In this document: positions 1 to 43,231 of the stretch, piece by piece
How the letters are laid out: each line of letters begins with the position of its first letter
How positions within the stretch are numbered: the stretch's first letter is position 1
Source: a virus
IMG/VR virus record: IMGVR_UViG_3300010403_000012
Coordinates: 1-43,231 of that record
Reading direction: 5' to 3' (one strand)
DNA length: 43,231 bases
Made by a program: the position numbers and the translations under genes
The notes under the pieces: model-generated
What the model saw: the letters and a program-made list of their open reading frames with translations, nothing else
Databases searched by the model: none
What the model was told of the DNA's origin: nothing

Positions 1-123
1 CGCCATCACGCTGATAGCAGCCCTGTCCGGCTGCGAGCACCGCATCAATGAGGGCGAGATCTACGCGCACGGCCACCTTAGCGAGCAGACGGTGATGATC
101 ATGATGCCGCTGACTACTTGCAG
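1..123. repeat. Terminal direct repeat (circular contig overlap), left copy
   Basis: The first 123 bases are identical to bases 43109-43231. An exact repeat of this length at both contig ends, lying in the middle of a coding frame that continues across the join, is what an assembler leaves when it closes a circular or circularly permuted molecule. A true short terminal repeat of a packaged genome is possible but less likely, because it would split a gene. Confidence 0.95.
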
Positions 124-352
124 CGGAGGGAAAGTCATCACGTGCAGAACGATGTTTATACCGATGTTCTTTCATTACCCAGAGCGTTGGTACATCGATA
201 TACGCAAGTACGAAGAGGAGAAGTGGCTGACGTCGCGTTGGTGGGTTTCGCAAGACGTATTTAACCAAGCTCAAGTCGGCGGCTACTTCAAGGTTGACGA
301 AAAGAAATCCCTTTCGGATGAGCCGCGCCAACGCGTGGAAAAGGACGAGTAA
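1..352 (+). CDS. Small lipoprotein, 3' part (gene crosses the contig join)
   Basis: The reading frame is open from base 2 and is the continuation of the gene that starts with GTG at 43092. Joined through the 123-base overlap, the product is 122 aa. It has a short hydrophobic N-terminus ending in the lipobox ALSGC, so it should be exported and lipidated at the inner or outer membrane. The mature part has an internal Cys pair and a Tyr/Trp-rich middle (about residues 65-90), then a charged tail. The family resembles small hypothetical phage proteins; its function is unknown. It overlaps the next gene as TAATG (350-354). An internal ATG at 92 exists, but starting there would discard the lipoprotein signal. 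Confidence 0.8.
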   Translation, partial: AITLIAALSGCEHRINEGEIYAHGHLSEQTVMIMMPLTTCSGGKVITCRTMFIPMFFHYPERWYIDIRKYEEEKWLTSRWWVSQDVFNQAQVGGYFKVDEKKSLSDEPRQRVEKDE

Positions 353-930
353 TGCGCCGTTTACTGTTAGCTATCGCCCTTCTCGCATCTCTGGCTGTTT
401 ATGCCGGCGTCACCGTGACCCGCGCGCCAGGGAAGTGGGAGCTACGCGACGCCGAAGGCGTGCCGGTGAAACAGGGCGGCGTGAACGTCCGCACCGACAC
501 GCTCGAGCAGTGCGAGACGGCAGCCGTGCGAGCGTTCGGCCCGACTGCGCTATCTACCCTCGCCTACCGCTGCGTGACGGCCGTGACGCTCACCGTCACC
601 GGCAGCTGCGACGAGCTGAACACCGTACCCGAGCCGCCGCACCCCGTGGACGACGACGGCTACACGGTGCTGCAGGAGGCGCCAGAGCCGCTCTTGTGCC
701 CTGACGGCGTGAACTTCGAGCTCCGCCAGCGGGTGTGGACCGTCACGTATCCGAAGTGCGGGGAGTACCGCGATACGGTGTATCAGGCATGTGGGCATGT
801 GGTGACCGATGAGCTCGAGCACGTCACGGGCGACTTGCTGATGGAGCCGCATCCCGAACTCGTCGGCACAGATCCTGCGGACGTCTGCCACAGCGCGGAC
901 TGCAATGATCCGGACGAGCCGCAGACGTGA
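352..930 (+). CDS. Secreted Cys-rich hypothetical protein
   Basis: A 192 aa protein whose N-terminus (MRRLLLAIALLASLAVYAG) is a typical Sec signal peptide with cleavage likely near residue 19. The mature part is acidic and carries many cysteines spread along its length, suggesting disulfides in the periplasm. The start ATG overlaps the stop of the upstream lipoprotein as TAATG, so the two exported proteins are translationally coupled. I do not recognise a family. The context is the distal half of the rightward early operon, where phages keep accessory genes; a cell-envelope role is inference only. Confidence 0.75.
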   Translation: MRRLLLAIALLASLAVYAGVTVTRAPGKWELRDAEGVPVKQGGVNVRTDTLEQCETAAVRAFGPTALSTLAYRCVTAVTLTVTGSCDELNTVPEPPHPVDDDGYTVLQEAPEPLLCPDGVNFELRQRVWTVTYPKCGEYRDTVYQACGHVVTDELEHVTGDLLMEPHPELVGTDPADVCHSADCNDPDEPQT

Positions 931-977
931 TCTACCTATCTATTCGTACTTCGCACTATCTGTATTAAGGAAAGCAC

Positions 978-1439
978 ATGCCCACCCCCTCCGACGCTCC
1001 TAATGATTCTAGAGTGTGCTGGAATTGCGGAAGGAACAAAACCGCATACAGATACATCGGCACGCCGTGCTGCGCAATGTTTGGGACACCTTCGCCCACC
1101 CCCGAGCGCGTGAGCGAGGAGCAGATGGCGGAGATCGTGGCGCGCGATGCGCGTCTTGAGGCGCACCACATTGAGCGCGCTTCAGCAAGCGACGACCGCC
1201 GCGCCCTCCTCTCCCACATCGCCGCGCTGGAAGCGGAACTCTCCCGCCTTCGTCGCGAGGCGGGGGCGGATGCGAGGGATGCGGCGAGGTATCGGTGGTT
1301 GCGTCGGCACGGCTCCTACAGCCCATTCATTGCAATGCGCGGCCCGGGTGGTGTGTCGCAACTGACGGAGGAGTATGCAGACGCCGCCATTGACGCCGCC
1401 CTGTCCGCCAGCACTACCAACACCAAGGAGTCAACGTGA
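978..1439 (+). CDS. Zinc-finger-like hypothetical phage protein
   Basis: A 153 aa protein with an N-terminal CWNCG knuckle and a second Cys pair (residues 14-33) that could bind zinc, then a coiled-coil-like stretch (about 55-95), and a C-terminal segment containing DAARYRWLRRH and DAAIDAAL, a pattern common in small phage accessory proteins. AAGGAAA sits ahead of the ATG at 978 as ribosome binding site. The stop overlaps the next GTG start (GTGA at 1436). Function is unknown. Confidence 0.7.
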   Translation: MPTPSDAPNDSRVCWNCGRNKTAYRYIGTPCCAMFGTPSPTPERVSEEQMAEIVARDARLEAHHIERASASDDRRALLSHIAALEAELSRLRREAGADARDAARYRWLRRHGSYSPFIAMRGPGGVSQLTEEYADAAIDAALSASTTNTKEST

Positions 1440-1843
1440 ACAGAATAGTTTGGGAATGCAAGATTGGCGGCCCGTACGTCAAACTGCTCGGTGCCGCAGA
1501 CGGCCCGATGCGCGATGCTATCGAGAACGCCTATCGAGAACTCTTCGGCCAGGAACCAGAGTTCACTTTCAGCGGTTGGGGCTCATCGCTCAACGAGTTC
1601 GAACTCGCTACGGTGGAGCATCGCGCGCCGAAGATCGAGCCGCGCCCCACGCTTGAACAAGCGCTGAAGACCCTGCTGAACCGCTACAGCGTCGAGAACG
1701 GCAGCAACACGCCGGATTTCATTCTGGCCGAATACATGCTGGCGACGCTCAAGGCGTTCGAGGGTGCGTCGCTTTCCCGAGAGCGCTGGTATGGGCAATC
1801 GCTGCGCATCGGGATGCCTTCCCCCACCAAGCCGAAGGAGTGA
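1436..1843 (+). CDS. Hypothetical protein
   Basis: A 135 aa soluble protein with no signal peptide or membrane segment. It starts with GTG in a GTGA overlap with the preceding stop. The N-terminal half is mixed alpha/beta in pattern (MNRIVWECKIGGPY...), the rest helical. Not recognised; its position within the accessory chain of the rightward operon is the only clue. Confidence 0.65.
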   Translation: MNRIVWECKIGGPYVKLLGAADGPMRDAIENAYRELFGQEPEFTFSGWGSSLNEFELATVEHRAPKIEPRPTLEQALKTLLNRYSVENGSNTPDFILAEYMLATLKAFEGASLSRERWYGQSLRIGMPSPTKPKE

Positions 1844-1846
1844 GAT

Positions 1847-2041
1847 GTGAGCACCCTGCCTCAGTTCATCCCGAGATTCGGCTGCCCGCATTCGTGGCAT
1901 CCGATCTCAAACGAAACCATCACGATGTGGACGAGTTCCGCCACTAACAGCACTCCTCCGCGCACCGCGACCGCATACCAAATGCACGAATGCCGGCTAT
2001 GCGGCGGCCACGAATTGCACCCCGTGAGGAGAGAGCCATGA
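1847..2041 (+). CDS. Small Cys/His-rich hypothetical protein
   Basis: A 64 aa protein starting with GTG three bases after the previous stop. It has one Cys/His pair near residues 13-17 and a CRLCGGHELH motif near the C-terminus, consistent with a small zinc site. It overlaps the start of the following Lar-like gene (ATG at 2038) by four bases. Function unknown; possibly part of the same zinc-ribbon group as the next gene. Confidence 0.55.
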   Translation: MSTLPQFIPRFGCPHSWHPISNETITMWTSSATNSTPPRTATAYQMHECRLCGGHELHPVRREP

Positions 2042-2607
2042 CCACCCCTTCGAGTGAGAAGCCCGGGCTGACGGAGTTGCTGCCGTGTCCGTTTTGCGGC
2101 GAACGCTCTTGTATTTCGATTTCTGTCGAGCATGGGCGCCCCAAATGGTTTGCGTTCTGCCCGCCGTGCAATGCGCACGGCCCGTGGGCCGACTCTGAGA
2201 GCGAAGCGTGCTCGGCGTGGAATACGCGCACCCCGCCCGCGACGCTGACTGAGGAGCAGCGGGAGGCATTGACCATAGCCGCTGACTGCATGGATTTGTA
2301 TTCGCCGGGATCGGCCGGCAATGCCGCCATAGCAGCCACCCTCCGCGCCCTCGCCTCTCGCACCCCGCCCGCCCGGCAGGAGGTGCGCCCGTGCACCTGT
2401 CACCCCGACGACAATCCGCCTGTGCCGTGCCCACGCAAGTACGCGCTTACCGAGTGTCGCGATGCAGCCTCGGTGCGCAGCACAGGGGAGAAGTGCGTGA
2501 GGTGTGGGGGTAGTAGAGTTATTTTGTATCACGCAGACGGCGGAACCAATCCACCGGCAACGGCTGAACCTTGCCCCTCCTGCACCGCCCCTCCGGGTGG
2601 CGTATGA
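2038..2607 (+). CDS. Lar-like restriction alleviation family protein
   Basis: A 189 aa protein whose first 55 residues fit the Lar_restr_allev zinc-ribbon family: PCPFCGER...CPPCNAHGPWADSESEACSAWNTR. The Rac prophage Lar protein moderates type I restriction by enhancing methylation, but many phage members of this family are uncharacterised. The C-terminal half adds a second Cys cluster (CTCHPDD..., then CVRCGG and CPSC), so it is longer than a minimal Lar. The ATG at 2038 is preceded by GAGGAGAG and overlaps the previous gene by 4 bases. An anti-restriction role is a family-level inference. Confidence 0.65.
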   Translation: MTTPSSEKPGLTELLPCPFCGERSCISISVEHGRPKWFAFCPPCNAHGPWADSESEACSAWNTRTPPATLTEEQREALTIAADCMDLYSPGSAGNAAIAATLRALASRTPPARQEVRPCTCHPDDNPPVPCPRKYALTECRDAASVRSTGEKCVRCGGSRVILYHADGGTNPPATAEPCPSCTAPPGGV

Positions 2608-2858
2608 GCGCGAAGACTATGCCGGCGTGGCCGCAAAGATCCACGATGCTTGAACCAGAGCCTTTGGCCGCATGGAGAAAGGAGGCCGAGTATCAGTTGG
2701 CCAAGTCAGACGCCGCGATGGCGAGGCTGAGGGTGGCGGTGGAGGCGTTGAAGCAGATTGAGGGTGACTGCGCATTCAATGAATGGCTGTCATCGCTCGT
2801 GAAGGCGTCGCAAACCCTCGCCCTCATCGGCGACCTGCCACCGGGGAGGGAGGGGTGA
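2604..2858 (+). CDS. Helical hypothetical protein
   Basis: An 84 aa protein, start ATG overlapping the Lar-like stop (ATGA, 2604). It is mostly alpha-helical, with a probable coiled coil around residues 28-55. No family recognised. It is coupled to the next gene by a GTGA overlap. Confidence 0.55.
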   Translation: MSAKTMPAWPQRSTMLEPEPLAAWRKEAEYQLAKSDAAMARLRVAVEALKQIEGDCAFNEWLSSLVKASQTLALIGDLPPGREG

Positions 2859-3067
2859 GCTACAAGACGGGCCTATACGCATGGACTTTTGTATCGCTGC
2901 TCATGCTGGCCGCTTCCATCTTTGCCGCAGTGACGATGGATGGCAGGCCAAACGACCGCGCTTTCGTGCTTGTGTGGGCATTCGGCAGTGGTTGGAGCTT
3001 GAGTTTGCTTGTCCACGTCGGGTTCTTCGACCTGCACAACATGCGAAAAAAGAGAGGTGATGAATGA
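2855..3067 (+). CDS. Small two-TM membrane protein
   Basis: A 70 aa protein from GTG at 2855 (GTGA overlap). Two hydrophobic segments (about residues 8-28 and 37-55) are separated by a short polar loop, and the tail is basic (MRKKRGDE), predicting a two-pass inner-membrane protein with both ends inside. A longer frame upstream exists, but the GTGA coupling supports the short form. Function unknown; superinfection or envelope effects are typical of such phage proteins but not shown here. Confidence 0.6.
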   Translation: MSYKTGLYAWTFVSLLMLAASIFAAVTMDGRPNDRAFVLVWAFGSGWSLSLLVHVGFFDLHNMRKKRGDE

Positions 3068-3318
3068 CAATCGCAACCGTGTTCGGAGATCAGTACCAGG
3101 CGTTGGTGGATGAGGGGAAACGGACGGTGTTCTTCCAAGACCACACGGACCCCAACAGTCACGGCTACGGGATACAGAACCTGTCCTACGAGGAACTGTA
3201 TGCGCTGTTCGCGTGGCAGAGACGCCGCACCGAGGCGATGTCCATGCGTCTGTCATCGACTGTCCGCCTGCTTGAGGGGATGGAAAGCATCCCTGGCGTT
3301 GATCCGGATTGGCCGTGA
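3064..3318 (+). CDS. Hypothetical protein
   Basis: An 84 aa soluble protein coupled by ATGA to the membrane protein upstream and by GTGA to the excisionase-like gene downstream. Its C-terminal half is helical (ELYALFAWQRRRTEAMSMRL). Not recognised. The tight coupling to xis-int suggests co-expression with the recombination genes. Confidence 0.6.
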   Translation: MTIATVFGDQYQALVDEGKRTVFFQDHTDPNSHGYGIQNLSYEELYALFAWQRRRTEAMSMRLSSTVRLLEGMESIPGVDPDWP

Positions 3319-3626
3319 CCTACTTCACCGTCGAAGAAGCAGCCGAGAAGCTGCACATGGGCCTAGACGCCGTGCGGCGGAAGGCTGCCGAGGGTAGCAT
3401 CCCGGCGCGCAAGGTGGGGCGGCGGTGGCTGTTCCATCCGGATCTGCTGGACAAATACATGAGGAACGAGTGGCAATCTATAAAAGAACGCCCGGGGGGC
3501 CGTGGTGGGTTCGAATCACAGTACGCGGCAAGTCTATTCGCAGAAGCGCCGGAACATGCGACCGACAGAAAGCCGAGGAATTCGAAACCGCGCTCCGCGA
3601 CAGATACTGGCGGCAAACGAAACTAG
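3315..3626 (+). CDS. xis: Excisionase-like helix-turn-helix protein
   Basis: A 103 aa protein. Residues 1-50 form a MerR/excisionase-type winged helix (FTVEEAAEKLHMGLDAVRRKAAEG...RKVGRRWLFHPDLLDKYM), the fold used to bind and bend attachment-site DNA and direct prophage excision. It starts with GTG in a GTGA overlap. The last third, after residue 52, is Arg/Pro/Ser-rich and lies entirely inside the integrase gene in another frame. Directly upstream of an integrase this is the expected excisionase or directionality factor; a simple regulator of int is the alternative. Confidence 0.75.
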   Translation: MTYFTVEEAAEKLHMGLDAVRRKAAEGSIPARKVGRRWLFHPDLLDKYMRNEWQSIKERPGGRGGFESQYAASLFAEAPEHATDRKPRNSKPRSATDTGGKRN

Positions 3627-4519
3627 GCGAGACGATCTACACGTGGGAAGAAGCGGTTGAGCGCTACAAGAAGGACGCGGCCTGGCGAGAATCCACGAGG
3701 AAAACAAATGAATTTTCCCTCACATTTTTCGAGCGTCTCAATCCGATTGCAATTACAGCCATCAACGCCGAAGTCATACGAGCCGCAAGAGATTTCGTTG
3801 AGCGATCGCAGACTCAATCTTCCGCCAACCGAATCATGGCTGTGTTTCGCGGAGTCCTTCGGGCTTGTGTCAGATGGGAGTGGCTTAAGCACGCACCTTC
3901 TGTACCTATGGTGCACATACCGCAAACAGAAATTGCGCCGCTTGACTCTGAGCAATGTTCGCGACTTATCTCTCAGTTGCCAGAACATCTAAAGGGTCCG
4001 GTGATGTTCTCAGTTTTAACAGGCCTCCGCATGTCTAACACACGCGACCTCACGTGGGACCGCGTGGATCTCGAGGAAGGTCATGTGACAATTCCAGCGA
4101 GCCAGTACAAGACGAAGCGCGATCAGCGCTTCCCTCTATCTACTCAAGCCGTGGAATTGCTGTCTAGGATTCCACGCCGCGAAGGAAGGGTATTTCTGTA
4201 TGAAGGACGACCAATCACAGGGAAGCTGGGAGCGAGGGCCTTTAGGAAAGCTCGCAAACGCGCAGGGCTGGATGGGCTCCGATGGCATGATCTACGGCAC
4301 ACCTTCGCTTCTTGGGTTGCCCAGTCCGGCGCGAGTGACCGTGTACTCCAAGCGCTCGGTGGCTGGACCAGCCCCAAGATGGTGGCTCGCTATGCCCACC
4401 TGAAACCGTCTGACCTGCGTTCATATGTTGACGCAGTTGGCACTTTCGCTGTCACTGGACAAAAGCACAGCAAGACAAAACGAGCGAAAAAGCCTATAAA
4501 AACGGTGCCCTCTATCTGA
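3470..4519 (+). CDS. int: Tyrosine-recombinase integrase
   Basis: A 349 aa phage integrase. The catalytic set is visible: Arg187 in TGLRMSN, Lys near 214-216, His273 and Arg276 in WHDLRH, Trp299 in the second-His position (GGWT), and the nucleophile Tyr308 in MVARYAHL. The N-terminus (AIYKR...WWVRITVRGK) is the arm-binding type. GTG at 3470 is chosen because homologues begin MAIYKR; a 15-codon extension to 3425 is possible. The gene overlaps the excisionase-like gene by 157 bases. Its stop codon lies inside the tRNA-like attP core, so the last six residues and the stop are read from the attachment core. It catalyses integration into and excision from the host tRNA-Thr gene. Confidence 0.93.
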   Translation: MAIYKRTPGGPWWVRITVRGKSIRRSAGTCDRQKAEEFETALRDRYWRQTKLGETIYTWEEAVERYKKDAAWRESTRKTNEFSLTFFERLNPIAITAINAEVIRAARDFVERSQTQSSANRIMAVFRGVLRACVRWEWLKHAPSVPMVHIPQTEIAPLDSEQCSRLISQLPEHLKGPVMFSVLTGLRMSNTRDLTWDRVDLEEGHVTIPASQYKTKRDQRFPLSTQAVELLSRIPRREGRVFLYEGRPITGKLGARAFRKARKRAGLDGLRWHDLRHTFASWVAQSGASDRVLQALGGWTSPKMVARYAHLKPSDLRSYVDAVGTFAVTGQKHSKTKRAKKPIKTVPSI

Positions 4520-4552
4520 TTCGAACAGATGACCCCTTCATTACGAATGAGG
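4504..4552 (-). other. attP: attP core: 3' half of tRNA-Thr(CGT)
   Basis: Read on the minus strand, this segment is the 3' part of a tRNA: anticodon loop TTCGTAA (anticodon CGT), 3' anticodon stem, a five-base variable region, a perfect 5-bp T stem ATCTG/CAGAT around TTCGAAT, the 3' acceptor strand, A73 and CC. There is no D arm or 5' acceptor half, so it is not a functional tRNA gene. Lying at the 3' end of int, it is what a phage carries to restore the host tRNA on integration. One mismatch on the 5' side of the anticodon stem (position 28 against 42) suggests the identity block ends near 4549-4551. Confidence 0.88.
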
Positions 4553-4743
4553 GGCGCGACTGGCGACGGATGGTACTACACAAATGAAATCAAGGCGTTG
4601 CGAGTGCATGGGATTGGCGATATCAGGCGAAAAACGGCCTGAAACTGCCATGCGCGAGCACATATGTGGGCACACGGCTTTTACCCCCGGTGAGACCAGA
4701 ACAAGTCTCGCGACAGAAGCTAACTAGAACCAAAAGGACCCCC
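4520..4743. other. Non-coding attP arm region
   Basis: About 220 bases between the integrase stop and the next gene carry no convincing reading frame. The left end is the tRNA-like core. The remainder probably holds integrase/excisionase arm sites, but I cannot pick out a clear repeated arm motif by eye. AAAAGGA at its end is the ribosome binding site of the gene at 4744. Confidence 0.5.
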
Positions 4744-4938
4744 ATGTTCTCCTACCTCCTCTCCCCCTACGTCCTCATCCCCCTAACCATCCTGCTAGGG
4801 ATCGTTGCGCTGGCGCTGATCACCTACAAGTACATCCCGAACAAGACCGGCCGGGTGTGCTTGGTGTGCGGGGCTCATAAACACAACGCCGGCACGATGT
4901 GGAAGTGCGCGAAGTGCGATAGGGAGGTGGCGGAGTGA
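4744..4938 (+). CDS. Small membrane protein with zinc-ribbon tail
   Basis: A 64 aa protein: one N-terminal transmembrane helix (about residues 8-28) followed by a cytoplasmic zinc-ribbon-like motif CLVCG...CAKCD with two CxxC pairs. ATG at 4744 has AAAAGGA at good spacing; an in-frame upstream start at 4666 lacks support. It overlaps the next small gene as GTGA. Function unknown. Confidence 0.65.
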   Translation: MFSYLLSPYVLIPLTILLGIVALALITYKYIPNKTGRVCLVCGAHKHNAGTMWKCAKCDREVAE

Positions 4939-5063
4939 GGTGGCTGCACGCAGGGCTGCGCTGGCTCGACGCCCGCCCCTGGCGCTGGGTGGCGTTCTTC
5001 CTTACGTGTATCGTGACGGTGGGGGCGATACTTTATTGGAGAGAGGAGATAGGTGGCAGATGA
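4935..5063 (+). CDS. 42-residue single-TM protein
   Basis: GTG at 4935 overlaps the upstream stop (GTGA) and the frame runs to TGA at 5061-5063, giving 42 aa. The middle (WVAFFLTCIVTVGAILYW) is a clear transmembrane helix with a basic, Trp-rich N-terminus. It is coupled by ATGA to the next gene. Too short for family recognition, but the gapless chain of overlaps supports translation. Confidence 0.6.
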   Translation: MRWLHAGLRWLDARPWRWVAFFLTCIVTVGAILYWREEIGGR

Positions 5064-5155
5064 GCTGGATGCGGCGCCGCCGTGAGATGCGTTCGCGATG
5101 GTTTTGGATTAGGGCCTATTACGCCACTTACTGGCGAGGGAAGAGGTACGAATGA
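5060..5155 (+). CDS. 31-residue Arg/Trp/Tyr-rich protein
   Basis: ATG at 5060 (ATGA overlap) to TGA at 5155 gives 31 aa, extremely rich in Arg, Trp and Tyr (SWMRRRREMRSRWFWIR). The next gene again starts in an ATGA overlap (5152). Such a basic aromatic peptide could contact membrane or nucleic acid; no function can be assigned. Confidence 0.5.
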   Translation: MSWMRRRREMRSRWFWIRAYYATYWRGKRYE

Positions 5156-5478
5156 GACTCATGAAACGCTATCCGCCGTTTGAAAACGAACTGATGCGTT
5201 ACCAGCCCTATGAAACCTCAGACCGTTGGGGAGACACCGTTGCGCGAATGCGTTCGCAACCCGATGGTCGGTACTACCTCGTCAAGGACGTGCAGAATGC
5301 TGTCTTCGATGCCTACAACGAGATGCAGAATTTGATTGAGGAAGCGCGCAAGGCAGGCAAGCATGGCGTGGCTGCAGCGGAGCGTGGAGAAAAGGCGCTT
5401 AAGGCGCTCGGTGAGGCTATCTTCCCGAGGCCGGTCGATACTGAGAAGACGGCGAAGCGCGCGGTGCTTGGGAAATGA
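5152..5478 (+). CDS. Hypothetical protein, end of rightward gene chain
   Basis: A 108 aa helical, charged protein coupled to the previous gene by ATGA. It contains YYLVKDVQNAVFDAYNEM followed by a long helix. It is the last plus-strand gene before the convergent late operon. Function unknown. Confidence 0.65.
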   Translation: MRLMKRYPPFENELMRYQPYETSDRWGDTVARMRSQPDGRYYLVKDVQNAVFDAYNEMQNLIEEARKAGKHGVAAAERGEKALKALGEAIFPRPVDTEKTAKRAVLGK

Positions 5479-5746
5479 TTGAGTTTGGAGAGCGGCCGGT
5501 CGCGTCCGGCTCGGAAAATAGGTGTGTTGCTGAGAGCGCTGGAGGCGCAAGCCGTTAGTACAGCCAGCCCATTAACCGCGAGGGCGGACGTTACCGCTTT
5601 GGGTGTTCTTTAGGTCGCCGTGTCGCCGGAGATCGATCTTGGAGGCAACATGAGGCACGCTAGACGGAGTTCCTGCACCTATGCTGAAGGAACACGGCCG
5701 GTAATCAATCCGGCCTCTCCCTATCCGCCTAACAGATAACCGCCAC
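5479..5746. other. Convergent intergenic region with two hairpins
   Basis: No gene is supported here. Two perfect inverted repeats are present: GCCGG/CCGGC at 5495-5510 and GGCCGG/CCGGCC at 5696-5715. They lie between the ends of the rightward early and leftward late transcription units, where terminators are expected, but neither is followed by a clear T-run on either strand, so termination is only a suggestion. Confidence 0.45.
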
Positions 5747-5953
5747 TTATCCGCCACCCGGATGAGCCCGCTCCCACCTTTCCACCGCCTCAGCCGCGAT
5801 ATCCGCGTGCATCTGGCAGCACTTGCACGCCGTGGCACACGACGCGATGCCACGAAGCGCGGCAAGCAGTGGCGTGACGTCGTAGCGGGCGGCGTATAGC
5901 CGCGCCTCGGCTTGATATGCGTCAAACATCAGGGGTTTTTCGTGCTGGGGCAT
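5747..5953 (-). CDS. Hypothetical protein, last gene of late operon
   Basis: A 68 aa protein with a central CATACKCCQMH cysteine/histidine cluster between two helices, possibly metal-binding. It ends the leftward late operon, after the metallophosphoesterase. No family recognised. An overlapping longer minus-strand frame (5572-5925) looks like a shadow. Confidence 0.55.
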   Translation of the reverse strand: MPQHEKPLMFDAYQAEARLYAARYDVTPLLAALRGIASCATACKCCQMHADIAAEAVERWERAHPGGG

Positions 5954-5988
5954 GGGGTTAGGGGCTAACTAACTAGGCGGGGAATTAG

Positions 5989-6861
5989 TCACAGGTACTT
6001 GTGCGTCAGGTACTCAAGGCTGACGACCATCGGGGAGAAGTACCCGTCTAGCACCTCGTGCGCCATGACGACGCCGCGCCAGTGCTCGTTGCCTTGCTGA
6101 GTGAGATACGCTTCGTGGTGGCTGTAGAAGCTGCCGGCGATGATGCCGATCTGCATCCGCCCGCCAAGGGACTGGCAGTGGATGTCCAGCCCCTGCATGT
6201 GGCCGGCGATGCAAGACCGCCCCTCGCGCACAAGCTGGGCGCGGGCATTGGGGGCGCCAGACTTCGACTGCATCACGCGGCCAGTGGCCGAGCGTGGGAA
6301 GAAGTGGCAGTAGCTAATCCCGTCAACCACGACGGGCTTTAGGAACTCGTGCGCCTCGATGCCGAACTCCGCGAGTTTGAGATCCTCAACGCCGATGGCG
6401 CCCTCAAGGCGTGAGTCCTCGTCCACGACGCGCTGTACGCGGTGCTCGTGGTTGCCCATGGTGAAGATGATGCGCGGCTTGTAGCCCTTGGCCTTGCGTA
6501 TAGGGGCGAGGAACTTCTCCATGGCGGCCTTGCCCGCCTCGACGTCCGAGCGGTAGCGCCTGCCCTCGAAGCACAGCTTGCCCCGGTCGTAGCTCGAGAG
6601 TGAGGGGAAGTCCCACCAGTCGCCGATGATGATGATGACGTCGGGGCGCTTCTCAGCCGCGTAGTTCCCTGCCGCGAGGATATGGGAGATGTCCACGCCC
6701 AGCTTTACCTGGGTGTCGGGGATCAGGAGGTGCTTGGCGTGTCTAGGGTTTCGCGTTGTGCGCTTTCTAGGTTTTGCTGCTGCCCACCGCTTGACGGTGG
6801 TGACGGCTTCCAACTGGGCGCGCAGGTCGTCGATGGTCGCTTGCAACGCCTCTGGCGTCAT
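5989..6861 (-). CDS. Calcineurin-like metallophosphoesterase
   Basis: A 290 aa protein with the dinuclear-metal phosphoesterase motifs in order: DTQ (49-51, in place of DxH), GDWWD (80-84), GNHEH (136-140), a His-containing block (HFFPR, 186-190) and GHMQG (220-224, GHxH-like). Residues 1-45 are a basic helical extension. The substrate is unknown; phage relatives are proposed to act on nucleotides, RNA ends or DNA. It starts in an ATGA overlap with the metallopeptidase gene and lies at the far end of the late operon, an accessory position. Confidence 0.85.
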   Translation of the reverse strand: MTPEALQATIDDLRAQLEAVTTVKRWAAAKPRKRTTRNPRHAKHLLIPDTQVKLGVDISHILAAGNYAAEKRPDVIIIIGDWWDFPSLSSYDRGKLCFEGRRYRSDVEAGKAAMEKFLAPIRKAKGYKPRIIFTMGNHEHRVQRVVDEDSRLEGAIGVEDLKLAEFGIEAHEFLKPVVVDGISYCHFFPRSATGRVMQSKSGAPNARAQLVREGRSCIAGHMQGLDIHCQSLGGRMQIGIIAGSFYSHHEAYLTQQGNEHWRGVVMAHEVLDGYFSPMVVSLEYLTHKYL

Positions 6862-7163
6862 AAATGCGGCGCCCTCATGCGCACTTGCATGATGGCGATG
6901 GCCAGCGCCTCGATCAGCGCCTCATCGTTGCAGAGCTCCGTCCGCCCCATCTCGTGGAAGAACGCATGGGCCCACTCGTGCCAGAGGGTCGCTCGCCAGT
7001 TCTCGGCGTTCGTCCCCTCGGCAACCATGATTGACCGACCCTTGAGATCGCAGGCCCCTGCGGCGTCGCCCTTCGTCATCACGTCAATGCGGGCGACGGG
7101 GCGAATCTTGTACTCGGCGAAAGCGACCGGCAGGTAAAACACCTTCGGTCTGCGGCGCTTCAT
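6858..7163 (-). CDS. HExxH zinc metallopeptidase-like protein
   Basis: A 101 aa protein with the zincin motif HEWAH at residues 62-66, followed about 15 residues later by NDEALIEALA, whose Glu could be the third zinc ligand, as in ImmA/IrrE-like peptidases. ATG at 7163 overlaps the Rz stop (ATGA). The small size suggests a minimal catalytic domain with no signal peptide. It could cleave a host regulator, a virion protein or peptidoglycan cross-bridges after holin action; context alone does not decide. Confidence 0.75.
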   Translation of the reverse strand: MKRRRPKVFYLPVAFAEYKIRPVARIDVMTKGDAAGACDLKGRSIMVAEGTNAENWRATLWHEWAHAFFHEMGRTELCNDEALIEALAIAIMQVRMRAPHL

Positions 7164-7615
7164 CTCGCCCTCACCCACCCCTGAAGCGCGTCCAGTTGCG
7201 CAGCTACCTTGGCACAGTCGTATCCGTAGGCTGTGATTGGCCGTTCAATATCGACCTCAGCCGTTCCAGACTCACGTCCGGGGGAGGAGTCATCAGGTCC
7301 GCTGGCGGCTCCGGCTGGGCCGTTGGCTTCGGGCAGGACGGGATGGTTGCGCACCCGAACAATGACAGGGCCGAGAGGACGAGCAGCAAGCTCGTTTTGA
7401 AGCGAAGTGACTGTGCGCTGAAATTGGTTGGAAGCATTCTTCGCAATCTCCTGTTCGTGCTGGCGGGCTTTCTGTTCCTGCTCGACCTGCCAGCGTGCCG
7501 CGTCACGCTGTACGGTGAGGATGGCGTTGGCCTTCACCGCGCTGTTGGCCCTATGCGTCTGCCACGCGAGGGCCGCGAGCAGCAGGCCGCCAGCGATGAG
7601 CCAGACGCGGATCAT
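7160..7615 (-). CDS. Rz: Rz-like inner-membrane spanin
   Basis: A 151 aa protein with an N-terminal membrane anchor (MIRVWLIAGGLLLAALAW), a long coiled-coil periplasmic helix (about 25-80) and a Pro/Gly-rich region before a short C-terminal helix. This is the i-spanin design: it links to an outer-membrane lipoprotein and fuses the two membranes at the last step of lysis. A complete Rz1 frame lies inside it. It follows the holin-like gene by an overlap of 4 bases. Confidence 0.88.
   Translation of the reverse strand: MIRVWLIAGGLLLAALAWQTHRANSAVKANAILTVQRDAARWQVEQEQKARQHEQEIAKNASNQFQRTVTSLQNELAARPLGPVIVRVRNHPVLPEANGPAGAASGPDDSSPGRESGTAEVDIERPITAYGYDCAKVAAQLDALQGWVRAR
7204..7437 (-). CDS. Rz1: Rz1-like o-spanin nested inside Rz
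   Basis: A 77 aa lipoprotein encoded in a different frame entirely within Rz. The hydrophobic segment TSLLLVLSALSLFGC ends in a lipobox with Cys29, followed by a proline-rich mature part (PKPTAQPEPPADLMTPPP), as in other Rz1 proteins. ATG at 7437 is the nearest start giving a proper signal peptide. It should sit in the inner leaflet of the outer membrane and pair with Rz. Confidence 0.87.
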   Translation of the reverse strand: MLPTNFSAQSLRFKTSLLLVLSALSLFGCATIPSCPKPTAQPEPPADLMTPPPDVSLERLRSILNGQSQPTDTTVPR

Positions 7616-7863
7616 TTCGACTCGCTCATAAGTTCGGTCTTCCTGTCCGACCCGTGCGAGCTACCAATCCAGTAGCCCACCACGTCCTTGAAGCTGCCGG
7701 CGAGCACGCCGACGAGGACCAGCAGCGTTTCCTTCACCCCTGGCGGGAAGTCCTTTTCGCGGTAGGTGACGACGAACAGAGCCGCGATGCAGCCGAGGAA
7801 CGCCATGATCACGAGCACGGAAACCGCGCACTTCATCCAGGGGCCGAGGCGGTCAAAGTTCAC
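7612..7863 (-). CDS. Holin-like two-TM protein
   Basis: An 83 aa protein with two transmembrane segments (about 10-32 and 44-65), a polar turn (YREKDFPPGVKE) and a hydrophilic, charged C-terminus (SSHGSDRKTELMSESK). This fits a class II holin, which forms lesions in the inner membrane to time lysis. Its position directly upstream of Rz/Rz1 and downstream of the DUF5675 gene supports a lysis role. Other small membrane proteins nearby could be the holin or antiholin instead. Confidence 0.65.
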   Translation of the reverse strand: MNFDRLGPWMKCAVSVLVIMAFLGCIAALFVVTYREKDFPPGVKETLLVLVGVLAGSFKDVVGYWIGSSHGSDRKTELMSESK

Positions 7864-8318
7864 AGGATCTCCAACGTATGTTCGTCGCTGTAGGGCAGCA
7901 GTCGCTTCAGGTCGATCATTGCGCGACGTGAGTTCGTGACCATCTTCACGCCCTGGTCATCGATGGCGCGGCCGTAACCTGGGGCGATGCAGCCGCGAAG
8001 CTCCCGTGCATAGTTCGCGACGTGGATCAGCACCAGAGCTCGCACGTTCGGCCGCATGGGGTCTTCGTAGTGGATGACGTCAAGGTCTGGGTTCACCAGC
8101 GCCCATGTATCCGGGTGCGCCTCGCTGCTGTGGCGCTCCAATCGGTACACGCCGGCCGGCACGCAGGACTCGCCCTTCCGTCCCCCACGGGACAGCGGCG
8201 TCGGTATCCACGGGCGCTCCATGGTCTGCGCCAAGAACACCTCAGCGGGGGTTGTGAACGTGAGTTCGCCTAGCGTGCAGTCCGCGGAGCGGTAGTTCCG
8301 TCTCAAAAGTAGGTTCAC
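7860..8318 (-). CDS. DUF5675 family protein, candidate lysis enzyme
   Basis: A 152 aa protein matching the DUF5675 pattern: CTLGEL...AQTMERPW...[15 protein letters not shown]...[16 protein letters not shown]. The family is common in phage lysis regions, has conserved His and Cys residues, and is uncharacterised. It lies where an endolysin is expected and no lysozyme, amidase or transglycosylase domain is seen elsewhere, so it may act on peptidoglycan; this is inference. It has no signal peptide. It overlaps its neighbours by 4 bases on both sides. Confidence 0.7.
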
Positions 8319-8554
8319 GACCCCAGCCCCGCCTTCCGCCGAAGAAACGAGATGTCGAGCTCGTGCCGCGTCAGCATCCCAGCGTGGTCATGCTTGTGCG
8401 CCCTCAGCGCCAGCACCTCGCGCTCGAGGTTCGCGATCTTCTCCGCATGCACCGCAAGCCCTACCGCCATGCCGCGCTGCACGCCGAAGTAGCCGGCCAC
8501 CCACGGGCCAGCGACCGACGTGACGGTGAGCAGGACTTGGAGCCAGGTTGGCAC
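8315..8554 (-). CDS. Small TM plus coiled-coil protein
   Basis: A 79 aa protein from GTG at 8554. Residues 3-25 form a membrane helix, then a coiled coil ([22 protein letters not shown]) to the C-terminus. It lies in the lysis region and could be a holin partner or antiholin. No specific family recognised. Confidence 0.6.
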
Positions 8555-8555
8555 G

Positions 8556-8702
8556 TTAGAACAACTTGCCCGCGAGGTAGGTGAGGAGGTGTGTGAGGAC
8601 GAAGACGTGCCAGACGCGGACCTTGCCGCTCGGGATCGCGCTCAGTGAGAGCGCCGTCTTCAGGTTCTTGATGATGATCACTCCGCCGCCGCCGCCAGAC
8701 AT
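8556..8702 (-). CDS. 48-residue hydrophobic protein
   Basis: ATG at 8702 to TAA at 8556-8558 gives 48 aa: a glycine-rich start (MSGGGGG), a short amphipathic stretch and a hydrophobic C-terminal half ([19 protein letters not shown]). A GGAGTAG ribosome site precedes the ATG. It fills the gap between two lysis-region genes with almost no spacer. Function unknown; a small membrane-active protein is plausible. Confidence 0.6.
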
Positions 8703-8704
8703 AG

Positions 8705-9010
8705 CTACTCCTTCGATTGATCCAGTTTCTTGCTAATCGCGTCTTCCGGCTTCTTGATGCCGGCGGCGATCACCTTCGCGTCGAGCTCTAACAAGTAGTA
8801 CTCGAGCATTCGCGTCTCGCGCTCGGTCTGCGTGAGCTGCCACATCGAGAACGCCGCCGACCCGAACGCGAGCCCGGACAAGATGCCGAGCACCACCGCA
8901 GTGGTCATGCCGATGCCGTGGAACTCGTTGCTGTTTGTCGCTCGCGCGGTGTTACCGTGGTCACGTGAGAATTCGTCCGGCAGATGTGGGTCCACGGGTT
9001 TGCGCCTCAT
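8705..9010 (-). CDS. Single-TM hypothetical protein of the lysis region
   Basis: A 101 aa protein. ATG at 9010 overlaps the preceding stop (ATGA). The polar N-terminus (about 1-34) is followed by a transmembrane helix (TTAVVLGILSGLAFGSAAFSM) and a helical, charged C-terminal half. Probably an inner-membrane accessory of the lysis cassette; family not recognised. Confidence 0.6.
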   Translation of the reverse strand: MRRKPVDPHLPDEFSRDHGNTARATNSNEFHGIGMTTAVVLGILSGLAFGSAAFSMWQLTQTERETRMLEYYLLELDAKVIAAGIKKPEDAISKKLDQSKE

Positions 9011-9228
9011 GGGGTGATGATTTTCGTAATCCCTGCGCTGATGGCGCCACCGAGAAACGTGGACGCACCGACGATGACCCATATCGCGCCACGACCTTTG
9101 TTCATCGTGTCGCGAAGGTCCTGCACCGTCTTCGTAAGCTCTCGTACCGACTCCGACAGGTGATCCACAGAGGTGGATAGCCGGGCGTGCTCGATTTCGA
9201 GTTGGGTGATGCGGGTGTCAGGGGTCAT
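9007..9228 (-). CDS. XhlA-like coiled-coil membrane protein
   Basis: A 73 aa protein: a coiled coil (ITQLEIEHARLSTSVDHLSE... to about residue 44) then a C-terminal transmembrane segment (AIWVIVGASTFLGGAISAGI). This layout matches hemolysin XhlA-type proteins, which associate with the membrane and help holin-mediated lysis in PBSX. ATG at 9228 overlaps the tailspike stop (ATGA). The family call rests on layout rather than strong motif identity. Confidence 0.6.
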   Translation of the reverse strand: MTPDTRITQLEIEHARLSTSVDHLSESVRELTKTVQDLRDTMNKGRGAIWVIVGASTFLGGAISAGITKIITP

Positions 9229-11009
9229 GCAATGTTCGCCATCGCCCGCCAGCCGGCGCCGGTCAGGATTGCGCCAGGGGAGCCGCCAGTCGCCGGGGAC
9301 GGGTGCCATCGCGTGTCGCCGTTGGCATTCGTGCCAGAGGCTGGATTGGACGAGTTGATAAACTCAATGCGGCACCCCGTGCCGCCGTTGCTGAACACGT
9401 TGGACGCGTACTGATTGCTTTTGTCGAAATTCGAGCCAGTGCAGGTGCCTGCCGTGCCGACGCAGGCCGAGGAGCCGTCGTTGATCATCGTGGTGTTAGC
9501 AACCCGCACGTAGGTGCAGTTCGCGAGGTTGAACGACAGCCCCGAGGAGCCCGTCCCCATGTCAATCACCGCATCCCCAACGTTCACGTAGTCGCAAGAG
9601 TCGGCCTGAAAGCCGATGTACGAGCCTGACCCGGTGCCGTGGATCGTGAGCCCATTCGCCTTCACGTGGTCGATCAGGGTGAGGTCAACGGGCGCCGTGA
9701 CAGACGCGACGGTGATCGTGACGCTGTTCAGGTTAAGCCCCGACAGGGCCGAGGTGTTGATGCAGCTCACGGCCTTCACGCCGCTATCGCAGACGATCTG
9801 GGAGTTGGAGAAGTCGCAGGAGCCGGCCTCCTTTACATACAGCGCCGCTTTCGCATTCCCGTTCACCTGCGCCTCAACGCGGATGCTCGAGGCAAGACTG
9901 TTGTTCACGACCATCACGCCGTACCAGTTCGGATCTTCGATCTGCTCGCCGATGAAGGTATGCGGGCCGCGCGGGGTGTTGATCGCAAGCGCGCCGGGGG
10001 CCAGGGTCTCGTTGGCGGTGTTGATGTTCGTGTTCTTGTACTTGTTCCGTCCCCCGCGCATGTTCCTGCACCCCTGCAGGTAGATCCCTGCGCCTGATGA
10101 GCCGCTCAGGATCGCGCCGTCAATGTCCGCGCACTCATTGTCGAAGATGTCGATATCCTCGATCTCACCGTTCAAGTTCGTGCGGTAGCAGACGATGGCG
10201 TAGGCGCGGGTGCCGCGCGTGATGTTCCCGTTCAACTTGATGCCACGGCAGTAGGTGTTAGCCACGCCGCTCGTGTTCTGCACGAGGATGTTGTAGTACG
10301 CGGTGGAGGCGACCATCGTGTTGCCCGTGGCTTCGCAGTCCATCGAGTAGTCGAGGAATCCGATGAGACCCGCATCCGGCATGACCGACGCCTGCCAGTC
10401 GTGGCCGTAGCAGTTCCGGATGAAGATCCGCTTGTTGTTCGACGAGGTCGTGCCGGCGACCTTCATAGCGATGAAGGACATCTCCGTAAATCGGCACCGC
10501 TCAATGGTGATGTCATTGGACTCCGCCATGTTGATGCCGGCGTGCGTCGCCGTGGACGCGGTGCCGATGAACCCGAGGTCGTAGATCAGCACTTTGCTGA
10601 TGGACGTGAGGGTGAAGTGGTTCGTGTCCGCCACCGTCTGGCGAATGACTGACTTGAACATTCCGTCACCGTAGACGGTGACGTTCGAGGAGAACACCAC
10701 GTCGTCGCTGATGCGGAACGTCCCCTGGGGGACGTAGATCGCCGCGCCACCGGTCTGAGCCGCCTGGGCCATGGCAGCCACGAACGGGCCATCATTAAGA
10801 GTGGAGTCGTCCCCTACCCCGCCGTAGCGGCGCAGGTCCCCGGGCGGCCAGGCGGGGTTTACCGGGGTGACGCCAGCCAGCGTCTCGGCTGAGGTCTGCG
10901 ATCGACTATCGTCAAATTGGTGGTTGAGGATCTTGTTGATTGTTTCGCGCGCGCGCCTACGGTGGTTGACGTTATCCAGGTCAACCACGGGGAGCTTTTC
11001 CAGGCCCAT
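9225..11009 (-). CDS. Right-handed beta-helix tailspike
   Basis: A 594 aa protein. Residues 1-55 are a short virion-binding head (MGLEKLPVVDLDNVNHRRRA). From about 60 comes a pectate-lyase-type start (GDDSTLNDGPFVAAMAQAA...IYVPQGTFRISDDVVFSSNVTVYGDG), followed by repeated beta-helix coils rich in Asn, Gly and Thr to about 520, and a small C-terminal domain. Podovirus tailspikes of this type bind and often cleave surface polysaccharide. Catalytic residues cannot be assigned by eye. It lies between the ejection proteins and the lysis genes. Confidence 0.85.
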   Translation of the reverse strand: MGLEKLPVVDLDNVNHRRRARETINKILNHQFDDSRSQTSAETLAGVTPVNPAWPPGDLRRYGGVGDDSTLNDGPFVAAMAQAAQTGGAAIYVPQGTFRISDDVVFSSNVTVYGDGMFKSVIRQTVADTNHFTLTSISKVLIYDLGFIGTASTATHAGINMAESNDITIERCRFTEMSFIAMKVAGTTSSNNKRIFIRNCYGHDWQASVMPDAGLIGFLDYSMDCEATGNTMVASTAYYNILVQNTSGVANTYCRGIKLNGNITRGTRAYAIVCYRTNLNGEIEDIDIFDNECADIDGAILSGSSGAGIYLQGCRNMRGGRNKYKNTNINTANETLAPGALAINTPRGPHTFIGEQIEDPNWYGVMVVNNSLASSIRVEAQVNGNAKAALYVKEAGSCDFSNSQIVCDSGVKAVSCINTSALSGLNLNSVTITVASVTAPVDLTLIDHVKANGLTIHGTGSGSYIGFQADSCDYVNVGDAVIDMGTGSSGLSFNLANCTYVRVANTTMINDGSSACVGTAGTCTGSNFDKSNQYASNVFSNGGTGCRIEFINSSNPASGTNANGDTRWHPSPATGGSPGAILTGAGWRAMANIA

Positions 11010-11076
11010 TGCGCTACAGTTCCCGGCTCAATGGCTGGATTGCCGAAAGTTGTTGATTTGGCGACATACCGGTGGG

Positions 11077-12825
11077 CTAAGGCCGTTCGCCTTGAGCTTC
11101 GGCAGCTGCTAATTCTTTCCGGAGGCGTGCCACTTCCGATTCAACCGCCGCACGCACCGTATTTGACGCCGGTCCCATCGTTGCCAGGCGCTGCACTTCG
11201 AGGTCCAGGCTCGCGATTTCTTTCCGAAGTTGCGCCGACGTGCGAGGGGCCGATCCGCCGAGCGCTCCTCGCGGTGCCACGAGCGGTTGCGTGGCTGGCC
11301 CTCCGTTCAGTAGGTCTGCGTTAGTGCCGCGACCGACGAGCGCCTCGCGCGCGGCGTTCACGTTCCTCTCCGTCATCTTCGTAGCCGCGCGACGACCGAT
11401 CACGCCTAGCAAAGGCAGGGTCATGCTGGCCCCGCCCGTGAGCGGCGCGAGGCCGGCGCCTGTACCAATGCTCGCAGCGGCTGCTACGCCGCCCGTCGTC
11501 GGGTCGAACTTACCCAGCGTGCGCAGGGTGTTCTCTACCTTCCCGCCTTCAGCAACGCGACGCACAGCTGCCTTCTGCTCTTGGGTGAGGAATCGCATAC
11601 GCCGGTCGTTCAATGCCAGTTGCTTGAACTCCTGCCGCAGCGCGTGTTCCATGCCCGCCTGCGTGTAGTGAGCGCCCGCCTTGATCTCCGCGCGGGTGAT
11701 CATTCGATCAATCATCTCGGAGTTCTTCTTCCGTCGATTCAGCGCACGCGCGGCATCGTTCGTGCTGAGCTCGTCGATCTTCGTGTCGAGCTCGTCCACA
11801 ACCTTGCCTGCCAGGCGCGCATCCGGCGTGGGCTGACGCGTGACGGGGTTAAGGTCGTCTTCGGCATCGAGCGCGATCTTCCGCAGCGTCTCCGCTTCCT
11901 GAAGCGTGAGCGGCTTACCCTGAGCGCCTTCCAGCCGCTTCAATACGGCCGTGGTCTTCGGGTGCAAAGTCGGGTCAATGCCCTCCTTCGTCACCATGTC
12001 GCGCACGCTGGTCAGCGCCTTGCCGTAATTGTCGGCCGACACCATAACGCCAGAGTCCTTGGCAGCGCTGTACGCCTCGTTCGTCGCCGTGCGCAGCTGT
12101 TCCGTCGTCGGCACGTCAAACTTCCCAACCGGCTCATACGCGCCGTTCAGCTTCGGCCCCGGCTGCTTAGGTGCGCCCTTCGTGATGCCTCGAGCGCCGA
12201 TCAGTGACGGCGCGATGTCAGCGAGGGTCTTCACAGTCGCGCCAGCAAGCGGGGAACCGGTGACGTCCGTAGTCTTCTCGCCGAGGTAGTTCGTGCCAGC
12301 GGAGTACGCCTGGCCGGGAGCGGCAGCAACCTGCGAGAACCCTTTGCCCACAGCGCTGCGCGGCTCGTAGGTAAGCGCGCTCTGCACCTGCTGCACGCGT
12401 TGAGCGGCCTGCGGGCCTTTCAGTTCAGGCACGAACCTGCCAACCGTCTGGTTCCACAACCCCTGCCCTGCGCCGGCAATGCCGGAGAGCGGGAGGGCGC
12501 CAGCGCCAGACGCCGCCTGCATGGCAGCCTCGGCAGGGCCTAGCACGTTCTTCGTCTCTGTGATGTTCTCCGGCGTGAAGCCGAGCGCCTGCCCAGTCTT
12601 CTCTGTGGTGCCCTGAATCAGCGACTGGAACGGATTCATGCCGCCCGCGCCTGCGTAGACGTCGGGGAAGGGCTGCTGCGGAGTTGCGTTGTAGCCAACC
12701 TTCGCTGCGAAGTCCTGAAACGACATGTCGGAGTAGAACTTCTTGTGCAGTCCTTCGGCCAGTTGCTGATCCGACATGTCCGAGTACTGCGGATACTTGT
12801 CGCGGACTTCCTGAAACGTCGGCAT
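11077..12825 (-). CDS. Internal virion (DNA ejection) protein, large
   Basis: A 582 aa protein with an N-terminal block (FQEVRDKYPQYSDMSDQQLA) typical of podovirus internal proteins, then Ala/Gly-rich segments (about 95-215), a helical middle with many charged residues and a hydrophobic Gly/Ala stretch near 430-470 that could insert in membrane, ending in a coiled coil. Such proteins are packed inside the capsid and ejected to extend the tail across the cell envelope. It directly follows two other ejection-type genes. Family assignment is by layout and composition. Confidence 0.7.
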   Translation of the reverse strand: MPTFQEVRDKYPQYSDMSDQQLAEGLHKKFYSDMSFQDFAAKVGYNATPQQPFPDVYAGAGGMNPFQSLIQGTTEKTGQALGFTPENITETKNVLGPAEAAMQAASGAGALPLSGIAGAGQGLWNQTVGRFVPELKGPQAAQRVQQVQSALTYEPRSAVGKGFSQVAAAPGQAYSAGTNYLGEKTTDVTGSPLAGATVKTLADIAPSLIGARGITKGAPKQPGPKLNGAYEPVGKFDVPTTEQLRTATNEAYSAAKDSGVMVSADNYGKALTSVRDMVTKEGIDPTLHPKTTAVLKRLEGAQGKPLTLQEAETLRKIALDAEDDLNPVTRQPTPDARLAGKVVDELDTKIDELSTNDAARALNRRKKNSEMIDRMITRAEIKAGAHYTQAGMEHALRQEFKQLALNDRRMRFLTQEQKAAVRRVAEGGKVENTLRTLGKFDPTTGGVAAAASIGTGAGLAPLTGGASMTLPLLGVIGRRAATKMTERNVNAAREALVGRGTNADLLNGGPATQPLVAPRGALGGSAPRTSAQLRKEIASLDLEVQRLATMGPASNTVRAAVESEVARLRKELAAAEAQGERP

Positions 12826-13949
12826 CAGCGAATCCCCAGCGGGTCGTCTTTCCCACCGCCAGAGCCGCCATTTCCACCACCCTTAGCGCGCTCCTGATAC
12901 TTCCTCTGTAGGTAGTCGATCGTGTCGAGCGCTGCCGCGCGGGTTTCCACGGGGATCGTGGTGTCGCCGATCTGCGCTGCGGCCTGTTGGTACAGCTTCA
13001 CGTCAGCGTCGGACTGCGGGCCTTCCATACGAGGCATGTTGGTCATGAGGCCGGCCTGAAGGACTTTCAGCTGTGCCCCGGCCTGGGCGCCCTTGGTCGA
13101 GACACCGAGAGATGCGGCCACCTTGTCCAAGCCAGTGCCACCGAGTGAGCCGGTGGAATCCTTGAGCAGATTGCGTGCTTCCTTGGTCATGTCGAGCACG
13201 TTCACAGCGTTAGACCCCTTGGTCATGATGCCGCCAGTGATCTCACCCTGCGTCTTGCCGACAGCACCGCCGCGACCTTCTGCCTGCTTCACCGTCTCAG
13301 CGGACGCCGACACCTGCGGAAGCGTGGACAGCGGGGTAGTCTGCACGCCGCCGCCAGGAAGACCCTGCACAACGGTGGGAATCTGGTTGATGTCGCCAAG
13401 CTTCCAATTCGGGTTGCGCTTGAGCTCCAAGTACCGCTTCTGCTCCTCTGGGCCGAGTCCCTTGTAGAACTCCCACTCCTGCACCGATGACGGGCGCGAG
13501 GTCTGGCCGCCAGCCACCGTCCAATCCTGATACGAACCCTTGTAGCCGTTCTTCACGGCGTATTCGTATTCCTTAACGGACTGCGGGCTCTGGTCCTTCG
13601 CCTGCATGGCGCCCATCTGCGCCTCCATGTACTTCCGCTTGAACTCAGCGTCCGCCTGATCCTGCTGAATCTGCTTCGCCTGCAGAGCCGACGTGCCGAG
13701 TATCTGTCCGAACGAGCGCGGCTGTGCGGAGGGGCCGGAGTTAGCGAGCAGCGCGAGGCCGAGGTTCGGGTCCGATAGCAACCCACGCAGCCCTTGGCGC
13801 GGCTGCTGCCCGATGGCAGCGCCAGGCGGGAGCCACGACGGCCCACGGCCCAGAAGTCCGCCTAGACCGCCCATTGCGCCGCCGGTAGGCATGCCGGGGT
13901 TCAACATGCGATAGAGCGGGCTGTCAGGGTCCATGGGCATGAAGCTCAT
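12825..13949 (-). CDS. Internal virion / DNA transfer protein
   Basis: A 374 aa protein with a Met/Pro/Gly-rich N-terminus (about 1-60), a helical segment (ALQAKQIQQDQADAEFKRK), a motif region (EYEYAVKNGYKGSYQDW, then EWEFYKGLGPEEQKRYLELK) and a Gly-rich tail. The EYEYA...WEFYKGL repeats are common in phage injected or structural proteins. ATG at 13949 overlaps the upstream stop by one base (TAATG); a longer form to 13994 would overlap that gene further and is less likely. Confidence 0.65.
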   Translation of the reverse strand: MSFMPMDPDSPLYRMLNPGMPTGGAMGGLGGLLGRGPSWLPPGAAIGQQPRQGLRGLLSDPNLGLALLANSGPSAQPRSFGQILGTSALQAKQIQQDQADAEFKRKYMEAQMGAMQAKDQSPQSVKEYEYAVKNGYKGSYQDWTVAGGQTSRPSSVQEWEFYKGLGPEEQKRYLELKRNPNWKLGDINQIPTVVQGLPGGGVQTTPLSTLPQVSASAETVKQAEGRGGAVGKTQGEITGGIMTKGSNAVNVLDMTKEARNLLKDSTGSLGGTGLDKVAASLGVSTKGAQAGAQLKVLQAGLMTNMPRMEGPQSDADVKLYQQAAAQIGDTTIPVETRAAALDTIDYLQRKYQERAKGGGNGGSGGGKDDPLGIR

Positions 13950-14611
13950 TAGAAAAGCCCTCCCAGGATGCCGGCGCCGAGGAGCCCGGCCCACGGGCTA
14001 CCGCCGCCAGCGGTCTTCACGCTCGAACCGTAGCCACCGCCAACGCGGCCCAGGTAGCGGTCGAGCGCAATGCCAGGCGCATCCAGCTGCTGCTGGTTGT
14101 AGCCCTCGCGCGCGGCACCGACGCCTAACATGCGGTCGAAGTCGGCGTACTGGCCCTGGTTGAGCTGCGGCGACATGGCGAGCGTCTGCTGCTGGCGGTC
14201 ACGCTCGGCTTGGTAGTTCCCACCGTATATCTGCGAGGCGAGGTCGTTAAGCTGCTGTGAACGCAGCCCCTCGGATGCATCGACGTTCCGTCCAGCGCCT
14301 GCAAACTGCGACGCCAGCTGACCCTGTGTGGCCATCGCCGCGCGGTTGAACGTCTGGTCGAGGTAGGGGTTGGAGTTCAGAAACCCACCGTTGAGCGTGT
14401 TCTGCGCAAGCCCTGTCGCAGCCCCGGTGAACCCGTTGTTGCCCGCGATGGACTGAATGCCCTTCAACCCGGTCTCAGTCTCGCCCGAGATGGGTGCGAC
14501 GACGTTGTGGCCAGAGTCGTAGATATTCCGCGCCTGCCCCATGCCGTACTCGATGTACGGGCGCTGCCACTTCGGCGGCTGCGACGTTTGCGTCTGACTG
14601 CTCGATCCCAT
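13949..14611 (-). CDS. Internal virion / head-tail associated protein
   Basis: A 220 aa Gln/Gly/Asn-rich protein: a polar N-terminus (MGSSSQTQTSQPPKWQ), helices with short repeated segments (NGGFLNSNPYLDQTFNRAAMATQGQLASQFAGAG in part), and a hydrophobic glycine-rich C-terminus (GLLGAGILGGLF). It sits first in the group of three probable ejection proteins, between an acetyltransferase-like gene and the larger internal proteins. Composition resembles injected podovirus proteins; the exact family is unknown. Confidence 0.6.
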   Translation of the reverse strand: MGSSSQTQTSQPPKWQRPYIEYGMGQARNIYDSGHNVVAPISGETETGLKGIQSIAGNNGFTGAATGLAQNTLNGGFLNSNPYLDQTFNRAAMATQGQLASQFAGAGRNVDASEGLRSQQLNDLASQIYGGNYQAERDRQQQTLAMSPQLNQGQYADFDRMLGVGAAREGYNQQQLDAPGIALDRYLGRVGGGYGSSVKTAGGGSPWAGLLGAGILGGLF

Positions 14612-15016
14612 CTACAACTCCTTCTCGAGGATCACGCCGGCCTGCGGGTAATCCAACACTCGTTTCCAGCCCATTCGCCCCTCCACGCGCACGCCGGTGC
14701 AGCCAATTGCCTTGGCCCACTCCTCGATGCACGGGAGAACTAGTTCGATTGCTTGCTTGATGCCTTGCGACGTGCCGCACGCGGCGTGGATGTCGCACCG
14801 ACTGCCCTTGGGCGTGTCGGTAATCTTCGTCACGACAATGCCGGCTATCTTTCCGTCATCGCCCTGCAGGCCCCACAGCTGCTTCTGCGCAATGCGCAGG
14901 TCAGCGCGGATTGCTTCCGCGTAGTCGTAGCCTTCCAGCTCGTACCTTTCTAAGTGGTGCCCAAACGCGGGCCATAGGCTGTCGATTTGCTCGCAGCCCA
15001 GGCAGAAGACGTTCAC
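14612..15016 (-). CDS. GNAT-like acetyltransferase of the virion operon
   Basis: A 134 aa protein with a GNAT-like pattern: a beta-hairpin around IAGIVVTKITDTPKG, a helix with CGTSQGIKQAIELV, and a C-terminal strand-helix-strand (VRVEGRMGWKRVLDYPQAGVILEKEL in part). Many podoviruses carry such a protein among the tail genes; its substrate is unknown. It directly abuts the next gene, whose ATG is at 14611. Confidence 0.6.
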   Translation of the reverse strand: MNVFCLGCEQIDSLWPAFGHHLERYELEGYDYAEAIRADLRIAQKQLWGLQGDDGKIAGIVVTKITDTPKGSRCDIHAACGTSQGIKQAIELVLPCIEEWAKAIGCTGVRVEGRMGWKRVLDYPQAGVILEKEL

Positions 15017-15390
15017 GCACTTCCTGATGGGCCTGCTTTGAATTCCAGCCCCGTGGCCTTGCGAAAGTTCCCAACGATCTGAACTTCTGCCCTGTGGTAC
15101 TTCGCATCCACGCGGAAGTCCGCGAATCCGGTGCGAGTCGTTGGCGTAGTGGTGGCCGTGTAGGTCGGCACGCTCGCAAGATCATTGCGCGACCCGATGC
15201 GGACTGTGACTGTTGGCGCCGTACCAGTTGACTCGACGTGCGGCTTTACGCCAGCAACGAACGCACGGCCCGCAGTATTCAACTCCACGTCACCGGTTGT
15301 GAGTAGCGCCGTTCCGGGTGTTCCGGTAAACGTGGACATCACGCCGCTCTTGAAAGCGCGTGGGCGGAAGCTAGCTGCGTTGAATGCCAT
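15013..15390 (-). CDS. Probable small structural protein
   Basis: A 125 aa, Thr/Ala/Gly-rich beta-type protein (ATTTPTTRTGFADFRVDAKYHRAEVQIVGNF). The composition and position between tail genes suggest a minor virion protein. It overlaps the start of the acetyltransferase-like gene by 4 bases and the end of the upstream tail gene by 20. Not assigned to a family. Confidence 0.6.
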   Translation of the reverse strand: MAFNAASFRPRAFKSGVMSTFTGTPGTALLTTGDVELNTAGRAFVAGVKPHVESTGTAPTVTVRIGSRNDLASVPTYTATTTPTTRTGFADFRVDAKYHRAEVQIVGNFRKATGLEFKAGPSGSA

Positions 15391-16417
15391 TGACTAACCA
15401 GTCCGATGTTTCGTTGGCCACACTCCACTGCTTACGCTCGTAGTTGAAGTGCAGGATCTTCGTTCCGTTGAGACTCCACATCACGCATTTGGTGTCATAG
15501 TCCACCGCGCCAACGATTGCCGTCCCTGGAGACGCCCCGATCAACGTTCCGAAATACTTGTCTATCTTCTCGTTGCTGATCGACGTGACACTTACGCCGT
15601 CAGTCACGAAGAACCCGAGGCCTGAAGCGAAGTACGCAAGGCCTCCAACCTGTACGATGGAATTCGGGTAGAAGCACCCGCGACCGATGTCGATGGGGTC
15701 GAAGCTGAATACAGCCGGAGGGCCGGCATAGGACATGCGGGACACGCGGGCGCGCTGAAACACTATCCCGAACTGGTCGCCATTCGTGATGCCAGTCACG
15801 GTGCCACCAGCGGCCGGCATGATTTGCGATCCGGCTTGCTGCGCGATGGCGGTAGCAGAATTAGGCGTTGGGAATGAGTCGTAGTCGTTGATGCCGCTCC
15901 AGCGGAGCGTATACGGCCCGGTGGCACTTCCCGGCAAATCGCCGAGAACGAGGAACTGGTTAATCACCGCTACGTGCTGAGCGGCTGGCGCAGTTCCGGG
16001 GGCCGAGCCCAATACGGACGCGCTCGAGCCAATCGTGAATCGCTGCGGCAGGTCAACCGCATTCGTGCCGATGATCACATTGTCGAACTGAGCGAACCGC
16101 CAATACTCGCTGGAGGTGTAGGCCCCGCCCACCGTTTGAAACACGTTGGTCAGCGGGTTGATGATGAACAGCGTGCTTTGATTGCCGGCCACGAGACCGT
16201 ACACAACCGCGCCAGACGTCGGGTTGCTGTTTGCATACGGGTATGCGCCATTCACTCCCGCAATCGCTGTCGATGATCCGGCAACGAGCGGCACATACGG
16301 GACATATCCGCCGTCTGTTGGGATCACATTCTCGGCAACCGTCAGCCCCATGTTGCCAAGATCAGCTTGATCCGGCATCCAATCGCCGAAGCTGACAATC
16401 GTCGATGCGAGGCTCAT
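15371..16417 (-). CDS. Tail / DNA-stabilisation-like protein
   Basis: A 348 aa all-beta protein with repeated short strands (GAVVYGLVAGNQSTLFIINPLTNVFQ, then YWRFAQFDNVIIGTN) consistent with a beta-propeller-like tail accessory protein, comparable in role to P22 gp10. ATG at 16417 forms an ATGA overlap with the adaptor gene. A longer reading frame to 16510 adds a basic sequence inside the adaptor gene and is rejected. Function as a tail plug or hub is by position. Confidence 0.65.
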   Translation of the reverse strand: MSLASTIVSFGDWMPDQADLGNMGLTVAENVIPTDGGYVPYVPLVAGSSTAIAGVNGAYPYANSNPTSGAVVYGLVAGNQSTLFIINPLTNVFQTVGGAYTSSEYWRFAQFDNVIIGTNAVDLPQRFTIGSSASVLGSAPGTAPAAQHVAVINQFLVLGDLPGSATGPYTLRWSGINDYDSFPTPNSATAIAQQAGSQIMPAAGGTVTGITNGDQFGIVFQRARVSRMSYAGPPAVFSFDPIDIGRGCFYPNSIVQVGGLAYFASGLGFFVTDGVSVTSISNEKIDKYFGTLIGASPGTAIVGAVDYDTKCVMWSLNGTKILHFNYERKQWSVANETSDWLVNGIQRS

Positions 16418-17052
16418 CCCACGCGCACCTGCATCGGGCCACCGGAAATATTCGTGGCCTTCTGGAGCTTCTGGTACGCGTCGAGCGCGGCGCCGTAGAA
16501 GCCCTGCCACGTGCCGATCTGCTCGGAGTCCTTGATCAGCGGAGCGGCCTCGAGGAGCGCGCCGTAGAGCAGGAGATCAGGCGCGTTGAGGATGAGATAG
16601 TGCGCAACGGCATCAGCGCCACCAGTTGAGTAGCTGCGAAGCGCCGTGGGCTTGGCGTAGTACGTGCCGCCAACCGTGAAGTTGGACGACGGGTACGGGC
16701 CGTATTCGAAGTTCGCGCCGTTCCGCGCAATCAGGTTCGGGATGCCGCTTGAGCCACTACGCGGGTAGTCGTCGTATAGCTGCGAGAGCCCAACCGGCGA
16801 CAAGCGCCGGGTCGGCGTCATCGAGATATAGACATTCTTCCACGCGAGGAACCCGGACGGAACCGCGCTCACGCCTGCGGACATCGCGGTTGAGTACGAG
16901 GTCTCAAGCCACGGGCCCCAGTTCTTGGGGTCTCGGAAGAACCTCTCCTCCCAGTTCTGCACGAAGACGGGGATCTGCGAGGTCAAATCACCGCGCGATA
17001 GCCAGTCAGCGACATTCGCTAGGAGTGAGGTGTAGCCCGTGGTAACAGCCAT
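16414..17052 (-). CDS. Tail adaptor protein (gp4 / SU10-adaptor-like)
   Basis: A 212 aa protein with the adaptor pattern at its N-terminus (LLANVADWLSRGDLTSQIPVF...WEERFFRDPK), an aromatic beta middle (GGTYYAKPTALRSYSTGG) and C-terminal helices (NAPDLLLYGALLEAAPLIKD) seen in head-tail adaptors that bind the portal. It should form a ring under the portal and attach the tail. It sits downstream of the capsid genes, separated from them by the sugar-transferase cassette. Confidence 0.78.
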   Translation of the reverse strand: MAVTTGYTSLLANVADWLSRGDLTSQIPVFVQNWEERFFRDPKNWGPWLETSYSTAMSAGVSAVPSGFLAWKNVYISMTPTRRLSPVGLSQLYDDYPRSGSSGIPNLIARNGANFEYGPYPSSNFTVGGTYYAKPTALRSYSTGGADAVAHYLILNAPDLLLYGALLEAAPLIKDSEQIGTWQGFYGAALDAYQKLQKATNISGGPMQVRVG

Positions 17053-17612
17053 TAGTTAGCCTTTTGTCCGCTGGTGTCTTCGACCAGTCCGCGAGCGTAG
17101 AGAACCACGTAGAAGTCTTCGTCCCCCGTCACCTGGAACGTTTGCAGGTCGAAGCGGGCCATGAGGCGCGGCAGCCACCACTCAGGTGGACGCTGCAGGA
17201 TGTGCGCGTTCCGCCCATCGGACAGGACCTTCTTGGCAGGTCCCGTGCTGATCGAGATGAACGCAACCGCCTCCGTAAGGCGCATCAGGTGATCCAACAC
17301 CTCGTCGATGTTTTCCGGCTCTATATGCTCCAGCACGTCAATGCAGGCGATCATCTCGGCAGGTACTGGGGGCGAGGAGTACGCCTCCACGCACGGGTCG
17401 TAGGCCTGGTACTTGAACTTGTGATTCACGCCTTTCAGCGAGCGGCCAAGCGACAGGTTCGACCCGCAGCCATAGTCGAGCAGGTGATTCACCTCTAGCT
17501 TGTTCAGCATCTCGACGATGAGAGGCGCGTACTTCGCGCCTGTGACGCCGTAGTTGCCCTTCGCGTGCAACTCTTCCTGCGTCTTTTTGTACTCGTCCGT
17601 TATGAGAGCCAT
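17052..17612 (-). CDS. SAM-dependent methyltransferase
   Basis: A 186 aa class I methyltransferase. Motif I is LLDYGCGSN (44-52), followed by an acidic position near YDPCVEAY and CIDVLEHIEP (about 88-96). This resembles bacterial methyltransferases that act on sugars or small molecules rather than DNA. ATG at 17612 overlaps the end of the glycosyltransferase gene by 13 bases. A much longer frame to 17816 lies inside that gene and is a shadow. Probably part of the same sugar-modifying cassette. Confidence 0.78.
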   Translation of the reverse strand: MALITDEYKKTQEELHAKGNYGVTGAKYAPLIVEMLNKLEVNHLLDYGCGSNLSLGRSLKGVNHKFKYQAYDPCVEAYSSPPVPAEMIACIDVLEHIEPENIDEVLDHLMRLTEAVAFISISTGPAKKVLSDGRNAHILQRPPEWWLPRLMARFDLQTFQVTGDEDFYVVLYARGLVEDTSGQKAN

Positions 17613-18202
17613 TCTTTCCTCAAGCCCTTGTAGTGCCACACGAGCGCGTCCGAGGTGTCCTCGCGGCTCTTTGGCGTCCAGTTGTAGCGATTCGCGTCGA
17701 GCTCCAAGACCGAGTAGCCACCGCGCTTTGCGGTAACAGCCACGGCCATCTGGTCGCCCCACCAGCGTTGGAACCTGTCCGGCAGTGCGCGGCAGACATT
17801 CGCCGACACCTTCCAAAAGTCAGTTCCCGTCGAGAACATCACGCCCGTGTTGTACGGACAGACCTCGGCCATGTTCACGCCGTCGAAGTGGCAAGCCACC
17901 GTGCGCCGCGTGAGCGCGACATCAAAGTCCCAGCCCACGTTCAATGGCGCTTTCACCACGCAGTCGTCGTCGAGGATCAGCATCCGCGTGTGCGGATAGG
18001 CCGCGAGGTGCTCAAGGCGGAAGGTCATCATCCGCCCGTCATAGGGACGGCGGATCACCTCGTCGGCTATGCAGTCCGTGTCAAGGTCCGACATCTGCAC
18101 GAGCTTCACGCCCGGGTGATGCCGGCGCACCGACTCCACCATCAGCTTGGCCCAAGGCCGGTCGTTACCGACTAGGACGAATGAACACTCCTTGATGCTC
18201 AA
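17600..18202 (-). CDS. Glycosyltransferase-like protein (GT-A type)
   Basis: A 200 aa protein with a GT-A layout: FVLVGNDRPWAKLMVESVRR at the N-terminus, then LILDDDCVV with an acidic DDD triad at 78-80 that would bind Mn and nucleotide sugar, and later YNTGVMFSTG and GDQMAVAV, typical of GT8-like enzymes. Acceptor and donor are unknown. It is coupled to the next GT8-like gene by a 4-base overlap. Confidence 0.72.
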   Translation of the reverse strand: MSIKECSFVLVGNDRPWAKLMVESVRRHHPGVKLVQMSDLDTDCIADEVIRRPYDGRMMTFRLEHLAAYPHTRMLILDDDCVVKAPLNVGWDFDVALTRRTVACHFDGVNMAEVCPYNTGVMFSTGTDFWKVSANVCRALPDRFQRWWGDQMAVAVTAKRGGYSVLELDANRYNWTPKSREDTSDALVWHYKGLRKEWLS

Positions 18203-18864
18203 GCACGTTTCTTCAATCGCTCATAGACGTGCTTCGCATGGACGCTGTTCGCCATGAGGTCAGCCCATGAGCAGGTCCGCACCATGTCCTTGAACGCCGC
18301 GACCCAAGGGCCGTCATGGTAGCCGCGCGTCTCCGCGTGGCACGGCACGCCCTGTGTGTAGTGGTATAGCGAAGCGCCCGTGGGGTCGGTGTACCCCACG
18401 GCAGCGTTCCACTCAGCCGGGAATCGCCCGATCTGCATCCCCGCGCCGTGGTCAGTCCAAGCGAAGTCGAGCAGCTGGTGCGACTCGTCATCGACGTAGG
18501 CCGGAGTGAGCACCTTGCAGTTGTCGCAGTTGAACAGCATCGCCGACGCCCACTCGAAGCGCGCCTGGTCCTGGTTCACCAGCACCGGTGATGCGTAGTC
18601 GTCGTTATCGAACAACTCCGCGATGTCGCCCGTGACGACCATGTCGGCGTCGAGGAACAGCGCGCGGCCACGAAAGCCGCATAGCCATGGGACGATGAAG
18701 CGCGAGTACGTGAACTGCGTGAGGCCGCGACGCTTGACCGGAAGGGTCTTCAGCATCAGCGGCGTCATCGCCACGGGCTCGGAAGAATTCTGATAGATCG
18801 AGTGCTGCAGCACGCTGTAGGCGAGCGGCTGGCGCTCATCCACTCCGACGAAGATACGGAGCAT
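18199..18864 (-). CDS. GT8-like glycosyltransferase
   Basis: A 221 aa enzyme: IFVGVDERQPLAYSVLQHSI at the start, ALFLDADMVVTGD with the DxD motif (D72, D74), then SAMLFNCDNC and a C-terminal His-rich block (YHYTQGVPCHAETRGYHD) that fits a GT8-family metal site. It likely transfers a hexose from a nucleotide sugar; the target is unknown. It lies in the cassette between capsid-associated and adaptor genes. Confidence 0.78.
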   Translation of the reverse strand: MLRIFVGVDERQPLAYSVLQHSIYQNSSEPVAMTPLMLKTLPVKRRGLTQFTYSRFIVPWLCGFRGRALFLDADMVVTGDIAELFDNDDYASPVLVNQDQARFEWASAMLFNCDNCKVLTPAYVDDESHQLLDFAWTDHGAGMQIGRFPAEWNAAVGYTDPTGASLYHYTQGVPCHAETRGYHDGPWVAAFKDMVRTCSWADLMANSVHAKHVYERLKKRA

Positions 18865-19163
18865 CAGGTGCCCTCCGCAATCAGTAGGTCGTTCTCATAT
18901 GGGATTTCAAACCAACCAGAATCGCTGGCGTATAGCTTCTTGCGGCATTCCGGTAGCTTCGCAAAGAAGTATCCCCACCCATTCCCTGCGGCCACATCAG
19001 CCCGCATTGCCTCTCGGGTGATCATCGGGAATCGTTCGTTCGTCATGTACTGCATATGCAGCCCGCCAAGTTCATCGTGAACGTATCCGGACGGCGCAAT
19101 TCCTTCATGCGGGATGTCGTATCCGTCAGTCCAAATTCGCTCAATAGATGCCGGACTTTTCAT
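18864..19163 (-). CDS. Hypothetical protein of the sugar cassette
   Basis: A 99 aa soluble protein with many Tyr/Trp/Gly residues (GYVHDELGGLHMQYMTN, GNGWGYFFAKLPECRKKLY). Start ATG at 19163 overlaps the GT9-like stop (ATGA). Its base composition is visibly lower in GC than its neighbours. No family recognised. Confidence 0.6.
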   Translation of the reverse strand: MKSPASIERIWTDGYDIPHEGIAPSGYVHDELGGLHMQYMTNERFPMITREAMRADVAAGNGWGYFFAKLPECRKKLYASDSGWFEIPYENDLLIAEGT

Positions 19164-20554
19164 ACGAACTTCCTCACCTGCTTCGCGACTTCCGACAGCG
19201 CGTAGCCCCATCCTTTGCCGTGCTCAATGAGCTTCACATCGGGATGGAACGGGAGGCCGGAATGGAACTTCCAGCACTTCCTCTCTGCGTGCATCGCCAT
19301 GGTCTTCACGCCTAATGCGGCGGCGAGATGCACAACAGCGGTCGGGAGGGAGATGACCGCATCGCATGCGGCAACCAGTGCCGCCGTATCGTCGTAATCC
19401 TTCGTGAGCGTCGCCCACGGGTATTGCACGAGGTCAACGTGCGGGTGTTTCTTCGTGAACTCCGCAATCTCGTCCGCCGCGTCCTTGTACTGAAGACAAA
19501 CCCAGTGCGCGTCGATGGCAGCGAACACCGGCAGCCAGTCCTCAACCGCCGCGCGGCGAAACTTCGCGCCCGTCTTCGGGATGCCACCGGACCATGCAAT
19601 GCCGATCACCGGCTTGCCCTTTGATTGAAACAGCGCCTTCCACATCGCGGTGCGCTCAGGGCACGGCGTGAGGTAGGCGCCAGAGGGGAAGGACTCCTGC
19701 GAGGTGCGGAAGAACTCCCCACACTGGCCGAGCGCAAGGGACGCATCGAAGTCCCTATCTTCCTTGTCCCACGGCTTCGTGCCGGGCTGCGCCGCGCGCG
19801 TGCCGTAGACCTTGGCCTGCGGGAAGGAGCGACGGAACAGCGGCGCCAAGCGCTTGTCCACGTCGAGGATCACCTTCTTCGATACCGCAATGGCATCAGG
19901 CACCATCGATGCAAAGCAAACCTCGTCGCCGATGCCCTGCTCGCCGTACAGGACCACCGTCTGGCCCATCGTGCCGTCCCACTCAGGCTCGTTGTTGTAT
20001 TGCTCGAGCGTGCGCCACGACGTGCCCAAGGTCAGGTGGTAGTTCTTCCACCCTTCCGCGAAGTTCCCAAGCGCGAGCTGACAGAAACCCAGGTTAGACT
20101 TCCCGATTTTGCTATCCGGGTTGAACTCCAAGCACTTCTTCGCGTGTTCGTGTGCCTCTTCAAACCGTCCGTTATCGATGCATAGGGCCGCGAGGTTCCC
20201 ATACAGCATCGAGCGGGAGTCGTCGCTCTTGGTGAGCGTCAAGCCTTTCTTGTAGCTGCGCTCTGCCTCATCGGTCAGCCACAGATCCTCGGCCGCGCGC
20301 CCGTAGTTCAACCACGACTGCGATGCCGTTGGCGCTACGTTTGTGATCTGCTGATAAAGCGCCTTGGCAACCACGGGATTGCCAGCGTTCTCGAATGTGT
20401 ACGCCGCGATGTCCAGGGCGTGTATGTCGTGCGGGTCTTCGAGCAGGTAGGGCTCAACAATGGCCCATGCTTCGTTGCTCTGTCGCCGCTCTGCGAGCTG
20501 CTTGGCCTGCCACAGGCGCTGCAGCTTCTCGTTGCTGATGACTGCGTTCATCAT
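19160..20554 (-). CDS. TPR-repeat protein fused to GT9-like glycosyltransferase
   Basis: A 464 aa two-part protein. Residues 1-190 are tetratricopeptide-like helical repeats (ALYQQITNVAPTASQSWLNYGRAAEDL..., AHEHAKKCLEFNPDSKIGKSNLGFCQLALGNFAEG in parts). The rest resembles ADP-heptose LPS heptosyltransferase/GT9 proteins: VVLYGEQGIGDEVCFASMVP, IGIAWSGGIPKTG, and CDAVISLPTAVVHLAAALGV in the nucleotide-sugar-binding half. The ATG at 20554 overlaps the upstream stop (ATGA). TPR-GT9 fusions in phages are thought to act on surface or virion polysaccharide; the target here is unknown. Confidence 0.78.
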   Translation of the reverse strand: MMNAVISNEKLQRLWQAKQLAERRQSNEAWAIVEPYLLEDPHDIHALDIAAYTFENAGNPVVAKALYQQITNVAPTASQSWLNYGRAAEDLWLTDEAERSYKKGLTLTKSDDSRSMLYGNLAALCIDNGRFEEAHEHAKKCLEFNPDSKIGKSNLGFCQLALGNFAEGWKNYHLTLGTSWRTLEQYNNEPEWDGTMGQTVVLYGEQGIGDEVCFASMVPDAIAVSKKVILDVDKRLAPLFRRSFPQAKVYGTRAAQPGTKPWDKEDRDFDASLALGQCGEFFRTSQESFPSGAYLTPCPERTAMWKALFQSKGKPVIGIAWSGGIPKTGAKFRRAAVEDWLPVFAAIDAHWVCLQYKDAADEIAEFTKKHPHVDLVQYPWATLTKDYDDTAALVAACDAVISLPTAVVHLAAALGVKTMAMHAERKCWKFHSGLPFHPDVKLIEHGKGWGYALSEVAKQVRKFV

Positions 20555-20922
20555 CCTTCCGTCGTCTTGCCGCCCAGATCGTGGACGATTTTCAGCTTCC
20601 CACCGTGGTTCAACTGCGTGCACTTCAGTGCAGGCGCGTGGGTGTTGATCTCAGCCAGCAATCGTTCGGTATCGTCGCTACCGTCGAGTTTGAACCCACG
20701 CGCTCGGAACTTGAGGAACCAGATGGGTGGAATCTTGGCGTATGTCCACCAGGACTGCCTGATCCCAGCTGCGTCGATATTCGCGTTGGCGACTTTCTTG
20801 TTGTACTCCAACACGGGCTCGATATCGGCCTCCGAGCGGATGTGTGCCTCACCGGTAGCCTCGTCGAAGTCGAAGTAGTGGGTAATCCCGGTTACCGGGT
20901 CGTAGTCGAGGATCTCGCTCAC
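20551..20922 (-). CDS. Conserved capsid-associated hypothetical protein
   Basis: A 123 aa protein: LDYDPVTGITHYFDFDEATGEAHIRSEADIEPVLEYNKK, then a Trp-rich helical region (RQSWWTYAKIPPIWFLKF). In related podoviruses a protein of this kind follows the major capsid gene and is retained with the virion genes; its role is unknown. It follows the capsid gene after a strong hairpin. Confidence 0.65.
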   Translation of the reverse strand: MSEILDYDPVTGITHYFDFDEATGEAHIRSEADIEPVLEYNKKVANANIDAAGIRQSWWTYAKIPPIWFLKFRARGFKLDGSDDTERLLAEINTHAPALKCTQLNHGGKLKIVHDLGGKTTEG

Positions 20923-20938
20923 GCTGTCTCCATGAAGT

Positions 20939-20961
20939 AGGGGCCCCGTGATGGGGCCCCT
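20939..20961 (-). promoter_or_regulatory. Strong hairpin downstream of major capsid gene
   Basis: A perfect 9-bp stem AGGGGCCCC/GGGGCCCCT around a 5-base loop lies 13 bases after the capsid stop. There is no T-run, so it is more likely an attenuator or an mRNA 3'-end stabiliser that keeps capsid message high than a full terminator. Confidence 0.7.
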
Positions 20962-20973
20962 AGCTAGGTCACA

Positions 20974-21981
20974 TCAGGTGCACGCCACGACCTTGGACGA
21001 AGCGCGCCAGTTGCGCGCCACCAAGGCCCATTCGGCGATGATCTGATACTTCGTGCCGTCGCCCGTCTTCGCGAGCTCTCGCTTGAGCGGCTTGCGCAGC
21101 CAGCGAATCGCCCAGAAGTCCGGATCGATGTTGAGCACGACGCTCGATCGCATGTACCGGTGCAGGATCACCTTGTGCGTGCCGAAGTCCGACACGATCA
21201 CGTTGGCAGCGCCCACAATCGGCGCCTGCTGGCCAGCCTTCACGTCGATAAAACGCGTTGCCTGACCGGCGAAGCCGTCGATAGCCGCCTTCTGCACAGG
21301 ACCCGCAAGGATCGTTGACGGGTTGCCGCCCTGAGCCCACGCGCCCATGAGCGCCTGGTTCAGAACCGCATACGTCAGCGAGCCCGTGGTCGAGCCGTCA
21401 GTCGGCGCAGTGCCGGCCGTGCCGGAGGTCACCGCAGGGGTCGTCGCCGTGTTGGCAGTCGTGGTCGCACGCACCGCGTTCGCGGTCGTCGAGCCAGGGT
21501 CAGCCGTCACGCCGCCGATCCAGCTTTCCATGCCGGCAGTCGAGCGTCCCGTGGCCGCGCCACCCACCGTCGAGATGCCGTTGCCGGCGATGCGGGTTTC
21601 GATGTCGCGCTTCAGTTCGCGCATCTTGACGATGGCGCCGCGAGCGACTTCGCTCTTGCGTCCCGCCTTGACGACAGACTCCAACGAGTCGGACACGAGG
21701 AAGGTCTTGGAGCTGATCTGCAGGTACGAACCGTAGCGGCTCGGGGGAGTGAGCGAGGCGAACGAGGCGTCGTCGCCTTCCACCTGGATGTTCGCGCCCG
21801 GCGCCGCGAGTTCTTGACCCAACCACTCGGTGTAGGTCGCGTTGGCTTCCTCGCGGTCGAGGTTCGAGAGGAGGTAGGTGTCCTCGGGGAAGAGGTCGAA
21901 GATCACGTCCGACAGGTCTTCTCGCAGACCGCCGGTCGAGCTGACACCGTAGGTCAGCGTGGTGTTAGTCAGAACAGTCAT
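20974..21981 (-). CDS. Major capsid protein (SU10 / DUF5309 type)
   Basis: A 335 aa protein with the SU10 major-head-protein pattern: NREDLSDxI-like block (GLREDLSDVIFDLFPEDTYLL), LHEW-like block (ATYTEWLGQEL), a conserved SDSLESVVKAGR, RELKRDIETRI, and a C-terminal part with ANVIVSDFGTHKVILHR and EWALVARNWRA. It should form the HK97-fold shell. AAGGA precedes the ATG and a small hairpin sits just upstream of it. The scaffold gene immediately precedes it. Confidence 0.9.
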   Translation of the reverse strand: MTVLTNTTLTYGVSSTGGLREDLSDVIFDLFPEDTYLLSNLDREEANATYTEWLGQELAAPGANIQVEGDDASFASLTPPSRYGSYLQISSKTFLVSDSLESVVKAGRKSEVARGAIVKMRELKRDIETRIAGNGISTVGGAATGRSTAGMESWIGGVTADPGSTTANAVRATTTANTATTPAVTSGTAGTAPTDGSTTGSLTYAVLNQALMGAWAQGGNPSTILAGPVQKAAIDGFAGQATRFIDVKAGQQAPIVGAANVIVSDFGTHKVILHRYMRSSVVLNIDPDFWAIRWLRKPLKRELAKTGDGTKYQIIAEWALVARNWRASSKVVACT

Positions 21982-21994
21982 TCATTGCATCCTT

Positions 21995-22026
21995 GACGCT
22001 TGCTTGCGTCTCGCCCGTGCATGGGC
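21995..22026 (-). promoter_or_regulatory. Leader hairpins before the major capsid ribosome site
   Basis: Two small inverted repeats lie in the 54-base gap ahead of the capsid gene: GCCC/GGGC (22013-22026) and GACGC/GCGTC (21995-22010). The second ends immediately before the AAGGA ribosome site. They may define a processed 5' end for the capsid mRNA; this is a suggestion from position. Confidence 0.45.
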
Positions 22027-22035
22027 GCTGGGGAG

Positions 22036-22980
22036 TTAGAAACGGCTCTCCAGTCGCTGCGCGATGATTCGAGCCTTGTCGGCTGAGGTCGCGGCGCTGG
22101 CTTGAGCCTTGCGGAGCGCGAGGTCGTTTTTCACGGCCTGCGACATGGGGCGCTGTTGCCCGGGTTTAACCATCGGGGGCGCCTTGGCGGCGGTCTGTAC
22201 GGCCTTGGCCTTGCTGGCCATCAGCTTGTCGTACTGCATCGCCTTGTGAAGAGTCTTGATGTGGCGGGGATCGAGGTCGATAGCGGCCAACTCAGCGTCG
22301 GTGTAGCCATCGGTCTTCGCGTGGTCGCGCAGTTCTTTCAGCGTCGCCTCAGACCAGTTCGGGATCTGCTTCGAGATGGCGTCGAGGGACTTGGTTTTCG
22401 CCTCGCCCACGGCCTGCTCGTACTTCTGCCCGAACTCCTGTTGCTTCGCCTGTAGAGCGCGCGCGATTGCCTCGCGGTTCTCCTTCCACTGGTTGCGTTG
22501 AGCGAGCAGGCGCGGCACCTCGGAATCAGGCACCTTCTCCCACTCGATAGGCTGATTGAGGACTGAGTCGTAAGCGCCGAGCTGCGTGAGCTCGTCCTTG
22601 ACGCTCGCCTCGAACTCCGTGCGCAGCCGATGCAGGCGCCCCTGCTCGTGCACGGCTTCCCATTCCTTCGCCTGATTGGCGATCTTCTGGGTTTTCTGCG
22701 TGTAGTCCCGCTCCTGAAGGATCGCCTTCTCAAGCGCCTTCGGGACTTGATATCGCTGGCCCTCGTACTCCACTTCCGTGAACTCTTCGGCAGGCGCTTC
22801 CGCTTGGGATGCCGTATCGACATCCTCGGCGGCCGGTGCTGCGTCCGTTGGTTCTTGCTGCTGTGCAGCTGCCGCCTGTTCAGGCGGATCGTCAGTGAGG
22901 CCGAACTGTGCCGCGACTCTGTCGGCAATACTCATCGACTCCGGCGCCGCTTGGGTGGCCGGTTGGTCCTGGGTTTGCAT
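22036..22980 (-). CDS. Scaffold-like protein
   Basis: A 314 aa acidic/Gln-rich protein: disordered N-terminus (1-65), a segment EVEYEGQRYQVPKALEKAIL common to phage scaffolds, long helices through the middle, and a basic C-terminus (QRPMSQAVKNDLALRKAQAS...RIIAQRLESRF) suited to bind the capsid inner face. It is immediately upstream of the major capsid gene and downstream of the portal, the normal position for a scaffold. It should be lost or cleaved during head maturation. Confidence 0.82.
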   Translation of the reverse strand: MQTQDQPATQAAPESMSIADRVAAQFGLTDDPPEQAAAAQQQEPTDAAPAAEDVDTASQAEAPAEEFTEVEYEGQRYQVPKALEKAILQERDYTQKTQKIANQAKEWEAVHEQGRLHRLRTEFEASVKDELTQLGAYDSVLNQPIEWEKVPDSEVPRLLAQRNQWKENREAIARALQAKQQEFGQKYEQAVGEAKTKSLDAISKQIPNWSEATLKELRDHAKTDGYTDAELAAIDLDPRHIKTLHKAMQYDKLMASKAKAVQTAAKAPPMVKPGQQRPMSQAVKNDLALRKAQASAATSADKARIIAQRLESRF

Positions 22981-22984
22981 CTAT

Positions 22985-23314
22985 CTACCTTCTGCTGTGA
23001 TAGCCAGCTGAGAATTCAGCTGGCGATTGGCGGCGCTTCTCATCTTCAAGCGCCTTCTCGAATCTCTTTCGCTCCTCGAGCCTGTGCAGGACGACCTTGC
23101 CATCCCGCACTGCTTGCTCAAGATGCCCCTTGACGCTCGTGAGCACCTTGAGCATGAGCCGGCATTCGTGAACGCCGGCTTTGTCACGAATCGGGGCTTC
23201 CTCGATGTTCGCGATGATCTTCGCGCGCAGCGTTTCGAACGCCTCGTTGAGCAGTGGGTCTGTGACCAGCTTCTCCGCGCGGTTGGCGCGCTCGATGGAT
23301 TGCTCGGGGGTCAC
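22985..23314 (-). CDS. Hypothetical helical protein of the head region
   Basis: A 109 aa protein, nearly all helical and charged (SIERANRAEKLVTDPLLNEAFETLRAKI in part). It lies between portal and scaffold, overlapping the portal stop by 4 bases. Similar small proteins are common in this position in SU10-capsid podoviruses; function unknown. Confidence 0.65.
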   Translation of the reverse strand: MTPEQSIERANRAEKLVTDPLLNEAFETLRAKIIANIEEAPIRDKAGVHECRLMLKVLTSVKGHLEQAVRDGKVVLHRLEERKRFEKALEDEKRRQSPAEFSAGYHSRR

Positions 23315-25644
23315 GACGTCCCCACCACGCGCCCGTCAGCACCGCGCTCGACCTTTTGCGAGGCGATGACTTGACCGTCCGGCGTGAGGATGTCCACGCC
23401 CTCGGCACGCCCGTCCTTGCCGCGCTTGATGCGTCGCTTGGTCTGCGTGATAGCGTTGAACATCTCGCCGATCTGCGAGAGGGAGGTCTTCATGACCTTC
23501 TCCAATTCTCCGAACTTCTCCTCCGCCGTCTGTGCGCGCAGCCGGGCGCCAACGACTTCATCGTCAGACTTCGCGGCGTCCATGTTCTTGAGCTTCACCT
23601 GATGCTCACCCTCGAGGTGTTTCAGGTTCGCCTGCGTCTGCGCTTCCTTGTCCTTCAGGTGCGTCGCATGCTCGGCCTTCATCTGCTCAAGCTGCGGCTG
23701 CATCAGTAGCTCGGCCTTCTTGATCTCGAAGTCGCGCACGCTGTCGCGCTCTTTCTGTGCGACGTCCAGCTGCTTCGCCTGCAACGCGGTCTCTGACTTG
23801 ATCTTCTCGGCCGCGACGACAGTGACGTCAGGCTGCGGCGGCTGTTGCGGCGGGGCCTTCGAGGGCTCGGTAAGGAAGCGCTGCGGGGACGTCATGTCGC
23901 AGGCCTTGATCAACTCCATGCCGGCCTCGTAGACGTTCTGCGGCTGCACAATAGGCAGGCCACCCATCATGGCTTCCTTCTGGAAGTTCATGATCATCAT
24001 GAGCTTCTGAACCAGCGCATCCTTGTTGCCAGCCGCGTAGCCAACCGCGATACGGAAGTCGCTGCGCTTCTTCCACGTGGACGGGTCAACCTCGACCCAC
24101 TGGCCACGCAGCTGCACCACCTCTTTCTGGTGCCCGGCTTTGAGGATCAACTCGTGAACGATGCTGAACAGATCCTCGACGCCGGTCGCAATGATCCGAG
24201 CGATCTGCTCGACGCGCTGCGCCGCCATCGACGACAACTGCTGAATGCCAGTCGCCGTCTTGTTCATCGCGTTCTGGTCGATGCCGGTGAAGTACCGATT
24301 GGTCCCGGTGCGGTTCTCGCGCACCTGATCCATGTACTCCAACCCCTCCATCGCCTGCGGGAACACGAACGGCGTGACAAGGGGCATGACCTCGTTGGCG
24401 GGGATGCCGCCCTCCTCGATGCGCACCACGCCGCCCGGGCGGTTCATGAGCATGTCGTCGAGGTTGACCTTGCTCGTGATCGCGTGGCGCGTGTTGTTGG
24501 ACAGGTAGAGGTTGTCCAACCCTTGGCGCAGGATCGCGGTCTTTATGCGCTGGATGTCCGCCGTGATGTCCGCAATGGACAAGCCCACGTGACGGTGCGG
24601 AAGTGGGTTCGGCACGATGCAGGCTACGGGGATGCGCCCCACCTCTTCCTGATACAGGATCTCTTTCCCAACCCGCACGACGTAGAGGAGCTCGGCAATG
24701 CCGTCTTCGTCGTAGTCGTGGCGAATCCAGATCGATCGCACTTTCACGCGGCGCATCGACGGGTCTATCTTGTTCTCGCCGTCGCTGTCTTCTTGATACT
24801 GGTCGCGCGCCTGGTCTTCCTGCGTCTCAGGATCTTCGCCGCTAGCGATGTCGTCGGCGACCTCAAAGCCCTCCGAGCGCAGCATGGAAATCGTCTTGAA
24901 ATCCCAGTGCTCGAAGTAGTCGCAATCCGACAACCGCCATGACGGCGTGCGCTCGGACACCTTGCAGCGCTCAGGGGCAAGCACCCTGATGCAGACCTTG
25001 CCCTTCTCGCTGCGGCGACGTAACTCGACGTCGTAGAGGATCGGCGGCGGTTGCATCACGGGCTGGCCATCGGGGCCTGCGACAGGCTGCCCGCTCATGG
25101 GATCGAGGGCCGGTTGTGGCTGGTAGTCAGGGTCGGGGTAGGCCCGCTGACCGGTAACCTCTACATCCTTGTCGGAAAGCAATGCGGCAATCCCTGCTTC
25201 GGTCTGCCGCTCGTAGCGCTCGACGGACGTCTCCACGCTCACGTCGCGATACGCCTTCGCATACGCGTTCTTCGTGAGCAGCGCGTCGGTGCACCAGTTC
25301 AGGAAGATCTCAAACCAGTTGTTCTTCTGCGTGACGACGTGGTTGAGGTACTCGCCCTCCTGCTTCGCCGCCTCTACGTCGTCTGGCCCAATAGGCGGCA
25401 GTTCCACCACGCCATCGCCGTTCGCGAAGATCCGGCACAGCGACGGCTTGATCCACTCGACTGTCTCGAACACGCTCCTGTCGATGACGGACGAGCGCCC
25501 CTCCATGACCGGATCGACGTTCTTGCCGAGGTACAAGTTGATCGCATAGGCACGCTCTGCGGCCAATTGGCCGTCAGAGTCAGAGCCATAGGCGTCAGCT
25601 TCCTCCGCGTCGATTGCGGCCAGGAGACGTTGGGTATCAGGCAT
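23311..25644 (-). CDS. Portal protein (P22-like)
   Basis: A 777 aa portal. The N-terminus contains NVDPVMEGRSSVIDRSVFETVEWIKPSL in part, with the typical arm and wing sequence, then acidic insertions (about 260-290), a conserved core (VACIVPNPLPHRHVGLSIAD; NRPGGVVRIEEGG; TGIDQNAMNKTATGIQQL) and a long C-terminal coiled coil (about 610-720) that may form a barrel. It is the ring through which DNA is packed and ejected. ATG at 25644 is chosen over a frame beginning at 25704, which lies inside the upstream gene. Confidence 0.92.
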   Translation of the reverse strand: MPDTQRLLAAIDAEEADAYGSDSDGQLAAERAYAINLYLGKNVDPVMEGRSSVIDRSVFETVEWIKPSLCRIFANGDGVVELPPIGPDDVEAAKQEGEYLNHVVTQKNNWFEIFLNWCTDALLTKNAYAKAYRDVSVETSVERYERQTEAGIAALLSDKDVEVTGQRAYPDPDYQPQPALDPMSGQPVAGPDGQPVMQPPPILYDVELRRRSEKGKVCIRVLAPERCKVSERTPSWRLSDCDYFEHWDFKTISMLRSEGFEVADDIASGEDPETQEDQARDQYQEDSDGENKIDPSMRRVKVRSIWIRHDYDEDGIAELLYVVRVGKEILYQEEVGRIPVACIVPNPLPHRHVGLSIADITADIQRIKTAILRQGLDNLYLSNNTRHAITSKVNLDDMLMNRPGGVVRIEEGGIPANEVMPLVTPFVFPQAMEGLEYMDQVRENRTGTNRYFTGIDQNAMNKTATGIQQLSSMAAQRVEQIARIIATGVEDLFSIVHELILKAGHQKEVVQLRGQWVEVDPSTWKKRSDFRIAVGYAAGNKDALVQKLMMIMNFQKEAMMGGLPIVQPQNVYEAGMELIKACDMTSPQRFLTEPSKAPPQQPPQPDVTVVAAEKIKSETALQAKQLDVAQKERDSVRDFEIKKAELLMQPQLEQMKAEHATHLKDKEAQTQANLKHLEGEHQVKLKNMDAAKSDDEVVGARLRAQTAEEKFGELEKVMKTSLSQIGEMFNAITQTKRRIKRGKDGRAEGVDILTPDGQVIASQKVERGADGRVVGTS

Positions 25645-25831
25645 GCGAGGGACCGGCCTTCTGCTGCGAGTTCTTAAGCGAAAGGGTGCGAGGACGTTCC
25701 TCACATGCCTGAGATTCGTGTTTAGCCAGGATTTCGTCCAAGAGCTTCAGTCGCGTGGGTGACGCGAGCCCTTCGAGCGCCTCCACCTTCTTCTCGAGGA
25801 TGCGAAGGCGGTTGAAAATATCGACGCTCAT
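25637..25831 (-). CDS. Small coiled-coil protein between TerL and portal
   Basis: A 64 aa protein with a short coiled coil (FNRLRILEKKVEALEGL) and a charged tail. It overlaps the TerL stop by 4 bases and the portal start by 8. Function unknown, but tight placement between packaging motor and portal suggests a packaging or head accessory role. Confidence 0.55.
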   Translation of the reverse strand: MSVDIFNRLRILEKKVEALEGLASPTRLKLLDEILAKHESQACEERPRTLSLKNSQQKAGPSHA

Positions 25832-27084
25832 ACAACTCCTAGTCGCGGATAATTTATGACCCGCTTGACTGCAAATTTGTCGTTCGTGGCCTTGTCAGCC
25901 ACCAATGCGAGGTAACGGAACCCATCGGCGCCGTGCGAGGCGTCGTCGTGCATCGGGGTCGATGCCTGCCCGTCCACGTTTACGCGGCGGCGGTAGCGGC
26001 CGAGGCGATTCACGAGCTCGCTCGCGTTCGTCCTGTCGATGAAGACGCGACCGAATACCTCGCGCGCCTTTTTGATGCCCATTTCGATATCAACGTTCGG
26101 CACGATCTGCACCGACCAGCCGAGCTTCTGGAACTGCTCCATGGCGCTGGCACCCGTGAGGTGCTTGGCCTTACCGTCGTGTGGCAGGAATAGCGTCCCG
26201 TAGTTCAACTTCAGGTCGTTCAGTTCCTGCGAGTAGCTAGGGATATATCGCTCCCTATCCTCGATGTACCGAATGACCCGTATCTCTGACGCCAGGCGCT
26301 GAAATAGGATCAACGACATGTAGTCGTTGAACCCCAAGTCACAGACCACATGCACTTTCAGCATAGGGTCATACGGCGCGTTGCAGAGCCGGTTCTCGCT
26401 GCGCAGGCGAGAAACTTCCTTGTAGTAGATCGCGCCTTCGACGGCCGGGCGGCAATGCCCCTCGTAGATGTGCGCGAAGTCGTCAGGCGACTTGAGCCGC
26501 ATCTGTTCGCGCTCAGCGTCGAGCACCTTTGAGCGCCAGGGGTTGTCGTAGTAGTTGATCTTCACCACCTTTGCGCCAGGTGGCGGGTCAACGACGAACC
26601 TTTGGTAGGTATCGTCGGTGTCCATGTCGGGGTTGAACGTGACGATGATCTCGGAGTCAGGAGCGCGAATCGTCGGGATCAAGATGTCCCAACTGCGCTT
26701 TGATACCGATTGCGCCTCTTCAACCCAAGCGCGCTTCAGACCCTCGAACGACTTGATCGAGTCCCGCGTCTGTGCCGAGAGGCCCGCGAAACGGAAGAAC
26801 GTCCCGTTCGGCGCACGGATCTCATCGCGCAGTATCTCGTAGAAGTTCCCTAGCCCTAACTCCTCGATCTGGTTGCTCAGAAGCTGGTGCACTGAATCCT
26901 TGATGGACTTCTGCACCTCGCGGAAGCAGCCAATCGGCAACGGCTCCTGCGCGCCCTGCAAAAGCAGGGAGCGGGCTACGCCCCAGGACTTCCCGCCATC
27001 TCTTCCGCCGTAAGCGACCTTGTAGCGCGCCGGCTCAAACAGAAACCCCAGCTTCTCCGGGAATTCGAACTCAACCGGCGTCAT
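25828..27084 (-). CDS. terL: Terminase large subunit
   Basis: A 418 aa protein of the PBSX-type terminase-3 family. The ATPase has Walker A GGRDGGKS at 26-33 and an acidic Walker B/catalytic pair in RAWVEEAQS near 120. The nuclease half has VVCDLGFND near 250 and HDDASHGADG near 390, the acidic residues that bind metal for DNA cleavage. It packages DNA with the small subunit encoded just upstream (4-base overlap). The related families usually use headful packaging, but the strategy is not proven here. Confidence 0.93.
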   Translation of the reverse strand: MTPVEFEFPEKLGFLFEPARYKVAYGGRDGGKSWGVARSLLLQGAQEPLPIGCFREVQKSIKDSVHQLLSNQIEELGLGNFYEILRDEIRAPNGTFFRFAGLSAQTRDSIKSFEGLKRAWVEEAQSVSKRSWDILIPTIRAPDSEIIVTFNPDMDTDDTYQRFVVDPPPGAKVVKINYYDNPWRSKVLDAEREQMRLKSPDDFAHIYEGHCRPAVEGAIYYKEVSRLRSENRLCNAPYDPMLKVHVVCDLGFNDYMSLILFQRLASEIRVIRYIEDRERYIPSYSQELNDLKLNYGTLFLPHDGKAKHLTGASAMEQFQKLGWSVQIVPNVDIEMGIKKAREVFGRVFIDRTNASELVNRLGRYRRRVNVDGQASTPMHDDASHGADGFRYLALVADKATNDKFAVKRVINYPRLGVV

Positions 27085-27401
27085 GCCTTCTCGGCAGGCT
27101 TGACAAGCTTCAACACCCCCGCAAGCTGCAACGGCGCATCACCCTCATCGCCGCCCGTGATCGCCTGCGCCGGCTTACCCATCCCCCTATCGAGGATCGA
27201 GTTACACGCCGCGAGCTTCACCTTGGGGTCAGTGGAGTTCATGAGCTCCACGAGCTCACGGATAGCCTGCGGGCAGTGCTCGAGCGCGGCGGATCTCACA
27301 ACCGCGATCTGCGCGCGCTGCTCTTTCGTCATGCCGCCCGGGTTACCGGACTTGCCTGGCTTGAACTGGGTGGTAGCTTTCCCGCCGTCTTCCGTTGTCA
27401 T
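27081..27401 (-). CDS. terS: Terminase small subunit-like protein
   Basis: A 106 aa protein beginning with a basic PGKSGNPGG motif (the DUF5681-type start found in many phage small terminases), then helices (AQIAVVRSAALEHCPQAIREL; VKLAACNSILDRGMGKP) and an acidic tail. It lies directly upstream of terL with a 4-base overlap, so a small subunit that recognises the packaging site is the likely role. A poor ribosome site suggests low expression. Confidence 0.75.
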   Translation of the reverse strand: MTTEDGGKATTQFKPGKSGNPGGMTKEQRAQIAVVRSAALEHCPQAIRELVELMNSTDPKVKLAACNSILDRGMGKPAQAITGGDEGDAPLQLAGVLKLVKPAEKA

Positions 27402-27451
27402 TTCGTTACGACTGCCTTACGGCTTGGTCGCCTAGCTAATAAATAGGTACT

Positions 27452-27584
27452 GCGCGAGATGCCGGGACTCGAACCTTAGAGCCGCGCAGGACTTCCTGCC
27501 GCTCGCGGAGCCACCACTTAAACCGTCCCATCACTGGGTAGGTGGTCTAGTCATCACCCCGAACCCACGGGGGTCATCTCGCGC
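27452..27584 (-). ncRNA. Candidate 133-nt structured RNA or packaging-site element
   Basis: Read on the minus strand, a perfect 10-bp closing stem GCGCGAGATG/CATCTCGCGC encloses about 113 bases with further hairpins: ACCCC/GGGGT, CCCA-GTGA-TGGG with a GNRA loop, ACCAC/GTGGT around it, and GCAGG-AAGT-CCTGC. Next to the closing stem is GGTTCGAGTCC, which looks like a tRNA T loop. It lies 50 bases upstream of the small terminase gene with no reading frame. It does not fold as a full tRNA. It could be an untranslated regulatory RNA or the DNA site bound by the small terminase. Confidence 0.5.
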
Positions 27585-27633
27585 TATGCCCGTTTTCGCC
27601 GGGCCAGTTATCCCAATAGCTCATCAGGGAGGA

Positions 27634-27677
27634 CTATCCGGTCTAACGCTATCCGGACGCGGGCGGGCGCTACCCGG
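27634..27677 (+). repeat. Three CTAYCCGG direct repeats upstream of terS region
   Basis: CTATCCGG occurs at 27634-27641 and 27649-27656, with a variant CTACCCGG at 27670-27677. The first two start 15 bases apart and the third 21 bases on. They fall in the non-coding stretch between the small terminase gene and the PASTA-domain gene, beside the structured element. Iterated short sites beside a small terminase gene are candidates for packaging recognition or for a regulator. Confidence 0.45.
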
Positions 27678-27683
27678 CCATGC

Positions 27684-28313
27684 TCAGTGCAGTAGGAGGA
27701 ACTCTTCGTCCTCGTCTTCAGCCGCGCGCAGAGCCAGCAGGAGCCGTAGCTCAGCATTGGCCGACTCGCTCGCGTAGGTCTTCGCAATCGCCTCTCGCGT
27801 GCTGTCTGCAAGCGCCGCAAGGTCATCGGGCACCGATATCGTCGGCGCCTTGATGGCGATGGGCTTGACCTTGCCAAGCGCCACGGCCTTGGGCAATGCG
27901 CGTTCAACAATCTCGTCGGCCTTGTTCCTCGCCGCCTTCTCAGCAAGCGCCTTTGCCTGCTCGAGGATGCTGGCGACTTCTTCCTCACTATCGGCCTCGA
28001 AGATCTGACCTTCGATGCGGATCGTGTAGCGGCGAGTGCGCGGGCGACGCGGCCGACCGGCACCACTCGATGCTGCGCCAAGGCTCACCGTAATCGTCAC
28101 TGCAGAGCCGAGCACCGCAGTGCTGCCGCCCGTGGGGGACTGCGAGATCACAAGGCCTGCAGCCACACTGCTCGAGTACGCCGTGGCGACACTCGTCGTG
28201 AAGCCGGCGGCGCCGATGTCAGTCGTCGCCTGCGCCTGGGTCTCGCCCACCACGTTCGGCACAGTGCCCGTAGGGGCGGCTGCGTCGATGTTGAGTAGCA
28301 GCGGGAGAAGCAT
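27684..28313 (-). CDS. PASTA-domain virion-type protein
   Basis: A 209 aa protein. Residues about 17-80 form one PASTA domain (VPNVVGETQAQATTDIGAAG...VISQSPTGGSTAVLGSAVTITVSLG), a fold best known for binding peptidoglycan in kinases and penicillin-binding proteins and also found in phage structural proteins. The remainder is a basic patch followed by long helices. No signal peptide. It is the last gene of the surface-protein group, so it may sit on the virion and touch the cell wall. Confidence 0.72.
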   Translation of the reverse strand: MLLPLLLNIDAAAPTGTVPNVVGETQAQATTDIGAAGFTTSVATAYSSSVAAGLVISQSPTGGSTAVLGSAVTITVSLGAASSGAGRPRRPRTRRYTIRIEGQIFEADSEEEVASILEQAKALAEKAARNKADEIVERALPKAVALGKVKPIAIKAPTISVPDDLAALADSTREAIAKTYASESANAELRLLLALRAAEDEDEEFLLLH

Positions 28314-28942
28314 CAGCCCACTCCGAGTCCCGCCAGTTGCTTGACTGTTACGCCGCCAGCAACGCCATTCGTCCAGCTATCGATCTTGATCGTGCCGATC
28401 GAGCTGTCCGAGACGAGATAGAACCCGCCCTGCCCCGTCGCGATGTCCACACCGGTTGTGTTGATGTTGTAGGTCGTGCCGTTCACGATCAGGTTAACGT
28501 TCGTGCTCGACGTGCGCTGCAGGCTCATCGTGAGCGCGACCGACGCGGTGTCGATGGTCGGGCTCAACGACGGCGTAGAGACGAACGAGCCGTTCGACGC
28601 GACGCGTACCGCTGTCACCACCTGACCGGTGAGCTGCGAGGCGCCGATGCGCGCTTCGAAGCCCTTGTTGCTCGACCCTGCGCACGTCAGCACTGCAATC
28701 GCAGCCGAACCCGGCACCGTGGCGAATGCGCCCACGGGGATGACGATCTCGGACTTCTGCGAGGAGTCCGTGCCGTTGTACATCGCGAACGGCGCTTTGA
28801 AGTTCGCCGTGAGCGCGCAGAAGCCAGACCCGTCAATGCCAAGGTCAGCGAGCGATTCGCCCGAGCCCGTGTCGGCTAGCTGCCAGTTCGAGTCGTGCGT
28901 GGCTAGCGTCGTCGCTGAGCCGGTAAAATTGTCGGTTGCCAT
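28313..28942 (-). CDS. Beta-sandwich (LamG-like) virion protein
   Basis: A 209 aa Ser/Thr/Gly/Ala-rich protein beginning MATDNFTGSATTLATHDSNW, typical of phage proteins with a concanavalin/LamG-like beta sandwich, with regular alternation of strands (KSEIVIPVG, AVLTCAG, GFYLVSDSSIGTIKIDSW). It is likely a virion surface or carbohydrate-contact protein. It overlaps the PASTA gene by one base. Confidence 0.65.
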   Translation of the reverse strand: MATDNFTGSATTLATHDSNWQLADTGSGESLADLGIDGSGFCALTANFKAPFAMYNGTDSSQKSEIVIPVGAFATVPGSAAIAVLTCAGSSNKGFEARIGASQLTGQVVTAVRVASNGSFVSTPSLSPTIDTASVALTMSLQRTSSTNVNLIVNGTTYNINTTGVDIATGQGGFYLVSDSSIGTIKIDSWTNGVAGGVTVKQLAGLGVG

Positions 28943-30052
28943 CTACAGCGGTCCTATCGTCGTGACGACAGTGTTGGTGTCGTCGTACTCGACGAGGTAC
29001 TTGCCCGCGACCGAGGACCAATGGCCCTTGTTGATACGCACTTGGCGCGAGGTGCCAGACAGCTGCGTGAGCGGCTGGATCACGCCGACTTTCGTGGAAG
29101 CGCCCACCGTGGCCGCATCGATCATCTCCACGCGGCGCTGCGCGCCGGTAGTCGTGCGCCGCGACATGAAATGGTCGTCCATGTAGAGCTTGCACTGCTC
29201 CCAGGCGCCGTAGACGAATGCGGAGTTGCCGAGGTAGTTCTGGTAGATGAAGTATCGGAACGGATTGCTATGATCGCCCGATCCACGGAACAGCACGTTC
29301 GTGTACGTACGCGACCACGTGTTAGACGGGTTCGCAACTTCCGTCACCTTCACCCGGAAGGTGCCGTTGCTGGTCCCTGCCGGACTGTTCTCTTTGAAGA
29401 ACGTCTCAATGCGGAACCACGCATTGCGAATCATCTTCACCGGCCCGCTCGAATAGTCATCAGGCGGGGAGAAGTACTGAGCCCAGTCAGCCGCTCCCGT
29501 AACAAAGCCGGCTAGGAACACGTTGTCGTTCGCCGTGACGTGCGACATGTACGCGCTCGGGTCGTTGCCATCGACAATTTGCGGATTGCCGCTGCCGGCA
29601 TCGTCGTTCGTCAACCATCGGTTCACCTTCCACTGGAGCGTGAGCGCGTCCATGTGGGGGTAGTCCCAGTAGTAGTAGGTGCTGGTGTAGAGCTCTTGCC
29701 AGCCGGAAGCGCCCCAGTCGTATTGCTGTGTGCCGCGAGCATTGCCGCCATTGATGTCCGACTCGCCGCGCGCGGTGCCGTCGTACAGCAGGGACTTGGT
29801 CCGGTTGAGCGAGCGAACGTTGCTGTAATACCAGTCCGCCACGGTTGAACCGGAGAGCTTCGTCCAGCCACTGCGCGAGAACGCTGTGTTGTTTGTGCCC
29901 GATTCGATTGCGCCCGTGAGGCCGCCCAGGAACTCGTTGTCCGGTAGCTCCGTGCTCGAGACGTTGCTCGTGAACGTGTACAGATCGCCGTCAGCGGGCG
30001 TGCTGCCCCCGCCACCGGATGAGCCGGAGGTACGCAGTACGAGCCGGCCCAT
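28943..30052 (-). CDS. Jelly-roll virion protein, possible polysaccharide-binding
   Basis: A 369 aa all-beta protein with a short N-terminus (MGRLVLRTSGSSGGGGS) and a jelly-roll body containing WYYSNVRSLNRTKSLLYDG, YYYWDYPHMDALTLQWKVNRW, RNAWFRIETFFKENS and EQCKLYMDDHFMSR. This layout resembles carbohydrate-binding modules and jelly-roll polysaccharide lyases. Catalytic residues cannot be identified, so binding is the safer call. It follows the large surface protein at once. Confidence 0.65.
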   Translation of the reverse strand: MGRLVLRTSGSSGGGGSTPADGDLYTFTSNVSSTELPDNEFLGGLTGAIESGTNNTAFSRSGWTKLSGSTVADWYYSNVRSLNRTKSLLYDGTARGESDINGGNARGTQQYDWGASGWQELYTSTYYYWDYPHMDALTLQWKVNRWLTNDDAGSGNPQIVDGNDPSAYMSHVTANDNVFLAGFVTGAADWAQYFSPPDDYSSGPVKMIRNAWFRIETFFKENSPAGTSNGTFRVKVTEVANPSNTWSRTYTNVLFRGSGDHSNPFRYFIYQNYLGNSAFVYGAWEQCKLYMDDHFMSRRTTTGAQRRVEMIDAATVGASTKVGVIQPLTQLSGTSRQVRINKGHWSSVAGKYLVEYDDTNTVVTTIGPL

Positions 30053-30054
30053 GG

Positions 30055-31797
30055 CTAGAAGTGGTAGAAGTTGTAATCGACCGAGGAGCCTGGGGCCGTG
30101 CTGCCAGCTCGCGTCGTTGTGAATGCGATGCTGATAGCGGTTCCGAAGGCGACGCCGCTAGGGAACGTGACGTTTGCAGCGGAGCTCGCCGGAATTCCGA
30201 ACGACAGCTTCGGCGTCGTCGTGCCGAGCGTCACTGAGCCCGTCGCGAGGTCGAAGATCTGGCAATACGCAACTGACGCGTTCGGGTTGTAGATGTAGTA
30301 GCCGTACAGCTGGCCCGCAGACGCTTTGACAGACGTCACCGTCGTCGTGATCGAGCCAGCAGCAGTGTTAAGGCCACCCTGCGTGTGCGGCTGCTGCGTG
30401 ACGATGAGTTTGCGGTCAAGCGTCATGCGCGCCGCACCGGCGTCACCCTCGTCTACCGAGTCAGTGCCAGTCTCATCCGCCTGGAAGCCGGACATTGACA
30501 CGCGCGTCGTCGCGGGCGTAAAGGCCGCATCGTCAACGATGTTGCCCCAGTTGGTGATGTTCGTGAGCGTCGAGCACGTCGTCACCGTGCCGATGGTCGA
30601 GTCCGTGGCGGTGACCACGCGCTGCGTCTGCGCACCCGAGGCGCCAGTGCCGGTCGAGGCTGCCGTGCCCGCGTAGTGCGGCGTGACGCCCAAGTAGCCC
30701 GTGTTGACGCTACGCAGCCGGTCCCACGTCGTGCCGTTGTAGCCCATGCCGAACGTCAGGCACATCTCCTGATCGTTCTCGTTCGTCATCGCATCGCCCG
30801 GGCGCTGTGCCGAGCCCTTGGTGACGTGCGCCTTGTACATCACCTGGATGCGCAGGCTGGTCGTGAGCGTGCCGCCGTTCGTGTAAACGAGGCGGAAGTA
30901 CCGAGCCTGCACCGGGAGCGAGATCAGCTTGCCAGTCGTCGCCGCGATGGTGAACGTGTCGGTGTGATCCCAGTTCGTGTTGTCGGAGCTCTGCTGCAAC
31001 GACAAGCCATCGGTGGCCGAGGCGTGGGAACTGAAGACGTTGATCTGGATGGTCGAGAAGTCCGACACATCCTCGCCCGTGCCGGTGAAGGTCGCAGCAC
31101 CCGCGAGGTTCGACGTGGTGCTGTTTGCCGTCGAGATGAGCGTGTCGCCGATGACGTACATCGCGCGGCGCACGCTGATCGCGAGGATGCCGCCGTCGCC
31201 AGAGTCGATGAGATCCCTGGTCGAGCTATACGCACCGACAATCGGGATGCCCTCGGCCGTGCCGAGCGTGATGGCGGCGTCGTCTACCTGGCCGGCGATA
31301 CCGCCAGCACCGATTGCCACCCACTGTGCGCCGTTCGCGTTGACTTTAGCTGGAGCGTAGTCGCCGACAGCCGGGGTGAGAGCTGAGAGCGTGTCTTGGC
31401 GGACGTAGAGCGGCGTTACGCCGGTGTCGGTCGCGCCCGCAACAGAATCAACCGCCTTACCAAGGCTCGTGGCGCTAGTCCCAGGAACGACGCTCGTGAC
31501 ATCCACGTCGCCGATGTCAACGCCAGAGTTGGCGGCAAGCTTGCCAATGGCATTCGTGCCAGCAGGCAAGGCGTTGCTGATAGCCGTGACGGCCGCAACC
31601 GTGGTAACCGTCGTGACCGTGCCAACGTTTAGCGTGCCAGTCTGGACAACAGGCAAGGGCGCGGCCGCGCTCACCTGCGTCGCCGAGTCAGCCGCACCGA
31701 ACTCGAGCTTGACCAGCTGGTGCTTAACGCCGCCGATGTCATCGGTCGCAATGACGTCGCCGCCAGAGCCTAGATTGAGCGTTGTGTTATCGGCCAC
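30055..31797 (-). CDS. Large virion surface / fibre protein
   Basis: A 580 aa Thr/Ser/Ala/Gly-rich beta protein. The N-terminus (LNLGSGGDVIATDDIGGVKHQLVKLEFG, in part) is a block widely shared by phage structural proteins. The rest has valine/threonine repeats (about 50-110), a beta-sandwich-like region (about 230-300) and a C-terminal beta domain. GTG at 31797 has AGG as ribosome site. It is the first gene after the late terminator, so it is the first late product. Role as fibre or decoration protein is by composition and N-terminal block. Confidence 0.7.
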   Translation of the reverse strand: MADNTTLNLGSGGDVIATDDIGGVKHQLVKLEFGAADSATQVSAAAPLPVVQTGTLNVGTVTTVTTVAAVTAISNALPAGTNAIGKLAANSGVDIGDVDVTSVVPGTSATSLGKAVDSVAGATDTGVTPLYVRQDTLSALTPAVGDYAPAKVNANGAQWVAIGAGGIAGQVDDAAITLGTAEGIPIVGAYSSTRDLIDSGDGGILAISVRRAMYVIGDTLISTANSTTSNLAGAATFTGTGEDVSDFSTIQINVFSSHASATDGLSLQQSSDNTNWDHTDTFTIAATTGKLISLPVQARYFRLVYTNGGTLTTSLRIQVMYKAHVTKGSAQRPGDAMTNENDQEMCLTFGMGYNGTTWDRLRSVNTGYLGVTPHYAGTAASTGTGASGAQTQRVVTATDSTIGTVTTCSTLTNITNWGNIVDDAAFTPATTRVSMSGFQADETGTDSVDEGDAGAARMTLDRKLIVTQQPHTQGGLNTAAGSITTTVTSVKASAGQLYGYYIYNPNASVAYCQIFDLATGSVTLGTTTPKLSFGIPASSAANVTFPSGVAFGTAISIAFTTTRAGSTAPGSSVDYNFYHF

Positions 31798-31812
31798 GGT
31801 TACCTGCAGGCG

Positions 31813-31840
31813 AAAAAAAGCCCGCCTGTGACAGCGGGCT
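31813..31840 (-). terminator. Rho-independent terminator before the late operon
   Basis: On the minus strand a perfect 7-bp stem AGCCCGC/GCGGGCT with an 8-base loop is followed by a run of T (A at 31813-31818 on the plus strand). It lies 107 bases after the stop of the Q-like gene and 16 bases before the first late gene. It would end early transcription, and late genes would need a promoter in the gap plus antitermination, or their own promoter. Confidence 0.88.
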
Positions 31841-31947
31841 GAAGGACGAGCGCTGCGTTGGAGCGCTGGTCAGGGGGAAGAAGTGCGCGGGGCTATCTAT
31901 TCGACAGCATCCCCACGCTAGAGTCAGATAGTGCTGTCAGTGCGCAC
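31841..31947 (-). promoter_or_regulatory. Late leader region with repeats and pseudoknot potential
   Basis: The 107 bases between the Q-like gene and the terminator hold GAGCGCTG twice (31848-31855, 31861-31868), the palindrome AGTGCGCACT (31939-31948), and two crossing inverted repeats: CTATCT/AGATAG (31893-31898 with 31926-31931) and GACAGCA/TGCTGTC (31903-31909 with 31932-31938). In lambda the equivalent gap contains the late promoter and the Q utilisation site. I do not see a consensus sigma-70 promoter here, so the late promoter remains unplaced. Confidence 0.5.
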
Positions 31948-32373
31948 TTACGCGCAAGCCAAACTTCGTGCGCACGAATCCAGTTCACGTGAAACGTCCC
32001 CGGGCTCGCACGCGATGATGAATGCGTGCGCCGATTGCAAGTGATCCCAGTAGCGGCGCAGCGGCAAATTCATCATCGGGGCCTTCTGCTTGGCGTAGCC
32101 CGCAAAGAAGTAATGCGCCCACACGACGGCATATGGCGCCTCCATCTCATGGGTTGCGGCCATCTTGGCAAGCGCCACACTGACCAGTGTGTAGTCGAGT
32201 GGGTCATCGCTCACCAACAGCTTCGGCTTGAACGTGTGCTCACCTGCGCCAGGGCCTTCGATGATCAGCCGGCCCAACAACGACAGCGGCGGCCAGCCGT
32301 TGTGCGTGCCATAGACGAGCCAGCGCTTGTGCCGGCCCCACGTTTGGCACTGGTGGTCTACGGAATTGATCAT
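31948..32373 (-). CDS. Probable Q-like late transcription regulator
   Basis: A 141 aa protein: MINSVDHQCQTWGRHKRW at the start, then a sigma-region-4-like helix-turn-helix at the C-terminus (YAVVWAHYFFAGYAKQKAP...RYWDHLQSAHAFI). This arrangement is seen in Q-type antiterminators and related small phage regulators. It is the last gene of the leftward early operon, followed by a leader and then a terminator just ahead of the late genes, exactly where Q acts. ATG at 32373 overlaps the GIY-YIG stop (ATGA). The family call is tentative; position is the stronger argument. Confidence 0.5.
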   Translation of the reverse strand: MINSVDHQCQTWGRHKRWLVYGTHNGWPPLSLLGRLIIEGPGAGEHTFKPKLLVSDDPLDYTLVSVALAKMAATHEMEAPYAVVWAHYFFAGYAKQKAPMMNLPLRRYWDHLQSAHAFIIACEPGDVSRELDSCARSLACA

Positions 32374-32864
32374 TTTGCCTCCGACACGGCAGAAACCACC
32401 GCCTTGATGCACTTGGATTCCCACGATTCCCATGCAGCCTGTATTTCAGATTGGCTGGCATTGCGTGCTTTGAGAGCCCGCATGGTTTCTGCCCACTCCG
32501 AATGCAATGGCTCGCTCCAATCGTTGGCAGCCTTTGGGTATGCGCTGCAGCTTCTGCCCTTGCTGAGATTCGTTAGGGTGCTCATCCCGCGCTTGGCAAT
32601 TCGCACTTTCTCGTAAGCGAAGGCGTCGTCTTCGTCCTCGAACCACGCCACCAGCTTGGTAGTGACTTCAAAGCCCGCTTCGATGATTGCGCGGATGCGT
32701 TCGGCCTTCTTGCCAATGCCGCCATTTTTGGCATCGTTGACGTGCGAATCGCAGCGATTGCCCTTGCCCTTGCCTACGTAGAACACAGAGCCGTCTCGAG
32801 GGTCGATCAGCTCGTACACGTAAAAACCCCAGGATCTGCAAGCGTCGTCTACCCAGGCGATCAT
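32370..32864 (-). CDS. GIY-YIG domain protein (LEM-3-like)
   Basis: A 164 aa protein with FYVYELIDPRDGSVFYVGKG (residues 14-33), the LEM-3-like version of GIY-YIG in which GIY is replaced by YVY and YIG by YVG, followed by KGNR with the conserved Arg. This fold cuts DNA in homing, repair and anti-phage settings. The C-terminal half is helical and charged. It could be a selfish endonuclease, a Holliday-junction or repair nuclease. A perfect dyad lies about 60 bases upstream. Confidence 0.75.
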   Translation of the reverse strand: MIAWVDDACRSWGFYVYELIDPRDGSVFYVGKGKGNRCDSHVNDAKNGGIGKKAERIRAIIEAGFEVTTKLVAWFEDEDDAFAYEKVRIAKRGMSTLTNLSKGRSCSAYPKAANDWSEPLHSEWAETMRALKARNASQSEIQAAWESWESKCIKAVVSAVSEAK

Positions 32865-32924
32865 AGGTACCTCTCAGATATCGCGTTAAAGCTGCGTGTA
32901 TTGGCGTAGGAGCGGCGATTGGCA

Positions 32925-32943
32925 TATACCCCCATGGGGTATA
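32925..32943. promoter_or_regulatory. TATACCCC/GGGGTATA dyad, candidate operator
   Basis: A perfect 8-bp inverted repeat with a 3-base centre lies in the 106-base gap upstream of the GIY-YIG gene. It is not followed by a T-run on either strand, so it is not a plain terminator. The shape TACCC-spacer-GGGTA resembles operators of the CsoR/FrmR/CstR repressor family. The likeness is to a general pattern, not a proven site. Confidence 0.5.
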
Positions 32944-32970
32944 GCTGGGTGGTTGTTAGGCGCGGCTTGC

Positions 32971-33210
32971 TCATACCGCCTCGCCTGGCGTAGTGGGCGC
33001 AGCCGTCGCGGCAGGCGCATCCGGTGGCGGGGGGAGGGGTTGCCAGGCGACGGCTTCGTAGTAGCGGCTGGGCCAGATGAACTTGCCATTGCTTTTTTCC
33101 GCGATCGTTACCTGCGTTCGGCGCTGCCTACCGTGGAATAGGTAGCTGACCAATACGCGCTCGCCTTCAGGCGCCGTGGCTATCGGTTGCCAGCCGTTAC
33201 CGCCACTCAT
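32971..33210 (-). CDS. DUF551-like small protein
   Basis: A 79 aa protein with WQPIATAPEGERVLVSYLF, the motif of the DUF551 group common in phages, then a basic strand and YYEAVAWQPLPPPPDAP at the C-terminus. ATG at 33210 overlaps the upstream stop (ATGA). Function unknown. Confidence 0.7.
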   Translation of the reverse strand: MSGGNGWQPIATAPEGERVLVSYLFHGRQRRTQVTIAEKSNGKFIWPSRYYEAVAWQPLPPPPDAPAATAAPTTPGEAV

Positions 33211-33341
33211 CCCCCACCCCCACATGCGCTCGATGTGCAGTCCCCAGATCCTGCGCTGAGGATTTCGTCGTGCCGTTTTTCACGAGGTTGGGACCTAACA
33301 ACCTTTGGTTGGGACGGGCTATTTTTCGGCTCTGATTTCAC
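33207..33341 (-). CDS. Possible 44-residue protein
   Basis: GTG at 33341 has an AGGAG ribosome site 8 bases upstream and the frame runs to TGA at 33207, overlapping the DUF551 start (ATGA). The product is basic, ending in a short Cys/Gly tail (CTSSACGGGG). The frame stays open up to 33533, but that part is built from tandem repeats and gives an unnatural Arg/Thr-rich sequence, so I prefer the short form. Weak call. Confidence 0.4.
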   Translation of the reverse strand: MKSEPKNSPSQPKVVRSQPREKRHDEILSAGSGDCTSSACGGGG

Positions 33342-33385
33342 TGTTCTATCTCCTATAGTCCTTACCGTCCTAACCGTCCTATCTC
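33287..33385 (+). repeat. Iterated repeats next to the helicase gene
   Basis: Two repeat families lie here. TCCT-type 9-mers run in tandem from 33351 to 33385 (TCCTATAG, TCCTTACCG, TCCTAACCG, TCCTATCTC). GTTGGGAC occurs at 33287-33294 and 33308-33315, with a third copy at 33468-33475 and a near copy at 33511-33518. Most of the repeats lie in the 192-base non-coding gap between the VapE-type helicase gene and the next gene, the first two GTTGGGAC copies inside the possible 44-residue gene. Iterated sites beside a replication gene suggest an origin or a regulatory region. Confidence 0.45.
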
Positions 33386-33533
33386 TAGAAAGAGTTCTTA
33401 ATGAGATAAACGGTAGGTAATAGGCATTTGCTGGCCCCGTTATGGAAATGGGGGTTGAGGATGGGGAGTTGGGACGATTCGCAATCCAGGCGGCTGAATT
33501 GCCGATTTCGGTTGGGTCGTTGGGAGGGGTCAT
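33342..33533. other. Intergenic region downstream of helicase
   Basis: If the following gene starts at 33341, this 192-base stretch is non-coding. It carries the TCCT tandem repeats and two of the GTTGGGAC-type copies, a short CTCT/AGAG hairpin near 33383, and G-rich tracts around 33449-33474. No terminator with a T-run is seen. Confidence 0.45.
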
Positions 33534-34799
33534 TTATCGCGTCCCATCCTTGACGTAGGCCCAACGACGAATCCCATGCGTCTCTCGCCTGCTTCGACGC
33601 CATCCGAGGGCTTGAAGAGCCTTCGCAACGCGCATTTGTGCGGCTCTGTCCCAACGTCCCGTGGGTATGCCAAGGGCGTTCTGGAGGATGTCGTTGACCC
33701 CGAGTTCCGTCAGCGGCTCAGCCCGTTTGATCCAGTACGTCTCGCCGTGGTCTGACTTCGGTAGCTCGTGCACGTAGCGGTCGATGAGCTCCTCCCAGGC
33801 GTCGCCATGCCGGCGTGCTTCTGCCTGTTCGATTTGGTCGCCCATGGGGACGTCGTAGTGGAGCTCGCCGCGACGGACGCGTACGACGGCCTCGGCGAAT
33901 AGCTGATCGCGGTTCGCTTTCAGGTAGTCGATGTTCACGGTCTTGCAGACGAACGGCCAGAAGCGGCGGGCGCCTGTGACGTCACCGTTCCAGTCGCCTG
34001 TATTGTCCGTGGCTGCGAACACACACTGCCTTGGCCGCGTGACGGCGTGGCGCGCGTACTTCCTTCTGTACCGGTCCTCGCGGATCGTGATGAACGCTTT
34101 GATGTGCTCTAGGTCCCGCCCACGGAACGACGCCATGTCGGGGATTTCCCCTAACCAGCACCCCTCCATGACTTGGAGGAACTCCACATCACCGAACCCG
34201 CGCGGGAGGGAGACGTAGAACTCCCCGCCGAGGATCTCGAGCGACGTTGACTTCCGTATCCCTTGAGCGCCCTCGAGCACGGGGATCGTGTCCACCTGAC
34301 AGCCTGGGTAGAACGCCCTGCGCACCATAGACATAAGCCAGCACCGCCCTACGGCCTGGTGGTAGGCGTCGTACGGCGTGTCGTATGCGTCGGTGAGGAA
34401 GGTAGGCAGCCGCTCGATGCCGTCCCACATAAGGGCGTCGAGGTACTCCGTGAGGGGGTTCCGCCTCCGGTTCTGGAGGAAGGCTCGGAAGCCGTCGCGC
34501 ATGGCGGAGAGCGAGAGCTTGTGCCAGCTCAGCGTGCGCTGCAGGTGGACGAGGAGGCACGCGTCATCGTCGTCGGTCCACTCCCTCGGCCGCTCAGGTG
34601 CGCGCCAGGTGGTCAAGATCCGCTCGCGGAACGAGTCGTACCAGATGGTCTCGTCGTTGAACTCCTTGGACCCCTCCAGTACACGCGTCACGTTGTCCGC
34701 CGTTGCGAAGGGGCCGGACTTCGAGCAGTCCAATGCGTAGCGCTCCCACAGGATGGGTGGCGCCACAGTGGTCGGGAATTCCAAGACGTTTGTGCTCAC
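33534..34799 (-). CDS. VapE-type P-loop replication helicase
   Basis: A 421 aa protein of the virulence-associated E (VapE) family. Residues about 95-170 carry the conserved lead-in (NPLTEYLDALMWDGIERLPTFL), then Walker A EGAQGIRKST (176-185), later LGEIPDMASFRGRD with Walker B-like acidic residues and CVFAATDNTGDW. Such proteins serve as replicative helicases in phages lacking DnaB. No primase domain is seen; the protein is helicase-only in length. It is the main replication gene in this genome. Confidence 0.85.
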   Translation of the reverse strand: MSTNVLEFPTTVAPPILWERYALDCSKSGPFATADNVTRVLEGSKEFNDETIWYDSFRERILTTWRAPERPREWTDDDDACLLVHLQRTLSWHKLSLSAMRDGFRAFLQNRRRNPLTEYLDALMWDGIERLPTFLTDAYDTPYDAYHQAVGRCWLMSMVRRAFYPGCQVDTIPVLEGAQGIRKSTSLEILGGEFYVSLPRGFGDVEFLQVMEGCWLGEIPDMASFRGRDLEHIKAFITIREDRYRRKYARHAVTRPRQCVFAATDNTGDWNGDVTGARRFWPFVCKTVNIDYLKANRDQLFAEAVVRVRRGELHYDVPMGDQIEQAEARRHGDAWEELIDRYVHELPKSDHGETYWIKRAEPLTELGVNDILQNALGIPTGRWDRAAQMRVAKALQALGWRRSRRETHGIRRWAYVKDGTR

Positions 34800-35011
34800 G
34801 CGGCTCTCTGATCTTGGATGGGGGCGCTGCTGGCTGCGCTCGCGCGTTGCACGTCCGGAATGGCCTGCGGGATGTGTTTCAGCGCGGCGAGTTCAATAAC
34901 CGCAGCGAGCAGCAGCTTTGCGTCTGTGACTGATCCGCGCACGTCGTATTGAGCGAGGTTCACCAGCGCTTCGGCGTAGACGCGGGCGCGCTCGAGTTGC
35001 TTGAGGTTCAT
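34796..35011 (-). CDS. Small helical hypothetical protein
   Basis: A 71 aa helical protein (LKQLERARVYAEALVNLA...DAKLLLAAVIELAALKHIP) sitting between the DNA methyltransferase and the helicase with 4-base overlaps on both sides. Possibly a replication accessory; not recognised. Confidence 0.6.
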   Translation of the reverse strand: MNLKQLERARVYAEALVNLAQYDVRGSVTDAKLLLAAVIELAALKHIPQAIPDVQRASAASSAPIQDQRAA

Positions 35012-35517
35012 ACAACTACCTTGGCGCGCACGCCCTGCAGCTTGCTGGCTAGTAGCGCATCTCCCATCGTCTGGCCGTAGGCACAGAGCACGATGCCGAA
35101 TGGCGGCGTAGTCGTATTCCCATTGCCGTTCGCGCCGGGTCGCGAGCCGCGCTCGAAGTAGATCCTGCCCTTCAAGAAGAGCAGCGCATCAGCGGCGCGC
35201 ATATAGTCCTGAAAGTCGTGCGTCTCGGTGCGTGCTGGCATTAGGGCTATGCCATTGCCGTGCGCTACAAGGCGCTCATACCAGACGCGCTTGGATGAGA
35301 ACGGCGGGTTGAGCCACACAGTTCCGCTCCACGCGGCGGCCAGTCCGTTGTCGGCCTTTGTCAGATGCCGCTTCGCCGGGACCGTAGAGGGCGGCGATCC
35401 TGGGCTGCATGGATCAAGGTCGAACTCAACCGCAAGCGCGCGGAACATCCATGAGGGTGTGTACCACTCGTCGTTGTCATTGCTGACACCGGCAGTCTCG
35501 AATAAGACGGCGCTCAT
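35008..35517 (-). CDS. dam: Phage N-6-adenine DNA methyltransferase (Dam family)
   Basis: A 169 aa protein of the phage Dam family: EWYTP (17-21), a DPC motif (35-37), and the catalytic NPPFS (70-74), then ALLFLKGRIYF. It should transfer methyl from SAM to adenine in DNA, which can protect phage DNA from host restriction or tune gene expression. ATG at 35517 overlaps the preceding stop (ATGA). A frame of 359 residues continuing upstream lies inside two other genes and is not used. Confidence 0.88.
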   Translation of the reverse strand: MSAVLFETAGVSNDNDEWYTPSWMFRALAVEFDLDPCSPGSPPSTVPAKRHLTKADNGLAAAWSGTVWLNPPFSSKRVWYERLVAHGNGIALMPARTETHDFQDYMRAADALLFLKGRIYFERGSRPGANGNGNTTTPPFGIVLCAYGQTMGDALLASKLQGVRAKVVV

Positions 35518-35777
35518 GCTTTCTTCTCCTTCCCCCGCTCTCGATGCTCCCGATGCACCCACTTCTCCCCATATACCGCCTGGTGATACTCGAAGAACCG
35601 CAGGCACCGCTCCTTGCCATCGATCACAGCGCGGGAGCAGACAGCCATGGCCGCCATCATTTCCTCTATGGCGTCCCTCGCCTCCTCCGCATCCGGGCTG
35701 TCCGACACGGTGACGCCGAGGTCTCTGAGTCTTTCGACCAATCTGGCTAGATGCGGGGGGACGGCGTAGCGGCTCAT
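35514..35777 (-). CDS. Hypothetical helical protein
   Basis: An 87 aa charged helical protein (PHLARLVERLRDLGVTVSDS; EEARDAIEEMMAAMAV), ending in a basic run (HREHRERGKEKKA). ATG at 35777 overlaps the upstream stop (ATGA). Lies between the two methyltransferase-like genes. Not recognised. Confidence 0.6.
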   Translation of the reverse strand: MSRYAVPPHLARLVERLRDLGVTVSDSPDAEEARDAIEEMMAAMAVCSRAVIDGKERCLRFFEYHQAVYGEKWVHREHRERGKEKKA

Positions 35778-36397
35778 GCTGCGACCTCGATAGGCGTTGC
35801 AGTGCGCGCGATAGATAGCAGTACGTCTCGGAATTCGATGGGCGTTGCAGCCCGCTGCTTGGCGGACAGGCGTTGGCAAACTCCTGTGCGAACCGCCCTG
35901 CGCCTTTCCTCGGCAGAGTGGAAGCCCTCATCCATGCGCTCCTTCGTCCCGCACGTGCCCCACTTGAGCTCAGGCAACGCCACGCCGAACGCGTATAGCC
36001 AGGTGGCCTTGCGTGCGCGATGTCCGTAATGCCCCTGCTCCACGCAGCAAGTCCAACCGCCATGAAAGTCAGCCGGTATCCAGCCACCAGCGCGGGGAGG
36101 TTTGTTTAAGCCAAATGCTGTCCACGCATGCGATGCCTCGGGATGCTCAAGCACACCGCCCCAGGCTCTGACTGATGCGAGCGCGGCAGCAAAGCAGCCG
36201 TTGTCGTCGCCCTTCTGCCGTCGCACGCGCGCGGATGGGCCGCCGCTCCAATACCTACCCCAGCGCTCGCACGGCGGATGCGCAACCACTGGCCACGGGC
36301 CGGCGTACTTGCGCGCATCGCGCTCCACATCCCACGGGTCCACGCCATCAAGCCCGTAGTAGCAGCCGTTCGTCTGTACGTAGAGGGCGGCGATCAC
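35774..36397 (-). CDS. Conserved phage protein, C5-methyltransferase-like fragments
   Basis: A 207 aa protein found widely in phages. It has VVAHPPCERWGRYW (HPPC at 40-43) and GGVLEHPEASHAW (EHP at 84-86), which recall the catalytic PC motif and ENV motif of cytosine-5 DNA methyltransferases, but the SAM-binding FxGxG motif is not evident and the protein is short. A nucleic-acid or nucleotide-modifying role is possible. The Cys-rich end (GGWTCCVEQGHYGH) could bind metal. Confidence 0.6.
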   Translation of the reverse strand: MIAALYVQTNGCYYGLDGVDPWDVERDARKYAGPWPVVAHPPCERWGRYWSGGPSARVRRQKGDDNGCFAAALASVRAWGGVLEHPEASHAWTAFGLNKPPRAGGWIPADFHGGWTCCVEQGHYGHRARKATWLYAFGVALPELKWGTCGTKERMDEGFHSAEERRRAVRTGVCQRLSAKQRAATPIEFRDVLLSIARTATPIEVAA

Positions 36398-36891
36398 CTC
36401 TCATCCCCCTGCGCCCGCTGCAGCCAGCGCTGATAGACGGCGTCGGCGTCTTCCTGTGAGCGCACGCAGCCTGCGATGGCGTTGACGTCGCGTAGCTCCT
36501 CGATGCGGGCAAGCTGGTGCGGGGCGAGGCGGCCAGCCTCGGTCTTCCCCTCAAGCTCCGTGTAGATAGGCACGGTCTTGTTGAGCATCGCGGGTGTGAT
36601 AACGACCAGCGTGTAGCCGACTAAGTCTCCGGTCCCGTTTGGCCCGAGGCCGATAGGCATCATCGCGCCGCTAGATAGCTGCACCATGCCGCGACGGTTG
36701 CGGTACAGGACTCCGCGCTTGAGCGTGGCCCACATGGACTGCACGGACTTGACGACGCTGGTTTCCTTCTGCGTGCCGGTCTTGCGTGACGGCGCCTGCT
36801 CGATTTCGGTCTCGCCGCCCATGAACGCGAGCATGTTGCGCACGGAGCGGCGTGAGGGCTTGGTGGGGAAGCGGCGGGTGCGCGTGGTCAC
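36394..36891 (-). CDS. VRR-NUC-like nuclease
   Basis: A 165 aa protein with a VRR-NUC pattern: an N-terminal Glu-containing helix, RNRRGMVQL, GLGPNGTGDLVGY with the catalytic Asp, and YTELEGKTEAGRLAPHQLARI giving the E-x-K and Q of the PD-(D/E)XK-like core. Phage members act in replication and repair, for example on Holliday junctions or flaps. GTG at 36891 is chosen because it overlaps the stop of the small gene upstream (GTGA); a start inside at MLAFMGG is possible. Confidence 0.72.
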   Translation of the reverse strand: MTTRTRRFPTKPSRRSVRNMLAFMGGETEIEQAPSRKTGTQKETSVVKSVQSMWATLKRGVLYRNRRGMVQLSSGAMMPIGLGPNGTGDLVGYTLVVITPAMLNKTVPIYTELEGKTEAGRLAPHQLARIEELRDVNAIAGCVRSQEDADAVYQRWLQRAQGDER

Positions 36892-37022
36892 GTCTGGTAC
36901 TCCAGAATGAATCTGAAGTCTCGGCCAGTGCGCGCGTTGCGCAGGCGACATGCGGCATATCGGCGCCATCGGAAACGGCGCTGGCGGCGTAGCATGATGC
37001 GGTAGCGATATTTGAGGCGCAT
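36888..37022 (-). CDS. 44-residue Arg-rich protein
   Basis: ATG at 37022 (TGATG overlap with the preceding stop) to TGA at 36888, overlapping the VRR-NUC start. 44 aa with about a third Arg (LKYRYRIMLRRQRRFRWRRY). It may bind nucleic acid. The exact chain of start/stop overlaps on both sides supports translation despite its size. Confidence 0.5.
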   Translation of the reverse strand: MRLKYRYRIMLRRQRRFRWRRYAACRLRNARTGRDFRFILEYQT

Positions 37023-37123
37023 CACATCCACCCCGGCGGGTCATCGTTGTCTAACGCCAGCAGCAGGACCCAGAGGAGGATCACGCCGGTTAACACCCAG
37101 GCGATTGTTTTAGGGTCAAGCAT
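37022..37123 (-). CDS. 33-residue single-TM protein
   Basis: ATG at 37123 to TGA at 37022-37024 gives 33 aa: MLDPKTIAWVLTGVILLWVL is a clear transmembrane helix, followed by an acidic end (LDNDDPPGWM). GGAGCG lies upstream as a possible ribosome site. It overlaps the upstream Zn-finger gene by 8 bases and the next gene by one base. Confidence 0.5.
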   Translation of the reverse strand: MLDPKTIAWVLTGVILLWVLLLALDNDDPPGWM

Positions 37124-37364
37124 GGGTGCGCTCCTGAAGTGCTCGCCACAGCTCCCTCCCCACGAACCGCCCCAGCGGTGCCTGCTCAGCCCAGCGGGCG
37201 CGCAGCTTCACGCGATGGCGGCACTGGTAGTGGGCGCCGTCCTTCGTGACCCGGGACAACGGCCTATCGCACAGACGGCAGCGGACTACGAAGGGTATGG
37301 GGTCCCAGCGGTAGGCGGCTGATAGACGGGTAGGTAGATTGGCGGATGATGGGGAGAGCTTCAT
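37116..37364 (-). CDS. Small zinc-finger-like protein
   Basis: An 82 aa protein containing CRLCDRPLSR...YQCRHRV, a possible Cys/His zinc site around residues 29-47, between a polar N-terminus and a helical C-terminus. ATG at 37364 overlaps the HNH-like gene stop (ATGA). Not assigned to a family. Confidence 0.6.
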   Translation of the reverse strand: MKLSPSSANLPTRLSAAYRWDPIPFVVRCRLCDRPLSRVTKDGAHYQCRHRVKLRARWAEQAPLGRFVGRELWRALQERTHA

Positions 37365-37750
37365 GCTGCGGCCTTGGTGCGATGTTTGCGCCGAGCCGTA
37401 GCAGTCTTTTTTCCGCCAGGCGTCCAAGTTGCCGGACCGCGCAGGTAGTTGTGCGTGCGGCAAACTGGGACCACCTCCAATGGGCGATCGTATGAACGGT
37501 GCTCAAGAACTTGAGCACGGACTCGCTTCCCTTCTGCTTTGCAATCAACGCAAAACGACTCACACGCGCGCTTGATCTTGCCGTCTCGAATTGCGCGCAT
37601 CACCTTGTTGCATATCTTGCCCTTCAGGATGCGGTACTCAGCGTCGCAGTCAGCGCAATGAAGAGGCACCCTCCCGACCTGCTGAATGAAAAACACATCG
37701 CCGCATGCCCTGCACGCGCATTTGCGCTCTTTGATCGTGTAGCCCCTCAT
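37361..37750 (-). CDS. HNH-like zinc-binding protein
   Basis: A 129 aa protein with two CxxC ribbons (CRACG; CADCD), CVDCKAEGK, then LEHRSYDRPLEVVPVCRTHNYLRGP, which resembles an HNH/recombination-endonuclease VII-like metal site with His, Asp and Cys ligands. The C-terminus is basic. Such proteins occur beside CII and replication genes in many phages; nuclease activity is inferred, not certain. Confidence 0.62.
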   Translation of the reverse strand: MRGYTIKERKCACRACGDVFFIQQVGRVPLHCADCDAEYRILKGKICNKVMRAIRDGKIKRACESFCVDCKAEGKRVRAQVLEHRSYDRPLEVVPVCRTHNYLRGPATWTPGGKKTATARRKHRTKAAA

Positions 37751-38139
37751 CGGACCACCTTCAAACTGGCGCGCTCGTCTGCCTTCTCGATTCTGTCCAG
37801 CTTGCGGCTAACAACCTCCATGAGGTCTCGAACCTCGCGCCGGAGCGACTCTGCTTCGTCAGCGGGGCAAATCCACGTGATTTGATAGCCGAGTTGCTGC
37901 GCTTCGAAATCAACGGTTGCGGTAGACCCGCACTCATGCGCAAGGCGCTTGATCTGAAGCACCTCTTCCGGTGACAGCTTGTGAGGCTGGTCCGCGTTCA
38001 AGCAATTGCGCAGTTTCTGCGTCGCGTTCGTTTCCGACGGCCAAAGCCTCCCTGCCACGGTCTTGAACCCGCCTGCTGCGGCGATGTCAGCACCGATTGC
38101 ATCCGCGACTGAGTCATGGAACAAAATGCCCTGCTTCAT
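37747..38139 (-). CDS. cII: CII-like transcription regulator
   Basis: A 130 aa protein with a helix-turn-helix-type N-terminus (SVADAIGADIAAAGGFKTVAGRLWPSE in part), NADQPHKLSPEEVLQIKRLAHECG in the middle, and a C-terminal coiled coil (ESLRREVRDLMEVVSRKLDRIEKA), matching the phage CII regulatory family (Phage_CP76-like). It should activate lysogeny promoters as a multimer. It is the second gene after the Cro-like protein, the classical CII position. ATG at 38139 is chosen. Confidence 0.72.
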   Translation of the reverse strand: MKQGILFHDSVADAIGADIAAAGGFKTVAGRLWPSETNATQKLRNCLNADQPHKLSPEEVLQIKRLAHECGSTATVDFEAQQLGYQITWICPADEAESLRREVRDLMEVVSRKLDRIEKADERASLKVVR

Positions 38140-38296
38140 ATCTTTGATCCGTAAAGGTTGTTTTAGAAAAACAGGCACAAACAAGGCGAATGCCTAACCA
38201 TTCGTCCTATGAACAAACAAGAAAAATGCCTACGGGGATCGCCGGTTAAGTCGCATGCAAAAATCGACATGGGCGCCCTCCCCTCGCGGGTGGTAG
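38140..38296. promoter_or_regulatory. cro-cII intergenic region with direct repeats
   Basis: Two 20-base imperfect direct repeats, ACAAACAAGGCGAATGCCTA (38177-38196) and ACAAACAAGAAAAATGCCTA (38213-38232), are spaced 36 bases apart in a GC-poor gap. In lambda the promoter activated by CII lies between cro and cII and reads towards cI; the same place and orientation (plus strand) would suit these repeats. A nut-like or RNA-level role is the alternative. Confidence 0.5.
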
Positions 38297-38539
38297 TTAG
38301 GCAGCGGAGTCGTGTCGGAAGGTGTCAGGGCAAAGATCGAAGCGGCTCAGAACGCCATCCGTACTTTTCTCTATTGCAAGAGCCGCTTTTGCGGAGACGG
38401 GGCGAGTGCCGGCTATCCACTGGGACACCATCGCTTGGTGGACCCCGGCGAGCCGCCCAAATGCCGCTTGCTTTATTCCATGCGTCTCGAGATATCGAGC
38501 AATGAGCCAAGCGGGAGTGGCGGCAGCCTTACGTTTCAT
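38297..38539 (-). CDS. cro: Cro-like (YdaS-type) repressor
   Basis: An 80 aa protein with a helix-turn-helix of the YdaS/Cro type: WLIARYLETHGIKQAAFGRLAGVHQAMVSQWIAGTRPVSA. It is the first gene of the leftward early operon, divergent from the CI-like repressor, so it should repress the repressor's promoter and tune early transcription. Its ATG at 38539 lies only about 9 bases beyond the likely -10 box, so the message may be leaderless. Confidence 0.78.
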   Translation of the reverse strand: MKRKAAATPAWLIARYLETHGIKQAAFGRLAGVHQAMVSQWIAGTRPVSAKAALAIEKSTDGVLSRFDLCPDTFRHDSAA

Positions 38540-38547
38540 GACGCATA

Positions 38548-38576
38548 TTAATAGCGTCGCTATAGGGCGCCGTCAA
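38548..38576 (-). promoter_or_regulatory. PR-like promoter of the leftward operon
   Basis: On the minus strand TTGACG (38576-38571), a 17-base spacer and TATTAA (38553-38548) form a good sigma-70 promoter pointing into cro. The -10 box overlaps the perfect operator at 38550-38564 and the -35 box touches the half-site at 38575, so repressor or Cro binding would block polymerase. Confidence 0.75.
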
Positions 38577-38612
38577 TAGCATGCTGGTTGCAGGGTTAAT
38601 AGCGTCTGGCCA
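38550..38612. promoter_or_regulatory. Operator cluster between cro and repressor (OR-like)
   Basis: Three copies of the AATAGC motif occur at 38550, 38575 and 38598, spaced 25 and 23 bases. The first is a near-perfect dyad, AATAGC-GTC-GCTATA. The other two keep the left half but have poor right halves (CTGGTT, TGGCCA). The spacing near two or more helical turns and the overlap with the divergent promoters fit a three-site operator. Confidence 0.7.
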
Positions 38613-38622
38613 CGGTTGCGCC

Positions 38623-39045
38623 ATGGCCGCGAAAAAAGCGAGGCCTGGACAGGGAATTCCGGACTCGGTCAAAAAAACGGAAGGGAAGGCGTTACACGAC
38701 CTGTGGAAGCGACGTAAAAAGCGCTCTCAAGCCGAGTTCGCCCATTCCCTAGGGTTCACCCAGGGGTACCTGCCTCAGTTCTTCGGTGGGCTGCGGCCAC
38801 TAACCGTCGATTTGGCAAGCAGGTTTGCCGATGAGCTGGGCGTCGATATAGGGGACTTCTCCCCCCGCCTGGCCCAGCAGTTCCATGCAGAGCTTACGGC
38901 TGCTGAATGGCCTTTCCGTGGCTTTACGCGCGCCCAATACGAATCCCTTACCCAAGCGCAGCGTGCCGCTGTAGAGGGGCTCGTCAACGGATTCCTACAA
39001 GAGCATGCGGCCCCCGCCTCTAGACGGCTTCGCCGCGTCGTCTAG
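38623..39045 (+). CDS. cI: CI-like lysogeny repressor, short form
   Basis: A 140 aa protein. Residues about 19-75 form a Cro/C1-type helix-turn-helix (KRRKKRSQAEFAHSLGFTQGYLPQFFGG...TVDLASRFADELGVDIGDFSP in part). The remaining 60 residues are helical (FTRAQYESLTQAQRAAVEGLVNGFL) with no S24 peptidase, so RecA-stimulated self-cleavage is not expected. ATG at 38623 gives MAAKK; an in-frame ATG at 38581 would add 14 residues and lies inside an operator site. Neither start has a clear ribosome site. Flanked by operators on both sides, it is the probable prophage repressor. Confidence 0.75.
   Translation: MAAKKARPGQGIPDSVKKTEGKALHDLWKRRKKRSQAEFAHSLGFTQGYLPQFFGGLRPLTVDLASRFADELGVDIGDFSPRLAQQFHAELTAAEWPFRGFTRAQYESLTQAQRAAVEGLVNGFLQEHAAPASRRLRRVV
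39020..39045 (+). promoter_or_regulatory. Hairpin overlapping the repressor stop
   Basis: A 7-bp stem CTAGACG/CGTCTAG with an inner GGC/GCC possibility ends exactly at the repressor stop codon (39043-39045). No T-run follows, so it is at best a weak terminator or an mRNA stabiliser. Confidence 0.4.
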
Positions 39046-39053
39046 CCGGCCTT

Positions 39054-39165
39054 AATAGCACCGTCAGCGAAACCTTACGCCAGACCCTGACCTTAGGGCC
39101 CGGAGTGTTACAGCACGCAAAAAATTAATAGCCCCGCTATTGACAGGATTCATAGCGTTGCTATT
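39054..39165. promoter_or_regulatory. Operator cluster upstream of the rightward operon (OL-like)
   Basis: AATAGC-CCC-GCTATT (39127-39141) is a perfect 15-base palindrome, and CATAGC-GTT-GCTATT (39151-39165) differs at one outer base; their starts are 24 bases apart. A half-site AATAGC lies at 39054. They share the motif with the cro-cI operators, so one regulator acts at both places. Confidence 0.75.
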
Positions 39166-39167
39166 AT
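39140..39167 (+). promoter_or_regulatory. PL-like sigma-70 promoter
   Basis: TTGACA (39140-39145, perfect consensus), a 16-base spacer and TATTAT (39162-39167, five of six) make a strong promoter for the plus-strand operon; the start site should be near 39174. The -35 overlaps the end of the first operator and the -10 lies in the second, so repressor binding would shut it tightly. Confidence 0.85.
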
Positions 39168-39202
39168 TCGCTCACCTGCTCCCCACCCCCGAGGCCAAGC
39201 CG

Positions 39203-39529
39203 ATGAGCACGAACGCAAACGACATCCTCAATGGAAACGGCAGTCGCTACATCACCCGCACCGGCGCCGGCCGCCGCGCGAACCGCGCGCAGGTGGAGTT
39301 CCGAGGCATGACGCTGTGGGTGGACTACTTCGCTGACGGGGCGTGGATGCCGGCGACGGGCGACGACCCTGCGGAGTACCCCACGGCGGCGGTTAAGTCC
39401 GTGGAGTTAGAGGCTCGCGGCCGCTCGCAGTCCGGCGAGTGGGTGAAGGTGCTCGTGGACATGACGGAGATCCTGTCGGAGTTCCATGACGAGATCGCGG
39501 AGCGCATTGAGAGGAGCTGGCAGGAATGA
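39203..39529 (+). CDS. First rightward early protein, hypothetical
   Basis: A 108 aa protein: polar N-terminus (MSTNANDILNGNGSRYITRTGAGRRANR), then VEFRGMTLWVDYFADGAWMPA and ESVELEARG-like strands (VKSVELEARGRSQSGEWVKVLVDMTEIL in part), ending in a helix. It is the first gene under PL and so expressed first; proteins here are often host-takeover or anti-host factors. ATG at 39203 is used; an upstream alternative at 39140 lies inside the promoter and is rejected. Confidence 0.68.
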   Translation: MSTNANDILNGNGSRYITRTGAGRRANRAQVEFRGMTLWVDYFADGAWMPATGDDPAEYPTAAVKSVELEARGRSQSGEWVKVLVDMTEILSEFHDEIAERIERSWQE

Positions 39530-39837
39530 GTCGCGCCGACAACACGCCGCAGCCCGGCGATCTGCTCGACATCGCCTACATCAACAGCCTGCCGCAGCCG
39601 TTCATCGGCCGGATGCTGGGCGGGTACCGCTGGCCCATTCACGATTTCGAAGTGCAGACCGGGCTCATCCGCATCGATGTGTGCGGAAAGCTCGACGTGG
39701 TGCATATCGCCGACTTCACCAGCTTCCGCGATGCGAACGGCCACGAACATCCGGCCGAAGGATTCTACATCGATGCCACGCAAGAGGAGCGAGACGCCCC
39801 GGCGTTTAATCCCGCCCTCTCCAAGGTGCAGCCATGA
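39526..39837 (+). CDS. Hypothetical early protein
   Basis: A 103 aa protein coupled by ATGA to the previous gene. Sequence is mixed alpha/beta (FIGRMLGGYRWPIHDFEVQTGLIRIDVCGK). No family recognised. Strongly GC-rich, unlike the HNH gene that follows. Confidence 0.62.
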   Translation: MSRADNTPQPGDLLDIAYINSLPQPFIGRMLGGYRWPIHDFEVQTGLIRIDVCGKLDVVHIADFTSFRDANGHEHPAEGFYIDATQEERDAPAFNPALSKVQP

Positions 39838-40349
39838 CCACCCCCGACCCGGTGAAGCGGTATGGCGGGACCGAGTACGCCGAGAAATTCGCACACATTG
39901 AAAATCGTTTTTCAGTGAACGCTGATGGGTGCTGGATTTGGAATGGGTGTGTATCTGCAGATGGATATGGGCAGATGAGATTTCGTGGAAAAACTGTGTA
40001 TGTCCATCGATTCATTTGCGAACACTTCCACGGGCCCATCTCCGCTGGTCTTTGCGTTGACCATCTTTGCCGTGTTCGACGATGCGGCAATCCAAATCAT
40101 TTGGAAGCCACAACGATAAGCACGAACAATTTTCGCGGGGAACAGAGCTTGCGTACTACGTGCCCTAAAGGGCACGCGTATACATCAGAGAACACGCGCC
40201 GCGACAAAGATGGGCACAAGCGCTGTCGTGCATGCGGAGACGCAAGATTTCGTTGGGCGTACTCCAAAAGGCTTGCCCGTGCTGCTTTTGCCGCCCTCAC
40301 CGAGCAGCCCAACAAGACAGCACATACCGAGAAGGAGAGCGGACGATGA
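39834..40349 (+). CDS. HNH endonuclease
   Basis: A 171 aa HNH_3-type nuclease: GCWIWNGCVSADGYGQMRF (33-51), VHRF (57-60, first His), VDHLCRVRRCGNPNHLE (75-91, the H-N-H core with Cys), followed by a zinc-ribbon C-terminus (CPKGHAYTSENT...CRACGDARFRW). This type is typical of free-standing homing endonucleases. Its base composition is clearly AT-richer than both neighbours, suggesting recent entry, yet it keeps ATGA overlaps at both ends. Confidence 0.85.
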   Translation: MTTPDPVKRYGGTEYAEKFAHIENRFSVNADGCWIWNGCVSADGYGQMRFRGKTVYVHRFICEHFHGPISAGLCVDHLCRVRRCGNPNHLEATTISTNNFRGEQSLRTTCPKGHAYTSENTRRDKDGHKRCRACGDARFRWAYSKRLARAAFAALTEQPNKTAHTEKESGR

Positions 40350-40699
40350 GCATCCAACCAAGGCCAGCTACTCCAAAGAGCGTTCATGAGACGGTGATGC
40401 TCTATCTCCGGACATTTCATGGATCAGATGAAAACGAGCCGGTGACTCTGACGCTCACGTATGACGAGCTAGAGGTTCTCGAAGACATGACTGGCTGGTA
40501 CGTCAATGACCTGCCAGAGAAACGCGAACGACTTGCGTCGCTGGCGATGCAGGGGCTGTTGACGAACGCTCCGTTAATCGATCTGTACAACACGCGCAAT
40601 GATCCAAGCGCCATGGCGGTTTATGCGCGCGATGCAGTGAAGTGCGCCGACGCCCTACTCGCCGCCCTAGCCAACGATCAGAAGGAGACCCCCAAGTGA
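40346..40699 (+). CDS. Hypothetical early protein
   Basis: A 117 aa protein coupled by ATGA to the HNH gene. It has strands (ENEPVTLTLTYDELEVLEDM) followed by helices. GAGAAGGAGAG precedes the ATG as a ribosome site. Function unknown. Confidence 0.62.
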   Translation: MSIQPRPATPKSVHETVMLYLRTFHGSDENEPVTLTLTYDELEVLEDMTGWYVNDLPEKRERLASLAMQGLLTNAPLIDLYNTRNDPSAMAVYARDAVKCADALLAALANDQKETPK

Positions 40700-41073
40700 C
40701 CCTCACCAACGGCCGCGAGCAGCCCGCCACCGAGTGGCTGCGGGAGATGTTGCGCCTGGAGACCGAAGGCGCGACGACGCCCGCGCAGAGCGAGGCGCTG
40801 CGCATGGAGCAGGAGGAGCAGGCCGCGCTGGAGCAGATGGCGTCGGAGAGCGGTATTCGTCGCGTGGAGCAGTTGCTCGAGGGGGAGATGTCCCGCCGCG
40901 TGCTCACGCTGACGCCGTCGATGTGGCGCGAGATGTCGGCCGTGGAGCAGCGTGTGATGCTCGATTGGACAGAGCGGCGAGTGAAGCTGCTGTCTGAAAG
41001 GCTTTGCTTTCAGCGCAACAACATTGGATCGGAGCCCGACGTGCCGGAGATGTATCGGGTGGGGGCTTTGTAA
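40696..41073 (+). CDS. Hypothetical charged helical protein
   Basis: A 125 aa protein from GTG (GTGA overlap), almost entirely helical, rich in Glu, Met and Arg (TEWLREMLRLETEG; EQEEQAALEQMASESGI). Its C-terminal half has a repeated WREM/WTER pattern. Overlaps the next start as TAATG. Not recognised. Confidence 0.62.
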   Translation: MTLTNGREQPATEWLREMLRLETEGATTPAQSEALRMEQEEQAALEQMASESGIRRVEQLLEGEMSRRVLTLTPSMWREMSAVEQRVMLDWTERRVKLLSERLCFQRNNIGSEPDVPEMYRVGAL

Positions 41074-41222
41074 TGCCTGCCCCCTCCGCACTCGGCGCCT
41101 TCGCCTGCGTCATGGCCCTGATCGCGGTGGCTGGGGCTTACGGCTGGCTACAAGAACTACGGGGGATTTATGGACGACGAAGACAGCGACGCCGCACAGG
41201 CGTGGCATCAGATCGAAATTGA
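41073..41222 (+). CDS. 49-residue single-TM protein
   Basis: ATG at 41073 (TAATG overlap) to TGA at 41222. It has one transmembrane helix (ALGAFACVMALIAVAGAYGW) followed by a basic tail (GRRRQRRRTG), predicting an inner-membrane protein with the tail in the cytoplasm. Function unknown. Confidence 0.55.
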   Translation: MPAPSALGAFACVMALIAVAGAYGWLQELRGIYGRRRQRRRTGVASDRN

Positions 41223-41508
41223 ACTACGTGAGCTACAGGAGCTAACAGATGTCTATCGCGACGATGATTTTAGGTACCAGCGGCACGGGCAAGAGCACAA
41301 GTTTGCGGAATATGAATCCTGCAGAAACGCTGCTGATTCAGACCATCCCGAAGCCCCTGCCCTTCCGCTCGAAGGACTGGCGCCCGCTGTCGAAGGACGG
41401 GGGGAACATCATTGTATCGGCCGACGCCGCGCAGATCGTGACGGTGATGCAGAAGACATCGCGCCCGATCATCGTGGTGGACGACTTCCAGTACCTCTTG
41501 GTCACTGA
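41170..41508 (+). CDS. Possible overlapping acidic protein
   Basis: ATG at 41170 follows a GGGGGA ribosome-like site and opens an acidic helical start (MDDEDSDAAQAWHQIEIELRELQELTD), which looks natural, but the frame then runs 260 bases into the ATPase gene and gives a His/Arg-rich tail that looks like a shadow. It may be a real short overlapping gene, or a start lost by a frameshift. Low confidence. Confidence 0.25.
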   Translation: MDDEDSDAAQAWHQIEIELRELQELTDVYRDDDFRYQRHGQEHKFAEYESCRNAADSDHPEAPALPLEGLAPAVEGRGEHHCIGRRRADRDGDAEDIAPDHRGGRLPVPLGH

Positions 41509-41896
41509 GTTCATGGCTCGAGCCCACGAGACCGGCTACGGGAAGTTCACCGACATGGCCGCGCACTACTACTCCGTGCTCAAGGCTGCCGGCGACTTGC
41601 CCGCGCACAAGCGCGTCTATCTGCTCTCGCACACCGACAGCAACGACGCCGGCCAGGTGAAGGCGAAGACCATCGGGAAGATGCTTGACGAGAAGGTCAC
41701 CGTGGAGGGCCTTGTGACCATCGTCCTGCGCACCCAGGTGATCAACGGGCAGTACGTGTTCAGCACGCGGAACAGCGGCAGCGACACCGTGAAAACGCCG
41801 CTCGATATGTTCCCCGACGAGCACATCCCGAACGACCTTGCGGCCGTGGATGCCGCCATCGTCGAGTACTACTCCCTATCCCAGGCAGCCGCCTAA
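41249..41896 (+). CDS. Sak4-like RecA-type recombination ATPase
   Basis: A 215 aa P-loop protein: Walker A GTSGTGKST (9-17), Walker B PIIVVDDFQYL (73-83), then VYLLSHTDSND and a C-terminal beta region ending in STRNSGSDTVKTPLDMFP. This matches the Sak4 group of phage single-strand annealing/RecA-like proteins. It works with an SSB-like partner encoded next door in homologous recombination. AGGAG precedes the ATG. Confidence 0.8.
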   Translation: MSIATMILGTSGTGKSTSLRNMNPAETLLIQTIPKPLPFRSKDWRPLSKDGGNIIVSADAAQIVTVMQKTSRPIIVVDDFQYLLVTEFMARAHETGYGKFTDMAAHYYSVLKAAGDLPAHKRVYLLSHTDSNDAGQVKAKTIGKMLDEKVTVEGLVTIVLRTQVINGQYVFSTRNSGSDTVKTPLDMFPDEHIPNDLAAVDAAIVEYYSLSQAAA

Positions 41897-41923
41897 CTTT
41901 TTCTACCTACAGGAATTACAGAC

Positions 41924-42556
41924 ATGTCTCTGAAATTGAACACCGCCGAAGCCCGCAAGGCCGACAAGACCTCCTCAGTCATCCGCGAGACCGGCTCATA
42001 CAAGGGGGTCATCACACGGGCTGAGAAGCTCGTGTCGAAGAACGGAACGAAGGGCGTTGGCTTTTCCTTCAAGGCCGACGACGGCTCCACGGCGAACTAC
42101 CTCGACGTTTACACCGAGAAGGCGTCAGGTGAGCCGCTGTGGGGCGCGAACCTCGTGCAGGCCGTGCTCTGCTGCACGAAGACGAAGGATGCACCGGAGG
42201 GGAAGATCACCGTCGAGAAGTGGGACCGCGAGGTGAGCGAGGTGAGGAACGTCGATGTGTCTGGCTACCCGGCACTCATGGGCAAGCGCATCGGACTCGT
42301 GCTGCAGAAGGAGATCCAGTCTCACTACCAGACCGGGGCCGATCAGGAGCGCATGAACATCGCGCGCGTGTTCGAGGCTGACACGGGCTTCACCTCCACC
42401 GAGATCCTCGACAAGGCGACGAAGCCCGAGAAACTCGCGGAGTTCCTGAAGACCCTCGCGCCTGTGCGTGACAGCCGGAAAAAGGCATTCACACCGCCAA
42501 TGGCAGTCGCAGCATCTTCTCAGGTCGATGACTTCAACGACGAAATCCCCTTCTGA
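41924..42556 (+). CDS. SSB-like DNA-binding protein
   Basis: A 210 aa protein with an OB-fold-like beta region (SSVIRETGSYKGVITRAEKLVSKNGTKGVGFSFKADDG in parts) and a C-terminal acidic tail ending DDFNDEIPF, the signature of single-stranded-DNA-binding proteins, whose last residues recruit partner enzymes. It directly follows the Sak4-like ATPase, the usual pairing in phages. It should coat single-stranded DNA during recombination and replication. Confidence 0.8.
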   Translation: MSLKLNTAEARKADKTSSVIRETGSYKGVITRAEKLVSKNGTKGVGFSFKADDGSTANYLDVYTEKASGEPLWGANLVQAVLCCTKTKDAPEGKITVEKWDREVSEVRNVDVSGYPALMGKRIGLVLQKEIQSHYQTGADQERMNIARVFEADTGFTSTEILDKATKPEKLAEFLKTLAPVRDSRKKAFTPPMAVAASSQVDDFNDEIPF

Positions 42557-42574
42557 TTCAACGAGTTACGTAGC

Positions 42575-42880
42575 ATGTCCGACGACGCACTCATAGCTTG
42601 GCTGGCAGACGGCGCGCAGCCCGCGCTCACGCAGGAAGAAATTGCAGCGCGACGCCATAGCGCGTTCGCGCTGCGCTTTTCCCAGTCCCTGCGCCCGTTG
42701 GGTGATTTGGGGATCAGCGAAGAGGAGCACGAGCTCGCCGTGGCGCGCAACGTGTACGAGGTGCATCGCGCGCTGAACGTCCTGGGCGATGAGGAGTACT
42801 CGGCCGTGTGGTCGCTGCTCTCAGCGTCGGACAGGCGGGCCATCAAGGCTTACGTCGATATTGGGAAGCGTTCTAACTAA
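42575..42880 (+). CDS. Hypothetical helical protein
   Basis: A 101 aa helical protein (DDALIAWLADGAQPALTQEEIAARRHS...YEVHRALNVLGDEEYSAVWSLL in parts) lying just after the SSB-like gene. Not recognised; co-expression with the recombination genes is suggested by position. Confidence 0.62.
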   Translation: MSDDALIAWLADGAQPALTQEEIAARRHSAFALRFSQSLRPLGDLGISEEEHELAVARNVYEVHRALNVLGDEEYSAVWSLLSASDRRAIKAYVDIGKRSN

Positions 42881-42881
42881 C

Positions 42882-42909
42882 CCCGCCCCGGCCTTCGGGC
42901 TGGGGTGGG
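42882..42909 (+). promoter_or_regulatory. Strong hairpin with TTCG loop
   Basis: A 12-bp stem (two G-U pairs) closed by a TTCG tetraloop lies just after the stop at 42880. Without a T-run it is more likely an mRNA-stability or attenuation element separating the recombination genes from the accessory chain. Confidence 0.6.
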
Positions 42910-42918
42910 AGGAGAGAG

Positions 42919-43095
42919 ATGATGCCTGTACTGTTCTACGGAATTTCCTGCATGGTTCTTGGCGTCGGCCTGATATTTCTGGCTGGAGGAATGAATACGA
43001 AATCGCGTTTGCTTGGCCTACTCATGACCATCTGCGGATTTCTCCCGTCTCTGGTGTTAGGCCTGCAGTTAGCGGGCATCAGGGTGTCTCAGTGA
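42919..43095 (+). CDS. 58-residue two-TM protein
   Basis: ATG at 42919 (or 42922) to TGA at 43093-43095. Two hydrophobic helices (about 4-25 and 31-50) with a short positive loop (NTKSR) predict a two-pass membrane protein. GGAGGAGAGAG lies upstream as a strong ribosome site. It overlaps the next gene as GTGA. Confidence 0.65.
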   Translation: MMPVLFYGISCMVLGVGLIFLAGGMNTKSRLLGLLMTICGFLPSLVLGLQLAGIRVSQ

Positions 43096-43231
43096 CCCGC
43101 CTCCTCCTCGCCATCACGCTGATAGCAGCCCTGTCCGGCTGCGAGCACCGCATCAATGAGGGCGAGATCTACGCGCACGGCCACCTTAGCGAGCAGACGG
43201 TGATGATCATGATGCCGCTGACTACTTGCAG
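43092..43231 (+). CDS. Small lipoprotein, 5' part (gene crosses the contig join)
   Basis: GTG at 43092 overlaps the previous stop (GTGA). The signal (MTRLLLAITLIAALSGC) has a lipobox ending at Cys17. The frame runs off the contig end and continues from base 1 after the 123-base overlap to TAA at 350-352, total 122 aa. See the entry at 1-352. Confidence 0.85.
   Translation, partial: MTRLLLAITLIAALSGCEHRINEGEIYAHGHLSEQTVMIMMPLTTC
43109..43231. repeat. Terminal direct repeat, right copy
   Basis: This stretch is identical to bases 1-123. Removing one copy gives a continuous circular genome with the lipoprotein gene intact. Confidence 0.95.

Follow-up and report, generated by a model that had tools for sequence, protein, structure and literature searches.

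We report a conserved block of ~245 nt that is probably a structured non-coding RNA, carried on the minus strand within the late (virion and packaging) transcript of a phage and acting as an accessory RNA. It lies at the same position in two related temperate podovirus-like phages, and comparison of the two copies shows a predicted fold kept by compensatory changes that fit the gene-sense strand. On present comparative evidence, this is a genuine, strand-assigned phage RNA under structural constraint, of which two members are known, and it represents a new family.

The DNA analyzed here (the window, 43,231 nt) is the IMG/VR virus record IMGVR_UViG_3300010403_000012, the ends of which overlap by exactly 123 nt, as in a circular assembly. 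It encodes an integrase (3425-4519), a major capsid protein, a scaffold-like protein, an SU10-type portal, TerL and a weakly recognized TerS, and judged from this gene content it is a temperate podovirus-like phage. The late genes are on the minus strand, and the conserved block has the same sense as these neighbors. A Lar-like restriction-alleviation protein is encoded at 1990-2607 on the plus strand (PHROG E 1e-13).

The space between TerS and the PASTA-domain gene (27402-27683) is taken up by the element. The original prediction described a 133-nt structured element just upstream of the small terminase gene; that stretch is real, although it is the 3' half of a larger conserved non-coding block at 27440-27684 (minus strand). 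Relative to the second phage, conservation starts at the stop codon of the upstream gene, ends after AGUACCUAUUUA at 27440, and fades before TerS. The gap is gene-free, as had been proposed: all six reading frames of the second copy hit stops across the block, the lone open frame of the window copy (plus strand) is interrupted in the other phage, and a six-frame check finds no coding frame shared by the two. No sigma-70-like promoter or terminator was found near the element, which is therefore probably part of the operon transcript. The features of the region are listed in Table 1.

Table 1. Features of the conserved RNA block and the adjoining late genes, in window coordinates.
Feature	Position	Strand	Basis or remark
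Whole conserved non-coding RNA block	27440..27684	-	From upstream-gene stop to before TerS start; ungapped 215/245 identity with L007:3733-3977
Domain first reported, closed by 10-bp helix H5	27452..27584	-	H5 = 27575-27584 with 27452-27461
H1, 5' hairpin right after upstream stop codon	27659..27683	-	RNAalifold; pairs invariant, outside the covariation evidence
H2, 11-nt loop	27636..27658	-	Three compensatory pairs, UCC/GGA to GUU/AAC
H3, long hairpin	27606..27635	-	Invariant pairs; rival pairings in window copy
H4, GCCCG-GCGAAAA-CGGGC hairpin	27588..27604	-	RNAalifold consensus; pairs invariant
H5, closing helix, 10 bp	27575-27584 with 27452-27461	-	Pair probability 0.99 in both copies
H7, long irregular arm bearing H8	27507..27560	-	Invariant pairs; the two copies have pair probability 0.91 and 0.95
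H8 with GNRA tetraloop (GUGA; L007 GUAA)	27527..27538	-	One compensatory pair, C-G to U-A
H9, hairpin	27480..27503	-	Four compensatory pairs
T-loop-like AGGUUCGAGUCCC	27464..27476	-	No T-stem in either copy; H6 mean pair probability 0.20 and 0.08
Conserved A/U-rich tail AGUACCUAUUUA, 3' of closing helix	27440..27451	-	Sequence conservation with L007
78-nt stretch identical in both phages	27537..27614	-	Longest exact match between the two genomes
Upstream gene, 209 aa, N-terminal PASTA domain	27684..28313	-	Pfam E 4e-13; stop codon touches the RNA
TerS-like gene, 106 aa	27081..27401	-	Weak match (E 7e-4) to PHROG terminase small subunit
TerL gene, 418 aa	25828..27084	-	Terminase_3

The second copy was found among 80 fetched loci of TerL relatives, in which IMGVR_UViG_3300020119_000039 (L007; a 42,441-nt record with ends overlapping by 127 nt) is the sole carrier; it has a complete copy at the same gene position. 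Its TerL is ~70-71% identical to that of the window, and the protein-coding stretches common to the two genomes are mostly 67-77% identical at the DNA level. The two elements align over 245 nt without gaps and with 30 differences (88% identity), and the next-longest exact match between the genomes after the one in Table 1 is 35 nt, in the capsid gene. The gene 3' of the element is TerS in the window, at a distance of 39 nt, and TerL in L007, at ~11 nt; the downstream ribosome-binding regions fall outside the conserved block and differ between the phages. Elsewhere in the structural region a methyltransferase-like gene is present (17052-17816 and 18199-18864, both minus strand, compared with L143:15008-16260), and in the L007 phage this gene and a neighbor stand in the opposite order. 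The PASTA domain of the window's upstream gene is seemingly missing from the shorter (150 aa) versions in L007 and in a further relative, L003, so that this late gene, of unknown role, would have acquired or shed a domain.

Several motifs described originally from the window alone are present. The closing repeat is a perfect 10-bp inverted repeat with arms at 27452-27461 (GCGCGAGATG) and 27575-27584 (CATCTCGCGC), and both the GNRA-type hairpin (CCCA-GUGA-UGGG) and the T-loop-like GGUUCGAGUCC are there, each readable as such on the minus strand only. Such repeats are not rare: the window has 10 that are perfect over at least 10 bp and fit within 150 nt. The 133-nt segment folds strongly given its composition (minus-strand z -3.12, plus-strand z -3.56), and in a G+C-corrected ranking of 3448 window positions the minus-strand element is 28th and the plus strand about 179th. 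The strongest folding in the window relative to G+C is at 22985-23314 on the minus strand, especially 23000-23230, with a residual of about -23 kcal/mol; the small gene in which it lies, flanked by those for portal and scaffold, is kept in L007 (56% at the amino acid level). Taken over all 245 nt, folding energy by itself does not stand out (z of -1.6 for the window copy and -0.6 for the L007 copy), and the decisive evidence is therefore comparative.

An RNAalifold consensus was built from the window and L007 copies, and the same two sequences were used for covariation. It contains 74 pairs, of which nine differ between the phages: eight are compensated on both sides (H2 has three of these, H9 four and the GNRA hairpin H8 one), the ninth, in the closing stem H5, shows a one-sided change from G-C to G-U, and none is broken. 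Together with the missing shared frame, this is the general pattern of a structured non-coding RNA, seen here in two sequences. The tetraloop change in H8 leaves it a GNRA loop. Paired letters co-vary between the two phages, by which measure the RNA fold itself is preserved. Comparison with related phages, the check put forward in the original prediction, is thus positive on the basis of two sequences.

The strand assignment follows from the same comparison. Two of the changed pairs (G-C to G-U and G-C to U-G) would be A-C mismatches if read on the opposite strand, and the consensus energy of -96.4 compares with a poorer -79.8 for that strand; with the compensatory changes, the conserved object is best read as a minus-strand RNA. 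In each of three null schemes 1000 mutants were made from the window copy. Placing the same substitutions at random positions gives a mean of -72.6 with 0/1000 as good as the observed energy, and random bases at the same positions give a mean of -84.1, again with 0/1000 reaching it; when the substitutions are permuted among positions the mean is -86.0 and three of the 1000 reach it. Sliding the 3' partners by 1-3 columns lowers the pairing from 100% to 34-47%.

Support is not uniform along the fold. None of the pairs in helices H1, H3, H4, H6 and H7 varies, and the covariation comes from one genome pair. In the window copy H2 and H3 face rival pairings (pair probability 0.01), and in the 5' half and near the T-loop motif the folds preferred by the two copies differ in part. 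A candidate H-type pseudoknot, in which the H3 loop (GCUAU) would pair with an AUAGC that precedes the closing helix, is in competition with the first two H5 pairs. A D-arm-like CCCC/GGGG hairpin was rejected, its pair probability being near zero in both copies in the registers tested.

The distribution of the element is narrow, with no third copy found beyond the window and L007. Searches of IMG/VR with four exact DNA patterns recovered L007 and otherwise chance matches only. None of ~25 syntenic relatives, collected by TerL, major capsid and portal searches, has the RNA apart from the window/L007 pair; across the TerL-portal region their genes are tightly packed, and the gap is seen only in these two phages. 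In L003, whose TerL is closer to that of the window (81%) than is the TerL of L007, the upstream gene overlaps the TerL start, leaving an empty site. The RNA is absent from three proteobacterial loci with TerL relatives in GTDB, and a covariance-model scan of the fetched loci gave nothing further. Covariance-model searches in samples of 369 and 398 genomes, and BLAST in a sample of 399, gave chance hits only, which is weak evidence as these samples held no known carrier; blastn showed no match among phages and only chance matches in plasmids. Literature searches on structured phage RNAs near terminase genes gave no account of the element. Given that close relatives such as L003 lack it, the RNA is not essential to this phage group; within the genomes covered, it appears to be accessory and rare, or under-sampled.

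The element also stands apart from known RNA families. Rfam 15 covariance models give no match at the gathering score anywhere in the window, only a chance snoRNA match (E 3.3) in the element region at E up to 10, and no match in the L007 copy; the Rfam model for phi29 pRNA matches neither the window nor the L007 copy. A hammerhead ribozyme, suggested by CUGAUGAG...CGAAA in the window copy, was rejected, as L007 reads CCGAUUA, which breaks the core, and there is no Rfam hammerhead match. A tmRNA was likewise set aside: tRNA-like ends with a tag reading frame are not seen, and ARAGORN reports none at default settings.

With regard to how such an RNA might act, we lean tentatively, at a little short of even confidence, to an accessory RNA acting in trans. 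It would be cut out of the late mRNA or kept stable within it, and would bind a protein or RNA partner rather than cover the next ribosome site. Partner binding is favored because conservation of sequence exceeds the demands of the helices, whereas the two phages differ in downstream gene, spacing and ribosome-binding region. Release from the late transcript is suggested by the same extra-helix conservation, by the accessory distribution and by the A/U-rich tail that follows the closing stem; this tail is a possible RNase E-type cleavage site.

A cis-acting structured leader, which would stay in the mRNA and control translation or decay of the downstream terminase cistrons, is a plausible reading to which we give somewhat less credence. 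In both phages the element directly precedes a packaging gene of the same operon and has no promoter or terminator of its own; but the ribosome-binding regions that it would govern lie outside the block and are different, and in most relatives these genes are expressed with no such element, L003 having no space at all between its upstream gene and TerL.

One special case of action in trans is a packaging RNA like phi29 pRNA, which would bind the portal or TerL and act in DNA packaging; it takes up only a small part of the weight we place on a trans-acting RNA, and is in itself unlikely. The element is beside terminase genes in both phages, the gene set is podovirus-like, and a short AGCU palindrome in the H3 loop of both copies could permit loop-loop contacts. 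Packaging of the phi29 type uses a different ATPase and no separate TerS, however, and here there are an ordinary TerL (Terminase_3), a TerS-like gene and an SU10-type portal; close relatives have no such RNA, and the element has no Rfam match. There is a similarly slim chance of a new class of packaging-associated RNA that works with a conventional terminase, in which a late-operon RNA would bind the terminase-portal machine or its substrate and modulate packaging independently of any phi29 pRNA. A mode of action other than trans, cis or DNA site is given about the same low probability.

The original prediction set an untranslated phage RNA beside a second reading, duplex DNA (a pac or cos site) bound by the small terminase. 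The first of these is borne out by the compensatory changes, including that in the GNRA hairpin, and by the strand-fixing G-U pairs; the second is disfavored, and we consider it improbable. Its attractions are that the element adjoins TerS in the window, that inverted repeats can serve as protein sites, and that the overlapping ends of both records are consistent with circular or permuted DNA. A cognate TerS and its site would be expected to vary together, whereas the element is 88% identical and the TerS-like proteins of the two phages are only ~39% identical over 54 aa. Moreover, TerS in L007 is at 28803-28976 of the full record, ~4 kb upstream of TerL and not adjacent to it, yet the element is kept beside TerL; and only in an RNA are changes of the G-C to G-U type and a tetraloop that stays GNRA meaningful.

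That the high identity stems from a recent exchange between the phages, and not from selection on RNA structure, is very improbable. The late operon is indeed mosaic, L003 being like L007 in its homolog of the gene at 30055-31797 of the window (83%) but like the window in TerL, and the three phages are mosaics of one another across neighboring late genes; but the differences within the element are clustered and compensated, a 78-nt run is invariant, and the same changes at random positions never fold jointly as well. Least credible is a degenerate or split tRNA, a tmRNA or a tRNA-derived attachment site: although the T-loop motif adjoins the closing stem, and the two phages share motif and 3' stem strand unchanged over 23 nt, the element is, as originally stated, not a full tRNA (no ARAGORN genes at default settings, only low-scoring and mutually inconsistent models at relaxed thresholds, two of five T-stem pairs in either copy, and a stem that no CCA follows), the integrase is 23 kb distant, and a 21-nt 3' segment was not found in 385 sampled genomes of one class.

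Likenesses to known phage RNAs are partial. Stable RNA species 1 and 2 of phage T4 are small structured RNAs of unknown function inside the T4 tRNA cluster, and the element is likewise a small structured phage RNA. It shares with tRNA and tmRNA a T-loop-like sequence beside a long closing helix, but has no T-stem, anticodon arm or CCA and no ARAGORN call. Like phi29 pRNA it is a small structured RNA of a podovirus-like genome, here in the neighborhood of packaging genes, but it differs in having no Rfam match, in lying beside a conventional TerL and a TerS-like gene, and in being missing from the closest relatives. GOLLD and ROOL are large structured RNAs of phages and prophages, of unknown function and often near tRNA islands, with many GOLLD members exceeding 800 nt (PMC12286853). 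As these are, the element is phage-encoded, non-coding and highly structured, but it is far smaller, is located in the late operon, has no Rfam match, and there is no tRNA in the window.

Few structured RNAs are known to us from phage morphogenesis operons, and phi29 pRNA is, to our knowledge, the only one with a clear role in DNA packaging. Given that it includes the longest identical stretch of the two genomes, adjoins the terminase genes and has no match among described families, the element is a well-defined candidate for an unrecognized RNA function late in phage infection.
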